From: Aphrocallistes beatrix
Taxonomy: Eukaryota > Porifera > Hexactinellida > Sceptrulophora > Aphrocallistidae
Assembly (NCBI GenBank): GCA_963281255.1
Contig: OY725489.1
Coordinates: 5,394,523 to 5,458,522, forward strand
DNA: 64,000 nt
Reading direction: 5' to 3'
Below, in pieces: positions 1 through 64,000 of the stretch. Position numbers and translations under genes: made by a program. Each line of letters starts with the position of its first letter. The first letter of the stretch is position 1. The notes below the pieces were generated by a model. That model did no database searches, had not been told where the DNA came from, and worked only from the letters and a program-made list of their open reading frames with translations.

Positions 1-44
1 AAAGTCAAAATTTAATTAGACCGATAAATCAAAAACCGCTTCCG

Positions 45-925
45 ATAGACATTTGAAACGTATTATTACCATATACAAACATTATATCAGAGTATCCAAT
101 TCCGCTGTCAAAAATTTTATATGTCATTATGTGTTTGCGCAATTGGCTCTTTTTTGAGCGGAGAATGTTGCTGTTCCAGGTCATATTAAACATCGTTATC
201 TGCATTTATAATGCTTAATTTTTTGATAAAGCAACAATAGGAAGACCTTAAGCCAAAAAATCTGAAAATTTTAGTTGGAATGTCAACGCAATCCTCAGCT
301 GCTATGGAAACAAAAAAATTACATGTTTAAGACATAATTCGAAAAGTGTAGATCGTAGACACTAAGAAATTATACCATTTAATCCATAAACTACTACTTC
401 CTATATGAGAATAATACTATTCACATGCCTATTTTCAATAAGTTCTGAGTTATCTGGGATTTTATCACGATCTATAGAGAAGTAATGAGATGTGACAAAA
501 TCCTGATAACTCAGAACTTATTGAAAATAGACATGTAAATAGTATTATTCTCATATAGAAAGTAATAGTTTATGGATTAAATGGTATAATTTTATAGCGT
601 CTACGATCTATTCTTTTCGAGTTATGGCTTAAACATGTAATTTTTTGTTTCCATAGCAACTGAGGAATGCATAGATATTCCAACTAAAATTTTCAGATTT
701 TTTGGCTCGAGGTTTCCTATTGTTGCTCTATAAAAAAATCAGGAATTAGAAATGCAGGTAACGATGTTTAATATGAGCTGGAACAGCAACATTTTCCGCT
801 CTAAAAAGAGTCTATTCCGCAATCACATCATGACATATCAAATTTTTGACAGCGGAATTGGATACTATGATATAATGTTTGTATATGGTAATAATAGGCA
901 TCAAATGTCTATCTTTCTTGTAAGT
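45..925. repeat. Giant foldback (inverted repeat), arms ~430 bp
   Basis: The left arm (about 45-475) is nearly the reverse complement of the right arm (about 500-925), with the hinge near 488. Matching landmarks are GATAGACATTTGAAA against CATCAAATGTCTATC, the TATGAGAATAATACTAT blocks at 411-421 and 540, and AACTCAGAAC around the hinge. Arms differ by scattered substitutions and small indels. No coding potential is seen. It abuts the 3' end of the hAT relic that follows, so it may have inserted into that gene. The left boundary lies close to the window edge and the target duplication is not visible. Confidence 0.85.
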
Positions 926-1552
926 ATACATATTCGTCATCCTCACTGAGAACACAATCTTTCCATGATAATGAATTAGACTGATTATCTTTCTCGATCT
1001 CGTCAACTGGATCAAAAGTGTTTGGGGTATGATCAGCGGCTTCAAAATTTCGTAGATCTAGAACATCTTTAGCTAGATACTTAGCCTTTGCTTAGCTCTT
1101 TCAGCATTTTCTTTCTTTTGGAAATTCATCCCTTGTATCGTGGGTCTAGTAAGGTTGCAAATGTATGGAGATCGCTTGTTTCAACATTGACAAAATGGGC
1201 TCTGGTATCGCCACCCTCTAAATACTTATGTATGTTTTCTAATAATTTACCCTTCAACGTTCCTATACCAAATTCGTGTGCCTGTTCGAGCTTCATTTTC
1301 ATCCGTTTAGTGATAGGAATAATATCTGAAATTGAAGCTTGGTCACCTTCAACAGATAAAGTAGCAGCGAAAATGGGTTTAAGGAGGTTCGTTACTTTCG
1401 GGACAAGATCCTAGTCACTGAGGGTCAATTTCCAATATGTGGAGATATTTAGTTGAACATCATCTTCAGCGGCTATAATGGCGAGTTTTAGTTCGAAAGC
1501 CCTTTCAAACATCAAGTAGTCACTATTCCATCTGGTTTCCACACAAATAATA
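926..1552 (-). pseudogene. hAT-superfamily transposase, C-terminal fragment
   Basis: Reading the minus strand from 1552 gives VETRWNSDY, the hallmark ETRWNS motif of animal hAT transposases. A helical region follows, then the motif LATLLDPRYK (seen here as FATLLDPRYKG, about 1126-1160). A frameshift after that leads into an acidic tail (…WKDCVLSEDDEY) ending near 926. There is an in-frame TAG near 1413. The N-terminal BED finger and first catalytic aspartate are absent. The reading is cut at the edge of the large foldback at 45-925. This is a dead fragment; family membership rests on the two motifs in the right order and spacing. Confidence 0.75.
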
Positions 1553-1560
1553 TGCGGCCG

Positions 1561-1620
1561 TATTCACTAAGAACTTAAGATCGATCTTAAGATCGATCTT
1601 AGTGCTTAAGTCTTAAGTTC
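1561..1620. repeat. AAGATCGATCTT palindrome cluster
   Basis: The stretch repeats CTTAAG and AAGATCGATCTT, and is bracketed by CACTAAGA and TCTTAGTG (1565-1604). It lies at the junction between the hAT relic and the Myb-like relic and causes the stop that ends the latter, so it looks like a small palindromic insertion. Confidence 0.6.
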
Positions 1621-1850
1621 GATCTTAAGTCGTTTAGGTTGGTCCATTTTTTTCTGATATCCTCTACAGCTCTGCTATTGCCATGTACTGAGTTGAGTTT
1701 GGCTGCGATGTCTCTCTAGATTTGTTTCCTCCTTTTGTTTTTGTCGGCAGAATTTCCTGACCCTCTCAATATATCACCTGCTGACTCAATTTCATTAATG
1801 AGACTGCACTCTTCTTCTCTGGTCCAATTTGCTTTTCGTGTTTTTTCCAT
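1599..1850 (-). pseudogene. Myb/SANT-like DNA-binding domain protein, fragment
   Basis: From the ATG at 1850 the minus strand encodes MEKTRKANWTREEECSLINE, then a second helix containing RDIAAKLNSVHG and a third helix with VEDIRKKWTNL. This NWTxEE … I…LN…R…IRKKW pattern is the Myb/SANT-like domain found in transposon accessory proteins (Harbinger-type, NAIF1-like) and some domesticated genes. One in-frame TAG sits between helices 1 and 2 (near 1722). The reading stops at 1599 in the AAGATCGATCTT palindrome. Which transposon it belonged to is not shown; the adjacent hAT fragment may be unrelated. Confidence 0.65.
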
Positions 1851-2132
1851 TTGTTTCGGTATTGTTAATGCAAGTACTCAGCAGCAATTTATATACACGG
1901 GAGGACGCCGACTTACCATAACCACTAATGACACCATTTATTTTCGTAACACCAAATGACGCAGAAATCTTAACGTCGATATAGTTAAATTTATTTTACT
2001 TCTCATAGAAAGACAAATTTCACCTGGTTTTAAATTATGTAATACAATTATCAAAAGGGCATCAGCTATTATTTTAGAACAGTCGCAAGTTTGTCAGTGA
2101 TTACAGACTCTTCATAGGATTTATCTGATATC

Positions 2133-2435
2133 CATTCCTCCCATACCGAAACACCGGAAACCATTATGATCCCACCACTGGTAGAAGAACAGGTTAGTAT
2201 TTCACCAATTTCTCTTATCCCAAAAGTTATTTCATATCAAACCCCTAAGTATAAACCTAAAACCAAACGGGGAAGGTGTCAAGAATGTTCTCGAAATTCT
2301 GATATGAAATTTGGACAGAGTTTTTATTTTTGTGATCATGTCATATGCCCTGAGCATTCACACAAACCTTTCGAATATGCATTACTTGCCTACGTGAAAT
2401 GCAATAATTCTTTTCTAACCGCAGTATTCTCTTGA
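2133..2435 (+). pseudogene. piggyBac-type C-terminal cysteine-rich finger, fragment
   Basis: The plus-strand reading contains GRCQEC, then YFCDHVICPEH about 16 residues later. This C-x2-C … C-x3-C … H pattern resembles the cysteine-rich DNA-binding tail at the end of piggyBac transposases, and the tails of the two piggyBac relics elsewhere in this window (13335-13500 and 52900-53030). An ATG at 2166 is available, but the frame is open back to 2133 just after a stop, so this is probably the surviving 3' end of a longer transposase. The DDD domain is absent. Alternative: an unrelated small zinc-binding protein. Confidence 0.45.
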
Positions 2436-2867
2436 AATTTATTTTGTTTTTTTTATTTTAAATTTTATGCATTTCATTTTTCCAATTTTATGTTTAATTT
2501 CCTACCTAAAGCACTTATTTCAAAATTCAATTACTCACTTTTTCTATTTAAGTTTATTTATTTGCATCTTTATATTCCCACATGGTACTCGGACTACAAT
2601 TCATAATGATGGCACATCACTTTGAGCATAAAAAATGTAAAAAGTGACAAATGTGTTTCCCCAATAAATGAAATTTACACTCTTCTCAATCTGGTCATTC
2701 ATCATACTCAGCAGGTTTTTTTGCGCAATATTAGTTTTTTCACTCGTTATAAAGAAAAGGATGAAGAACGACTTCATATCAACAGAGCATGAAGTTACTC
2801 GAAATTAGAAACGCTTAATTTAAATTTAACTTACAATCTACTTTTGCGAGGAAACATAGAGAGAACA
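2436..2867. other. AT-rich stretch without a recognised gene
   Basis: I see no long reading frame, repeat family or element terminus here beyond A/T runs. It sits between the piggyBac finger fragment and the first Helitron. Confidence 0.6.
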
Positions 2868-3398
2868 TCCTTACTATTAAAACTCGATTAATGTATATAT
2901 ATCTGTAACGAATTGATTGAAGAAACTGCCAGGCGCAGAAAGCTGATTTTTGGTATGTGAGAGTTTTTTGGCTATGGCTCCAGTAAGTTCTGAGCTCAGA
3001 CGAAAATGTCGACTCATCATGGAATTATGACGCGTCATTGTCACATTCTTAAAAGTTAAGCAATACAGTTATTCGAGTATAACTCAGCCATTATAGGAAA
3101 TAGAAGGCTGAAATTTTAAGAGATTCTGTATACTATCATATCTCACATATGATGCAACTATCATCAAAAAATGATGATTCATCACTCTGTTATGACGTCA
3201 TCATTACTCATCAAAAATTTTAAAAATTGATAAATTTGGTGATTTTTCGTACGATATAGATTATAATAGTAGGACAGACGTGTTTAGAGATGCTATCTTC
3301 CTTATAATTAACCAATGTGATCACAGGCGACCGAAGGGAGCCTCTGGCGGACACTTGTGCCCGCCAGCCGCGCAGAGCAAGCAAGCGAAGCGCGGTTG
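2868..3398 (+). mobile_element. Non-autonomous Helitron, family B
   Basis: It begins A|TCCTTACTATTAAAACTCGA, then a TA stretch, then CTGTAACGAATTGATTGAAG. It ends in the GC-rich hairpin tail (CGCAGAGCAAGCAAGCGAAG) and GGTTG|T. The A/T flanks with 5' TC match Helitron insertion between A and T. The interior has the ATGACGTCATCAT and TGTCACATTCTTAAAAGTTAAGC blocks shared by all family B copies. Length is 531 bp and there is no coding capacity. Its first CRE-like site is disrupted (TGACGCGTCA) and the second intact. Confidence 0.8.
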
Positions 3399-3789
3399 TA
3401 TTAGGAAAACTGGGCAATTGTGGGATAAACTATATTTAAAGGAGCGCACTCCTTTAAATACTTTTCAATGAAAAACAACGCTAATTTGAGGAATATTGTG
3501 CAAAGTTTTTCTGAATTCTTTAACATTTTAATTGGTGTGTTAAATTATCTTCCATCGAGATATGATGTTCATATTATCAAAGTTAATAATTCTAAACTTT
3601 CCACTATTATTGAGAGTTTATTTCGTACTTCGTTCTTCACAATAGTTTGCATTTTTCAACTTTACTTGCAAATCCGCTGAAACTCTTGCTATATTTACAC
3701 AAAATAAACAGTGTGAAATATGTAATGATTATTTCTCCCACGAAACAAATAATGCAAGTACTCATTATTTTATTAATTAATAATCGTCA
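3399..3789. other. No recognised feature
   Basis: A short reading frame (3468-3680) shows no recognisable motif and no composition contrast with its surroundings. I regard the stretch as non-coding. Confidence 0.5.
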
Positions 3790-3990
3790 ATAAAAGTCAT
3801 TCTTTGGCTGGGATGGATCCAGGCCTGGATTTCAGGGAGGGATGCTAGCCTCCCCCCTCCTCCCTGATGTGATGACTACTGCAGGGCTGGATGGAGTCCC
3901 GGTTCTCAGAGGGGGGCTGCGGAGGTCTAAAATATTTTCAGGGGGGATAACCCCCCTGATGGTGGCTAGATGCAACCCTGTTCTTTTGTA
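3790..3990. repeat. GC-rich repeat-like island
   Basis: A sharp GC-rich patch in AT-rich DNA, with repeated GGGCTGGAT/GGCCTGGAT and AGGGGGG words and complementary CCCCCC runs. It resembles a decayed terminal region of a hAT-type element, but no paired end or target duplication was found. Confidence 0.35.
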
Positions 3991-4020
3991 TTGCTTGCTT
4001 ATAATTGTTTCATTGGTTAA

Positions 4021-4507
4021 TCTGAGGGCTAAATATTGATTTTTTCAACATCTACAACGGAGCGCACTCTGTACACTACATCAACGGGAAGTTTTATAGA
4101 CCAACTTATTAAATTATCTTTGATTCTGCTTTTACTAGACACCGATTCTGTTAACAAAATATTCACCAGAAAATAAATGCAATTTGAAGATAATTTAGTG
4201 TTCTGCAAGGTAGGTTCCCCTCGTGTATATTTATATTTTTTGTTCGTTTTATGTCTGCTAATAATAAATTTTATTATTGACCTAAAATGTACCAGTACTG
4301 GCAAAAACAGTTTGGACCAGCTTTCGTATTTGTTATTATTAATGGTCCCAACTGTTTTACCAATTTCTCCGATTTTAAGTCATTAAAATGTATTATTATT
4401 TGTTGATATAATACCACCCCCAAATATTGCAAATTTAGTTTTTATTTTCTTTGCCTATCAGAAGTACGCTTTTTCAATTTTAACCTTACTAACTAGGAAG
4501 ATATTTT
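4021..4507. other. No recognised feature
   Basis: AT-rich, with only short reading frames lacking motifs. It lies immediately upstream of the gypsy pol relic and may include decayed upstream parts of that element, but nothing recognisable remains. Confidence 0.5.
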
Positions 4508-4536
4508 ATGTCCCAGTTCCGATCAACTGAGTTTAA

Positions 4537-5990
4537 TTGGTCAAGTCAACGCGTCAAATTAGGAGATTATTGGCTGGATATCGAGGCAGTCCTACAGGGA
4601 GGGTTAGTGTTATCAAAAGCATCTTTTGTGAAACATTTGGAGGACTTAAAGCAGACTTGCAATGTTATAGGGAGGCATTTATTCAACTTAGGAAGGATAA
4701 GTGTAAATTCGGCCAATCTGAATTTGAATTTGTGTGCCATGTAGTATCTAATAAACCTGGGTTGGTAAAGAAAATTAAGGAATTGACTGAACCTCATTCT
4801 TTGCGAGAGTTGAAGTCGTTCTTGGTGCTCATCAACTAATATAGAGAATCTATTCCGGATATGGCGGATATTGCTGCACCTCTATCGATTATTGAAGAAG
4901 GACGTAGAGTATTTTTTATGCACATTTTTTTTATTAATCTAGAATTATTTTTGTTCAGAAATATAATTTTATAAATTCAGAATTCGTGAAAATATTGGAA
5001 AACAGGAAACTCAATGGGGAAAGGCGACAGGAAACTCTAACTATAGTACAAGTATCGAAAATTTTAACATACTTTTTTATTCCAAAAATATTTCTTTATT
5101 CAGGGAAAATATTTTTTTATTCCCCCAAAAACGTAAAATTTTTTATTCCTTAAAAGATACTCTGGAAGGACGTATCTTTTGAATGTAAGGAATACAAGTT
5201 CAAACGGGCAATAATTTCTGAATGATATTGCGACATTGACCTGGTCATCTGAGGGATTAAGAAATGTCTTATTAATTACGGATTTGTTTAGCAAACGCAT
5301 GGAAGCTTGTCCGATGCGTTTTCAAGACTATCCATTTGTGCTGTTATCAGACCAAGGGAATAAAGTTGATTGCGAATTGATGAATTCATGGTGCCGAGAA
5401 AAGGGAATCGAAAAGCGAAGATCTTGGCCATACCATCCAGAGGGGGATAGCCAAGCGGAAAAGTCTGTTCAATCGTTTAAACAGACATTGCGTTGCTTAT
5501 TAGAAGATAAAAGATTAGAATAAACCAACTGGCTGGAATTGCTACAAAAGTCACCTTTTGTTGTAACGCGATAACTAATGTGAATTCCCTTAAATCACCA
5601 AATGAAACTTTACGGATGAGTGCAGATGCAATTTTTCCAGTTCTGGTGGAAAAATCATAGAGGACCTGAATGAATTCTATTAAGATTCGATGGAAAGGAA
5701 TAAGACTGACTGTTAATGAGGTGGTTAGAAAAAGAGTTGAAAAAACTCAAAATCAGAAAATTTGCAAGAGTATTACAGCCGTGACAAGAAAGATTAATGA
5801 AGGGGATTCGGTCTTGCTAAATGACCCAGCAAGTAGCGATCCTTAGAACATTTATACAAAGGAAAGTGGTAGTCAAAGAAAGATTGGGAGTAAACCTTCG
5901 TCTTAGATGTCTCACCTCAGGGAAGGAGAAATAGTGCATATAAATATGCAAAAGGCTACCTGGTTCGAATATAGAGGAGCAAAAAACAAG
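4537..5990 (+). pseudogene. Ty3/gypsy-type retrotransposon pol relic (RT and integrase pieces)
   Basis: Around 4660-4890 the plus strand reads like the thumb/connection region of a Ty3/gypsy reverse transcriptase: RKDKCKFGQSEFEF, then HVVSN, then RELKSFLVLIN and a tail with PDMADIAAPLS. The RNase H region is missing. At 5236-5523 an integrase core fragment follows: LLITDLFSKRMEACPMR, LLSDQG with the catalytic-type Asp, and PYHPEGDSQAEKSVQSFKQ with the conserved N/E-type motif degenerate. Near 5760-5820 INEGDSVLLNDPAS matches the post-core segment of gypsy integrases. Stops and frameshifts separate the pieces and no LTRs, gag or protease are visible. It is an old, dead copy. Confidence 0.75.
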
Positions 5991-6404
5991 GAAGTAGATT
6001 ACTGGAATATAATTGAAACTATGGAGTTTTGTAATGGGAGTTCTTCGCGAAGAAACAGTCACATGAGGTAGAAGCAGCTACGGAAGAACGTGGGGATTGT
6101 GATGACTTCGAAAATGAAAGGTACAGTAACAGTAATCATAGTGGAGACAGATTGAGGAGGTAAAGTCGTGTCAAGAAGAAACCCGAATATAATGGCAATC
6201 CAATCGATCAATATTAAACGGGAAGGTGATGTAATATGATTGAAGTAGATTAGAAACAGCAGGAAATTCATTAGAAATAGAAGTATGTACGTAAGTTAGA
6301 TATACAGGGTGGCTTTTAAGTTCTTTCCCAAGCTTGATTAGGTATAAAATTTCTTATACTCAAACAATCTTAGTTATTATGGTCTTTAGAGATTGTAATT
6401 CAAA

Positions 6405-6873
6405 TATTCTCAATGATTTTAAAAGATTTTTTGAGTCTAAGACCTAGAATTGTGTTTTGTATGGTGAGTTTTGTGAAGAAAATATGTCTCCTAAACTCTA
6501 AATTTGTAGAAATATAGGATGTTTAGATCAGTATATATTGAGAAACATTTGGATCAGATTTTTGGTGATGTAAAAAAAAGTGCCATTTTGGGTGATTTTG
6601 CAAAATATACCTAATTTGAACACGAAATAATAACTTTATCTCGTTTCTGAAAATGAATTCAATGAATTTGTGAAATATTTTCATGGTGAATGAAAGGTAT
6701 CTGGTGCTAAATCGTCATGGAACATCGATTATAGAGACATTTTTTACAGAAGCAGTGGCCCAAAATCTCGACTTTCGCTCGCGCCAGGACACATATTTTC
6801 TCCACAAAACTCGCCCTATAAAACACAATTCTAGGTCTTAGACTTGAAGTCTTTTAAAAAATCATTGAGAATA
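6405..6873. repeat. Inverted-repeat element, arms ~85 bp
   Basis: Positions 6405-6490 (TCTCAATGATTTTAAAAGA … GAGTCTAAGACCTAG) are repeated as the reverse complement at 6789-6873. The arms flank an AT-rich core with no coding content. A related single arm occurs at 12241-12420, so this is a dispersed family. The right arm ends exactly where the CAAGGCTGG element begins. Confidence 0.7.
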
Positions 6874-7628
6874 CAAGGCTGGATTCGGTTAACCGGTTAA
6901 TCGGCTAACCGCCGTCAATCACGGTTAACGGTTAAGAACATTTTGAATCGGTTAGCCGATCTGCTTTATTTTCTAAATATTAAGACTAATTTCATTGCTT
7001 TTCGATGGAGATTCATGAATATTACTTCTAAAATTTTGATATTGCAATATTATTTCTATTTTTTTACCAAATAGTATATTTCGAGACCACTGAAAATTAT
7101 AAATTTTCAATATCAGGTTAAATATTGGTCGACAAATCTATATTTATACTAATTAATATTGGCATCGGTTAACCGGTTAACCGCCCTGGAGGAAACCAAA
7201 ATAACCGACCCCGAATATCGGTTAACCAAATATTATTTGTAAATAATTGATATTTGGTTTGTAACCAAATATCATTATTTGGTATTCGGTTGAGAACCAA
7301 ATAATGTGGTCAACCGAATAATTTGGTCAACCGAATATTTGGTCAAACAAATAATTTGCATGCTTTCCCAATACAATCACACGTTCTTACATGAGGTGGT
7401 CCGAACACAAATAAATCTAATAGGCCTACTTATACTTGATTATATTTTTTTATAAATATTTTTATAATAGATAAAAATTTATGCAAACATATAATCAAGT
7501 ATTATTTGGTTAACCAAATCATTCGGTTGACCAAATATTCGGTTGACCAAATTATTCGGTTAACCAGATTATTTGGTCTGACCATTATTCGGTTAAAATG
7601 GTATTTGGTTGAAGCGGTTTCAACCTTG
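6874..7628. mobile_element. hAT-like palindromic MITE mosaic with GGTTAACC and TTTGGTCAACCGAAT arrays
   Basis: The left end CAAGGCTGGATTCGGTTAACC and right end TTCAACCTTG form an imperfect terminal inverted repeat (CAAGGCTG against CAAGGTTG). The first ~330 bp parallel the second copy at 18537-18896, with clustered GGTTAACCGGTTAAC words. From about 7220 on, inverted runs of AACCAAATAAT and TTTGGTCAACCGAAT flank a TA-rich core. It is probably a composite of two related hAT-type MITEs. No clear 8-bp duplication was found. Confidence 0.55.
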
Positions 7629-7819
7629 ATATATATATATATATAACGAATTGATTGAAGAAACTGCCCGGCGCAGAAAGCTGATTTTTGGCATGCAGGA
7701 GTTTTTTTGGCTATGGCTCCACTAAGTTCTATCCTCAGACGAAAATGTCGACTCAGGGCGTCTCCTGCGAACACGGAGAGTCCGCCAGCCGCGCATCGCT
7801 AGCAAGCGAAGCGCGCTAG
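7629..7819 (+). mobile_element. Helitron family B, 5'-truncated or internally deleted copy
   Basis: A TA run, then AACGAATTGATTGAAGAAAC leads directly into the 3' tail GCGAAGCGCGCTAG|T. This copy ends in CTAG, the textbook Helitron CTRR terminus, whereas the other copies here end CTTG. The CRE-bearing middle part is deleted. Confidence 0.7.
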
Positions 7820-8214
7820 TATTCTATATAAAGTTTCGTATTTATAACGAAGAAAATTATACCGTCCCAATGACTTCGTTATATCTGTGTTTCCCCAGTA
7901 TTATAACAAATCTGTACTTGGTATCAAAATTATTAGATGGGCAATTGCCCTTCCGGGAGGTCCACACTGGTTTGCAACTATCCTGCATCCGCCTATGCAA
8001 TGAGATTTATTTAGTATTGATGGTTATGCAATGTTGAGGCATTTCATAAAACACTTTATGTAACTCTGTATTTCTGATATCAATTTGTTAATATTTCATT
8101 CAACAAAAAATTCTGATTCATATATATCGCTATTAAAGTTCCCAGTTTCCATACATGCCAACCGTCCGAGCTGTGTCCAGCTTTTAGGCCATTTTTCTCT
8201 TTGTTCCGCTTTTT
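7820..8214. other. No recognised feature
   Basis: No gene or repeat family recognised; it only separates a Helitron fragment from the HINE-like element. Confidence 0.5.
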
Positions 8215-9390
8215 AGTGCAGCTCCTTTAGGGAGATGCCTTATGGCATGGACGGCGTTCTACGTCCGTCGGTCCGTCCGTCCGCTCGACTCTGCGAAATC
8301 TAACAGTCCGATTGTTACCAAATTTGGTATGTAGAACCCATTTATAGTGTAGATGTGCATAAGGGATCTATTTTCGCGAAATTTCATCATTTCATATCTT
8401 CACACCTTTTACCAATAATCTCATTGGTTGGATATAATTGAGATCTCAACAGCTTCAAAGGGGTAATCAACTATGGAGAATCCTATTTTCGCACCTAGGA
8501 ATTTATATTTTGAATATTTCATATGTTATTTGCATATATACATATATATAATTTTTTCACACCGTGTTTGTTTTAAATATTTTGTTTGTTTTTCTTTACA
8601 ATAGTTTCATAAAGTAAACAAACTAAGCTAGAGACTAGCTTTCAACGGGTAAAGTGGGGTTTTCGAGGGCGTAGATTTCGAATATTGTGTTTTCGAACGT
8701 CCGTGATGAATATTCTGTTTGTTTTTGTTTACAATAGGTTCATAAAGTAAACAAATTTCAAAACTAAGCTAGAGACTAGCTTTCAACGAGTCAAGCGGAG
8801 TTTTCGAGGGCATATATTTCGAATATTATGTTTTCGAGCGTCCATGATGAATATTTTGTTTGTTTTTGTTTACAATAGGCTTATAAAGTAAACAAATTTC
8901 AAAAATAAGCTAAAGACTAGGTTTCAACGGTTAAAATGGGGTTCTCGAGGTCGTAGATTTCGAATATTGTGTTTTCGAGGGTCCATTATAAAATATTTCG
9001 TTTGTTTTTGTTTATAATAGGTTCATAAAGTAAACAAATTTCAAAAATAAGCTAAAGACTAGGTTTCAACGGTTAAAATGGGGTTCTCGAGGTCGTAGAT
9101 TTCGAATATTGTGTTTTCGAGGGTCCATTATAAAATATTTCGTTTGTTTTTGTTTATAATAGGTTCATAAAATAAACAAATTTCAAAACTAAGCTAGAGA
9201 CTTATGGAATGGATAGTATTTATAACTGCTAATTTATGGTATTTCAAGCTATATGATCCGATTTTGCGAATAGAAAAATCCAGAAATCATATTTCTTATT
9301 ATAATTTCTAGAAATGTGTATGTGGTTTTTGAAACAAATTTAACAGCTGTTCTGGAGCTGCACTATCGGTCTGTCGACCGACATTTTTTT
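8215..9390 (+). mobile_element. Helentron/HINE-like element (family C) with internal satellite
   Basis: The 5' end AGTGCAGCTCC and the 3' GGAGCTGCACT (9354-9364) are an 11-bp inverted repeat. A hairpin follows the latter (TCGGTCTGTCGACCGACA) and then a T run. Between them lie a conserved head (ATGGACGGCGTTCTACGTCCG…) and a five-unit tandem array. Short subterminal inverted repeats, a 3' hairpin and a central satellite are the architecture of Helentron-derived HINEs/DINE-1. Other copies or pieces are at 43167, 44457, 44955, 22400 and 49090. No coding capacity is present. Confidence 0.65.
8584..9204 (+). repeat. ~142-bp tandem satellite, 5 units
   Basis: Units start at 8584, 8717, 8858, 9000 and 9142, a period of 141-142 bp after a shorter first unit. 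Each holds GTTTACAATAGGTTCATAAA, AGACTAGCTTTCAACGG and GTAGATTTCGAATATTGTG. Units 3 and 4 are almost identical, suggesting recent local duplication. A homologous monomer occurs inside Helitron family A. Confidence 0.9.
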
Positions 9391-9645
9391 ACATTATACG
9401 GATAGTACTTTTGTATTATGTCCCGCAAAATGACCAAATGTTCTGACAGATTTCAGGCTTCGTCCCGCCAAAGTACATATTCAAAAAGGTTGGCATGTAT
9501 GAGTTCCAGAGATCCCTATTTTCTGCGAATTATTATGTAATCGTTTATAAGAGAAACTAGAAGTGCTAAATATAGCATGATTAATACTTATATTTTAATT
9601 TTTGAATGTGGTTTTATATCTGCTATTAATTACATTTCTAATCAG

Positions 9646-9815
9646 AAGCGTAGACTCGAGATGGGGATTGGTAGGGCCTTTGGGTTAGGGCTCATTATTT
9701 GTAGGACCATTCCAGACAATATCTACTATGACTAATAGAAAGAATTGATTCCGACGAATTATTGGTAGGGCCATGGCCCTAGCAACCCTACCGGAGCCTA
9801 CGCCTATGGTCTATA
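9646..9815. repeat. GC-richer repeat with TAGGGCC words
   Basis: GTAGGGCC-type words occur in both orientations, and the right end CGGAGCCTACGCCTATGG resembles the GGCGTCGG/CGACGCCTATG ends of the 46796-47207 element. It is probably a decayed relative of that family; boundaries are uncertain. Confidence 0.4.
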
Positions 9816-9938
9816 ATGCATAGTTTTACAGTTATACTATATGAGAAAAATATTACTATTGAATAATATTGATACTTTCAAGTTCATATTCGGAATATTT
9901 TGTCTATAACTGTAAAACTATGCATTCTAGACTATGAA
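9804..9938. repeat. Short foldback MITE, arms ~33 bp
   Basis: GCATAGTTTTACAGTTATA on the left (about 9816-9838) and its reverse complement TATAACTGTAAAACTATGC (about 9904-9925) frame about 65 bp of AT-rich DNA. Confidence 0.7.
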
Positions 9939-10216
9939 AATGTATTTTTAGCAGATAAAAAAACACGTTCAAAGTACATTAATAAGCAGGCGCGGTACAC
10001 TTTTTCGAAAAGTGGTACGGCGGAATGTTTGAATATATCCTACACGTGGCATCCGCGACTAACTGACAGATTCCCTGAGATCCGGCGAGGTAGTACCTGT
10101 TGTACCACCCCTGTATGTGTTTATGAATGGGCTGACTACGTCCGTTTAGTTTTCAGTTATACGTATTTCTTTCCCATGGCTCTTGTAGGATTTTTCCAGA
10201 GGGAGAAGGAATCTTA

Positions 10217-11250
10217 CCGGGTGGTCCAAAAAAACATCCCTTTGTGATTTTTTAACAGGAGGGCACTGTTAAGAACCTCAACTCTAAGTTAGATGGTCGA
10301 TTGAGCCACTCAGGGAAGAAGAAGATCCGTACGGATGAAGTTATCGAAGCCGTTCGTCAGTCGGTTCTTCACTCCCCAAAGAGGTCAACAAGAAAGAGGT
10401 GTCAATTGATTGGCTTATCACGCACTACACTTCTCAGGGTTCTTCATGATGACTTAAGACTATATACATACCATATACAGATACACCAGAAACTCGCAAA
10501 TGCTGACAAAGTGAAGAGATTTGAGATGGCTAAGTGGTTACTGGCGATGATTGAAACATCAAAGACCTTCTTGGACCGTCTCTGGACAACCGACGAAGCT
10601 CATTTTCATCTTGATGGGCAGGTGAATTCTAGAAACAACGTCTACTGGGGTTCGGAACGACCAGCAGAAGTAACAGAAAAGCTTCTGCATTCTCAGGAGG
10701 TCACAGTTTGGGTTGCACTCTCAATGAAAGGGGTCGTTGGTCCGCTGTTCTTCGAGGAGCAAGAAAAGACCGTGACGATTAATAACACTGACCGTTACCG
10801 AAAGATCCTGGAATTCTTCTGGAAGGAGCTTGAAGAGAACTATAGAGGATACCTGCCCAGATTCTGGTTCCAACAGGATGGAGCAACCGCCATACCTCCA
10901 ACAAAAGCCTGGATTGGATCAAGAACCACTTCGGAAGTCGAGTGATCAGTCGCAGGTGTGACCATGAGTGGGCACCCTACTCGCCGGATCTCAGTCCCCC
11001 AGATAATTACCTCTGGGGGTTCCTGAAGGACAGGATATAAGCTACAAAGCAATCAGAGAACTCAAATCTAAATGGATGCCATCTCGAACATGTTCAATAG
11101 ATAAAAAACCACTCGAGCTAGGATAGTATAAACTTGCCTTTATGATTTAAATACTTTAAAGTAGATAATATTTAAGTTTTAATTCTCTAGGCATAAAAGT
11201 AGAGAAATAACAAATTTATTACAGGATCTGTTTTTTTTTTGTCCACTCGG
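10217..11250 (+). mobile_element. Mariner-type transposon with TA target duplications
   Basis: The ends CCGGGTGGTCCAAAAAAAC and GTTTTTTTTTTGTCCACTCGG are imperfect terminal inverted repeats. A TA sits immediately outside each (10215-10216 and 11251-11252), as for Tc1/mariner insertion. The 1034-bp element carries the transposase pseudogene at 10301-11040. Confidence 0.8.
10301..11040 (+). pseudogene. DD41D-type mariner transposase, disrupted
   Basis: The plus-strand reading begins within the second helix-turn-helix part (SGKKKIRTDEVIEAVRQSV). The first ~80 residues of a normal mariner transposase are missing. The first catalytic Asp is in TTDEAHFHLDG and the second in FQQDGA. A one-base insertion near 10888 breaks the frame. 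After it the third Asp is in YSPDLSPPDNYLWG, and a stop follows in FLKDRI* where a Tyr codon is expected. Corrected for the shift, about 41 residues separate the second and third Asp, matching the DD41D (rosa/Visitor) group rather than DD34D mariner or DD34E Tc1. The gene cannot encode active protein. Confidence 0.85.
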
Positions 11251-12081
11251 TAAGAAAGCATAAAGAGGTCTGTGAAAAAATTGGGTAGTATTGTAGAATC
11301 GCTAGTCCTTCACACCTATATAGTAGTATTAAAACTTATTTTGAATCATGTAATTCATGGCAAGAGATTTTATATTTATTTTTATATACAGGCGAGTTAT
11401 TCAAATTACTTAAAATGAGGTACGGCAACGCCGCACAACTCTTAAAACTGGTACGGCGCTCGGCACACCTGTCGTATCGGGAATGCCGCCCCTGATAAGT
11501 ACTACTAATTTTGTATTTAGAATCTCTAGACTCTAATGTTTCAAATGACCAGATTGTAAACAATACCCTTATAATTAATGGAAAAATTGGAGCTAACGAA
11601 CCGCGACTTTTAGAAGCGATATGAACCTGAAAACAGTATATATTGGATATAGTGATAATTAGGACTGAAACGAATATACCGAATATTCGATCGAAATAAA
11701 TTAACCAATATTCGTTCGTTTTGAAAGGAATATTCATGTACTTTAAATATGATGAACTACAAAAATAATGTATGTAATTTTTCAATTGTTGAAGATAATT
11801 TTTTTGCATTTACATCCAAAACTTATTACAACACGTAATAAAATACTGCTAGAATATTCTAAATATACAATTTTCTGAGTATTTGTTGAAGATCTCTTGC
11901 TTTTTCACGATATTAGCAACAAAGTTTTGATTAAAATGTCAGTTTGTGTTTTTTCAATTAAAAATAGTCATTTCGTTACGATTTCGAATATTCGTTTCAA
12001 CCATAGTGATATCAGGGACATGGAATTTTGGGTCAAATTATCACTATATCTAATGACAAATATTTTTTTATAAATATAGTA
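11251..12081. other. AT-rich, no recognised gene
   Basis: A 157-residue minus-strand open frame (11336-11809) has no motif, low-complexity aromatic and Ile-rich composition, and no neighbours to support it. I treat it as chance. Confidence 0.5.
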
Positions 12082-12217
12082 CAGAAAACCCTCAAAAGTG
12101 AACGCATCCAATAAATGAACAACTCCAAAATATGAACACTTTTTCTCGGTTCCAAACCTCTCAAAAGTGAACATTTTTGCTGTTCCGCAAGGTGTTTACT
12201 TTCTGGAGGTTTTACTG
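12082..12217. mobile_element. pogo/Tigger-like MITE
   Basis: The ends CAGAAAACCCTCAAAAGTG and, inverted, CAGTAAAACCTCCAGAAAGT fit the CAGT-AACCTC style of pogo termini. TA precedes the left end. The word CAAAAGTGAAC or a variant recurs four times inside, like subterminal transposase-binding repeats. The right-hand TA is mutated. Confidence 0.6.
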
Positions 12218-12240
12218 TTGGTGGCTAATTGGTGCCAAAT

Positions 12241-12420
12241 TGGGCTTAAAATTCCCAAAACTCTAGGTTCTAATGATGATTAGAGATTGTTCTTAGAATA
12301 TCATTAATGATTTCGAGAAAAGTTCTGGTCTTAGCATTTTTCGAGTCTAAGACTTTATTTTGTAGGGTGTTTTTCGTGTAGAGAAATGTGTCCTGACACG
12401 CTTAGAAAATCGCGAATTAC
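12241..12420. repeat. Diverged single arm of the 6405-6873 repeat family
   Basis: It shares GATTAGAGATTGT, ATCATTAATGATTT and TTTTTCGAGTCTAAGACTT words and the GTGTCCTGACAC end with the inverted-repeat element at 6405-6873. The partner arm is not visible. Confidence 0.5.
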
Positions 12421-12552
12421 GGCTCACTGCTTTTGCAAAAGTCTCTCAACAATCGATATTCTGTGACGATTTAGGACCAGATCCAGCTTGTTAAATGGAA
12501 TTATCGCAAGAATCCACTCAATTCAGATCTATACAAGAAATTGGGTATTTAT

Positions 12553-12790
12553 TGGTCTATGTGGAATTCAAATGTCACCCAAAACCTCTTACCAATTTCG
12601 ACTTGGACTATGTGGGGTATAAATGTACCTGAAAACCTCTAAGCTATCGACTTGGACTATGTGGGGTATAAATGTATCCGAAAACCACTAAGCTATCGAC
12701 TTGGACTATGTAGGGTCTAAATGTACCCGAAAACCTCTAAGCTATCGACCTGGACTATGTGGGGTCTAAATGGACCTCAAATAGTCAACT
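12553..12790 (+). repeat. 49-bp minisatellite, ~5 units
   Basis: Units start at 12602, 12651, 12700 and 12749, each beginning CTTGGACTATGTGGGGTATA and ending AAGCTATCGA. A diverged unit precedes at about 12553. The exact 49-bp spacing shows unequal-exchange or slippage amplification. Confidence 0.9.
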
Positions 12791-13334
12791 AATGGAATTT
12801 TTGAGGCACCGTTTGTCCGAAGGTTAAAAATCGCTGAAGTTTCGAAATTAACCGAAGATTGCCTGCAATTGTGAGAGAGGAACATCTGGTAAATTTCACC
12901 AAAATAGGCTTGTTTTTCGCAAAAAATCTGCAAAAGTCCTGTAAGAAACTGCCTGTTCATGATTTGTTAATATCAAAATCACTTGGAGAGTCTTCGGTGG
13001 TTAAGGATTATAAATGAGTATATTTATGGAGACAATATAATCTGATTGCAAACAGGTACCCTCTATTTAGTTTCAAATTCGTTTTCTACACATTCGAATT
13101 ACTCAATTCGAGGTTTTCAACTCTTATACTCATGCTTATGGTTAAATTAAAGGGCATCTCATGCTGGCATAAAGTGTCCGCCGGCTGCGCAGCGACAGAA
13201 AGAGAACTGCGCTTGAAGATAATTTAAAAAATGTACAAAAGTAATTTTATGATTTGGTCAATACGGATTTGGCCTGCAACACATGGATTCGTAGAAATTG
13301 TGTATTCAAATAATATCACGTTATTATCATTAAG
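12791..13334. other. No gene; degenerate Helitron tail near 13141-13215
   Basis: Apart from a decayed Helitron 3' tail (AAAGTGTCCGCCGGCTGCGCAG) I see nothing recognisable. It lies just 3' of the piggyBac stop codon and may include that element's outer terminal region. Confidence 0.45.
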
Positions 13335-14413
13335 TTACACAAAATCTTCACATTTTTCGCAAAAATAAATAGTCTTCTGGCAATGATTCGCACAAATGAA
13401 TGTGAAGCAAATATGACATCTTTTTTTCGTTTTTTGGCCGACTGTCCTTTTACAATCGAACTGTTTTGATGCTTCAGACGGATTAATTGTTTGATTCGGA
13501 ATTTGCATGGGTGTTACTTTAGCAGCGGATTCAGCAGCGGATTCGCCGTGTCGCCGTGTCGCACTTAAATGTTAATAACTTTATGAATTTAGGTCCGATT
13601 TGAAATCTGATGATATCAACGTGTAGAGGAGGTCTGGACGTTTCATAATCTCAGTTCAAATCCCGAAATATCCATGATGACTTAGCAATTTACTTTTTAA
13701 TTTTTGTCACGGTTTTTCTTGAATATCTCAAAAGTTATACGAGCTATCGAATCTATCTTAGACACATATGTGCTCCAGGTCTGGACGTTTATGTAGTTAA
13801 AACTTTAAGTCGATAAGTTAAGATTTAGCGAATTTATGGCTGATTCAATTTTTCATAGTTCATAAGTGTTACTTTAGCAGCGGATTCGCCGTGTCGCACT
13901 TAAATGCTAATAACTTTATGAATTTGGATGAATTAGGATTTGAAATCTAATCATACCAACGTGGAGAGGAGGTCTGGACGTTTGTGTTGTTAAATTTTGA
14001 AGCTAATAAGTTAAAATTTGGTAAATTTGTGGTCGGTTCAATTTTTTACTGGTTGTGATATCACTGGAGTTGTATCTATCAGTAAAATCTACTTTTAATC
14101 ACATCAGATCATATTTTTATTGTTTAATTCGGGTCCAGCACTAAATTTCCAGCCATTTGATATATATATTGACCATATTTGGAGAATGTTTAGGTTGGCC
14201 GTTCCTAGCAACGGCCAGGAATGTTGGAAAATTCCGATCCCCAAATTTTGGAGTAACCATATCGAGTGACCCCTTGTTCTTCTCGGCTAGGTTCAGCGAG
14301 TACGAATATGCTATTTAGAACGCTCTAATATATCATATGTGGAATATATGAAGGTTTTATCACATTCAACTATACCTGCCACTATGGCATACCACAAAAC
14401 TTTCATATATTCC

Positions 14414-14613
14414 NNNNNNNNNNNNNNNNNNNNNNNNNNNNNNNNNNNNNNNNNNNNNNNNNNNNNNNNNNNNNNNNNNNNNNNNNNNNNNNNNNNNNNN
14501 NNNNNNNNNNNNNNNNNNNNNNNNNNNNNNNNNNNNNNNNNNNNNNNNNNNNNNNNNNNNNNNNNNNNNNNNNNNNNNNNNNNNNNNNNNNNNNNNNNNN
14601 NNNNNNNNNNNNN
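14414..14613. other. Assembly gap (200 N)
   Basis: Exactly 200 unknown bases inside the foldback element, most likely a scaffolding placeholder where the hairpin arms could not be assembled. The true length is unknown. Confidence 0.95.
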
Positions 14614-14656
14614 GTGTATGTGTGTATATATATGTTAGGACAAATTTGCGAAATCA

Positions 14657-14752
14657 ACAATTATGCATAATTGTCGCCAATTATGCTTAATTGTTCATTT
14701 TACAACAATTATGCATAATTGTTCATTTTACGACAATTATGCATAATTGTTC
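14657..14752. repeat. Tandem ACAATTATGCATAATTGT palindromes
   Basis: Four copies of the palindrome ATTATGCATAATTG (one with ATGCTTAA), separated by CATTTTAC spacers at about 30-bp intervals, in the loop part of the foldback element. Confidence 0.85.
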
Positions 14753-17635
14753 AAATTTCAACTTAAAATATTAATTTTTGAACGAATTATTAATATTTGA
14801 ATTTACATTTAATAATGTGATATCACCGGAGTTGTATCTATCAGTAATATCTACTTTTTTCACACCAGATCAAATTTTTATTGTTTAATTCGGGTCCAGC
14901 ACTAAATTTCCATCCATTTGATATATATATTGACCATATATGGAGAATGTTTAGGTTGGCCGTTCCTAGCAACGGCCAGGAATGTTGAAAAATTCCGATC
15001 TCCAAATTTTGGAGTAACCATATCGAGTGACCCCTTGTTCTTCTCGGCTAGGTTCAGCGAGTACGAATATGCACGCTCTGATATATCATATGTGGAATAT
15101 ATGAAGGTTTTATCACATTCAACTATACCTGCCACTATGGCATACCACAAAACTTTCATATATTCCACATATGATATATTAGAGCGTTCTAAATAGCATA
15201 TTCGTACTCGCTGAACCTAGCCGAGAAGAACAAGGGGTCATTCGATATGGTTACTCCAAAATTTGGAGATCGGAATTTTCCAACATTCCTGGCCGTTGCT
15301 AGGAACGGCCAACCTAAACATTCTCCAAATATGGTCAATATATATATCAAATGGCTGGAAATTTAGTGCTGGACCCGAATTAAACAATAAAAATATGATC
15401 TGATGTGATTAAAAGTAGATTTTACTGATAGATACAACTCCAGTGATATCACAACCAGTAAAAATTGAACCGACCACAAATTTACCAAATTTTAACTTAT
15501 TAGCTTCAAAATTTAACAACACAAACGTCCAGACCTCCTCTCCACGTTGGTATGATTAGATTTCAAATCCTAATTCATCCAAATTCATAAAGTTATTAGC
15601 ATTTAAGTGCGACACGGCGAATCCGCTGCTAAAGTAACACTTATGAACTATGAAAAATTGAATCAGCCATAAATTCGCTAAATCTTAACTTATCGACTTA
15701 AAATTTTAACTACATAAACGTCCAGACCTGGAGCACATATGTGTCTAAGATAGATTCGATAGCTCGTATAACTTTTGAGATATTCAAGAAAAACCGTGAC
15801 AAAAATTAAAAAGTAAATTGCTAAGTCATCACTGGATATTTCGGGATTTGAACTGAGATTATGAAACGTCCAGACCTCCTCTACACGTTGATATCATCAG
15901 ATTTCAAATCGGACCTAAATTCATAAAGTTATTAACATTTAAGTGCGACACGGCGAATCCGCTGCTAAAGTAACACCCATGAATTTGCTTACTTGAAGTA
16001 TTCGGGATAGTGAAGTTCGGCTCGTCGTATACAGATTGAGCTACATTTACATTTTGATTCTTATCAAGCTCAGTTAAAGTTTCCATTCTTTATAGATTAG
16101 TAGCATTTGATTGACTAACAACATCGTTACTCGAAACAACTTCAATACTTGAAATGACCTCGTTACTCGAAACAACCTCGATACTTGATATAACCTCGTT
16201 ACTCGAAAATTCTTCATTACTTGATACAACCAATGCATTACTCAATATAACCTCGTTCCTCGATACAACATTTTTGGATTTATTTGGTTGAATACTCGAT
16301 TTATCTTTTTTATTTACCTGAGAAGGCTCACAAATCGCAAAGATCGTGTTTTTTACTTCAACAGTGAGAAATCGGAAATTTTGTGACATTTTTCTTGCCA
16401 TAATTTGTGGCCATATCAATTCAAGTGTCAATTGATGTAAATTTGTTTCTTATTTTTGGTGACATCCAATGTATGTTGACTATTTTTTAAACAAAATAGG
16501 ACCCATGCAGCTTGGGTAGATAATGCGAGGAGGTCGTAAAATAGAACGCAAGGCCACCTGCGTGTCGCTCGATATGGCCTATATTCCTTGACCATCTGGT
16601 CAATTTTATCTACCCTATATTTATTAGAGTTATAATCTAATATAATTTGAGGTTTTTGTTTTGAGGTAGATATGTTTTTTCCCGATGAAAGCTTGAAATA
16701 AGCAAAACATTCCTGTTGACTTTTGGAATAAACGATACTAAGGTAGTGTTAGTAGTGAAATAGAACTTGAATGGAGAGGTAAACCTTTAGCAATACTAAG
16801 GCAATTAGGAATTTCTCTACGTCTATGATTGATTGTACCTAAATATAACAATTTTCTTTCTTTCATTAAACGATTAGAAAGATTTAATGAAGTAAAGTAT
16901 GTATCACCTACAACTATATGGTCAGGAGATAATTTCGAAACCATTCGCATAGTAATCTCCTCGGATTTGTTTGATAATAGAAGATTCTTCCCCGTGTAAA
17001 CTTCAATGTTCAAAGGGTAGAAGTTCTTTGCATCTGCAAGCATCCAACATTTCATCCCATATTTATCGGGCTTGTTAGGCATATATTGGAGGAATTTACA
17101 ACGGCCCCTAAACCTACACAAATGCTCGTCAATTGTCACGAAGTGCCAGGATGATACGCTAAATTGAAAGTATCGTTAACAGTATCCGAGAGATATCTTA
17201 TTGGAGGAGCGAGTTTGTCATGAACAGCTCTCTCGATTCGTGTTGTGGAATCATCAAACCTTAAAAATCTCAATATATTCTTGAATCTCTCACGTGACAT
17301 TGCAGTCCTAAAAATGGGCCTACCAAAATTAAGATCATCGCTATATAATTCTTTAATTGGCTCTCTGATTGCACGCAATATACCAGTAGAATCATTAAGC
17401 TTAGAAATGCCTTGATCTTAATAATAGTTATCGGGTCATGATATCTATTATTAATCGCTTTTTAAGGATTAGACAATAAAAAACTATTCAATTTATCATT
17501 CGTCATCTTTAAAATAAAATTAAGAACATCTTGAGAAAAGAAAAGACAGAAAAAATCTAGGGATACATATTTAATAGCAAATTATAAAATATTCGAAATA
17601 TAATTACTACTCTAAGAGGAAAAAAAGAAAAATAG

Positions 17636-17835
17636 AGCCGTTTGCCTCCGACATGAAGGAACATCAATACTACGAGAGCATAGTTCGACACAATTAAAAT
17701 TATTGCAATGAACACATTTTGTGTCAGACTATACTCACGAGTAGGTTTGCCAGATGTCCGGGTTTTGAACATTTTGTTTAGATGTTCGGGAGGATGTTTG
17801 TGGTCTACATCCAAAGTGACCAGCCAAATACATGT
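17636..17835. repeat. Fragments of a GCCGTTTGCCTCCG foldback MITE and a hAT end
   Basis: AGAGCCGTTTGCCTCCGAC and the inner GTGTCAGACTATACTCACGAG match the foldback at 19341-19510. It is followed directly by GGTTTGCCAGATGTCCGGG, similar to the terminus of the hAT element at 61161. Both are partial. Confidence 0.5.
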
Positions 17836-18106
17836 CTGACCAGCAGTTCCAATCAAAGCAGCTTGATCAGAGTGACTACAAAGTAATTCTACTCAATTGT
17901 GACTTAATTTCCTTTTCAATCTCGTAAATACTAAAATTCTTAAAAATAAATTAATTACTTCTGATAGCAATACAACAAGAAGAGAAAAGAATTTGAAAAC
18001 CCAAATATTTTTTATCATAAAACTAATAGATGGAATTAATGGAAGAGATTTAGTAAGAAATTAATGTCATATTTTGCATTTCTGAAATTAAATCTGTGTT
18101 CTACAC

Positions 18107-18217
18107 CAGGGTTTCTCACATCTCAGGAGCTCTGACCACACATTCGGTAAAATCTGTCCTGTGAACAAACCAAATTTGGTTAATTTTTGTGAAAAGACGA
18201 TGTGCTGAGAAACCCTG
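18107..18217. mobile_element. hAT-type MITE, 111 bp
   Basis: The ends CAGGGTTTCTCA and TGAGAAACCCTG are perfect 12-bp inverted repeats. The flanking octamers TTCTACAC and TTCCACGC agree at 6 of 8 positions, consistent with an aged 8-bp duplication. Confidence 0.7.
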
Positions 18218-18536
18218 TTCCACGCATTCGAATCACTCAAAATTACTTCTAGACGAGTCAATATATGAAAAAAGGCACCTACCCCCCAAAAATTACAACA
18301 TACTGTTTTATTGTTGTAAAAGCAATAGGAGGTCATACTCAACCCCAGAAAAAAGTCTGTGAAAATCCGACCAATTAGGAAAGGGGCAGGGTTTTACTCG
18401 CCATTTTTTTGCACTTGCCATAGGCGAATTTTTTTTCATTTTTTCGAAAAAAAATAAGGCGAGTAAATATGTTTTGAATCAGGATTTTAAAAAATTAATT
18501 CGAGTGAAATAATTGCTTAATGAAATAAAGATCAAA

Positions 18537-18896
18537 CAAGGCTGGATTCGGTTAACCGGTTAACCGCCGTCAATCACGGTTAACGGTTAAGAAAATTTTG
18601 GATCGGTTAGCCGATCTGCTTTATTTTCTAAATATTTAGACTAATTTCATTGTTTTTCGATGAAGATTCATGAATATTACTTCTAAAATTTTGATATTAC
18701 AATATTATTACAATTTTTCTAACCAAATAGTATATTTCGAGACCACTGAATATTGTAAATTTTTCAATATCAGGTTAAATATTAGTCGACAAATCCATAT
18801 TTATACTAATTAATATTAACATCGGTTAACCGGTTAACCGTCCTGGAGGAAACCAAAATCACCGACCCGAATATCGGTTAACCAACCCCAGCCCTG
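18537..18896. mobile_element. hAT-like MITE with GGTTAACC palindromes
   Basis: The ends are CAAGGCTGGATTCGGTTAACC and GGTTAACCAACCCCAGCCCTG. A GATCAAA word lies just before the left end (18530-18536) and two bases past the right end (18899-18905), probably the target duplication. It is the second copy of the left part of the 6874-7628 mosaic. Confidence 0.65.
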
Positions 18897-19074
18897 CTGA
18901 TCAAATAATGAATAGGAATTTGGAATTTGAAAATATAGGAAAATAATGTAGGATATAAGTCTAAACGGGATGAGAGTACATCAAATATGCATTTAAGGGT
19001 GAATTACTTGTATATTGCAAAAGAAATGATGAAACTTTATTAATGTGCAGTAAAGTAAATGATCATACAGGTTT

Positions 19075-19260
19075 ATTTAGGCATATATGAACTCAGGAAG
19101 GCTAGCAGAGCAAAACAAGGCATCACTTGATGGGATTGTGATAAAATTCGAGAATGGAATGTTGTCACATTCCTTCGTTGTCAAGGAAATATTATTCCTA
19201 AATATGGTCAAGTGACCCCTCAAATTTCTGCAAATTTGATGCTGAATACGAATATGAGTT
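19075..19260. repeat. Dispersed GGAATGTT…ACATTCC repeat, copy
   Basis: Contains GGAATGTTGTCACATTCC, TATGGTCAAGTGACCCCTC and a GCTGAATACGAATATG end, echoing arm sequences of the 13507-15980 foldback. Related partial copies are at 21290-21430, 25610-25760 and 60080-60240. Confidence 0.55.
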
Positions 19261-19340
19261 TTAAAATCCAATGGTTTAAGATGCTAATCAAGTATCTCAT
19301 TTCGTGAAATAAAGCATTTCGCAACATAATTTGGTATAAG

Positions 19341-19510
19341 AAAATATAAAAATTACAGCCGTTTGCCACCGTTATAAAGCACCTCGATACCACGTGAGTA
19401 TAGTCTGACACAATATATGTTCATTACAATAATTGGAATTGTGTCAGACGATACTTACGTGGTATCGAGGTGCCTTATGACGGAGGCAAACGGCTGTAAT
19501 TTTTATATTT
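19341..19510. repeat. Foldback MITE, arms ~75 bp
   Basis: AATATAAAAATTACAGCCGT on the left is the complement of ACGGCTGTAATTTTTATATT on the right. CACCTCGATACCACG and CGTGGTATCGAGGTG pair within, with the hinge near 19425. A broken relative lies at 17636. Confidence 0.85.
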
Positions 19511-20436
19511 TTTTGCATAGAATGGTCTTATGCTACTTTATGATCACTTGGTCACGCGAAACCTTGTCTATATGTCTTTTAGTAATTCAAACGTAGATTC
19601 TAGCACAATCATGGTATTTAAAAGTCTAATATTTTCTGAGAACAATTCAAATTATAATAATTTATCATAGTAACACGAAATAAAGAATTTTTCCTTGTAA
19701 AATGACCTAATTTTTAAAAAAATTTTTGTATCTGCTGCATTATTTCAATTATTAATGCAGTTTTGCAGATAACTCAGCGATTCAAATCTGCACTGAAAAA
19801 ATTAAATGAATCGGTTGAAAAAGTCAAAAGTTAGCAATTTGATAAATTTTTTTTTGAAAATATTTGGTCATTTTACAAGAAAGAAATCAGACACAATATG
19901 CTTACTATCCTTTAGAAACTTTTCAAATTCATTCATAATTCGATGATCTAACTAATGAACAGACAGACATACTTTTGAAATTTTGAAAATTGTTAAAAAT
20001 TCACACCAGAACAGCCGAGGAATTATATTTTTTGTAATTTTGGCACTATTTTTTTCATAATTCTCTTTTTATTTGTATTATCAAAAATCTGTCTGTTTAT
20101 TATGTTCTACTCTTCGAGATCTATCAGAAACCGTTGAGTTTTCGTCCCTATGATGAATTTACAAAAAGTTATCACCTTCATAATTGCTGAAAAAAAAGTC
20201 TCAGAAAATAGGATTTTAAAAATATGTATATAAGTCCCTCAATTTCTATTAGTTTTACCTGCTTTGGAATATTAAATAACATGCAAATATCCTTATTCGA
20301 CAACTTATAGCACTACTTAACTTCAAAATATGGTATATCAAATTTTTTCTCCATCAAAAGTTGGAAAAACTGGTCATTGCTGACTGGCCACCCAAAAATA
20401 ACCACATTCGATAGTGTCCGCCGTAATTCGAGATCA

Positions 20437-20724
20437 ATAACTTCTATGAACCATGTCAGATCATCATTTTTATACTAAATTCGTGCTCAGCACTAAATTT
20501 CCAGCAATTTGATATATATATTGACCATATTTAGAGAATTTTTTGAATTTCCGTGCATAGCAATGGCCAGGAATTTTTCACATTCCTGGCCGTTGCTAGG
20601 AACCCGCAGTCAAAGAATTTCTCCAAATATGTCCAATATATATATCAAATTGCTGGAAATTTAGTGCTGAGCACGAATTTAGCATTAAAATGATGATCTA
20701 ACATGGTCCAAGGAAGTTATGGAT
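20437..20724. repeat. Foldback repeat related to the 2.5-kb foldback
   Basis: The two arms pair across a GGCCAGGAAT…ATTCCTGGCC core (hinge near 20580), with TTTGATATATATATTGACC and GCACTAAATTTCCAG blocks shared with 14140-14330 and 14900-15000. It is an independent short member of that family. Confidence 0.8.
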
Positions 20725-20989
20725 ATGAGACATTTGGCTTCAAAAATATGTCCCTTTTTCGGCGACACCAGGTGGTACAAATGGCTCTAAGTGGCGAAAT
20801 ATTAGCATTGAAATTCTAAAAATCGAAATTAATGTTTAGAACCCCTTTAAGGATCTAAAAATGATTAAAAAGGACTTTTGGCAAATTTTAGATAAAAAAC
20901 AAAATGCCCATAGGAAAGGGCAACCTTAACGAGATTCGACTGTATTTTCATTGAGAAATATCTGTCTAGTATCTATCTACGTACATACT

Positions 20990-21250
20990 ACGTACCATAT
21001 TCAAAGTGCTCGTAGGCACACACCTGTTCGTATTATCCGTGTTCGTATTAACCGATGTATTTAGTATTGAAAATCCACCGAAGGGGACCCACAAATCGTA
21101 CTTATTATCCGATATTTCGTCTTATCCGTGTTCGTGTTAACTGGAGTTCGTTTGTATATATTTTGCCATATATTATGTTGAGGAATCAAAACTTGTACTT
21201 CTTATCCGATTGTACTCCTTATTCGTGTTCGTATTAACGAGAGTCGACTG
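20990..21250. mobile_element. pogo-like element, right-hand part
   Basis: It ends GTTCGTATTAACGAGAGTCGACTG|TA. The words TTATCCGTGTTCGTATTAAC or TTATCCGA recur at least five times inside. A second end of the same type (GAGATTCGACTG|TA) lies just left, at 20931-20942. The left terminus is not identified. Confidence 0.55.
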
Positions 21251-22399
21251 TATTTGTATTCAGTATCAAATTTGGAGAAACTTGAGGTACTTGACTATAT
21301 TTGGGAAAAATAATTTCCTTGACAACACAGGAATGTTACAAAATTCCATTCACAAATTTCATTACAACCCCATCGAGTGACCCCTTGTTTTGCTCAGCTA
21401 GGCTTGCTGAGTTAAATATGGCTAAATAAACCTTCTGAATGGTCATTTACTTGGATTTATAAAAAGGATCCACGAGTCGGCCCTCAGCAAATCCAGGAAT
21501 GGTCGAGCTACTAATTAACCATTGGTCAGGTTTCAGAATCTTTTTTTTGGGTTCAGTATGGCCCCCAATGCATTTAAAACAATAAAACTATTTGTTGCAA
21601 TTTTGGGAAGTTAATTAAACTGTATATTGAAAAATTTGCTAGGGTACCATTCAGTTTGAGGGGTCGAATTTTTCTGGGCCTGGCCTGAAGCCTCCTTTTA
21701 TTTCAGGTGGGGTTAGTGGTTGCAATTCCCTATTGTATGAAGTAGTAGCTCATTAGCATATTTTCGTAGAACGTTCTAAGACATATAGTGTACTAGTTGT
21801 ACCGGTTCTTATTAAGCAAGTACGGCTGGTGGAGCTGTGATCATACTACGGATACAGACACGCTCCCTTTCAAAATCCTGGATCCGCCCCTAAATAAAAT
21901 GAGTTAGTATTGTGGTAATAGTCTAAACCTGTTCTCATATGTTATATATGCTAGTTCAGGGCCAAACGAGACCATATAGTTTGATCAGAAATGATGTAGA
22001 ATTCAAATTAGAAAAATGATGTCGAACTTTGATCAGAAAAATATAACATTGAACAGAAAATCAGATTTTTAGCACAAAAATGTTTCTTTCTGATTAAATT
22101 CTACACAAGTAAATTAACCCATTATGGCTGTTGAGATCTATTTTCTATGATAAATTATGAATAAACTAAAAAAGGTGTGAAAATAGGAATAATTGGTTTA
22201 CATTAATATGCACAATATTCTGTTTTATAAATATTATTTTTTCTGCCAATCAGATTTCACCCCGAGAGAGCCATTGTAACTAATTTTATAAGTATACTGT
22301 CTACACAAAAAAAAAAAAGAATGTAACGCAGCCGTATTCATAAAACCTGCAAATTGATTGGACACTTTTGTCACCTTTAAATTGAAAATGTGAAAATTT
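21251..22399. other. No recognised gene
   Basis: Contains a partial copy of the GTGACCCCTTGTT repeat (about 21290-21430) and a diverged patch (21475-21740). The rest shows nothing I can assign. Confidence 0.5.
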
Positions 22400-22560
22400 C
22401 GCAAAATCCAGGTGCACACTTCCACCATAAAAGGAATGTCCAGTCTCAATTCGGTACAAATCTGTATACTGGATTTTTCAGGAGCGCGCAGGCGTACGTA
22501 CGTTCCACGCCGTCCATGCCATTAGTCACCTCCCATAATAAGAGCTGCACTAAAATATTA
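22400..22560 (-). mobile_element. HINE-like family C, 5'-end fragment
   Basis: Reverse complement of the family C head: AGTGCAGCTC then ATGGACGGCGTGGAACGTACG and a GTGCACACTTCCACCATA block. It is truncated before the satellite. Confidence 0.6.
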
Positions 22561-22700
22561 CTGTTCTATTGTGCTATTCAAATATACGTATACTGTTTCA
22601 AACGATATCAGTGAGTAACTCTATTACGTAACAGTGCTACACAAATATTATTATCCAACTAAGAGAATAGTATTGACATATCAATCACCTCATTCATCTA

Positions 22701-23760
22701 CAGGGTGACAAATAAGTTCTGTCCCATTTAAAAATTGTTATAAATTTATCATAAGACGAGATATTAACTTGTAATTTTGCTCAAAGTTATCTTAGTACAT
22801 ACAGATTCATTACAAATTTAGCTGTTCAATGTAGCCTCCCTTGTTTTCGATAACGGCCCTCAGTCGCTTAGGAACGGATTCAACAGCGATACGCATCGTT
22901 TCCTGTGGAATTTTCCCCCATTCTCTGCAAAGAGAGCTTTTTAGAGACTCGATACTCTTGTGGCTGGTAGAGCAAGCATTTGTCTCCAATATTGACCATA
23001 TCGAAAAGCCAGAGGATTGAGATCCGGACTGGATGGCGGCCATTCCTCCTTCGAAATGAAATCCGGAATATTCGTTCGTAGCCACTCTTGGTTGATATTC
23101 GCGGTATGAGCAGGAGCTCCGTCTTGCTGGAACAAAAATGGACGATAATTGGACATTGTCTTACCAAGATATTTCACTATAGGCTTTAAAACGAGCTCTT
23201 GATACTTGACAGCGTTGATTTTCACGCCTGGTGGGATAAAAACTAATAATTTCTCATCAGAAAAGATTATCTGATCCAGTCCATGACTTGCGAACCGGTC
23301 ACGTAGAATTTACTCCTTGCTAACCTCTTCTGCTTGATCGCTGCCGAAATAAAGTGGACTTTCCTTCTTTTATAAGGAAATAGGCCTAGATCTCTTTTTA
23401 CAATTGTACGGACAGATTCCCTAGAGATTTCTAATTTCTGACGCTATTTTTCGCATCGAACGTCGCGGATTTTACCAAATCCGACTCCGCACAACCTTTC
23501 TGTTCCGTATGTTGGTTGCAGAGACGGGACGTCCACTTCTTGGTCTGTCTGTGGTGTTGCCAATGTCCCTATCTATACCTTTTGATAGTGCGGTATATGA
23601 ATTTACTTCGCGTTTTGGGGAAATCCATAAATTTCAATATTTCGCTCGGACTTTTCCCTTGAAGGTAAAATTTAATAATCGCCGTCTTCTTCCATGATTC
23701 AAAAAAAATTTTAATTGGTTCCGATTGTTTGAAATAACTTAGAAATATGATTACAATAAA
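22701..23760 (-). pseudogene. DD37D (maT-like) mariner transposase pseudogene
   Basis: Minus strand, stop at 22810. The N-terminal helix-turn-helix (about 23760-23600) reads AIIKFYLQGKSPSEILKFMD and YRTIKRY. A middle with ISRESVRTIVKRDLGLF (about 23400) follows. The catalytic segment FQQDGAPAHT (about 23110) leads to WPPSSPDLNP, then after a frameshift FSIWSILET and a C-terminus EENKGGYIEQLNL-like (…IENKGGYIEQ). Counting 37 residues after the second Asp reaches the codon where the third Asp should be, but a one-base deletion sits exactly there. Several other shifts and stops are seen. The downstream terminal repeat CAGGGTGACAAATAAGTTCT starts at 22701 after a TA; the upstream end was not found. 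Confidence 0.85.
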
Positions 23761-23818
23761 CATAGTAACTGATATTACAGCAATATTACTTGACTTGGTT
23801 GGTTAGTGAAGAAATAGA

Positions 23819-24696
23819 CTACATCAAACTATCGAGTAGAGACTTGGACATTCTATGCCAGGTATTTTGTATATCAAGGAGATTGCAGCTCAGTCGAAAA
23901 TCACTCCAGCTCATAGAAGTACAGTGTGCTGCTAGTAAAGCTCTAACGTTGACTTCCGACTTTTTCCGGCAAAGCATTTGAGGATCGTCCACGGCTTCAT
24001 TAGGTTTCATTCCAATCGGACAGGATGTGGGAAATTCAGCAAGCACAAGATGGCAGCGACTGAATTTCAACAAGAGATATGATTGTAACCCATCACGAAA
24101 AGCGTATTGATACAGATTCAAATTACCAGTGCAGTGTGCCTCAGTGCATCTCAATAGGGAAAATACCGTACTTAGTATATCGATATCAATTATTTGCGAG
24201 CCATGAGGAACGTACAGATCACGAAATGATCTCCATCCTTCTGTACCATAATACTGAGGCGTTTATTGGGCTGAGGAAACTTCACTTGCTGTAATAGTGT
24301 TTTAGATTTCGGAGTGCTAGTAGAAAGCGGTAATCGCTTCGTGGTGGATGGTGTGAAAGTAGATTTCCTTTTGACTCCCTCACCCTTCCGAAACCTCCCA
24401 GTGTTGAGTTTATGTCCTAGCTTTTTGGTATGAACTGGGGTCGCTGGTGCCGTGTTATCCGATTCTTCGGATGTCTGAAGAGAGGGCTACTTGAGAGAGA
24501 GTAGATCCGAGCTCAGTAGGCGTGGATGTAGCTGGTGTTAAATCAGTTGGGGTTGTTGGGACTTTGAATATGAAATCACTTTCATTGTCAGACCCACTTG
24601 ACTCCATGCTAGATTCAAAATCAGCTGGAATGCAAACCATCGGGAGATCTCCGCGCTGCGAAATGTAGAAATAGTTTCTTGTTCTGAAGAAGACAT
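23819..24696 (-). pseudogene. Mutator-like transposase, N-terminal half (second copy)
   Basis: Minus strand. The ATG at 24696 (MSSSEQETI) is followed by an acidic, Ser/Thr/Pro-rich stretch, then a basic stretch (KGEGVKRKSTFT). IIDIDILSTVFSLLRC and a Cys pair (CTEAHC) come next, then EVNVRALLAAHCTSMSWSDF (about 23910). The order matches the N-terminal part of the Mutator-like gene at 54455-59129 (IVIDVAILELMF … SVYQAVLGARLAGIGKRGLD). At least three frameshifts are needed. The reading ends near 23819 and the catalytic domain is absent, so this is a 3'-truncated copy next to the maT relic. Confidence 0.65.
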
Positions 24697-24784
24697 TTTT
24701 TGAATTAGTTATGACATTAATTATTTCCATACTTATATTGATTTGGTGTAACTCGTTAAAATTAACTACAGTTGTATTGCACAT

Positions 24785-25106
24785 AATTGTTCCACCTCAC
24801 ATACTAATAATAGAACTAGTTTCTTGTATTGTGGTGACAGAATTCTAAATATAGCTAGCCATGTACAGTACACATGCACATGTTGATATTTTTAGAATTT
24901 TGCCAATTAGGGATGGTGTTTGCATTTCTCAATTTCTTACTAACCTAAATTCCAATTACACTTGGTTGTAACATGCTTACATATCTACTGTTATGTGTGC
25001 ATTGCTATTGTGACATATTATTGTCTGGGATGGAAAATGGAGCCTTGACTGGGTCACCTCCCAATAACGCGCACCCTTATGTGGTCTGTAAAGAACCTTC
25101 TTGTTC
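24785..25106. other. No recognised feature
   Basis: AT-rich stretch upstream of the truncated Mutator-like copy; its promoter or terminus would lie here, but I see no inverted repeat that identifies it. Confidence 0.45.
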
Positions 25107-25114
25107 GCATAAAA

Positions 25115-25315
25115 CAGTGGTTCCCAACCCCTTTTACCTCGTGCACCTCATGACACCGAAAAATTATTTTGTGCACCCCAGGACCAATGCCAGGATCTAG
25201 GAGTAATGTGTATATAACTTCAAAAATAATTCTGTTAAAAATGCTCAATATTCAGTTCTAATCCTTGTCCCGTGCACAGCTAGGGGGTTCATTCACGCCA
25301 GTTTGGGAACCGCTG
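25115..25315. mobile_element. hAT MITE with perfect 8-bp duplication, 201 bp
   Basis: The ends CAGTGGTTCCCAACC and GTTTGGGAACCGCTG are canonical hAT-type inverted termini. Both are flanked by GCATAAAA (25107-25114 and 25316-25323), a perfect octamer duplication. The interior has GTGCACC words and no coding. Confidence 0.92.
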
Positions 25316-25323
25316 GCATAAAA

Positions 25324-26139
25324 TATGTTGAAAGTACTCTTAGAGTCCAAACACCATCAAGGATTTTTATCTATCTATTTTTGTTGATTATATTTGTAAA
25401 AGCCTAAATTTGTAGCCATTTGTGGTCTAGTGACTTTTGATAATTGTTTGGGGAAATGAGCATAGTTGGACATGTTTAGCATGCTTTTTGTGGTGATTAT
25501 GTAGACCAAAAGGGATGAAGTTGAAATAGATGACATTTATTCTGAGAAAATCTCTCGACCCTGTGCCTGTGGTTCAAAACAAATTATTGCAATCTTGCAA
25601 TTTGGACGAAATACCCTATTCACAAATCATTGTCAAATTTAGACCGAGCGGAGTCGCAAGAAGGATCACTCGATAGGGTTCAAACAAGTTTTAAGAAAGG
25701 AATGTTATTACATTCCTATGCTGCTATGATGTTGCTAGAGGGCTAGTTTTGCCGAATAAGACGACGAGCGGCCTCAAATTTATAGTTACTTGGTTCTAGA
25801 CTCGGATAATAGCATAGTTTGGCAGTGATATCACTATTTATAGTAGAGTAAATAACAAATATCTGATGGGTCTACTCTAGGTGTCCGAATAAACTGACCT
25901 CCGCTTATTAATTAATGTTGGGTTTTTCTAACCCCCCTCCCCCGTTTATTAAATCTCGTAAATTGACTTTGAAAGTTTTACCCAAAAATGGTTTTTATAT
26001 CATGTAGTATTTCATCAATTATCTTCTATCTGAAATCAATAAAATATTTTATTTTTATTCTAGATAATATGCTGAGTTCTACTGTGTGATACATCAACTA
26101 ATTTCAAATCACCCCTCCCGTATAACCACTCGAGTATAC
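25324..26139. other. No gene; one partial dispersed repeat
   Basis: A partial GGAATGTTATTACATTCC repeat lies at 25610-25760. Otherwise nothing recognised. Confidence 0.5.
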
Positions 26140-26335
26140 TTACAAGCTCCTCTCAAAAATATTCTAGATTTAAAATACGATTTCCATGTAAAATCCAGGG
26201 AAATTAGTGATGTCTTTTATACTCAGGTCTGTGCATGCCACTTGCGCCAGGCCGGACTCCAGCACTCATTTTAGAACTGTGCTACAATATTACATAGGAT
26301 CATAGATCCAATATAATAAATAATATATGAAGCAT
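26140..26335 (+). repeat. Dispersed repeat D (copy 1)
   Basis: Contains GGTCTGTGCATG, CCGGACTCCAGCACT, ACTGTGCTACAATATTA and ATCATAGATCCAATATAATA in the same order as at 49715-49848 and, inverted, at 63510-63735. Confidence 0.75.
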
Positions 26336-26456
26336 ACAAATGGTATTATGTACGTCTAGTGATATTATTACTAATTTATCAACAAGTACTTTATTATTAT
26401 AATAGTTATACTATGTACTAATAGTTGTAAAGTAATAGCAATGAATCACATGATTG

Positions 26457-26980
26457 TTACATACATACAAAATCTACTCCAAGTAAGTGAGTATCTAATT
26501 GTGGATAGTCGAGCATTTTATCTGCTGGCAAATACTGTTGCTTGAATATTTCTTCCCTTTGCTCGAATGTTAGCTTCGGGGGATTCCACCGGAAAGCTTT
26601 ACCATATTGTTTAACATGCTCTTTGTATGCATGAAACTGGTCACATCCAAATTCATGCATGAATTGTTTATCAGTGTAGGACGCGAAGATGTCCAGCCAA
26701 TAATCAGAATGATGGCGTCTACGACGGATATGGGTAGTCAATGTATTTCGTTCTGTTCGGATGTAAACTGGAGCTGTTTACTCTCGCCTCCACTCCAGAT
26801 GTGTTCGATGACGTCTCTGCACAAGTGAATATTCTTTTGGCCGGCTCTCTTCTCAATTATTATGTTCTGATTGCACTCCCCAATTCGCAACTTTCCTGGC
26901 ACGAACTGGAAATCATCACTAGGGAAGATGTTACATGCACGTTGATATGTACTCATTTTTCCCAACATTTTATTAGACAT
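26457..26980 (-). CDS. Unrecognised coding-like segment (two overlapping frames)
   Basis: On the minus strand an ATG at 26980 opens 80 codons (MSNKMLGKMSTYQRACNIFP…SEQNEIH), ending at 26738. A second frame takes over without a gap (LTTHIRRRRHHSDYW…) and runs to a TAA at 26457. Composition is protein-like: mixed charged and aromatic residues, little repetition, and motifs such as FVPGKLRIGEC, HEFGCDQF and FEQREEIFKQQYLPAD. The junction near 26739 looks like a one-base shift, giving a protein of about 170 residues if repaired. An AATAAA lies about 65 bases past the stop. I see no transposase motif and do not recognise the family. It could be a small host gene with a sequencing error, a recent pseudogene or an unknown transposon protein. 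Confidence 0.4.
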
Positions 26981-27239
26981 TTTCAGATTTATTTTGTAGA
27001 ATGACTTTTATTATTTACTTCGTAATTTGAGCACATTTATCGTATTTATTTCTATTTAATAGCTATCCATTTGCAGTTGTAATTGTACGTTGTGTGTCTG
27101 TGTATGAGTGTTGCTAAATTTAGACATGTTCTATAGATGTAATATATCTATTTTTAGACTAAACTAGCGTTTGTTATTACGTAATTTCAATGCGTATAAT
27201 GCCTATACTTAGCAACCGGTTTGAAGGTTTAGAACTTGA

Positions 27240-27445
27240 TGGCTTGCATTTTAACTTACAGAAACCTAAGCACACTTCGCTTCCTTGCGGACACTTTGTG
27301 TTTGCCAGACGCACCATTTGGGCGCCTGGGCTCACACTTGTTAATTAATTATAAGGTTGATAATCACTCTAAACATGTCTGTCTTACTGTTATAATCTAC
27401 ATCACTGGAAACATCACCAAATTGTCAATTTTATTTGAAATGTGA
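27240..27445 (-). mobile_element. Helitron family B, decayed 3' fragment
   Basis: Reverse-orientation tail (CGGACACTTTGTGTTTGCCAG, GGGCGCCTGG) followed by the family B block AAACATGTCTGTC and CACCAAATTGTCAA. The terminal hairpin is eroded. Confidence 0.6.
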
Positions 27446-27536
27446 GTCCCTAATTTATGGAACTTGGCGGAAACTTTCGGGAATTCTACTTGTAATTGCC
27501 TAATTTACGAAATACTCCATTTCAGATTATCTCAGT

Positions 27537-27766
27537 CAGGGCTGTATCAACCCAGTTGGTAAAAACAAGTCATTTTTCATCGAAATTCCTTGCCCACAAC
27601 TCATTCAACTCTTTCAAAAAATGAGTTGTCTACAGCCCACTCATTTTCGGAATGATTCATTTGTACTAAATGAACTTGTTTCAACAATTCATTTTCATAT
27701 GACGGCTATAATCAACTCATTGATATGATTTTGCCAACTCAAAATGGGTTGGTTGATACAGCCCTG
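27537..27766. mobile_element. hAT-type MITE, 230 bp
   Basis: The ends CAGGGCTGTATCAACC and GGTTGATACAGCCCTG are perfect 16-bp inverted repeats. The flanking octamers ATCTCAGT and ACCTCAGT differ at one base. The interior repeats AACTCATT/AATGAGTT words. Confidence 0.88.
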
Positions 27767-29074
27767 ACCTCAGTAACCAAACTTAGTGGAACCGATCAGG
27801 AATTTACGGAAGATTAGTTACATTTCTACTATTAAGTTCTAATTTATACATACATACGGACGAGATACTTCCTCCATTTTATAAGATCATCTCCCTACTG
27901 GTGCTGCACTCAAATTGTATTACGTTTATTCATACTTTTTTCAAATGTCCAATTTTAGATATAAAACGATAGTTTTACAATATTGGAATGCTTCTCAGTA
28001 ATATTCATAAACTATCTATTGCGTTCCTATATACACTTCACCTTTCTGAGAATTGCTGATGATATTTCCTATATTATCTCATCACCTGGAAGGAAGGGCT
28101 AGATCACACATGTCGATGCAATTGTAGGCTCAAGCAAAGAATATAAATAACAATATCTGCCCTATTATTTATCAGTCCTAACTTGCAAATCGCAACTCAT
28201 ACTGGGAACACGCAACTCCTGGGATCTTCGCTCATCTGGGGGAGGCAGGCCTAACTTGCGCACTGATTTGGTGGATGGTAGTAGTATATGCTTCTGGGCA
28301 TGTTGATTTAGACCTACTATTGTTTTATTCTCAGCCTTCAATGACCTAAATTGACTGAGTGTGCAAAACTGAAATTTCTAATTATATAGACGTGAAATGA
28401 CGTCCCAATCTCGTGGTCTTTCAACATTTTCGTCTATGGTGTCTGAACTCAATGGAACCATACCTTAACTATGGATAACAATATTCGCATTAGAAGTTTG
28501 TATTCACTTTTTACTGATTTTAATTGTACCATGGATCAGAATGTAAGAGTCCGAAAAATTTGTGGTAAATGCTTACATGTTTATTTTTCACAATTCTGAC
28601 TTTTTCGTGCAGAATAATTAGTTGAAAAGTGAAATTTTCAGATATAATAACATAATGGATTGATTATTGAACCGCAATATATATATATATATTTCAATCA
28701 ATTCCAAAATTGATCATAATGAATTTAGATTGTGAATATAAATTTAATATTGTTTTGAACCATGGATAAATGACTTAGTGTTGTATGCGGTCTTCACTTA
28801 TAGTTAAAATGACAATCCTCACAAACTTTTATAATTTCGTACTCAGAATTTGTTCATTCTATAAGCTTTATGTTACCATAATATAAGCTCTAAGCCTAAG
28901 GCTTCAAATATTACCGTACAGATTTTCAAATTGATTACCCTCTTCAAAGTTTTAGATGAATAAGTCAAAAAAAGTCAAAAAATATACTAAATTTTGAATA
29001 AATTCAGTAAATCAGGTGGCAATGTAAAATTTGCACTTTTTAACGAAAAACTCTTGGTCGAAATTAAGGATATA
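27767..29074. other. No recognised gene or repeat
   Basis: About 1.3 kb of AT-rich DNA with a short TA run near 28678. It is among the few stretches without an identifiable element. Confidence 0.5.
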
Positions 29075-29262
29075 CAGTGAAGATTGGATATAACGACATC
29101 GGATATAACAACAAATCACAAATAGCGACCATTTTTCCTTGCCCAGACGAAATCCTAAGTGTATATTGTGTGTGTGACCCTAAGATCGGATATAGTGACA
29201 GATCACAAATAAAGACATTTTTCTGTTGCCCGATGGTACGTCGTTATATCCAACCTTTACTG
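29075..29262. mobile_element. pogo-like MITE, 188 bp
   Basis: The ends CAGTGAAGATTGGATATAACG and CGTTATATCCAACCTTTACTG are inverted repeats with TA on both sides (29073-29074, 29263-29264). The word GGATATAACGAC or a variant recurs four times, and the pair CACAAATAGCGAC/CACAAATAAAGAC twice. Confidence 0.8.
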
Positions 29263-29578
29263 TATATCAATTAAGAGATATCCGATGTCAAATGAAGTTT
29301 CTTAAGATACCAAATAGTTGAATTCGAGGAAAGTTGAAGTATTATTACCTATAGCAACGGAGATTTTGAATTTTAAAAAATACATCGAATTCAAATAGTG
29401 GTGTCACTGATGTTAGACGCTCATTTTAACTATATTGATATACCCGAGTTGACATATATCACAGTTTATGATAATAATTGAACACAAACCACTTTTCCAT
29501 TCATACGTAATACAATGGATGTATACGGAAGCGTTAAACCGAATAATCAACTATTCGGTTTCAACCCTGATATATATA

Positions 29579-29762
29579 CAGTCGACTTAATAGGGTCACT
29601 GTTTAATCGGGTCAGCCGCTTAATCGGGTCACTTTTGACAGGACCGGAATAGCTCTCACACATAGAGGCTAATACAAAAATATTTTCGGTTAATTGGGTT
29701 CTCCGCTTACTCGGGTCAAAATATGCCCTTACCGATGTGACCCTATTAAGCGGAGTCGACAG
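29579..29762. mobile_element. pogo-like MITE, 184 bp
   Basis: The ends CAGTCGACTTAATAGGGTCAC and the inverted GTGACCCTATTAAGCGGAGTC-GACAG are flanked by TA. The internal word TTAATCGGGTCA or TTACTCGGGTCA occurs about six times in both directions. It lies in the TA run following a GTTTCAACCCTGATATATA fragment of the 6874-7628 family. Confidence 0.85.
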
Positions 29763-30155
29763 TATATCGCTATACGTGAAATTGGTTATAACCATGTTCT
29801 TGATATCCGTGTTCCACTGTAAATAGGTTATTGTATTAGGTATGAAATCATGAGAAATGAAGACATAACTGTCAACATTACTTCAACAACCACATTCATT
29901 TAACACTCTCAACTTAGTCAGGTTGTTTTAGCAAAACATTTCAATTCTAATTTTTAATTAAAAAGTTAGTGCTAATTTCTTAGAATAGCGCTAAGATTGA
30001 GTTATGAACGAGTCATTATGTAAACATAAAGAATTCATGTAGGCATAAGCTGAAATCGTCGTGAGAAGTCGCAATCGAATAAGTATCAATAAACTTGCTG
30101 TGTGTTACTAACCATCAACTTTGCACAGCTATATATAAGCACCAACCATCACATA
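29763..30155. other. No recognised feature
   Basis: AT-rich spacer between a pogo-like MITE and a Helitron A copy. Confidence 0.5.
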
Positions 30156-31217
30156 TCTTATATATAAAAATGCTAGGAAATTTTGTTTGTGGGTGTGTTT
30201 GTTTGTCCGAATTGATTGAAGAATTGGCAAGTCGTAGAGATATGAAATTTGGCATGTAGGTGTCAAATGATATGACTACGATTAAGTTCTAATATCTAAG
30301 CAAAATTTTAACACCTCTGCATAAAAAACGGAAAAATTTTTCACACCTTTTATATACAAAATAAATGACTACACTATTACAATAGAAATCATTGTACAAA
30401 TACGACACGACACTAGATCGTCATTGTTATTAATACTTCAAAGCCACAACTTATGTTTGATATCTCAAATGTATTATAGTGTATGGCAATAAAAAAGATT
30501 ATCTGCATATTTTCACACCTTTATATACATATTTTCACACCATTTGATGAATTTTGAAAATAATGCTAGAGACTAGCTTCCAACGGTTGACATGGGGTTT
30601 TCAGGGGTGTAGATTTCGAATATCATATTTTCAGATCTATTTGATAAATTATTTGTTTACCTTTGTTTACATTAGATACATAAAGTAACAAATCTCAAAA
30701 ATATGCTAGAAACTTACTTTAAACGGTTGACATGGGGTTTTCAGGGGTGTAGATTTCGAATATCAATTTTCGGATCGATATGATAAATTATTTGTTTACT
30801 TTTGTCCACATTAGATACATAAAGTAAACAAATCTCAAAAATATGCCAGAAACTTGTTTTAAACGGTTGACATGGAGTTTTCAGGGGCGCAGATGTCGAA
30901 TATCATATTTTCGAGTAAATTTTATCATCAATTTATTTACTTTTGTTGACAATAGATACATAAAGTAAACAAATTACAAAAATGGGCAAGAGTCTAGCTT
31001 CAAACGGTTGACATGAGGTTTTTAGTGCTGTAGATTTTGAATATTATATTTTCAGATCCACATGAGACATTATTCGTCGACCTTTGTTTACAATATTTAT
31101 ATAAAGGAGAAAAATTCCAAAATATGTTAGATTGAGTGACTCCAGGCGCCAGCAGGGCTACTCTGCGGACACGCAGTGTCCGCAAGCCGCGCAGCGCAAC
31201 CAAGCGAAGCGAGCTTG
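30156..31217 (+). mobile_element. Non-autonomous Helitron, family A (1062 bp)
   Basis: It starts A|TCTTATATATAAAAATGCTAG, then TTTGTTTG and CCGAATTGATTGAAGAATTGG. It ends in the GC hairpin tail AGCGCAACCAAGCGAAGCGAG then CTTG|T. Flanks are A (30155) and T (31218). The middle (about 30541-31090) is a tandem array of a ~137-140 bp monomer homologous to the family C satellite. There is no coding capacity. Confidence 0.85.
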
Positions 31218-31376
31218 TTTATTATTATTTACTCTCATTTATGCCTATATTATACATATCCTTTTCATATTCTATTGTTTCCCTTCGTCAACGGATCAAA
31301 TTCCATAATTCTAATGGATTTGTGAGTTTTGCTATATTTGCTCCTTACATTGTATATTTAACTATTAAAATTTTTA

Positions 31377-32485
31377 GTTTGCCGACTATACTTTAGTATA
31401 GTGGCCAACTTCTGAAATGAGCGGCTATATTTGTTTGTTTGTTTGGTTTATTTTTTTTCACGGTAAGTCCTATCCTAACCATACCAAAAGAGATAATGAT
31501 TTGAAAACTTGGGAAAAGGTGCACCCTGGGTGTCGGGTGTGCACCTCGGGGTACGATTTTTGATCCGACACCAAGTGACAAATTGAGACACCTTTTGAAC
31601 TCCAGACAGGGCGTAACTCTGAATCCATGAATGGAACCCCATCAAATTTTGGACCCATTAGATAGAGTAAAATATTTTAACACCTTCTGCAGTAGCAGAT
31701 TTTTTCTATTTTGTACAATTCGCCACAATATTCATTTTAAAAAAATTTTTAAGATAGAGTTGTTTGCCTCCATTCACATATTTCCATTATTTGATGAATA
31801 ATCATCACATAATCATGATGATGTCATCATAAAAATGTGTCATAATATATGATGAACATTTATTTGTTGGAAGTTTTACTCCATCACTTTTCATTTATTT
31901 CGTTATTTTTAAATATCATGATATATTTTTGCTTATATTCATATGAATAATCATCTAATTTTTAATTTCACTCAGATTCATTGTCTAGAATACAATAGAA
32001 CATGTAGTTGAAAATCAAAACCTGTTCAAATCAATTGTATAATGGTATGCAAAGCAACACATATTTCATCAATAAACGGCTCTCTCAGATTCTCACACTA
32101 GCTTCTGGTAACAGGTGTTAAACATTGAACAATGGAATTTAATTAGCATTGCATATGCGTGAAAGTAACTTTAATTTTTAAATGAATATTGCGGCGAAAT
32201 GGTGCAAGATAGAAAAATTCTGCCACTGCAGAAGATGTTAAAATATTTTACTCAACCTAATGGGTCCAAAATTTGGTAGTTATTTGAAAACTTGAGAAAA
32301 GGTGCACCCTGGGTGTCGACCCAGGGTGCACCTTTTCTCAAGCTTTCAAATAATTATCTCTTTTGGTATGATCATATCTCTTTTTGGATAGGACTTACCG
32401 AGAAAATAAACAAACCAAACAAACCAATATAGCCGCTCTTTCAGAAGTTGGCCACTATACTATAGTATACGAGTAGTCGGCAAAC
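31377..32485. mobile_element. Long-TIR element, ~1.1 kb, partly foldback
   Basis: The left end GTTTGCCGACTATACTTTAG and right end (inverted) GTTTGCCGACTACTCGTATAC share a further ~70 bp including GTGGCCAACTTCTGAAA and GAGCGGCTATA. The left half includes a GGTGCACCCTGGGTGTCGGG block and AATCATGATGATGTCATCAT. A partial relative is nested at 43720-44050. No clear target duplication or protein was seen. Confidence 0.75.
32291..32342. repeat. Perfect 24-bp-arm hairpin
   Basis: Arms 32291-32314 and 32319-32342 are exact complements around the four-base loop GTCG, with the core GGTGCACCCTGGGT. Pairing continues outward with one mismatch (TTATTTGAAA). It arose by inverted duplication of the same block found once near 31515. 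Confidence 0.95.
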
Positions 32486-33074
32486 TAATTAAAGTTTTTT
32501 GTGCTATCGTGAGAAATTGTCCTCCCCGTTAAAATTGCCTCCATTGTGACCTAAATATATTAACTAGTTACCAATATCTGTGGTTAAAATCACCTTCCAT
32601 TGATTCTCATAAATCTATTTGGGTACTTGGTGTATTGATTTCAAAATTTTGGCAATGGTTTTAAATGTACAATACTTGACGTGTATAACATGGGATAGCT
32701 TCTATTTAAAGGATTCTTTGATATAACATTTTGATTTTCGTCATGATACTGTAATTTTCAGACAGAACATTCCACATTATAACATGTTGAAACTTATAGC
32801 GGGCAGCCGTGGGCAAGTTTTTTTAAATTTGACTGAACTGAAAACACTCACCTGTATACCATTTTTTATCAGGAAATGGCTTGATGGTATATGTATATTG
32901 CATGTAAGGCCTCACCTGACCAGAACTCACAGTGCGGGACCTTTTCACATGCCTGATTCCAATAGTGATAAGCTGTAATTATACTGTGAAATGAGTTTAG
33001 ATTCAGTAATGATAATACTCCAATTTATTCTTTAGTTATTCAAAATTGCTGCAGCGCAAGCAAACGAAGCCTTA
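32486..33074. other. No recognised gene
   Basis: AT-rich, with a short eroded Helitron-tail word (GCAGCGCAAGCAAACGAAG) near 33051-33070. Otherwise nothing assigned. Confidence 0.5.
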
Positions 33075-33112
33075 TCCTTCCTATTAAAACTCGATTAATA
33101 TTTATATGTATA
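33075..33112 (+). mobile_element. Solo Helitron B 5' end
   Basis: A|TCCTTCCTATTAAAACTCGA and a short TA-rich stretch, interrupted by the 3' end of an inverted Helitron. It is the stub of a copy that received the insertion. Confidence 0.7.
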
Positions 33113-33632
33113 CAAGCGCGATTCGCTTGCTTGCGCTGCGAGGCTGGCGGACACTTCGTGTCCACCGAAGGCTCCCTTCGGTCGCCTGGAAGTGACATTA
33201 GTTAATTAAAAGGGATATATCGTCTCTAAATATGTCCATCTTAGTTTTAAAATCGATATCACTCGAAAAAACACCAAATTTTTCAATTTCTAAAATTTTG
33301 ATGAGTAATGATGACGTCATAGCAAAGTGATGAGTCATCATTTTTTGATAGTTGCATCATATGTGAAACGTGTTAGGATACAGATTCTATTAAAATTTCA
33401 GCCTTCTATCTCCTATAATGGCTGAGTTATGCCCGAATAACTGTGTTGCTTAACTTTTAAAATTGTGACAATGACGTCATAATTCTATGATGAGCCGACA
33501 TTTTGCTCTGAACTCAGAACTTACTGGAGCCATAGCCAAAAGACTCCCACATGCCAAAAATCAGCCTTCTACGCCCTGCAGTTTCTTCAATCATTTCGTT
33601 ACAGATATATATATATACTATACGTATATATA
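33113..33632 (-). mobile_element. Helitron family B, minus orientation
   Basis: The 3' tail starts at 33113 (CAAGCGCGATTCGCTTGC, preceded by A). The body has the CRE/AP-1 block (ATGATGACGTCATAGC, GATGAGTCATCATT) and the CAGTTTCTTCAATCA…TTCGTTACAG segment, ending in TA repeats without its own TCCTTACT end. It lies head-to-head with the next copy. Confidence 0.8.
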
Positions 33633-34178
33633 TCTAACTATTAAAACTCGATTATTGTTTGTTTATATATATATATATATATATCTGTAACGAATTGATT
33701 GAAGAAACTGCCCGGCAAAGAAAGCTGATTTTTGGCATGTGGGAGTCTTTTGGCTATGGCTCGAGTAAGTTCTGAGCTCAGACGAAAATGTCGACTCATC
33801 ATGGAATTATGACGTCATTGTCACATTTTTAAAAGTTAAGCAACACAGTTATTCGGACATAACTCAGCCATTATAGGAGATAGAAGGCTGAAATTTTAAT
33901 AGAATCTGTATCCTTACACGTCTCACATATGATGCAACTATCATCAAAAAATGATGACTCATCACTTTGCTATGACGTCATCATTACTCATCAAAATTTT
34001 AGAAATTGACAAATTTGGTGTTCTTTCGAGTGATATCGATTTTAAAACTAAGATGGACATATTTAGAGATGGTACATCCCGTTTAATTAACCAATGTCAC
34101 CTCCAGGCGACCGAAGGGAGCTTTGGCGGACACAAAGTGTCCGCCAGCCGCGCAGCGCAAGCAAGCGAAGCGCGCTTG
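33633..34178 (+). mobile_element. Helitron family B, complete copy
   Basis: A|TCTAACTATTAAAACTCGAT, a TA run, then CTGTAACGAATTGATTGAAG. It ends GCGAAGCGCGCTTG|T. It keeps both TGACGTCA sites (near 33811 and 33975) and a TGACTCA site (near 33955). Confidence 0.85.
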
Positions 34179-34189
34179 TATAAATATAG

Positions 34190-34220
34190 ATATACAATAA
34201 TCGAGTTTTAATAGTAAGGA
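34190..34220 (-). mobile_element. Solo Helitron B 5' end, inverted
   Basis: AATCGAGTTTTAATAGTAAGGA|T is the reverse complement of the family B 5' terminus. It is separated from any body by neighbouring insertions. Confidence 0.75.
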
Positions 34221-34228
34221 TATATATA

Positions 34229-34857
34229 GCCTTAACGAATTGATTGAAGAAACTCCCGGGCGCAGAAAGCTGATTTTTGGCATGTGGGAGTATTTTGGCT
34301 ATGACTCCAGTAAGTTCTGAGTTCAGAGCAAAATGTCGACTCATCATGGAATTATGACGTCATTGTCACATTTTTAAAAGTTAAGCAACAGCGTTATTTG
34401 GGCATAACTCAATAATTATAGGAGATGGAAGGCTGAAATTTTAATAGCATCTGTATACTCACATACCTCACATATGATGTAACTATCACCAAAAAATGAA
34501 GACTAATCACTTTGTTATGACGTCATCATTACTCATAAAAATTTTAAAAATGGACAAATTTGGTGATCTTTCGAGTGATATCGATTTAAAACTAAGATAC
34601 ACATATTTAGTGATGATTTCTTCCTAATAATTAACCAATGTCACCTTCAGGCGACCGAAGGGAGCCTCTGGCGGATGCTTATAAAAACCGTAAGTGATGG
34701 AATTTTGCGAAAAAAAGTGGACAGTGCACATCTACACCATAAAGAGATCCTACATGCGAAATTTGGTAAAAATTGTAATGCTAGATTTCGCAGTAGCGCG
34801 CGTATGGACATATGGACAGACAGACAGACAGACAGACATACATACATAGCGCGCTTG
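34229..34857 (+). mobile_element. Helitron family B mosaic with a foreign 3' segment
   Basis: The body from CTTAACGAATTGATTGAAG to GAGCCTCTGGCGGA is family B. It then switches to a segment resembling the HINE-like head (GTGCACATCTACACCATAAA, AAATTTGGTA) and a CAGACAGACAGACAG microsatellite before ending GCGCGCTTG|T. This looks like a chimeric Helitron 3' end. Confidence 0.7.
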
Positions 34858-35329
34858 TACTAAGTATGATGTGACATGTTAGAACTTTGATTAGAATGAA
34901 ATTTCAATTTATTCTATTGTTAGTTAAAATTTATTTCACTGCAATAAGTTTCCAGTAGGAATCAAGTAATAATTAATTACACCTAATTGATTGATTCTAG
35001 TAGTTAGATATAATTATTTCTTATAAATCAAGTTAACTAGACAACCATAACTAGATCTTCGTAGATAAATCATATACTCACTCACATTTTCTCTTTTACA
35101 ACTCACTCTACGCTAATTACCAATTGTACTATTTTCGGCTAGAAGATGTAAATTTTTTCTCTTTTATTTTGACTTCTTTTTATAGCCTCAACTTGTCAAT
35201 AATGACTTTTCATTATTTCCTCATTTCTAGAGTTTAATATACATCTTCACTCACTTAATTACTCACTCACTCAGATGTAAGTTTTTCGAAATTAGCAGCT
35301 AGTTTTTTTAATGATTATCATTTAACAAG
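34858..35329. other. No recognised feature
   Basis: AT-rich stretch with ACTCACTC words; no gene or family recognised. Confidence 0.5.
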
Positions 35330-35403
35330 CTTGCTTTGCTTGCTTGCGCTGCGCGGTAGCGGACACTTTGTATCCGCATTAGTCGCCCTTCGGGCGCCTT
35401 GTT
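35330..35403 (-). mobile_element. Helitron 3'-tail fragment
   Basis: CAAGCTTGCTTTGCTTGCTTG, GCGCTGCGCGG, CGGACACTTTGT and CGGGCGCC are the Helitron tail in reverse orientation, without a body. Confidence 0.7.
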
Positions 35404-35513
35404 TATCTCAAAAATAATTCATAATTATCGGAATCTATAGACTCGATTACCTTAGTTTAGTCGTTGAAAGCTAATGTCTAGCATGAATTTGAAATTCGCC
35501 TAAAACAGGGGTT

Positions 35514-36472
35514 CTCAACCTTTTAACTTTTGTGGCCTTCCTAGTTTCCTAGGATTATTATTCTACCTACATGTGCAAAAATTCGTTCCACCAAAAGAAT
35601 TCAAAGATGGAATAGTTTGTCTCCGTATGTGGCTAATTTTTCACACTATATTCACTTGTGCATATTTTCTGACTTGAAAAGTTCAAATTCACCAATTATA
35701 AAACAATCCTAGATGATTAAATGATATGCTAACATACTACATTCAACAATTATTTCCATTTCTTATAATACGTTGTTATTGAATAAAACGGAAGATAGAT
35801 ACAGTAGAACCTCTATAAGTGGGGTCTCTATATGTGGGGGGACCTCTATATGTGGGGGGACCTCTATAAGTGGGGCAATTTTTTGGCATCTTTGCTCATT
35901 TCCATACAGATAAACCTCCATAAGTGGGGAAGTGCCATTATGCGGGGAATGGGGGTGACTTTTAGGCAAATAATACCTCACGACACTAAGATTAACCTCT
36001 ATATGTGGGGAATATGATAGTAGTTTTTCTATGCGAAATTGGATATTAATCAAAACAACCGTTCACAGATGAATCGGAACTTGGGATTGTGTTATACCAT
36101 TTGCTGGAAATTTCGTGCCTCACAAATCAACCCTTTCTCATATCATTACACCCTTAATAAACCATTAAAAAATCGTAAGAAAGTAAAAATAAATTTTAGG
36201 GAAAGTAGAATAGAGAATTCTCATAGTAATACTAAGGCAAGCTTGTTTTATGGGAATATTACAATTGGAATCATAAGTGGGGAATGGGGGAGTATCATCA
36301 TGCTAGCCGGCCCAACCTCCCCCACTTATAGAGGTTCTACTGTATTCGTATTTGAAGATATTTGTTGAAACTTTTCCTGTGGGAGTGCATCCCCGCTAGA
36401 CTCACTATGAAAATCAGGATCCGGTCATCAATTTTATACACCAAGAGTAATTTCACCCGCTTAAGAACCCCT
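35514..36472. mobile_element. Candidate hAT-type element hosting a pogo-like MITE
   Basis: CAGGGGTTCTCAACCTTTTAA at the left and the inverted TAGGGGTTCTTAAGC at the right form a short imperfect inverted repeat of hAT style. No 8-bp duplication is clear. The pogo-like element 35802-36342 lies inside. Confidence 0.4.
35802..36342. mobile_element. pogo-like element, 541 bp
   Basis: The ends CAGTAGAACCTCTATAAGTGG and CCACTTATAGAGGTTCTACTG are perfect 21-bp-class inverted repeats bounded by TA. The word CCTCTATAAGTGGGG or CCTCTATATGTGGGG repeats at least six times near the ends in both orientations. The interior has no transposase. Confidence 0.9.
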
Positions 36473-36614
36473 ATTTTATTAGATATCACGAATATGGAAT
36501 TTAATCATCAACTAAATAAATATTTGGTAATTTGGTTGGCTCTCATATAATAGGATATAATCTTATATAATAGCAATTCAATAATTAATATTTATTTAAG
36601 AAACTATTTATCTA

Positions 36615-37660
36615 TCTTATATATATTAAAATGCTAGGATTTTTTTTATGTGTTTGTCAGAATTGATTGAAGAATTGGGAAGTCATAGAGGTGTGAAAAT
36701 TGGCATGTAGGTGTCAAATGATATGACTACGATTAAGTTCTAAGATCTAAGCGAAATTTTAACATCTCTGCAAAAAAATGGAAAACAATTTTTCGCACCT
36801 TTTCTATACAAAATAAATGACTACACTATCACAATAGAAACCATTGTACGACACTACAATAGATCGTCATTGTTATTAATACTTCAAAGTCACAACTTAA
36901 GTTTGATATCTTAAATGTGTTCTAATGTATGGCAATAAAAAAATTATCTATATATTTTCACACCTTTATATACATATTTTCACACCATTTGATGAATTTT
37001 GAAAATAATGCTAGATACTAGCTTCCAACGGCTGACATGGGGTTTTCAGGGGTGTAGATTTCGAATATCATATTTTTTTATTTATATGATAAATTATTTG
37101 TTTACTTTTGTTTACAATAGATACATAAAGTAAACAAATCTCAAAAATATGCTAGAAACTTGCTTTCAACGGTTGACATGGGGTTTTTAGGGGTGTAGAT
37201 TTCGAATATCATATTTTCAGATTTATATGATAAATTATTTGTTTACTTTTGTTTACAATAGATACATAAAGTAAACAAATCTCAAAAATATGCTAGAAGC
37301 TTGCTTTAAACGGTTGACATGGGGTTTTCAGGGTTGTAGATTTCGAATATCATATTTTCGAGTATATTTGATGATCAATGTTTACTTTTGTTTACAATAG
37401 ATACATAAAGTGAACAAATTACAAAATAGGCTAGAGACTAGCTCCCAATGGTTGACATGGGGTTCTCAGGGGTGTAGATTTCGAATATCATATTTTCAGA
37501 TCTATATGAGAAATTATTTGTCGACCTTTGTTTACAATAGTTATATAAAGGAAAGAATTCCAAAGTATGTTAGATTGAGTGAGTCCAGGCGTCCGCAGGG
37601 TGACTCTGCGGACACACAGTGTCCGCAAGCCGCGCAGCGCAAGCAAGCGAAGCGTGCTTG
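36615..37660 (+). mobile_element. Non-autonomous Helitron, family A (1046 bp)
   Basis: A|TCTTATATATATTAAAATGC at the left, and at the right AAGCAAGCGAAGCGTGCTTG|T. The middle contains four ~135-140 bp satellite monomers (GTTTACTTTTGTTTACAATAG, AACGGTTGACATGGGGTTTT). It is closely related to 30156-31217 and 61664-62491. Confidence 0.88.
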
Positions 37661-37753
37661 TTTGGAATTATGCCCGAATGAAAATAAAATTTCCGTCTTA
37701 TTGTCATGCTTAATTCCAAAATGGTAACAATATAATTTTCATTTACATAATTA

Positions 37754-38395
37754 CAAGCGCGCTTCGCTTGCTTGCGCTGCGCGGCTGGTGGACACTTTGT
37801 GTCCGCATGAGGCACCATTCGGGCGCCTCGTATTCATTCATTAATAGTCAATACATGCTCAACTATGTTTGCTTATATTTAAATAAGTTAGGCTTATTAG
37901 GAATGGTCAAAGATCATGCTATAATTACGTGATTTATTGCGCCAAATATTGAATTGTTTCAAAATGTAACTATCAAAAGTGACGATGACTTTATCATTAA
38001 ATGATGAGTAAGGATTTTCAAACACAGTGAAGAAAATTGTTGAAATGCCTCGACCTTTGTATCATTATCGGTATTGTTATCCAAAATATATCCAAAAACA
38101 TTTGAATTTTTCAATTTATGATGGGTAATGATGACGTAATAGTAGAATGATAACTCATCATTTTGGGCAATGGTGGTATCAGGTGTTCAGGCATATTAAT
38201 CTACACCTGCGATTAAATATCAGCCTTCTATCACCTATAATGGCAAAATTGTGGACGAAACCTGAAATTTCGAATTTTGTCTGAGGCTAGAACTTAGTAG
38301 AGCCATAGCCAAAAGACTCCCGCATGCCAAAATCAGCTTTCTGCGCTGTTCAGTTTCTTCAATCAATTCGTTCCAGATAGATTTATATATATATC
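37754..38395 (-). mobile_element. Helitron family B variant, minus orientation
   Basis: The 3' tail starts CAAGCGCGCTTCGCTTGCTTG after an A. The body is more diverged than other family B copies (GATGACGTAATAG has lost its CRE) but keeps the GAGCCATAGCCAAAAGACTC and CAGTTTCTTCAATCAATTCG segment. Confidence 0.75.
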
Positions 38396-38954
38396 GGCCG
38401 GCTGACATTTTGTGTCTGCATTTGGCGCCCTTTGGGCGCCTATGGTCCACTCATTAGTAGTCACAAATTGGTGCTAATTTTCAGAGGAATTCTCTAAAAA
38501 GTAGAAAAATTGAAAATTATTTGACATGGACCCTCGAAAAACACAATATTCGAAATCTATACCCTCGAAAACGCTATATCACTCGTTGAAAGCTAGTCTC
38601 TAGCTTCATTCTGAAAATTGTATACTTTATTAACCTATTGTAAACAAAAACAAACAAAATAATTATCATGGACCCTCGAAAACACAATAATCGAAATATA
38701 CACCCTCGAAAACCAAATATGAATCTTTGAAACCTAATATCTGTCATCTGTTTAAAAATTCCTCCAAAAGTCTCCAAGTATGCTTATAAAGGTGTGGAAA
38801 TGTGGTATATTGTGCATAATATATTGTGGTATACTTGCTATTCATTTTAAACATTCATATTTACCAATAGAGAGCCATTCTACGGGCCTGTTCTATTAAT
38901 TCGAACAAATAAATAAACAAACAAACAAAAATCATTGAGTTTTAATATATAAGA
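38396..38954 (-). mobile_element. Helitron family A, minus orientation, shortened
   Basis: It starts in a truncated tail (GGCTGACATTTTGTGTCTGC), passes two satellite monomers of the HINE-like type (CACAATATTCGAAATCTATAC, CTATTGTAAACAAAAACAAAC), and ends TGAGTTTTAATATATAAGA|T. Confidence 0.75.
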
Positions 38955-38959
38955 TATTT

Positions 38960-38962
<3 letters not shown>

Positions 38963-38996
<34 letters not shown>
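38963..38996. repeat. (TA)n microsatellite
   Basis: About 17 uninterrupted TA repeats followed by AAATCGTGTTTTAATAGTAAT, an eroded Helitron B 5' end. Confidence 0.95.
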
Positions 38997-38999
<3 letters not shown>

Positions 39000-39677
39000 C
39001 GTGTTTTAATAGTAATTATTATTAACATCATTTTCATTCTTTACTAAATTAATTTACTTGTTTCCTGAATATCCAATCTCTAATTGGATGTCTAATATCT
39101 AAATACCAGATCTGAAAGGACTGCTTTAGTTCTATTGATTATTTGCTGTATCTATCCATTCACTACTTATTTAATGCATATACTTTTGGCGTGACAAAAC
39201 GTACACATTTACTCTTATTGAATTATCAGAGATTTGCAATATATATTGCGGAAACTATGATACATTAGATAATTCTTCTATCAAGATATGTAATTTCGAC
39301 TATTTTTGTATTGTAAAAAACTTTCAATGTATTCTCAAAAGAGGTCACTTGTACATTCTTCCAATTTTTAAAAAAAATAAAAGGCACCATGGCCTACTTG
39401 TTTTGTAATAAGTAGGCACATTCTGACAAATAGAAATATAATACCTATCAGTAAAAGGATAGACTTGACACTGGACAATTGGTCTCCGAAAATTTGGTCC
39501 TTCTCTGAAAAATTTGGTGCCAGTATGGACCAATATTCAATGGAAATTTGTTGTTCCCCGACCAAAATTCAATGGAATATTGGTCCTATTCTATACATTT
39601 TTGTCCTAGTATGTGCCAAGATTCCATGGAATTTTAGGTCCTATTTCCAAGATGTTCTGACAACCAATGTCGAATTA
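38997..39677. other. No gene; short quasi-repeats at 39480-39650
   Basis: Phrases such as AATTTGGTCC, ATATTCAATGGAA and GGTCCTATT recur at irregular ~60-bp intervals. They look like a decayed tandem array. The rest is AT-rich. Confidence 0.45.
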
Positions 39678-39787
39678 CAGTAGACACTCGATTATCCGAA
39701 CAGTGCGAGTAACGGTTATTAATGATATATTTTTAATCGAATTTGTAAAAATTAATGCGTTCGGATAACTCAAATAAGATGTACTGA
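39678..39787. mobile_element. Short pogo-like MITE
   Basis: CAGTAGACACTCGATTATCCG on the left and the inverted CAGTACATCTTATTTGAGTT…ATCCGAAC on the right are imperfect inverted repeats. TA precedes the left end. Confidence 0.55.
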
Positions 39788-39945
39788 TACCTGAAATAAC
39801 GTGCTCATAGTTATTATGCTAAACAACAATATTCATTCACAAATTCCGGTAAAAATTTAACAATTTCAATTTAATTGCCAGAATTTCTGGACGAACGCAT
39901 TATCACATAATCAATACATACAATACTCACAACTATTAATATTAA

Positions 39946-41874
39946 GGATACCGCCCGTGAAAAATCCATAGGTTTGGCTTACAGCATATATCAAGAATAG
40001 AGATATATAAGATGTAAAGCGTGGGCAGGTAGTGCAATTAAAAAATATTGAGACATGCCAAATAGTTTTTGGTCGGCATTTCTAGTTTTTGAGTTACAGC
40101 GTCTCAAAGTCGGTTTTTTTCAGTTCTTCCCTAGCACATCTTAATGGTAAGCCCTCCTCCACTCTGTGATTTTTTTAAAGCACATGTTTGGATCAAATGC
40201 TTCGAAAATTTATTCATAGATAGTCTATCATATTTGCCACTTCATAAGACCAGAAGAAAGTTTAAATTAGAAAAATTGGAAATTTCATCGGTGTCCGAAT
40301 AAAAAGGACCAAAAAACGGCGAAAAAAGCACGATTTTCAATGAAAATCAGCAATAAAATGACAAATTTGTAAGATATCGAAAATCGAGTGGTCCTACGCT
40401 CATCGCCTAATGATGTGGAACAACTCCTGAAATTTTCAGACCTCTATCTCAAGGCAATTTTGAGTTAAAATTTTTGAAAGACAGTCAATTTTGGAATTTT
40501 AAAGTTCCGAGATATAGGGATTTGAAGTTTTGATGTTAAGAACGATTTAAAATGAGCTATTAACGATAAATAAAAGCATCCATGGACATTTAATCGCATG
40601 TATACTAATGAATTAGATGTATTCCAACAGATTTTGGTGAAAATAGCAAAATTATACTGAAAATTCACAAATTACCATGAGACCTCTAACCCCGAATATT
40701 TTGAACCAATTAGGGAATATAATTCATATTCCTAGCAGTACAAAGTATAATTCATCGGTTTAGAATGAATAAAGAGCTTCTAAAAAGTATATTAGGAAGT
40801 TAGAGCGAGAGTCTACGACTTTTAGTTTTCAAGTTAGGATTTTCGAAAAATGCTACGTCATCACGTGATAAAAATTTGAAACTCAGCATTCCATTCCATG
40901 TAGTACACTTATTATATAAGAATCAGATAGATACCGTCTTGAAAAGTATATTAGGAATTGAGAGCTAAGAATTTGGCTGTATATTTCCCGAGATATGGAG
41001 GAATCTGTTTTTGGACCATAAATGGGGGGCTTTGGCCGAATTTTGGAGATAAATGCTTTGCACTTCCAAAATAATCATGTTGAGTGCTTCAAAATTTCTG
41101 CATACATTGCTAGTGATTATTGCATTGTTTTTTGAGTATAATAGCTACTTTTGGGAACTTATTTCATGACAAGATTCGCCATTTTCTAATATATTCAAAG
41201 TTCTTCATAGAATTTGTATTACAATAAAATCGATGATAAGTCAAAAAATATTTACTTTTTGACAAAGAGATGTTTGAGGAACCTATATATTATCATATAT
41301 ATCCTTTCATTTAAGATTATAATAGATTACATATCATCAATAGTTTTTAAGCATTTACATCGAGCACTTTCGGGGCCATAGAGAGGTTTGATGTCCGAAC
41401 TTTACCTACAATATACTATAACTTACGAACTAATGGTCGGATCTGAACAAATTTTTTAAAAAAATGTTCAGAATTCTTTTCTATACACAATAGCTAATAT
41501 CACAACGGCCATTTCCCGAGCATTTTAGAAATGAAGTCCCTCATAAAGATATTTTTGATTGGATTTTAAGTGCCTCTTTTTCTAAATTCATCTGTTTTAT
41601 AATATTTAAAGGGGCCAAAACTATTTTGAGTTTCATATAATTTTAAAAATATCAGATAAGCTGGAAAATAATTGATGATTGCCCAGCAAAACCACGAATA
41701 ACTAGCCGATTTTTAGTACTACTGGCTTTAGGTGCTAATTTCTAGAATATCAAAATAAATCCCGTCCAACAAGTACGATTAGATGGTAGACTACTCAATA
41801 ATCCAATGGAATTAACAATAAAAAATTCCACCATTTTTTTTTATGTCAGGCGATGTTTTTCGAGGGCGGTATCC
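39946..41874 (+). mobile_element. 1.93-kb TTAA-flanked transposon, non-coding (copy 1)
   Basis: The ends GGATACCGCCCGTGAAAAAT and the inverted GGATACCGCCCTCGAAAAAC are flanked by TTAA on both sides (39942-39945, 41875-41878), the duplication typical of piggyBac-class elements. The interior matches the element at 55876-57756 in opposite orientation, for example CCTAATATACTTTTTAGAAG-type and GGACCATAAATGGGGG blocks. No frame exceeds about 70 codons, so it is non-autonomous or encodes only decayed protein. Its termini differ from the CCC-starting ends of classical piggyBac. Confidence 0.85.
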
Positions 41875-41878
41875 TTAA

Positions 41879-42227
41879 ATAATATAATAATATCGCTGAT
41901 ATAATTCAATGATAATGATTAATAATTTCCTACTGGTATGACTATCAGGTGTAGTACAAATTTTCTAAGAGGACTAATTTTCCAGTGGATCAAAATTTTC
42001 AGAGGGGGAGCAATATTGTCTTATTCGTAGACCAAAATTTTCGTGACAGCTCTACACATTAGGGCAGACTATAGTAGATTATAAGTTAGGCTGTGGAGAT
42101 AAGAGCATTCCTGAAGTAAGTTAAATTCAAATTGGGCAACTAAGAGTGAGTATTTTTGAAAGGCCCTTCAAAAGGGGGGTTCCATGGAACCCCTTGAAAT
42201 CCCTCCTGAATCCGCACTGTACAAGGA
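41879..42227. other. No recognised feature
   Basis: AT-rich flank of the TTAA element; no gene or family recognised. Confidence 0.5.
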
Positions 42228-42300
42228 TTCCTATGGGGATCCTCATGGGATTTCTATGGGATCCTCATGGGATTCCCACAGGGTTCCTATGGGGACTTCG
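42228..42300. repeat. Short tandem repeat (CCTATGGGGAT / CCTCATGGGATT)
   Basis: Four imperfect units of about 18-21 bp containing TCCTCATGGGATT or TTCCTATGGGG. Confidence 0.75.
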
Positions 42301-42532
42301 ACCAGATTACAATGGGAATGGAATGGGGATGTGAATTGAAAATCCATTCCCACTGCAACCTTGGAAAATATGCTTATGAATGTGTGAAAATAATAAATAT
42401 ATAAACATGGGAATTTTATATCATAGCGATTTCATAACAAACAATACCACCATGTGTGGGCTGTTACAATTGACGTATGTACTTACATTTAATGAGTACG
42501 TTGAAATTCCATTGGTTGGCATTTCAATACTA

Positions 42533-43038
42533 CAAGCGCGCTTCGCTTGCTTGCGCTGCGCGGCTGTCGGACACTTTGTGTCCGCCAGAGCCTCCCTTCG
42601 GTCGCCTGGTGGTGACATTGGTTAATTATAAGGGAGATATCATCTCTAAATATGTCCATCTCAGTTTTAAAATCGATATATCACTCGAAAAAACACCAAA
42701 TTTGTCAATGTTTATAATTTTGATGAGTAATGATGATGTCATAACAGAGTGATGAGTCATCATTTTTTGATAATAGTTGCATCATATGTGAGATATGTTA
42801 GTATACATATTCTATTAAAATTTCAGCCTGCTATCTCCTATAATGGCTGAGTTATGCTCGAATAACTGTGTTGCTTAACTTTTAAAAATGTGACAATGAC
42901 GTCATAATTCCATGATGAGTCGACATTTTCGTCTGAGATCAGAACTTACTGGAGCCATAGCCAAAATACTCCCACATGCCAAAAATCAGCTTTCTGCGCC
43001 CGGCAGTTTCTTCAATCAATTCGTTACAGATATATATA
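42533..43038 (-). mobile_element. Helitron family B, minus orientation, 5' end missing
   Basis: The tail CAAGCGCGCTTCGCTTGC follows an A. The body has GATGAGTCATCATT and AATGACGTCATAATTCC, with the other CRE mutated to TGATGTCA. It ends in TA repeats where a pogo-like end takes over at 43041. Confidence 0.82.
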
Positions 43039-43040
43039 TA

Positions 43041-43135
43041 CACTCGAACCTCTCTTATCCGGGCAGTGCCGGACCGGAGGGTGCCCGGATAACAGAGGTT
43101 GCCCGGATAACAGAATTTGCCCGGGTAATTCGAAA
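43041..43135. mobile_element. pogo-like terminus inserted in the Helitron TA run
   Basis: TA|CACTCGAACCTCTCTTATCCG is followed by four GCCCGGATAACAGA words. The opposite end is not clear, so it is truncated. Confidence 0.55.
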
Positions 43136-43166
43136 ACATGTCTATGCACATGAGGTTTAACTTTTT

Positions 43167-44413
43167 AGTACAGCTCCTCTTATAGAACATGCTATAATGG
43201 TATGGACGGTATACACACGTTCGTCAGCGCGATCCTCGAAAACTACTGAACCGATTTGAACCAAATTGGGACTTAACACTCCTTACATGATGTAGATATG
43301 CATCTGGGGTCAGGCTTCAGAAATTTTCACACCCTCCCATGAAAGGGGACGTTGTTCTACTATAAAAACTTCAATAGAACTTCGTTAAACTTTCGGGATT
43401 TTTTGGTTTCTTGCGTCAGTTTACGGTAGTTCTTAATATACTCACCATAATTCTTAATATTTTTTTACTAAATGTCTACTTATTTATTTTTCTGATTAAA
43501 AATTTTTAAGTGATATTTCCTGCAAATTTGACACTGCATTTTCCATATTCGTGTGAGATGTGCACTTTTCAAATTGCAGAAATCTAATTTGACTTTTCAA
43601 CACAAATGGACGAAAACTTGATGTCTCCTTAGATTGAGATCTAAACTACAAATAGTACTATCCTACAATACCCTACAGGGTTGACCTATTTAAATATAAA
43701 TGTAAGATACACACCTTTTTAGTTGGCCAACTAAATTTATTTAGTGGCCAACTCCTGAAATGAGCGGCTATATGTTTTTTATATTTTTTTCCATGATTCG
43801 TCTCCTGACAAGACCATAGGAGAAAATGAGATGAAATTTTGGGAATTGAGAATATTTCTGGGCTTTGCATTTGGTATACGATTTTTGATATGACACCTAG
43901 CGACACAATTATGACACATTTTGTCTTTTGGCTTATAGGCATAGCGTTACCTTTAAAAATCTCAAAGATCACATATTTTCATATATTTGATGAGACATCA
44001 TCACATAATCATGATGATGTCATCATAAAAAGGTGTCATAATATATGATGAACATTTATTCGTTGGAAGTTTTATTCTATCTTTTTTATTATCTCGTTTT
44101 AGTTTTAACACATTTTCCAGTGAAGTTCAAAATGATGTTAGAAATTCGCATTCAACGAGTAGAATAGGGTAATCGGGTATGATGATTCCGATTCGTATTG
44201 TCAACAACATGTGATAAATATTTGTTGTTGTTTACGTGTAAAAAGTAAGCAAATTTCAAAATGTTGTCAGCAACATGGTTTCAACGGCTATTCTGGGATA
44301 ATCAGGCATGCTGATTCCGAATATCGTATTGTCAAAAATGTTGTTTATTCGTTAGCATTGGTTGTAGAAATCTCAATAAGTAAGGAGCTGCACTATCGGT
44401 CTGTTGACTGACA
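43167..44413 (+). mobile_element. HINE-like element, family C (copy 2)
   Basis: The 5' AGTACAGCTCC and 3' GGAGCTGCACT (44384-44394) plus hairpin TCGGTCTGTTGACTGACA match the element at 8215. A fragment of the long-TIR family (GTGGCCAACTCCTGAAATG, ATCATGATGATGTCATCAT) is nested at about 43720-44050. Near 44100-44370 are two diverged satellite-like units (TTTCAACG, GATTCCGAATATCGTATTGTC). Confidence 0.7.
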
Positions 44414-44456
44414 TTTTTTTATTTATCTTGGCCCAATTGTTTTATCGTCTTATTTT

Positions 44457-44899
44457 AGTGCAACTCATATTATAGGATTTGACTAGCATGGGGCTTGTAG
44501 TGTCCGTACGTCCGTGCTATCCTTAAACCTACTGAAACAGATTTGTACTGAATTGGGACTGAACAAACCCCAATGGTGTACATCTGCTAGGCATACAACC
44601 TAGTTATGTTCGCACTTTGAGACTGGAAAATTATTGACTGAGAATATACTTGTTAGTATAACATAGAAGTAAGATATTTGTATATAAAAGTAACAGAGGA
44701 GATTGAACATATTTTGATACTTTTTCAACCAAAGTTTTCAACGAGTAGAATGGGCTATTTGAGTATGTTGATTCTGAATTTTTTTTAATTCATTTAATAT
44801 TTTAAACGTTTTTTACTATTAAATGAAATCTTGTGAAAGCGTTCAGAAAAATAGAACCGATAGTTCTCGGAACTGCACTATCCATCTGTCGACTGACGT
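44457..44899 (+). mobile_element. HINE-like element, family C (copy 3, short)
   Basis: AGTGCAACTCATATTATAGG at the left, GGAACTGCACT at 44869-44879 and the hairpin TCCATCTGTCGACTGACG. It contains one satellite-like unit. It lies 43 bp after copy 2 in the same orientation. Confidence 0.65.
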
Positions 44900-44954
44900 T
44901 TTTTGTGTTTCTGTCATCCAAATTTCTTCAGTTTTTAGATTGCTATCCATAAAA

Positions 44955-45200
44955 TATTAAAAATGTCGATCGACAGACTGATAGTGCAGCTCTGTAAATC
45001 GAGTACAAATCTATCAATGTTTTCGAAGTGCATTATCATAATTTACCTTTATATTGTGAAAAGTGTTAAAACTAGGCAATTAATCTAAATTATTTCGTAA
45101 TCAGCATCCTGAATACCCGATTCTAGTCTTTGAAAGTTTCTAGCATCATCTTAATTTTGACAAAAATATCTGACAAAATATCATTAATCTCCTCAGTTAC
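44955..45200 (-). mobile_element. HINE-like element, family C (3' part, inverted)
   Basis: ATGTCGATCGACAGACTGATAGTGCAGCTC is the family C hairpin and 3' inverted repeat in reverse. A satellite-like unit follows (ATCCTGAATACCCGATTCTAG, TCTAGCATCATC). The 5' end is not found. Confidence 0.6.
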
Positions 45201-45750
45201 TATTTGTTTACTTAATTTAGACCCTTCAAATTATTCAATTCAAATAACTTAAATCAATTCTAATCATTTACAATTCCTATCTATTCAATAAAATTGCATA
45301 GACCCCCAATTTTCAGCGTCCTAAATAGGTGCGTAGCCAACATTCCAACATTAGAGACCCATGACATCGAACATTCTCTGGGGGCTCACTTCCAGAATAA
45401 TTGTAAATCTGAAACGGTTTGAGGTGCGTTTGAGCTGGTCCGGCCTGACTGAAGCGGATCACTTGGGGGTCTATTAAATTATAATGATTGATAAATGAAT
45501 GCAGGCCCGTAGCACCCAGTCTGGCTTGTCTGGTCATGGACGGACCGGTTATTTGGACCCAATATTACTGTCTGTATATGGCAAGGGGAACTGATATCAA
45601 TGAGTAGCCATGGCGGAACCCCTTTTTACCCTTTTTTAGATGCTTCCTACGGCCGTGAAATAGATGTATTATTTTAAGTGTAGTACAAGTACATGTACAA
45701 ATAGGATTACAAAAAAACTCAGGTACATTTGCCTAACACAAACTACTATA
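45201..45750. other. No gene; GC-richer patch at 45300-45560
   Basis: The patch includes AGGTGCGTAGCC and GCAGGCCCGTAGCACCC words that look like degenerate transposon ends. The short frame there shows no motif. Confidence 0.4.
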
Positions 45751-46297
45751 TCCTTACTATTAAAACTCGATGATTGTATATATATATATATATATATATA
45801 TCTGTAAAGAATTGATTGAAGAAACTGCCGGGCGCAGAAGGCTGATTTTTGGCATGTGGGAGTCTTTTGGCTATGGCTCCAGTAATTTCTGAGTTCAGAG
45901 CAAAATGTCGACTCATCATGGAATTATGACGTCATTGTCACATTTTTAAAAGTTAAGCAACACAGTTATTCAGGCATAACTCAGCCATTATAGGAGATAG
46001 AAGGCTGAAATGTTAATAGAATCTGTATAATAACATACCTCACATATGATGTGACTTTCATCAAAAAATGATGACTCATCACTTTGTTATGACGTCATCA
46101 TTACGCATCAAAAATTTTAAAATTGACAAATTTGGTGATTTTTCGAGTGATATCGATTAGCACAGTAGAACAGACATATTTAGAGATGTTATCTCCCTTA
46201 TAATTAACCAATGTCACTCCAGGCGACCGAAGGGAGCCTCCGGCGGACACGAAGTGTCCGCCAGTCGCGCAGCGCAAGCAAGCGCGAAGCGCGCTTG
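45751..46297 (+). mobile_element. Helitron family B, complete copy (547 bp)
   Basis: A|TCCTTACTATTAAAACTCGA, 25 bases of TA repeats, then CTGTAAAGAATTGATTGAAG. It ends GCGCGAAGCGCGCTTG|T. Both TGACGTCA sites and a TGACTCA site are intact (about 45926, 46089 and 46073), making it the best-preserved member. Confidence 0.9.
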
Positions 46298-46556
46298 TCT
46301 AATACAAAAACTCATATAGTAAATTGAAATAATTTCACAGCTTATTGAATGTTATCAACTAGTTCAATGCAAGGCTGAATATCGATTATCTTGCTAATTA
46401 AACTAAAAGTAATATTAGGATGAAAGCTAATGTTGGAAAGTTTGTATTATAGCTATATATTACCGACATACGATCATTCATATGGATTCTGTTTGGGCGT
46501 GTGTTTTTGGACCTATAAATAGATCGGACTCCACATCATGGCAGGGCATAGACATA

Positions 46557-46793
46557 CACTATCGAGTATCATTTGATTGTACAGTCGAGTGAATACCTAT
46601 TTGTCTCGTCAAATGTAATGATAAACATTTTGTCACTTTTTTTTAGGGAAAGTGTGAAAATTTTTCTTAGCCACTCGAACTCCTTTGTAGATATTTCATT
46701 TGACACCTACATGCCAATTTTCAAGTTTCTACCATCTGCCAATTTTTCTATTAATTCGAACAAAAAAATAATTGAGTTTTAATATATAAGACA
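46557..46793 (-). mobile_element. Helitron 5' part, minus orientation
   Basis: GACACCTACATGCCAATTTTC, TCTATTAATTCGAACAAA and TGAGTTTTAATATATAAGA|C are the reverse of the 47752-48346 head. The rest is missing. Confidence 0.65.
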
Positions 46794-46795
46794 AT

Positions 46796-47207
46796 CATAG
46801 GCGTCGGAAATGGGTCCGCCGGGCCTTCGGGCCGCCCGGCCCGAAAGCTCCGGGGTCGGCCCAATCTATTTCGGGGCCGCTACATTCACGACATAAATAA
46901 ATATCACACTCACAATTCACTAACATAACTAAAACTCTATAGAAATCGACTATTATCATAATCTGCTCTACTGTATTGCGATAGTGGTTTCCCAAGACGG
47001 GAAACTCCCTACTGAGCTACCTGCTCGCTTGTTGCGCAGTTAAACTGCATGATACACGGTTCTAGGACTTTGGGAATGTATCGAGAAAGCTTGTACCCAG
47101 CCAGGTAGTACCTCTGGGCCTATCCGGCCCATAACCGACGATGCCGGGTAGAGTTGGTCATAGTCTGGGCAGAGCAGGGCATGGGCCAGGTGGGTCCGAC
47201 GCCTATG
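46796..47207. mobile_element. GC-rich TIR element CATAGGCGTCGGA, 412 bp
   Basis: The ends CATAGGCGTCGGAAATGGGTC and the inverted CATAGGCGTCGGACCCACCTG form a strong inverted repeat around GGGCCTTCGGGCCGCCCGGCC-type and CCGGCCCATAACC sequence. It sits between two Helitron 5' fragments. A tRNA A-box-like word (TAGCTCAGTAGG, minus strand near 47015) occurs inside without a matching B box. Confidence 0.75.
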
Positions 47208-47325
47208 ATCTGACACCTACATGCCAATTTTCACACCTCTACGACTTGCCAATTCTTCGATCAATTCGGACAAACAAACAAACAAAACAAAAATCCTAGC
47301 GTTTTAATATATAAGACATAAGATT
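47208..47325 (-). mobile_element. Helitron family A 5' end, minus orientation
   Basis: GACACCTACATGCCAATTTTC through CGGACAAACAAACAAACAAA to TAGCGTTTTAATATATAAGA|C, with the body lost. Confidence 0.65.
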
Positions 47326-47448
47326 GCTTCTAATAACTACGTGACCTAAACTCTCAATATTGTATGCTAGCAAATTTTAGAAGTCCTAAATAATTTTCTT
47401 TGTCACAAATAATTGTGTCAAATCCTAGTTTCACAAAACTATCACTTG

Positions 47449-47750
47449 AATGTATAGCATTGTACTTAACAATCTTAAGCTCAGTTTGAATAATGGAGAC
47501 TATATTTAACTGTTACCTCGCAATATGAATAATTCTATTGATTAATCACATTGGAATTCTACATTGTGTTAGAGAGATGCCTCAAAGATTTTTCTAGGCG
47601 AAAATATGTACATAAAATTTCTTTCGACTGTGTCAATGAGAATTCTTGAGTTTCAAAATGCAAAACTAGGCAAAAGAGACGCCTGAAGGGTGGCTCATGT
47701 GGACACGAAGTGTCCGAAGCCGCGTAGCGTAATTAAGCGAAACGTGCTTG
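47449..47750 (+). mobile_element. Helitron-tailed repeat D2, empty-site copy
   Basis: It shares TTGTACTTAACAATC, GAATAATGGAGACTAT and GTGTTAGAGAGATGC with 50374-50799 and ends in the Helitron tail AAGCGAAACGTGCTTG|T. At the position where the sister copy carries a TTAA MITE it reads GATTAATCACATTGG, uninterrupted. The 5' boundary is not defined. Confidence 0.7.
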
Positions 47751-47751
47751 T

Positions 47752-48346
47752 ATGTATTAAAACTCGATGTTTTTTTGTTTTTTTGTTTTTTTGTTTATTC
47801 GAATTAATGAAAGAATTGGTAGGTGCTAGAAACTTGAAGATTGGCATGTAGGTGTCAAATAATAGTTCTACGAAGGATTTCGAGTGGATAAGGAAAATTT
47901 TCACACCTTCACTAAAAAAGTTCGACAAAATATTTATCATTACATATGACGTGACAAATAGATATTCACTTTATTGTACAATCAAATGGTACTCAGACTC
48001 TGTCTATAATACAGACAGGATACAATGGTTCTCTTTTGGTAAATATGAATGTTTTAATTGAATAGCAAGTATACCACAATATATTACTATGTACAATATA
48101 GCACATTTTCACACCTTTATATGCATTTTTAACATCTTTGGAGGAATTTTCAAACAGATGATAGAGATTTGGTTTCAACGATTCCTATAGGGTTTTTGAG
48201 GGTCTAAATTTCGAATATTGTGTTTTCGAGGGTTAATGATAAATATTTTGATTGTTTTTGTCTACAATAGGTTCATAAAGTAAACAAATTTCAAAAATGA
48301 GCTAGAGACTAGCTTTCAACGAGTGATATGGAGCGAAGCCCGCTTG
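47752..48346 (+). mobile_element. Helitron (A/B hybrid head), 595 bp
   Basis: The head TGTATTAAAACTCGATG with TTTTTTTGTTTATTCGAATTA and GATTGGCATGTAGGTGTCAA passes through a TTGGTAAATATGAATG middle and one satellite monomer (TGTCTACAATAGGTTCATAAA). It ends GAGCGAAGCCCGCTTG|T. It abuts the previous Helitron's 3' end directly. Confidence 0.65.
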
Positions 48347-48799
48347 TAATTATTAAGATGTAAGCATTAGATTTAAAATATTAAATAATGTAGTGTCTAA
48401 TAGACCCTCGAAAGGTGCCTACAATATTGCAGCCTTGCAGAAAGCCATGGTCACACTCGTGGACTGATTATGCCATATTGATAATCCATTATAACATATT
48501 ACAGTCAATTTGTAGAATTTGGGAGATTTTAATATATTTATTTTAGGCTCCTGGTGGTGGATCCATAATTTAAATGATTTTCGAGATAAATAAGAATAAA
48601 ATTTAAATGTCTAAAAGAGTCCGATTGTGCCAAAAATTGACGGACAGAACAAAGGTCAATGTAGAAAAATTATTACTTGTATGAACCTATCATACATGAA
48701 TTCTGGTAAAGTGAAGGTAGTTATGAAGAAAAAAATGCTAACTATTGGTGTATATTTTTCAGTCACTTTCGTGCAAGAAATACTATTCACAATTAACAT
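48347..48799. other. No recognised feature
   Basis: AT-rich with no gene or family assigned. Confidence 0.5.
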
Positions 48800-48803
48800 T
48801 TAA

Positions 48804-48922
48804 CCCACGCTTGCCACAGGAATGTGTTGCGTCATTTCCGGTTTAAGCCATTTTCAATGGGGAAGCCATACAAGTTTGGGGTTACTACTATAAATAGAAA
48901 AATCCCAAATGCTTTCAAGTGT
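48804..48922 (+). mobile_element. TTAA MITE, copy 1 (119 bp)
   Basis: CCCACGCTTGCCACAGGAAT … AAATGCTTTCAAGTG preceded by TTAA (48800-48803) and followed by TTTAA. It is over 90% identical by eye to the insertion at 50474-50591. Confidence 0.85.
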
Positions 48923-48926
48923 TTAA

Positions 48927-49089
48927 ATATCATTTTCGAAAAATATGTACTGGACTTCAACTATTCAAAAATGATCTCTAGCATAAACTTGTATTTTTCA
49001 TGAAAAAAAACTGCAATTTGAATGGTCAACACCTTTTGCCACCTTCAGGGGAAGGTGTGAAAACTATAAAAGCCTGACCCCAGGTGCAC
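48927..49089. other. No recognised feature
   Basis: Short AT-rich gap between a TTAA MITE and a HINE-like fragment. Confidence 0.5.
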
Positions 49090-49214
49090 ATCTACACCAT
49101 ATAAAGAATATTAGTTCCAAATTTGGCTCGAATCGGTTCACTAGGTTTATCAGGATCGTACTGACGTAAGTACGTACGTGCGTACAACGCAGCTCCTGTA
49201 ATAGGAGCTGCACT
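49090..49214 (-). mobile_element. HINE-like family C, 5'-end fragment
   Basis: GTGCACATCTACACCATATAA, TTGGCTCGAATCGGTTCA and GTACGTACGTGCGTACAACGC lead to GGAGCTGCACT (49204-49214), the inverted family C 5' terminus. Confidence 0.65.
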
Positions 49215-49619
49215 AATATACTAATATCAAGTATTCTTAACCATGGGAGAATATTTCTTGACATTCCTACAAATTTTATAAATCTGCAAGTATATAAAAA
49301 CATTTCAAAACATAAGTGGGGAACACAAGATTTTTGCGGATAGTTTTATATGAAATATATTTATGCCAATATTCAAGATATTTGAGTTTTACTAGGCATA
49401 CTTACAAGTTACAATCCAAGTTGCTAAACGGTTTTCCCACAACTCTTAAACGCTTTTGCGGATCATAGGTTGCCGACTCTTGTATAATATGCATCCTCTA
49501 ATATTTAATCCCTAGAGTCTTCACAAACAGGCACATTTTAAAACTATTTGTAATTGGGAATATCAAAGTGGACGAATACTTTTGCCCGGGTAATATGCGC
49601 AATAATTGAGTTTTAATAG
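49215..49619. other. No gene
   Basis: A short Helitron 5'-end-like word (TTGAGTTTTAATAGTG) occurs at 49605-49620. The rest is unassigned. Confidence 0.45.
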
Positions 49620-49878
49620 TGTAAATCACAAAATGCTTTGTAATGATGATGATTTTCATATATTGAAAATCCTATATGGAGGTGCACATCTACATATATG
49701 TCTGCATCTCCACAAAAAATTTCAGGACGATGTATTTTAAACTCTGGTCTGTGCATCACTTACGGCCGGACACCAGCACTAATTTTAGTACTGTGCTACT
49801 ATATTATTATATTGAATCATAGATCCAATATAATAATATAGGAAGCGCAATAAAAAGGTTGACAACCACTGTGCTAAA
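49620..49878 (+). repeat. Dispersed repeat D (copy 2) with a hAT-like end
   Basis: It matches 26140-26335 and, inverted, 63510-63735. The stretch ends AAAAAGGTTGACAACCACTGTG, the reverse of a typical hAT terminus (CAGTGGTTGTCAACC). No partner end was identified. Confidence 0.65.
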
Positions 49879-50373
49879 GTATAATTGACAAACTTTGTGA
49901 ATACATATTTTTGATATATGACTAGGGCTTCAATCTCGGGATTGACCTTAATATATATTAATGTTTAATTTCATGAATATTTTTGACTAATTGAACATTT
50001 GACTAATTAAATGATGAGAAATGTAATAAATGCATCAAAAAGGAATAGGTAATGAAAGTTAGATCAGTTATATTATAAGAAATATTATACTAATATGTAA
50101 TTCTAACTATGAATACTTCTTTTTATTTATGTGAGGAAGTTGAAAGTATTCAGGGTGTATACAGAGGGGGATTCTCTCCCAGGAAAGATGCCCCCTCCCA
50201 GAAATTGTCTTAACTTTGCCTCATAGTGATTCAATAAAGTTCAAGAATCAATGGTGCAGTACTGCTTGCATGTATTTTTATCAGGTTCCCTATAGCGAAT
50301 TATAGATGTTTCAGTAAATCGACTAATCTTAAATCAGATTAACTTTTCGTATAAAAATTTAAATTTAAATTTA
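49879..50373. other. No recognised feature
   Basis: AT-rich with a GGGGGATTCTCTCCC patch near 50165; nothing assigned. Confidence 0.45.
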
Positions 50374-50799
50374 TGAATGTATAGTTGCATTGTACTTAAC
50401 AATCTGAAGCTCAGTTTGAATAATGGAGACTATTCAACTGTTAGCTCGCAATATGAATAATTCTATTGATTAACCCACGCTTGCCACAGGAATGTGTTGC
50501 GTCATTTCCGGTTTAAGCCATTTTCAATGGGGAAGCCATGCAAAATTGGGGTTACTACTATAAATAGAAAAATCCCGAATGCTTTCAAGGGTTAATCACA
50601 TTGGAAATCTACATTGTGTTAGAGAGATGCTTCAAAGATTGATCTTGATGACATGAAAAACTAAATTTCTTTTGACTGTGACAATGAGCATTCTTGAGCA
50701 TCTAAAATGTAAAACTAGGCAAAAGAGACGCCCCAAGGGCGGCACATGCGGACACTTTGTGTCCGCAGCCGCGTAGCGCAAGCAAGCGAAGCGAGCTTG
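50374..50799 (+). mobile_element. Helitron-tailed repeat D2, copy with TTAA MITE insertion
   Basis: Homologous to 47449-47750 on both sides of the 50474-50591 insertion. It ends AAGCAAGCGAAGCGAGCTTG|T. Confidence 0.75.
50474..50591 (+). mobile_element. TTAA MITE, copy 2 (118 bp), with known empty site
   Basis: CCCACGCTTGCCACAGGAAT … GAATGCTTTCAAGGG, flanked by TTAA at 50470-50473 and 50592-50595. The inverted right end CCCTTGAAAGCATTC resembles piggyBac termini (CCC start). The sister repeat has GATTAATCAC with a single TTAA and no insert. Confidence 0.93.
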
Positions 50800-51417
50800 T
50801 ACACATTATCTAGACAAGTAATTAATTAAAGAAGGATCGTAATTAATTAAAGAAGGATGTAAACATCCAGGATTTCATATATATGCTGCTCCTTTATCCA
50901 AGGGTACAGTCTATTTCTAGGAACGTCCCCCCCCAACAAAAATTTTTGCACGGTATTGGATACAAAATCTTCTCACGTGAAATCCAAAACATATATTTGT
51001 TAATTAAATAACAATTCAGAATGTGTGAATTGAAAATATCATATTCACACATGATGATTCATAGGATTTATATAATATCAATGACGAGCAAAAAGCATTC
51101 ATCAATAAGAAATCGATCATAATTTCTGAATTGCAACCAATCCCGGATGAAAATGTCCCGGGATCCCGGGATTGAAAGCCCTATATGTTATATATGTTCG
51201 AATATAAAGATAATAAGGTTCATCGAATTTTAGAAATATAACACGGAAAATCAATGAAAGTTTTTAAATTATATTATCCGACAGTAATTTTACATGTTTT
51301 TCGTCTATAGGTGCTTTCAAATTTTTTTTTACCCAAGAAATATTATCTATTTTATTACGCAACACTAATTCAAAAATGCAATATAATTTGAATTAATCTA
51401 CTAGAACAGCAGAAAAC
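50800..51417. other. No recognised gene
   Basis: Contains an ATTAATTAAAGAAGGAT duplication (50818-50850) and a GTCCCGGGATCCCGGGATTG palindrome (51154-51173). It is upstream of the piggyBac relic and may hold its terminal region. Confidence 0.45.
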
Positions 51418-53030
51418 AGATACAAATATCCGTTAACACTCATTGAATTAGAAGCATTTAGCTGATTAATTATTTTGAGTGGTTTTTAATCGTGAACCGA
51501 TATCCAATCTTTATTGTAGTGATCCTAATTTAGCCCGTCACATTTTTAAGGCCACTATGCCGAGAGACCGTTTTAAAGTCATCCTCCAATACCTTCGTTT
51601 CGATGATTTCAGGACTAGATTAGACAGAATAAAGACTGATCGCCTAGCACCTATTAGAGAAGTTTTTGATTTAATCAACAACGCATTTTAAGTTCGTATA
51701 ACCCGAACACCTATCTAACGATTGATGAACATCTCTGTAAATACAGGGGACGCTGTCCTTTCCTCCAATATATCCCTTCCAAACCCCATCGTTATGGAAT
51801 TAAAATGTTCATACTTGCAGATTCTCTCAATTTCTATCCTAAAAACGTTGAAATATATACTGGTAGAACTACGCAAGGCAATTCACCACAGGAAATGGTA
51901 TTAAGAGTCTCTTCAAATATCCCCAAAGGCCACGTACTTGTTGGCGATAATTATCACACAACCTTAAGTTTGTCTAACCAACTTCTTGAGCGAGGAATCA
52001 GATACTTCGGGACAGAAAAGATCGAAGGGAGATCCCCAAAATAATGAAAGAAATAAAAAGTATTCCCCAATATTCTTCAAAATTTCTCTTTAATAATCAA
52101 GCTACTATGGTGTCTTATATCACCAAAAGGAATACAAATGTAATCCTTTTGTCAACTTACCATCACGATAAAAGCTTATCAGATACAGTTAAAAGTAAGC
52201 CCAATATTATCATTGATTATAATAATTATAAATCAGGTGTTGACATTTTAGATATGTTGCTGCTTGCCAATAGCCATATCAGGCAACCCGAAGATGGCCT
52301 TGCGTCGTATTCTATGATTTAATTGGACTAGCATTATAAGTGGTCCTATGTCATGTATTCGCTTAAATATCCGAATTCAACACTTGTAATAAATAAGAAG
52401 AGGAGAATGTTCATCTATGAATTAGCGAAAGAGTTAATTGCACCACATGAAAATGAGGCAATCTTCAAAAAATTATAAATATTTACATAGAGACGCCAAA
52501 GATTCAATAGATTATATCCTTTCACATGTAAATGAAGAGTGCTTGCTCTCTCAATGTAATCAAAGTAAATCTGTTGATGTCAACGTAGATCAGGTTTCGG
52601 CAAGTTTAGATCAAATAGTACCCACTGTAGAGGATGGACAAGTTGTATATTCAGAAGTGAGAAGATCTCAACTGATAGTATCCATTGTAGAATCTGAACA
52701 AGTCGTAAATTCAGAAGTGAGAAGTTCTCAACTGATAGTACCAATTGTAGAATCTGAACAAGCCGTAAATTCGGAAGTGAGAAGATCTCAACAAATATTA
52801 GCCTCTAAAGACGCTATTATTCCAGTGATAGGTAATCAGAAATTACTTGCTGCTGAATCCAGTCAGCAACATTTAAAGTCTCAAAAGAAAGGAAGATGTT
52901 GTATGTGTATACGGACTAAAAAGGATCCGAAAGTACGATCCACTCATTCTGTGAGAAATATATATGTCGCTCCCACTCGAAACTAATAACTATGTGTATT
53001 CAATGTCAAGATAAAATATCTATTTCCTAG
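51418..53030 (+). pseudogene. piggyBac transposase pseudogene (second copy)
   Basis: Plus strand. YPLTLIELEAF near 51430 leads, after a shift, to FNREPISNLYCSDPNLARHI and MPRDRFKVILQYLRFDD. The first Asp is in YLTIDEHLCKYRGRC (about 51712) and the second in VLVGDNYHTT. The third is in YNNYKSGVDILDM (52215-52255). A linker has three imperfect ~29-residue repeats (SEVRRSQ…VESEQ, 52640-52790). The C-terminal finger starts GRCCMC and continues, one base shifted, through FCEKYICRSH to CIQCQ, stop at 53030. Frameshifts or stops occur near 51470, 51690, 52040, 52320 and 52950. All three catalytic Asp survive. It is clearly diverged from the copy at 13335-17506, so two piggyBac lineages are present. 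Confidence 0.9.
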
Positions 53031-54019
53031 TAGCAAAAGATGTTTATGTCTCTAGCCTATAGATTCAGCGATCTTTTTACTTTATTTTTTTACCCCAACG
53101 AATTTATTAATGGTTATTTTAGTCCATTAGATAGCTCGATATTTTTGATGATTTTATATATCATCATTTTTTGATGATTTTTATGTATCATCATCTTGAA
53201 TTAACCAATATAATTTAAGGTGAGACTAATCTCAAAAATCAATATTATAGTAGCGTTAATTGAATGGTACAAAATCATTACTCTATACTAATAAGTACAC
53301 ACATAAAACGTGCGAGAGTATACTGCTCCTATGCATAGTTTTACTATGAATCCATACTTAGTATGATCCATATCAATTACAGCCACAACTTATGTTGAGC
53401 ATAACTCAACTTCAGTACTACATAGAGTCAAAATCAAAATTGCGTTATGAAGCATATTCAATAAGGAACATATTGGCTAGATTATAATGTTTTTAAAAGT
53501 GATATATATATATTTTTAATTTTTGAAATTATTTTGTCAACTCGTTGCAGCGGATTTTTTTTAATATTGTTAAGTTAATTAGAAATATTTGATCATTAAA
53601 TAAACGATCAGCATACCTTTTAAATTGTTCAAGTAACAATACCATCCATTATAAAACAAAGAGCTAAGCTCTATCTCTACTACAACCTTATAACTCTGTG
53701 ACATAATGTAACTCAGTCGTAAAGTTTCCTAAAAGATATTCCCAAATTAAATATAGAAGTGTGGTGGAACAGATATATCGTTTTTATTTAATATAAAAAG
53801 TAAAACAGAAATATACTTCCAACCGGAAGGTGAAAATATGAATAAATAGTATAGTTTATGAAAAAATGGATATACTCCCCCCTTATGAAAAAAAATCCCT
53901 GTAAAAGTTATTAGATAGGTGAATAAATGCCTACAAAATGGGTATATGCATACATTACACAACATTCACGGTAATATAACGTATAATTATTAATACAAAG
54001 GAATGTAAAGAATACAAGT
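53031..54019. other. AT-rich, no recognised gene
   Basis: Includes TTTGATGATTTTATATATCATCA hairpin-like words near 53140-53210. No protein motif is seen in the short frames. Confidence 0.5.
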
Positions 54020-54435
54020 CATTTCGCATCTAAACCATTTCGTACTCTTTCCATTTCGTACTTAATTGCAATTTCGTACTCATTACAATTTCGTACTCAT
54101 TACAATTTCGTTCCTAACACAATTTCGTATTTATAAAAACACAATTTAAAGCACAATTTCGTATTTCAACTTTGGCGACGCTATCAGGACAAGGAGATCT
54201 CCACGTCCCAGTTACTAAGAGCAGTTAGCCACCTGAACGGACCTATTTCAGAATAGATAGTTTTTTGTTTTAGTTTACAATGAATACTTTTTTTGACCTA
54301 TTTCATATTGAATACCTTAATCTGAAAGAGTATGGGTACGAAAGAGTATTGGGTACGAAAGTGTATTGGGTACGAAAGTGTATTGGGCACGAAGTTGTCA
54401 TAATTAAGGTACGAAAGAGTGTTGGGTACGAAGTG
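54020..54435. repeat. Opposed GTACGAAA arrays
   Basis: Left, 54030-54160: about six TTTCGTACTCATTACAA-type units (17-20 bp). Right, 54325-54435: about six GGTACGAAAGTGTATTG units, the reverse complement. The arrays face each other across 160 bp and stop 20 bases before the end of the Mutator-like gene. They may be that transposon's terminal/subterminal binding region or an independent palindromic MITE. Confidence 0.8.
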
Positions 54436-54454
54436 ACCGATACCCATAAAAAAC

Positions 54455-57400
54455 CTAATCTAGACATTTTGGACAATACCAATCATCATCACTATCAAAT
54501 TCCGAAATACCAACACATACATAATGAATCCATAGATCACACAAATCACATTGAATCCAATTCAAACTTACCAATTGGTGTTTCTTCTATCTCGTCTTCA
54601 CTTGTCAACTCCATTTCATCGCAGACACCACATTTGACAAGCTCAATGTTGACATCTACCTCTAGGGCTTGTGGCTGAGGAAGCTTGGGATTCATAACAG
54701 GACTACCAAACTCCAAATCCTCAATGGTACTTGGTGCAAGGATCGATGTTAGAACCTGCAAACTTCCCAGAATCATAGCCTGCACCGTGCTTCTTTACCT
54801 TTCTGGACTCCTTACTCCTCCTTGCCTGTTGGTCAAAAAACCTTTGTAGTTGCCTCTCTTTAGTAGTGTAGCTGCGCTGTACTCTCCTATCATCTAGCTC
54901 GGCAATCAGCTCTTCTAGTGCAGCACTTCTTTCAAGCCCTAAAATATCAAATACACGGAACAATTCGGAAAACCCCCCCATTGTATCTAATCACAGCTAA
55001 AGCACTACCCAACCGCATTGTGGTATAGCTGATCGCATTTGTTTTGGGAACCATTGTAAATAAGATGTTATGAAGGGCCTCGTTATGGTTTGATGTCTGC
55101 CCATCCGCTATTTGTTCGATAAAAAATGGCTTGTCGTAATTATAACGATCAAAAACTTCCTTTACTAAATTTACAACCTCTGGCCCAAGGTAATTTGGGT
55201 GCCTAGGCGGATCGACACCTTGGGCCACTGCAGCTTGGTACTTACACCAAGAATCAGCTCCAAGCGGACATTTATTGTGTGCAATGGCTGCTGTTTCATC
55301 TGTGGCGCTGTCATGATATGGAATAGCAAGGATGGTTTGCAGAAAAGATTAGATCGGTACGCGCTTTGTGATATTTTACAGCCATTTGATACATATAAGT
55401 AATACGAGCACACATGACATCTGTAAGGAATTTCATTTGAATTAATTTGTGTGAAGGATTATCCCATTGACCCCATGGCATATTATGCCGTGTAAGTTTC
55501 CCTCTATATTCTGCATCAACTACGGCCTTACTCGCACCTGCGCTAACCTTTGCTGCTTTGTCACTCCTGGCCAACCTAAGTTTGGATTTTTGGTGTTCAA
55601 TTAAATGGCCCTTCATGCGCTTGCAACAATGACTTAGGCACTCAAATCGTTTCATTTCATGCTCTAGGCCAAATCGTTTCATTTCATCCTCTAGGCCTCC
55701 CATACGGATCGACTTTCCTTGACCTTTTCAATGGTCTTATTATCGCCATCGCAAATGACTCCCCTATCAAAACCTTGAGTCAAGATATCGGGGCAGATTT
55801 CGGACTCTAGGGAAACACTTGCAAAATCTCTATAATTTGCCGGGCATTTATTTAAGTGTATTTCGAATTGATTAAGGATACCGCCCTCGAAAAATCTTGC
55901 CTGGCGTAAAAAAAAAATGCAAAATGTTTTATTGCTAATTTCATTGTATTACTGATCGGTCTACCATCTGATAGCACTATTTGGACGGCATTTTTTTTTA
56001 TTTTTTGCGAAATAACCCCCTAAAGTTTAGCGTTAATAAAAATTGAAAAATTATTAGAGGATTTTAACTCATTTACCAATTAGTTTTTAACTTAATTGAT
56101 ATTTTTTTAATGATATGAACCTTCTAATTGTATTAGCACCTTTGGAGATTATAAAACACAAAGATTTAAAAGAATGGGCAAATAAAATCCAAACAAAATA
56201 GCTCTATAAGGGTGTTCATTTATATAATCCTCGGGAAATCGCAAGTTTGATCACAGATATTAAGCGATCACTGGGTCAGAAATAAAATTCTGATCGTTTC
56301 AAAAAAAATTTGTTCGGATCCGACCATTTGTTCTTAAGATATCGCATATTATAGGTAAAGTTCGGCCATAATATCCCTCTAAGGTCCCGATTGAGGCTGA
56401 TGTCATATCTTAAAAACTATTGTAGATATATAATATATTATATCCTTAAATAAAAAGATATATGCGAAAATATATAGGTTCCTCGAACATTCCTTTGTCA
56501 AAAAATAAATAATTCTCGACTTAATTGTAATACAAATTCTATGGAGAACTTTGAATCTATTAGAAAATGGCGAATCTAATCATTAAATATGTGTCCAAAT
56601 TTAGCTATTATGCTAAATAGTGAATACAATTGCCGTTAATAATGTGTACAGAAAAATTGGAGAACTTTTGATAATTATTTTGAAAGTTCTGGCCTTGGAC
56701 CGCGCAGATTCGGTCAAAAACCCCCATTTAGGGTCCAAAAAGAGATATCTCTCTATCTTTGTAAATACAAGTCCAAATTCTTAGTTCTCACTTCCTAATA
56801 TACTTTTTACGAGTGTACATATATGATTCTTTGTAATAATTGCACTACACCCTATGGAATGTTAAGTTTTAGATTTTTGTCATATGATGACGTAGCATTT
56901 TTCCAAAATCCTAACTTCGAAACTAAAAGTCGTAGACTTTCGCTCTAACTTCCTAATATACTTTTTGGAAGCTTTTTATTCATTCTAAACTGATAGATTA
57001 TACTTCGCAGTGCCAGGAATATGAAATATTATCTACAATTATCTCAAAATATTCGGAGTTAGGGGCCTCAAGGAAATTTGTGGATTTTCAGGGTACTTTT
57101 GCTATTTTTGGTAAATATTTGGCTTTAATATACCTAAATCAGCAGTATGGATGCGAATAAATGTCTGTGGATGCTTATGTGCATTATTAATAACTCATTT
57201 TACATTCTTCTTAACACCTAAACTTAAAATCTCTATATCTCGGGACTTTAAAATTTCAAAATTGACCGTCTTTACAGAATTATTTCTCAAATTTGGTCTG
57301 AGATAGAAGTTTGGAAATTTCAAGAGTTGTTTCATATCATTAGGCGATGAACGTAGGACCACCATTTTTTGGATATATTCTAACTCGGTGATTTTATTCA

Positions 57401-59129
57401 TGATTTCCCCAAAAAAACAGACATTTTTGGCCCTTTTTTTTCTGACACCGATAAAATTTACAATATTTGTCATTTTAACTTTCTTCTGGTCCTATGAAGT
57501 TGCAAATATGGTAGAGTATCTATGATTCGATTTTGGAAGCGTTTGATTCCTTGGTATGTCCTAAACAATTCATTGAGTGCCTAAATTTTTGACTTTGAGA
57601 CACTGTATCTCAAAATCTAGAAATGAGAATCAAAAACGGTTTGGAATGTGCCAGTATTTCTTGATGGAGATACCTCCCCACGCTTAACATCTCTTATAGC
57701 TCTACTTTCATCGTATGCTGTAATGCAAATCATATGTTTTTTCGAGGGCGGTATCCTTAAGATGTTCAACAGCAGTTAATTTTCCCTCCTTAAGTTGATG
57801 ACGCATTTCAGCACATTTTGGACAAGAGTTACAGGCCACATCATAGCCCACTACTTACCTGGCCTGTACTCATGTCAATGATGGAAACAAAACAGAATCG
57901 GGAAAAACCTCCTCCCATTTTGCTCGACCGTTTTTGGTATGCACCATCATATGATACAATGATGTGCACCATAACATCTGGCATAAGACCATTCAATTCT
58001 CTCAGTTGGACTATGGCCTTTTGCATAGATTCGTTGGCAATATGTTCTACTGCGACCAAAAGATCTCGGTTGGTTTTACTAAAATTTGTATAGGAAAGAG
58101 GTCTTCCGATTCTCAGTGTACAAAAAATGAAGTCTAGACCCCTCTTACCGATACCAGCAAGTCTAGCTCCCAGGACAGCTTGGTAGACACTATCATTACG
58201 TTTTGAAACTGAAAAACTGCCAACAGATATTTGACTACTAAACTCCCTGATACTGACCAATAATCCGTTCGTTGTAACAAAGCAGTAATCGCAGCGCAAT
58301 TTCAAAAACAAACCAAAGCCATGGACAGCAGATGTTCGATACAGTTTGACAGGTCCATGATGGAAAAATTTACACTGAAGAGATTTGCTAAACATCAACT
58401 CTAATATCGCAACATCAATTACGATTCGCTCATTGCCTATAGTCGACAAATTGACAGATTTTTCAGTGTGGGTCTTATTATCTAAGACAGTAAGAAATTT
58501 ACTACAAGGCGGCTTTTTGGGTGGCTTTGTTGGCAATGTACATCCCGAACTAGCACTGAATTGTATAGTAGAGGAAGGTTCGGTGAATAAATCAGAATTA
58601 TTTGGATCATTTAGAGAATTGTCGCTAAATGAAACTGACAGTGGAGTAGATGGAATAATATCGATGGTAGGTTCGGGGACAATAACATCCTCAGATGGCA
58701 TATTGGGAAACTTTTTAGATCGTTTTTGATACAATCCTCCATAACCTCTCTCGCCTTATAACAAAACCTTCGCTTTCGGGAACCAAAAAAAGCGCCGTTT
58801 AGGTTTAAAAGTTGATGAATGAACTGGCTTGGAATATAAATCAAAATCAGAAATACATTGTGATAAACGGTAGAAAATGAAACGCACTCACCAAACGAAG
58901 ATTCCTGAGAAATATTCGCAGGTCTCTGAGAACTAGGTTGCTTTTCCTCTTCTACACTTTCATCATAAGCCTTATCTGTAACAGCAGGCACATTAATAAC
59001 ATCAACCACATCAATGACATCAGTCGCATCGATAACAGCAGCCGCATCATTATCAGGATTTTCATCACCAATACTGGATGATCCCTCATATTCCGGATCC
59101 TTTTAAGGATCGTAAGTAGGATCAGACAT
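54455..59129 (-). pseudogene. Mutator-like transposase with C-terminal PHD finger, split by a TTAA element
   Basis: Minus strand. The ATG at 59129 (MSDPTYDP) is followed at codon 9 by a TAA, then an acidic N-terminus. A donor-like TTTGGTGAGTGC near 58890 suggests a short intron. The long frame 58734-57841 carries ERIVIDVAILELMF, a Cys pair, and VHIIVSYDGAYQKR with the first catalytic-type Asp. A 4-base shift leads to VGYDVACNSCPKC. The TTAA element (55876-57756) then interrupts. The reading resumes with FEIHLNKCPANY, VICDGDNKTIEKV and FECLSHCCKRMKG, then CPLGADSWCKYQ, NEALHNILFTMVPKT and LGLERSAALEEL. It ends in a C4HC3 PHD finger (CGVC … CDLC … HYVC … WYCPKC), stop at 54455. The order matches animal Mutator-like transposases. 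Five or more lesions make it inactive, but codons remain well preserved. Confidence 0.9.
55876..57756 (-). mobile_element. 1.88-kb TTAA-flanked transposon, non-coding (copy 2)
   Basis: The ends GGATACCGCCCTCGAAAAAT and the inverted GGATACCGCCCTCGAAAAAA are flanked by TTAA (55872-55875, 57757-57760). It is inserted in the Mutator-like pseudogene in the opposite orientation to copy 1 (39946-41874). Deleting the element and one TTAA rejoins the host codons in frame (…AVEH-LNQFEI…), so the insertion interrupted a readable gene. No long frame is present. Confidence 0.92.
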
Positions 59130-59375
59130 CGGATTTAGAGATAAACACAAATATTCTCAAAACTAAATTTAGAGACCTCACACATAGTAAGCTGTATCAA
59201 TTAGACAATACATAGTACACACTATTTTGATAACTCAAATCTAAACATGGGGACCACACAAAGAGCGAAAACTTGGAAATGCAAATATGCGCGTGTGCAT
59301 TTTGTAAAATTATTCCATATAAATTAGATAGTTGTATACTATACTTTTTTTCATATTTACTTATTTTCACGTGAC

Positions 59376-59764
59376 ATGAAGCGGCAATTTCGTGAGGCAT
59401 TCTCCGAGGAACTTTCTTCTTCGCCGATACCACCGATGAAGTGGACCAAGGTCGAACCCAGGTGGCTCAAGAAGCGGGAAATGTGGCCATGGGAGCGACC
59501 TCCCCCTCCTCCTCCTGTCACGATAGAATGTCCCCATCTTCTAGCTCACCTGAGCATGAGACGGAGGAGGAAGTTGAAGTTTTGGTCCTCGTATATCCAG
59601 GACCAAAATGGGTCGTTGGGCCGTCAAAGTGCAGGAGAGCTTATTTTGGAGAAGGGAAGCTCCATATTATAGGATCGACCCTAGATTTAATTATATTCCC
59701 CCATCATCTCCTTTATCCCTCTTTTAATAAAGTAAGTTGCGTGGCTGTGGTGACCACACTATGA
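59376..59764 (+). other. Coding-like GC-richer segment, unrecognised
   Basis: Two overlapping plus-strand frames are open. One (ATG 59376) gives MKRQFREAFSEELSSSPIPP and a Pro run. The other (from 59441) gives an acidic Ser-rich stretch and YPGPKWVVGP. GC content is higher than the surroundings. It lies just upstream of and divergent from the Mutator-like gene, so it could be a second protein of that transposon or a gene exon. No family is recognised. Confidence 0.3.
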
Positions 59765-61152
59765 CGGACGCAAGTCCCGACCTTTAGGTCACCGCATCCG
59801 TATATGTTTTGTAGTTGTAACGGTAATTGTATATTTACCGTCCATACTGACACTGTATGCTGATGAAGCTAGTAAGCAGAAACGGTAATAATAAAAGAAA
59901 TGAGATTGATTTGTAATAATTAGGTTCAAAACTGAATTTAAAATATTTTCAAGCTTACTATATGTTTCCATTACTACGCACTATGGTGGCCACTCAGAAT
60001 AAATTTTCAAATCAGTTCAAATACATTCGTAATCATCATTGGAATCTCCAGCTTTTTGATGGGTTATATTGATCATATTTAAATAGCTAAAATTTACTTA
60101 TCGTAGCAACCACAAAGAATGTTACACCATTCAGATTATCATATTTCGGAATAACTATGCCATGTGACCCCTTTTTCTCCGCGACTAACTACTCTGAGTA
60201 CGAATACGATAATATAAATAGCATAAAATGTTGTTTGGAGAATATATGAGGGAATTTTAAATATATTATTCAAAAAATGATTTCTTATCATTTTCACACC
60301 TAAGAATCAGTAGAAATGCATAAAATGATGTCACATTTATTGTCTATTGATAATTTATCACAATAAAACAACTAAATTTAACTACTATTAAAAGAAAAAA
60401 AATTTTTTGAAATTTTTGTACAAAATTATAAAATGACGTCATCTTTGAAGCCATAAATCGCATGAATAATGGAAATTTTTCTTAAAAACTTACAGATAAG
60501 CTAGTTCGGATATCAGACTATAGAAATATATCAATTTAAAACAAATCTAATATTCATCCCAAATTTCCAATTTTGAGATTAGCCTCACCTTGAGCGTTCC
60601 TAGGGAATTTTCAATTATTTTCAAAGATTAGACTAGATAGAAGTTATAGGCTCTATTGACCAACCAGAGGATCCACCAATCACTGTATTTTCCATCATGG
60701 TATCTAGTCTCGTAACTAAGTTCTCTACCATTGTACAGCTAGTTCCTCTTGGTCCTAGCTCTGCTGTAGTTCTGTTTCCAATAGTTTCTAAGACAATTTC
60801 GGACATAGAAAGTTGTAATTTATACGATGATTCTGTGTGTACAGATAATCACCCACGTCACCTTTTTCCACAAATAAAAAATACTGCTTCCAAAAGTCAC
60901 AATACACTTCAAACTATGTAATCGATATTACAAAAATTATATATGATAAAGGCCGTCGGAAGTTCACAAAAAGTAGTTAGGTCATTGTCGCTTTTGATTA
61001 AAAGTGGTTAGAATCCACATTATAGTCCATACAATAACAAAGTTTATATAAAAAGTGGTAAGGCCTTTCCAGCACCGCTTCATACGGCAATGTGATATAG
61101 TAGTATTTATTAATTTGACAGCCGAAAAAAACTTTTTGAGAATTTTTATTCT
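59765..61152. other. No gene; one partial dispersed repeat
   Basis: A diverged copy of the GTGACCCCTT/TACGAATACG repeat lies at 60080-60240. A short frame at 60697 lacks motifs. Confidence 0.5.
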
Positions 61153-61160
61153 GGTTCACC

Positions 61161-62716
61161 TAGGGTTGCCAGACGTCCGGGTTTGACCCGGACAGTCGTC
61201 CGGGAATGGGATGAATTTGTCCGGGTTTGGAGATTTTTGAGTCCTGTCCGACTACTCACTACTCAGGACTGTCAATATATTCTATCCGTATCTAAGTTAT
61301 TTAGTTAGCTATTGCTCTGCTGCAAACGTGTCACTCTCTAATATTCGAAGAAAGAGTGCAAGTTTGTGAAATTTGGATTATTACTGATTTGTAATGCTAC
61401 CATAGTGTACGTATACTACTGAGTACTGACCCTAACTGCCTAACATGTTTCGTAATGAGTATACTTGGAATCTTCTTTTTGTTTCTGTGTTCAATGGCTT
61501 CAACGATGAATAATGATATGTAGATATGTAGTCACGTGGGTCAAGGGTCATTTTATGTGTCTTTGCAGCTCTGGTTTACAGTGAATTACCTACATTCAAA
61601 TTGTTATTTCAAATTTTATTCTCTGAGATTTTAGTTTACCCGCAATAACTAATAGACGAAATATCTTATATATTAAAATGCTAGGATTTGTTTGTTTGTT
61701 TGTATGTCCGAATTGATTGAAGAATTGGCAAGTCGTAGAGATACGAAAAATGGCATGTAGGTGTCAAATGATGAATCTAGGATTAAGTTCGAAAAGCTAA
61801 GCGAAATTTTCACACCTCTGCAAAAAAAATAGAAAACAATTTTTCACACCTTTTCTATACAATACTATGACACTATTGTAGGCTGTCATTGTTATTAATT
61901 AATACTTCAAAGTAAAAAAGGGTATTTGTATATTTTCACACCATTATATACATATTTTCACACGATTTGACGAATTTTGAAAATTATGCTAGAGACTAGC
62001 TTCCAACGGTTGACAAGGGGTTTTTAGGGGTGTAGATTTCGAATATCATATTTTCAGATCGATATGATGAATTATTTGTTTACTTTTGTTTACAATAGAT
62101 ACATAAAGTAAACAAATTACAAAAATAAGCTAGAGACTTGCTTCCAACGGTTGACATGGGGTTTTCAGATGTGTAGATTTCGAATATAATATTTTCGAGT
62201 AAGTTTGATAATTAATTTGTTTACTTTTGTTTACAATAGATACATAAAGTAAACAAATCTCAAAAATATGTTAGAAACTTGCTTTCAACGGTTGTCAGGA
62301 GTGTAGATTTCGAATATCATATTTTCGGATCCATATGAAGAATTAATCGTTGACCTATGTTTACAATATATATATAAAGGAAAAAATTTCCAAAAATTGT
62401 TTAGATTGAGTAACTCCAGGCGCCCGCAGGGCGACTCTGTGGACACTAAGTGTCCGCAAGCCGCGCAGCGCAAGCAAGCGAAGCGCGCTTGTAATTTATA
62501 ATTTCTCTTGATTATAGATGTATTCTGTATATTTTTACCGTATACGTATTATCGAATAGTAACGCCCCTCGAAATATAATAAGCTAATCAGGGGTAGCCA
62601 CAATAATATTTTGTATTAATCGAAGACTGAACTGCAGTAACAGATAGTACATACGGTTAAATTTTTAGAGAATAAATTATGTACGGATTTGGCCTTTTGA
62701 AAATCTGGCAACCCTA
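61161..62716. mobile_element. hAT element with perfect 8-bp duplication, split by a Helitron
   Basis: The ends TAGGGTTGCCAGA and TCTGGCAACCCTA are perfect 13-bp inverted repeats of hAT type, flanked by GGTTCACC (61153-61160 and 62717-62724). Without the internal Helitron (61664-62491) the element is 728 bp. The left subterminal region repeats GTCCGGG words. No transposase remains. Confidence 0.95.
61664..62491 (+). mobile_element. Non-autonomous Helitron, family A (828 bp)
   Basis: A|TCTTATATATTAAAATGCTAG, TTTGTTTGTTTGTATG and CCGAATTGATTGAAGAATTGG at the left. It has two to three satellite monomers in the middle and the tail AGCAAGCGAAGCGCGCTTG|T. It is inserted inside the hAT element. Confidence 0.9.
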
Positions 62717-62761
62717 GGTTCACCCCGTACAAAACTTGTTCATTTGGCTTATATAAAAACA

Positions 62762-63298
62762 CAAGCGCGCTTCGCTTGCTTGCGTTGCGCGGCTGGCGGA
62801 CACTTTGTGTCCGCCGGAGGCTCCCTTCGGTCGCCTGGTATGAAATTGGTTAATTATAAGGGAGATATCATCTCTAAATATGTCCATCTTAGTTTTACAA
62901 TCAATATCACTCGAAAAATCACAAATTTGTCAATTTTTAAAATTTTGATGAGTAATGATGACGTCATAACAAAGTGATGAGTCATCATTTTTTGATGATA
63001 GGTCCATCATATGTGAGACGTGTTTGTATACAGATTCTATTAATTTCAGCCTTCTATCCCCTATAATGGCTGAGTTATGCTCGAATAATTGTGTTGCTTA
63101 ACTTTTAAAAATGTGACAATGATGTCATAATTCCATGATGAGTTGACATTTTGCTCTGAGCTCAGAACTTACTGGAGCCATAGCCAAAAGAATCCCACAT
63201 GCCAAAAATCAGCTTTCTACGCCTGGCAGTTTCTTCAATCAATTCGTACAGATATATATATATATATATAAACATTAATCGAGTTTTAATAGTAAGGA
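62762..63298 (-). mobile_element. Helitron family B, complete, minus orientation (537 bp)
   Basis: It starts A|CAAGCGCGCTTCGCTTGC and ends ATCGAGTTTTAATAGTAAGGA|T, with a TA run just inside the 5' end. It keeps ATGACGTCATAAC and GATGAGTCATCATT; the other CRE is TGATGTCA. Confidence 0.88.
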
Positions 63299-63334
63299 TA
63301 AATAAATGAACAAATAAATAAACATACATACTAC

Positions 63335-63359
63335 ATTAATCGAGTTTTAATAGTAAGGA
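63335..63359 (-). mobile_element. Solo Helitron B 5' end
   Basis: ATTAATCGAGTTTTAATAG then TAAGGA|T repeats the 5' terminus of the adjacent copy 61 bp away. It is the stub of a copy into which another inserted, or a terminal duplication. Confidence 0.7.
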
Positions 63360-63509
63360 TAAACAAAGTATTGTGACATTTGGAGTATTTGGTGTCAATG
63401 TGGCATGCTACGTTTGCAAATATTGCGAAAACTAACTCGATGTAATTGTTTACTTTCAAACAAGGTCAAGACTTATAATGAAATGTTTCTGAAACATGAT
63501 CATTCTAAA

Positions 63510-63735
63510 CTGGATCTCTGATCCAATATAATTTTATAGTAGCACAGTTCTAAAATGTGTTGGTGTCCGGCCGGCCGGCCAGATGGCCGGCCGTATGTGG
63601 TGTAGAGACCTGAGTTTAAGAGATTTCGGTTTGAATTTTATTGTGAAGTTGCGGACATATATGTAGATTCTCACCACGGATTACAAATCTCAAAATATGC
63701 TAAATCATCATGATTACATAGCATTTTGTGATTTC
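63510..63735 (-). repeat. Dispersed repeat D (copy 3) with CCGGCCGGCCGG core
   Basis: Inverted relative to 49620-49860: GATCCAATATAATTTTATAG, AGCACAGTTCTAAAATG and GGACATATATGTAGATTC match. The centre has GTCCGGCCGGCCGGCCAG and GGCCGGCCG, a GC palindrome cluster unusual for this DNA. Confidence 0.7.
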
Positions 63736-64000
63736 ATTCTTTTGCCCATTGAACCAAAACTATTGGGCCTAGAAACTTGAGATTGATACCGAAGATGGAA
63801 AATGACATCATCTATTAACTCTTCTATTCTCAAATTAATTGGACAAAGACTTCTCATAAAATTGCGGTTAAAAAAATTGACTCGTAATCATCACCAAATT
63901 TTAATGATGAATTATTAATAAAGCTATAATGTTGAGAGTTAGCTATAAACATATGTTAAATAAAGTGTTCCGCATGGATGACTCTACCAATAATGCAGAT

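Follow-up and report, generated by a model that had tools for sequence, protein, structure and literature searches.

We analyzed a 64,000-nt stretch of the genome of the hexactinellid sponge Aphrocallistes beatrix (hereafter the window). It contains a dead copy of a transposon, probably a Kolobok element, of a lineage in which the DDE transposase has a PHD finger of the H3K4me3-reader type at its C-terminus. The finger in the window is a genuine PHD finger and forms the C-terminus of a decayed transposase. Below, we describe the finger and its element, the intact relatives in the same genome, the residues predicted to read the histone tail, and the evidence for superfamily membership.

A PHD finger at the C-terminus of a decayed transposase

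On the minus strand of the window, nt 54632 to 54464 encode a C4HC3 PHD finger divided between two frames. The first cysteine pair, CGVC, lies at 54632–54621; the remainder (WIQCDLC..HYVC..WYCPKC) starts at 54562 in a different frame, and the last Cys codon occupies 54466–54464. The initial annotation had claimed a C4-H-C3 pattern interrupted by a single-base shift near 54560, and both elements of this claim were confirmed. The ligands were located, and the second part of the finger (54455–54562) matched the Pfam PHD profile, PF00628, with an E-value of 1.2e-7 and a score of 32.1 bits, above the cut-off of 24. A whole-genome scan with PF00628 also recovered the finger (E 3.8e-5). In tblastn, the finger of a relative at locus L040 aligned to the window in two pieces, 54653–54558 in frame –3 and 54568–54458 in frame –1, indicative of one frame change near 54560. 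A mini-intron (the sequence GTAAGT is present) was considered instead of a frame change and set aside, as the frame of the L040 finger is unbroken.

The decayed transposase gene runs on the minus strand from ~59128 to 54455. Its outline was thus correctly drawn before (54455–59129), but the gene is a pseudogene, with a TAA at 59103–59105, several frame changes and a nested insertion of 1881 bp. Pieces of a 902-aa relative (see below) fall in successive frames along it. By tblastn, residues 214–405 of this protein correspond to 58431–57856, residues 442–495 to 55858–55712, residues 504–611 to 55661–55350, residues 608–739 to 55363–54965 (46% identity), residues 737–809 to 54975–54757, and residues 853–896, at the finger, to 54583–54458. 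The whole element extends from 53219 to 60589. Its ends are marked by an inverted repeat, 53217–53246 with 60562–60591, giving a terminal inverted repeat (TIR) of about 30 bp. The nested 1881-bp element has 19-bp inverted repeats of its own, and its TIR ends occur 1288 times genome-wide, versus 0 for the control. Features of the element are listed in Table 1.

Table 1. Features of the transposon and its decayed gene, in window coordinates
Feature	Position	Strand	Evidence
TTAA, left copy of target-site duplication	53215..53218	.	window sequence
TIR GGTGAGACTAATCTCAAAA, 3' end of element relative to gene	53219..53237	+	inverted repeat, genome TIR search
17-bp tandem repeats, 5.5 copies, within element downstream of gene	54037..54129	.	
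17-bp (34-bp) tandem repeats, just past stop codon	54324..54432	.	
Second part of finger, including zinc ligands 3–8, both cage Trp and stop codon	54455..54562	-	PF00628, phmmer
ORF with first PHD Cys pair, CGVC	54546..54794	-	ORF list, tblastn with L040 PHD
Transposase C-terminal region ahead of finger	54721..54990	-	tblastn, residues 737-809 of 902-aa protein
Transposase piece containing the third catalytic acidic residue, in TSNHNE	54947..55348	-	ORF list, tblastn
Transposase fragment with ECLSH (CxxH) motif	55311..55727	-	ORF list, tblastn
Transposase piece containing the second catalytic Asp, in DGD; gene resumes past nested insertion	55691..55948	-	ORF list, tblastn
Nested 1881-bp element, TIR GGATACCGCCCTCGAAAAA, TTAA on both sides, splitting transposase gene	55876..57756	.	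inverted repeat
CNSCPKC fragment, first half of CCHC finger after first catalytic Asp	57762..57887	-	tblastn, L040 protein 475-516, frame -3
PF20700 part with first catalytic Asp (SYDGAYQKR)	57841..58755	-	PF20700, E 8.6e-15
TIR GGTGAGGCTAATCTCAAAA, 5' end of element relative to gene	60571..60589	-	inverted repeat, genome TIR search
TTGA, right duplication copy, one mismatch to TTAA	60590..60593	.	window sequence

Intact relatives carry the finger in frame with the transposase

With the PF20700 part of the window gene as query, 94 matches were found in the same genome. One family comprises nine loci, 99.4–99.9% identical to one member, L030, in the main alignments; seven of the nine retain a full frame of 902 aa. 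Intact ORFs also occur in two further families, with lengths of 892 and 767 aa. All three intact ORFs (902, 892 and 767 aa) contain PF20700 and PF00628 in one frame. PF20700 matched with E-values of 5e-39, 4.3e-40 and 1.8e-56, and the finger of the 892-aa protein scored 23.5 bits, just below the Pfam cut-off of 24. Hence, intact relatives with an unbroken finger exist and the window finger has a PHD profile match, so the association put forward in the initial annotation stands. The few open reading frames flanking the 902-aa copies, judged by eye, looked partly transposon-derived and partly host-like.

We aligned the intact ORFs together with a partial fourth row. Invariant residues include D375, the DGD at 483–485, and C511 and H514 of a CxxH motif. 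A CCHC group after the first Asp (C415, C418, H442 and C446) is invariant in all four rows. TxNxNE is present in the three full-length rows, as TSNHNE, TSNLNE or TQNANE, with the Glu at position 702 of the 902-aa protein. An HxxC(7)C pattern, a candidate for a zinc motif between CxxH and E, was visible by eye in 3/3 full-length rows, the following H missing in one. Pfam detected no THAP domain (E ≤ 0.1) in any of the three intact ORFs, and an NCBIfam search gave no match. Outside this genome, 43 viral and 25 prokaryote stretches matched in the respective collections, none of which was confirmed as a relative.

A whole-protein model of the 902-aa transposase was poor (pLDDT 46.6). At E ≤ 0.001 it matched just two PDB chains, both of the transposase ISCth4 (best E 2.5e-4), a member of the IS256 family, which is related to MULEs. 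Hermes and RAG1 ranked lower, without significance and mixed with unrelated proteins. This weak model is consistent with a transposase of the RNase H fold, no more.

Two cage tryptophans are invariant among divergent fingers

To compare the fingers, we aligned ten divergent examples, leaving out near-identical copies and damaged fingers. Among those left out, L017 has lost the second Trp, with Gly in its place (DLGYH); L012/L043 and L013/L044 carry damage ahead of the third ligand, and in L014/L045 the finger itself is broken. Pairwise identity among the ten is 21–53%, and exactly ten columns are invariant: the eight zinc ligands, W30 (three residues ahead of the third ligand) and W39 (two ahead of the His). 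For the finger of the 902-aa protein, the best solved relatives by phmmer were PHD3 of KDM5B (1.3e-6) and PHD3 of KDM5A (2.3e-6), followed by CXXC1 (1.6e-5) and BPTF (2.3e-5). W30 and W39 align with both Trp of KDM5A and KDM5B PHD3, and the cage for trimethyllysine (H3K4me3) in KDM5A PHD3 is described as consisting of two Trp alone (PMC9814790). In the window finger both cage Trp are present and align in the same way. By contrast, three PHDs in long or host-like frames of this genome (L001–L003) lack both.

The second half of the window finger matched, among solved structures, TAF3 (4.2e-6), PHF23, KDM5A, UHRF1 and KDM5B. UHRF1, which also appeared among the matches of the 902-aa finger, is a reader of unmodified H3, so this list is mixed in specificity. 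A model of the finger was weak (pLDDT 67.9) and gave no Foldseek match at E ≤ 0.001; the first neighbours were structures of TAF3 and BPTF, several of which contain bound H3K4me3 or an analogue of it. Fingers of other specificity came after these, among them BAZ2A/B and UHRF1, which read unmodified H3. Nine of the ten fingers are acidic (pI 4.05–5.65), as expected if the ligand is a basic histone tail and not DNA; the finger of L076 is basic (pI 8.25). On the basis of these homologies, we consider binding to the H3 tail likely, H3K4me3 being the most likely mark. The invariant two-Trp cage suggests that these transposons may sense active chromatin.

Two other roles are each unlikely in our estimation. 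One is that the finger binds transposon-end DNA in the manner of the cysteine-rich domain (CRD) of piggyBac, and has no histone role. PiggyBac too is a TTAA transposase, with its finger in the same position, C-terminal to the DDE domain, and its CRD is described as having a PHD-like fold and binding a repeated motif in the transposon ends (PMC8086355). Both the window element and the 902-aa family have tandem repeats close to one end that would be candidate binding sites, and the basic L076 finger would suit this role. Against it are the acidity of the other nine fingers, the restriction of invariant non-ligand residues to the cage Trp, the identity of the best solved relatives as histone readers and the absence of any piggyBac chain among the matches listed, which for Foldseek were the first 50. 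More broadly, a C-terminal PHD-like or cross-brace zinc finger in a TTAA-linked superfamily is common to our transposases and piggyBac/PiggyMac. They differ in that the piggyBac CRD binds terminal DNA and the CRD of PiggyMac (Pgm) has another fold (PMC8086355), and in that the intact ORFs matched PF20700 and gave no match to any piggyBac family in Pfam.

The other is that the finger reads a different state of H3 (unmodified K4, or methylated K9/K27) or has another partner. Among ciliate piggyBac-derived proteins, the Tpb2 CRD has been reported to prefer H3K9me3/K27me3, and the Pgm CRD to bind H3 weakly and independently of methylation (PMC8086355, PMC3861120). The H3 preference of such domains varies, then, and the mark cannot be presumed; the UHRF1 match points in the same direction. 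Yet the zinc arrangement of the Tpb2 and Pgm CRDs is described as different (PMC8086355), whereas the fingers studied here conserve the two-Trp arrangement of KDM5A PHD3. Binding to H3K4me3 thus stays our preferred reading.

The finger accompanies the transposase across the genome

To assess how regularly finger and transposase occur together, we merged two lists of transposase matches, giving 132 loci. At 41 of these, a PF00628 match in the same orientation lay inside the locus or no more than 4 kb downstream. Upstream, the same distance and orientation gave 0/132, and the opposite strand gave 1/132. The pairing is therefore not due to chance. Such a match was present at 37 of the 85 loci found with the PF20700 part and at 6 of the 58 in the second transposase list. 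The latter number is low because the genome-wide PF00628 list covers 150 scored candidates out of 324, and genuine fingers are missing from it. Indeed, we checked nine further C-termini, picked where the open frame reached or passed the query end, and found PF00628 in all nine (E 9.5e-4 or better; 7/9 above the cut-off), although eight of them were absent from that list. One of the two below the cut-off, L074, is a decayed copy. As a separate observation, the loci are unevenly spread, a single contig, C2, having 56 of the 132. Among telomere patterns, TTAGG was found at 0 places in the genome and TTAGGG at 4, all on contig C26.

Ten dN/dS comparisons were uninformative as to constraint, the finger being a short domain. 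Five close pairs gave ratios of 0.33–0.55 on just 3–14 changes; among other finger pairs, one gave 0.14 at saturated dS, one had a single change and two were saturated. The transposase body of one pair gave 0.58.

Transposons capture host sequence, and many copies here are dead, so the finger could in principle be a captured host exon, carried as a passenger with no function in transposition. We regard this as very improbable: the finger is at the C-terminus in 3/3 intact ORFs and in 9/9 further C-termini, and the zinc ligands and the cage have been kept across ten divergent examples, which would not happen under drift. That the finger belongs to the transposase, as the first reading of the window had it, is borne out by the same counts.

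TTAA duplications and sequence motifs point to Kolobok

The class originally assigned, Mutator-like, rests on the Pfam name of PF20700 and did not hold up once element ends were examined. The 19-mer GGTGAGACTAATCTCAAAA occurs at 33 places genome-wide with ≤2 mismatches, versus 5 for the reversed control. TTAA precedes 22 of 23 exact copies of this TIR, the exception being the right end in the window, with TCAA. We then compared ten inverted pairs of the TIR, 189 bp to 5.2 kb in length, with 25 bp of flank. Nine are flanked by TTAA/TTAA and one by TTAA/ATAA, and in all ten the nine flanking bases differ between the two sides, with nothing longer than a 4-bp duplication. In the 902-aa family, both ends were located at seven of the nine loci, and at four of the seven the 4-bp flanks on the two sides are the same, TTAA in two cases and TAAA in two. 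Flanks differ by one base at L032 (GTTA/TTTA) and L033 (TTTA/TTAA). L037 has TCAC/TTTA, and its 5' end lacks the first base or bases; L035 and L036 each lack one recognisable end. The termini read GGTGAG..CTCACC in the window family and GGGTCC..GATCC in the 902-aa family.

A superfamily-wide paper on Kolobok gives as hallmarks a 4-bp TTAA duplication, 5'-RR...YY-3' termini, and a DDE transposase with CxxH and a zinc motif between CxxH and E; for KolobokP, E, D and Kolobok5 it adds a CCHC finger after the first Asp (PMC9587614). The TTAA duplication, GG..CC ends, CxxH motif and CCHC group found here thus point to the Kolobok superfamily. Our elements differ in the PHD fused at the C-terminus, in the use of TAAA as well in the 902-aa family, and in that no THAP domain was found. 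Accessory proteins named in the same paper are DnaQ, lambda exonuclease-like, His-Me finger, RecQ and KolX, and neither 'PHD' nor 'THAP' occurs in its text (PMC9587614). A paper on Xenopus describes Kolobok transposases as usually having a THAP domain (PMC6004289). We retained the Kolobok assignment despite the lack of THAP because the superfamily-wide paper makes no mention of it. Taken together, a Kolobok lineage with a constitutive PHD is highly likely, and we stop slightly short of a firmer statement because the 'usual' THAP domain was not found.

Two other DNA transposon groups share features with these elements. MULEs have in common the PF20700 match, and ISCth4 as best structural neighbour of the weak 902-aa model. 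They differ in having duplications of 8–11 bp (PMC6446971) and usually long TIRs, compared with 4-bp TTAA and a TIR of about 30 bp here; the 4-bp duplication argues against a MULE. Sola2 elements are described as making 4-bp AT-rich duplications (PMC3627910). They were set apart from published descriptions, as TTAA specificity, CxxH and CCHC fit Kolobok better.

Identity with Rehavkus, an already described Mutator relative with a PHD finger in its transposase and a minisatellite before the 3' TIR (PMC6446971), was our first reading, given the PHD and the 17-bp tandem repeats on the 3' side of the window element, and is now hardly probable at all: Rehavkus is described with 9-bp duplications (PMC6446971), in contrast to the 4-bp TTAA duplications of the window family and the identical 4-bp flanks (TTAA or TAAA) of the 902-aa family. 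The 902-aa family, moreover, has repeats of roughly 143 bp at its 5' end, not 17-bp 3' arrays as in the window. The two groups have in common the finger and tandem repeats near one end.

DISCUSSION

The PHD-bearing element is a real and probably unreported variant within a known superfamily. In the open literature, we found no PHD in a Kolobok transposase, though Repbase entries could already mention one. The word 'PHD' appears 0 times in the available text of a paper on arthropod MULEs (PMC13359780).

What might such a finger do? The initial annotation had suggested that PHD fingers read histone H3 tails and that a transposase with one could target or sense chromatin. The reading part has gained support, as solved relatives are histone readers and the cage Trp are invariant; the targeting part is plausible, by analogy with known recombinases. 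In the mechanism that we propose, the finger would bind the H3 tail carrying K4me3, as its homologs suggest. The enzyme, bound to the transposon ends, would then be tethered to active chromatin, freed from inhibition there, or both, and excision and TTAA insertion would take place where H3K4me3 is present. Whether the PHD influences target choice or activity in this way is, on such analogy, evenly balanced in our judgement.

The closest parallel is the RAG recombinase. RAG1/RAG2 is of Transib descent, and like the transposases described here it pairs a DDE recombinase with an H3K4me3-reading PHD finger, predicted to be a reader in our case. The PHD of the RAG recombinase is on a separate protein, RAG2, whereas our lineage, from another superfamily, has it within the transposase chain. 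Binding of the RAG2 PHD to H3K4me3 has been found to relieve autoinhibition, and a part in recruiting the complex has been proposed for it (PMC6510410). We tentatively suggest that an old Kolobok lineage may have a deeply conserved, in-chain H3K4me3 reader that steers transposition or switches it on, in which case the logic of RAG1/RAG2 would have arisen independently within a single protein; we put this at somewhat less than an even prospect.

These findings have several implications. A Pfam label of 'Mutator' can hide Kolobok-like elements. Chromatin target choice by DNA transposons is a largely open question, and a built-in cage allows it to be tested by point mutation. If our reading of the finger is correct, this lineage may be a source of tools for chromatin-guided insertion, and it would join RAG1/RAG2 as the second DDE recombinase with a link to H3K4me3.

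Intact relatives and other PHD-bearing frames

The nine loci of the 902-aa transposase family (L029–L037) share 99.4–99.9% identity and are a recent family. At their 5' end lies a tandem unit of roughly 143 bp, the copy number of which varies, and no long TIR was found in L029–L037. In the intact 892-aa relative (L038, G000:C14:653000-662999), the frame 5' of the likely start Met reads ..LLIIGGIELNPGP-P... From its sequence, we take this to be a 2A-like ribosome-skipping motif, which would here lie within a DNA transposon ORF.

PHD fingers were also seen in other frames. Five loci on contigs C19, C6, C10, C14 and C2 (L004–L008) contain a near-identical ORF, 60 aa long when counted from its Met, that encodes half of a PHD finger (VACSECKSWYHVHC..WLCEEC); one of the five copies has a stop inside the finger. 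This ORF is carried by a separate repeat family. L075 (G000:C1:8946240-8946560) is the C-terminus of an open frame of 1185 aa, with the PHD finger intact. This frame is longer than the others in the same list of transposase matches, and L075 is a candidate domesticated or extended transposase.

Repeats and transposons in the window

The TTAA element nested in the transposase gene is a member of a highly abundant family: genome-wide, there are 1288 matches to its 19-bp TIR (632 + 656, ≤1 mismatch), versus 0 for the reversed-sequence control. Among the first 100 of these 1288 places listed, all on contig C1, many ends form pairs ∼1.9 kb apart. Possibly, the nested element is a non-autonomous Kolobok. 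The 57-bp inverted repeats, with their related copy, look like a short inverted-repeat element.

Repeats and transposon-derived features, by window position
Feature	Position	Remark
Related copy of the 57-bp inverted repeat	50766-50801	
piggyBac-like transposase fragments	51670-52986	Adjoin the probable Kolobok-superfamily element; recognised by eye
Nested TTAA element	55876-57756	Termini GG..CC
141-bp tandem repeats	61973-62384	
57-bp inverted repeats flanking 258 bp	62441-62812	

Distribution over contigs

Contig C2, which makes up 7.6% of the genome, holds 56 of the 132 transposase loci (at about 1.96–6.63 Mb). Unlike these loci, copies sharing the TIR of the window family are scattered across many contigs. 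Possibly, C2 is a sink for transposons, for example a sex chromosome or heterochromatin.
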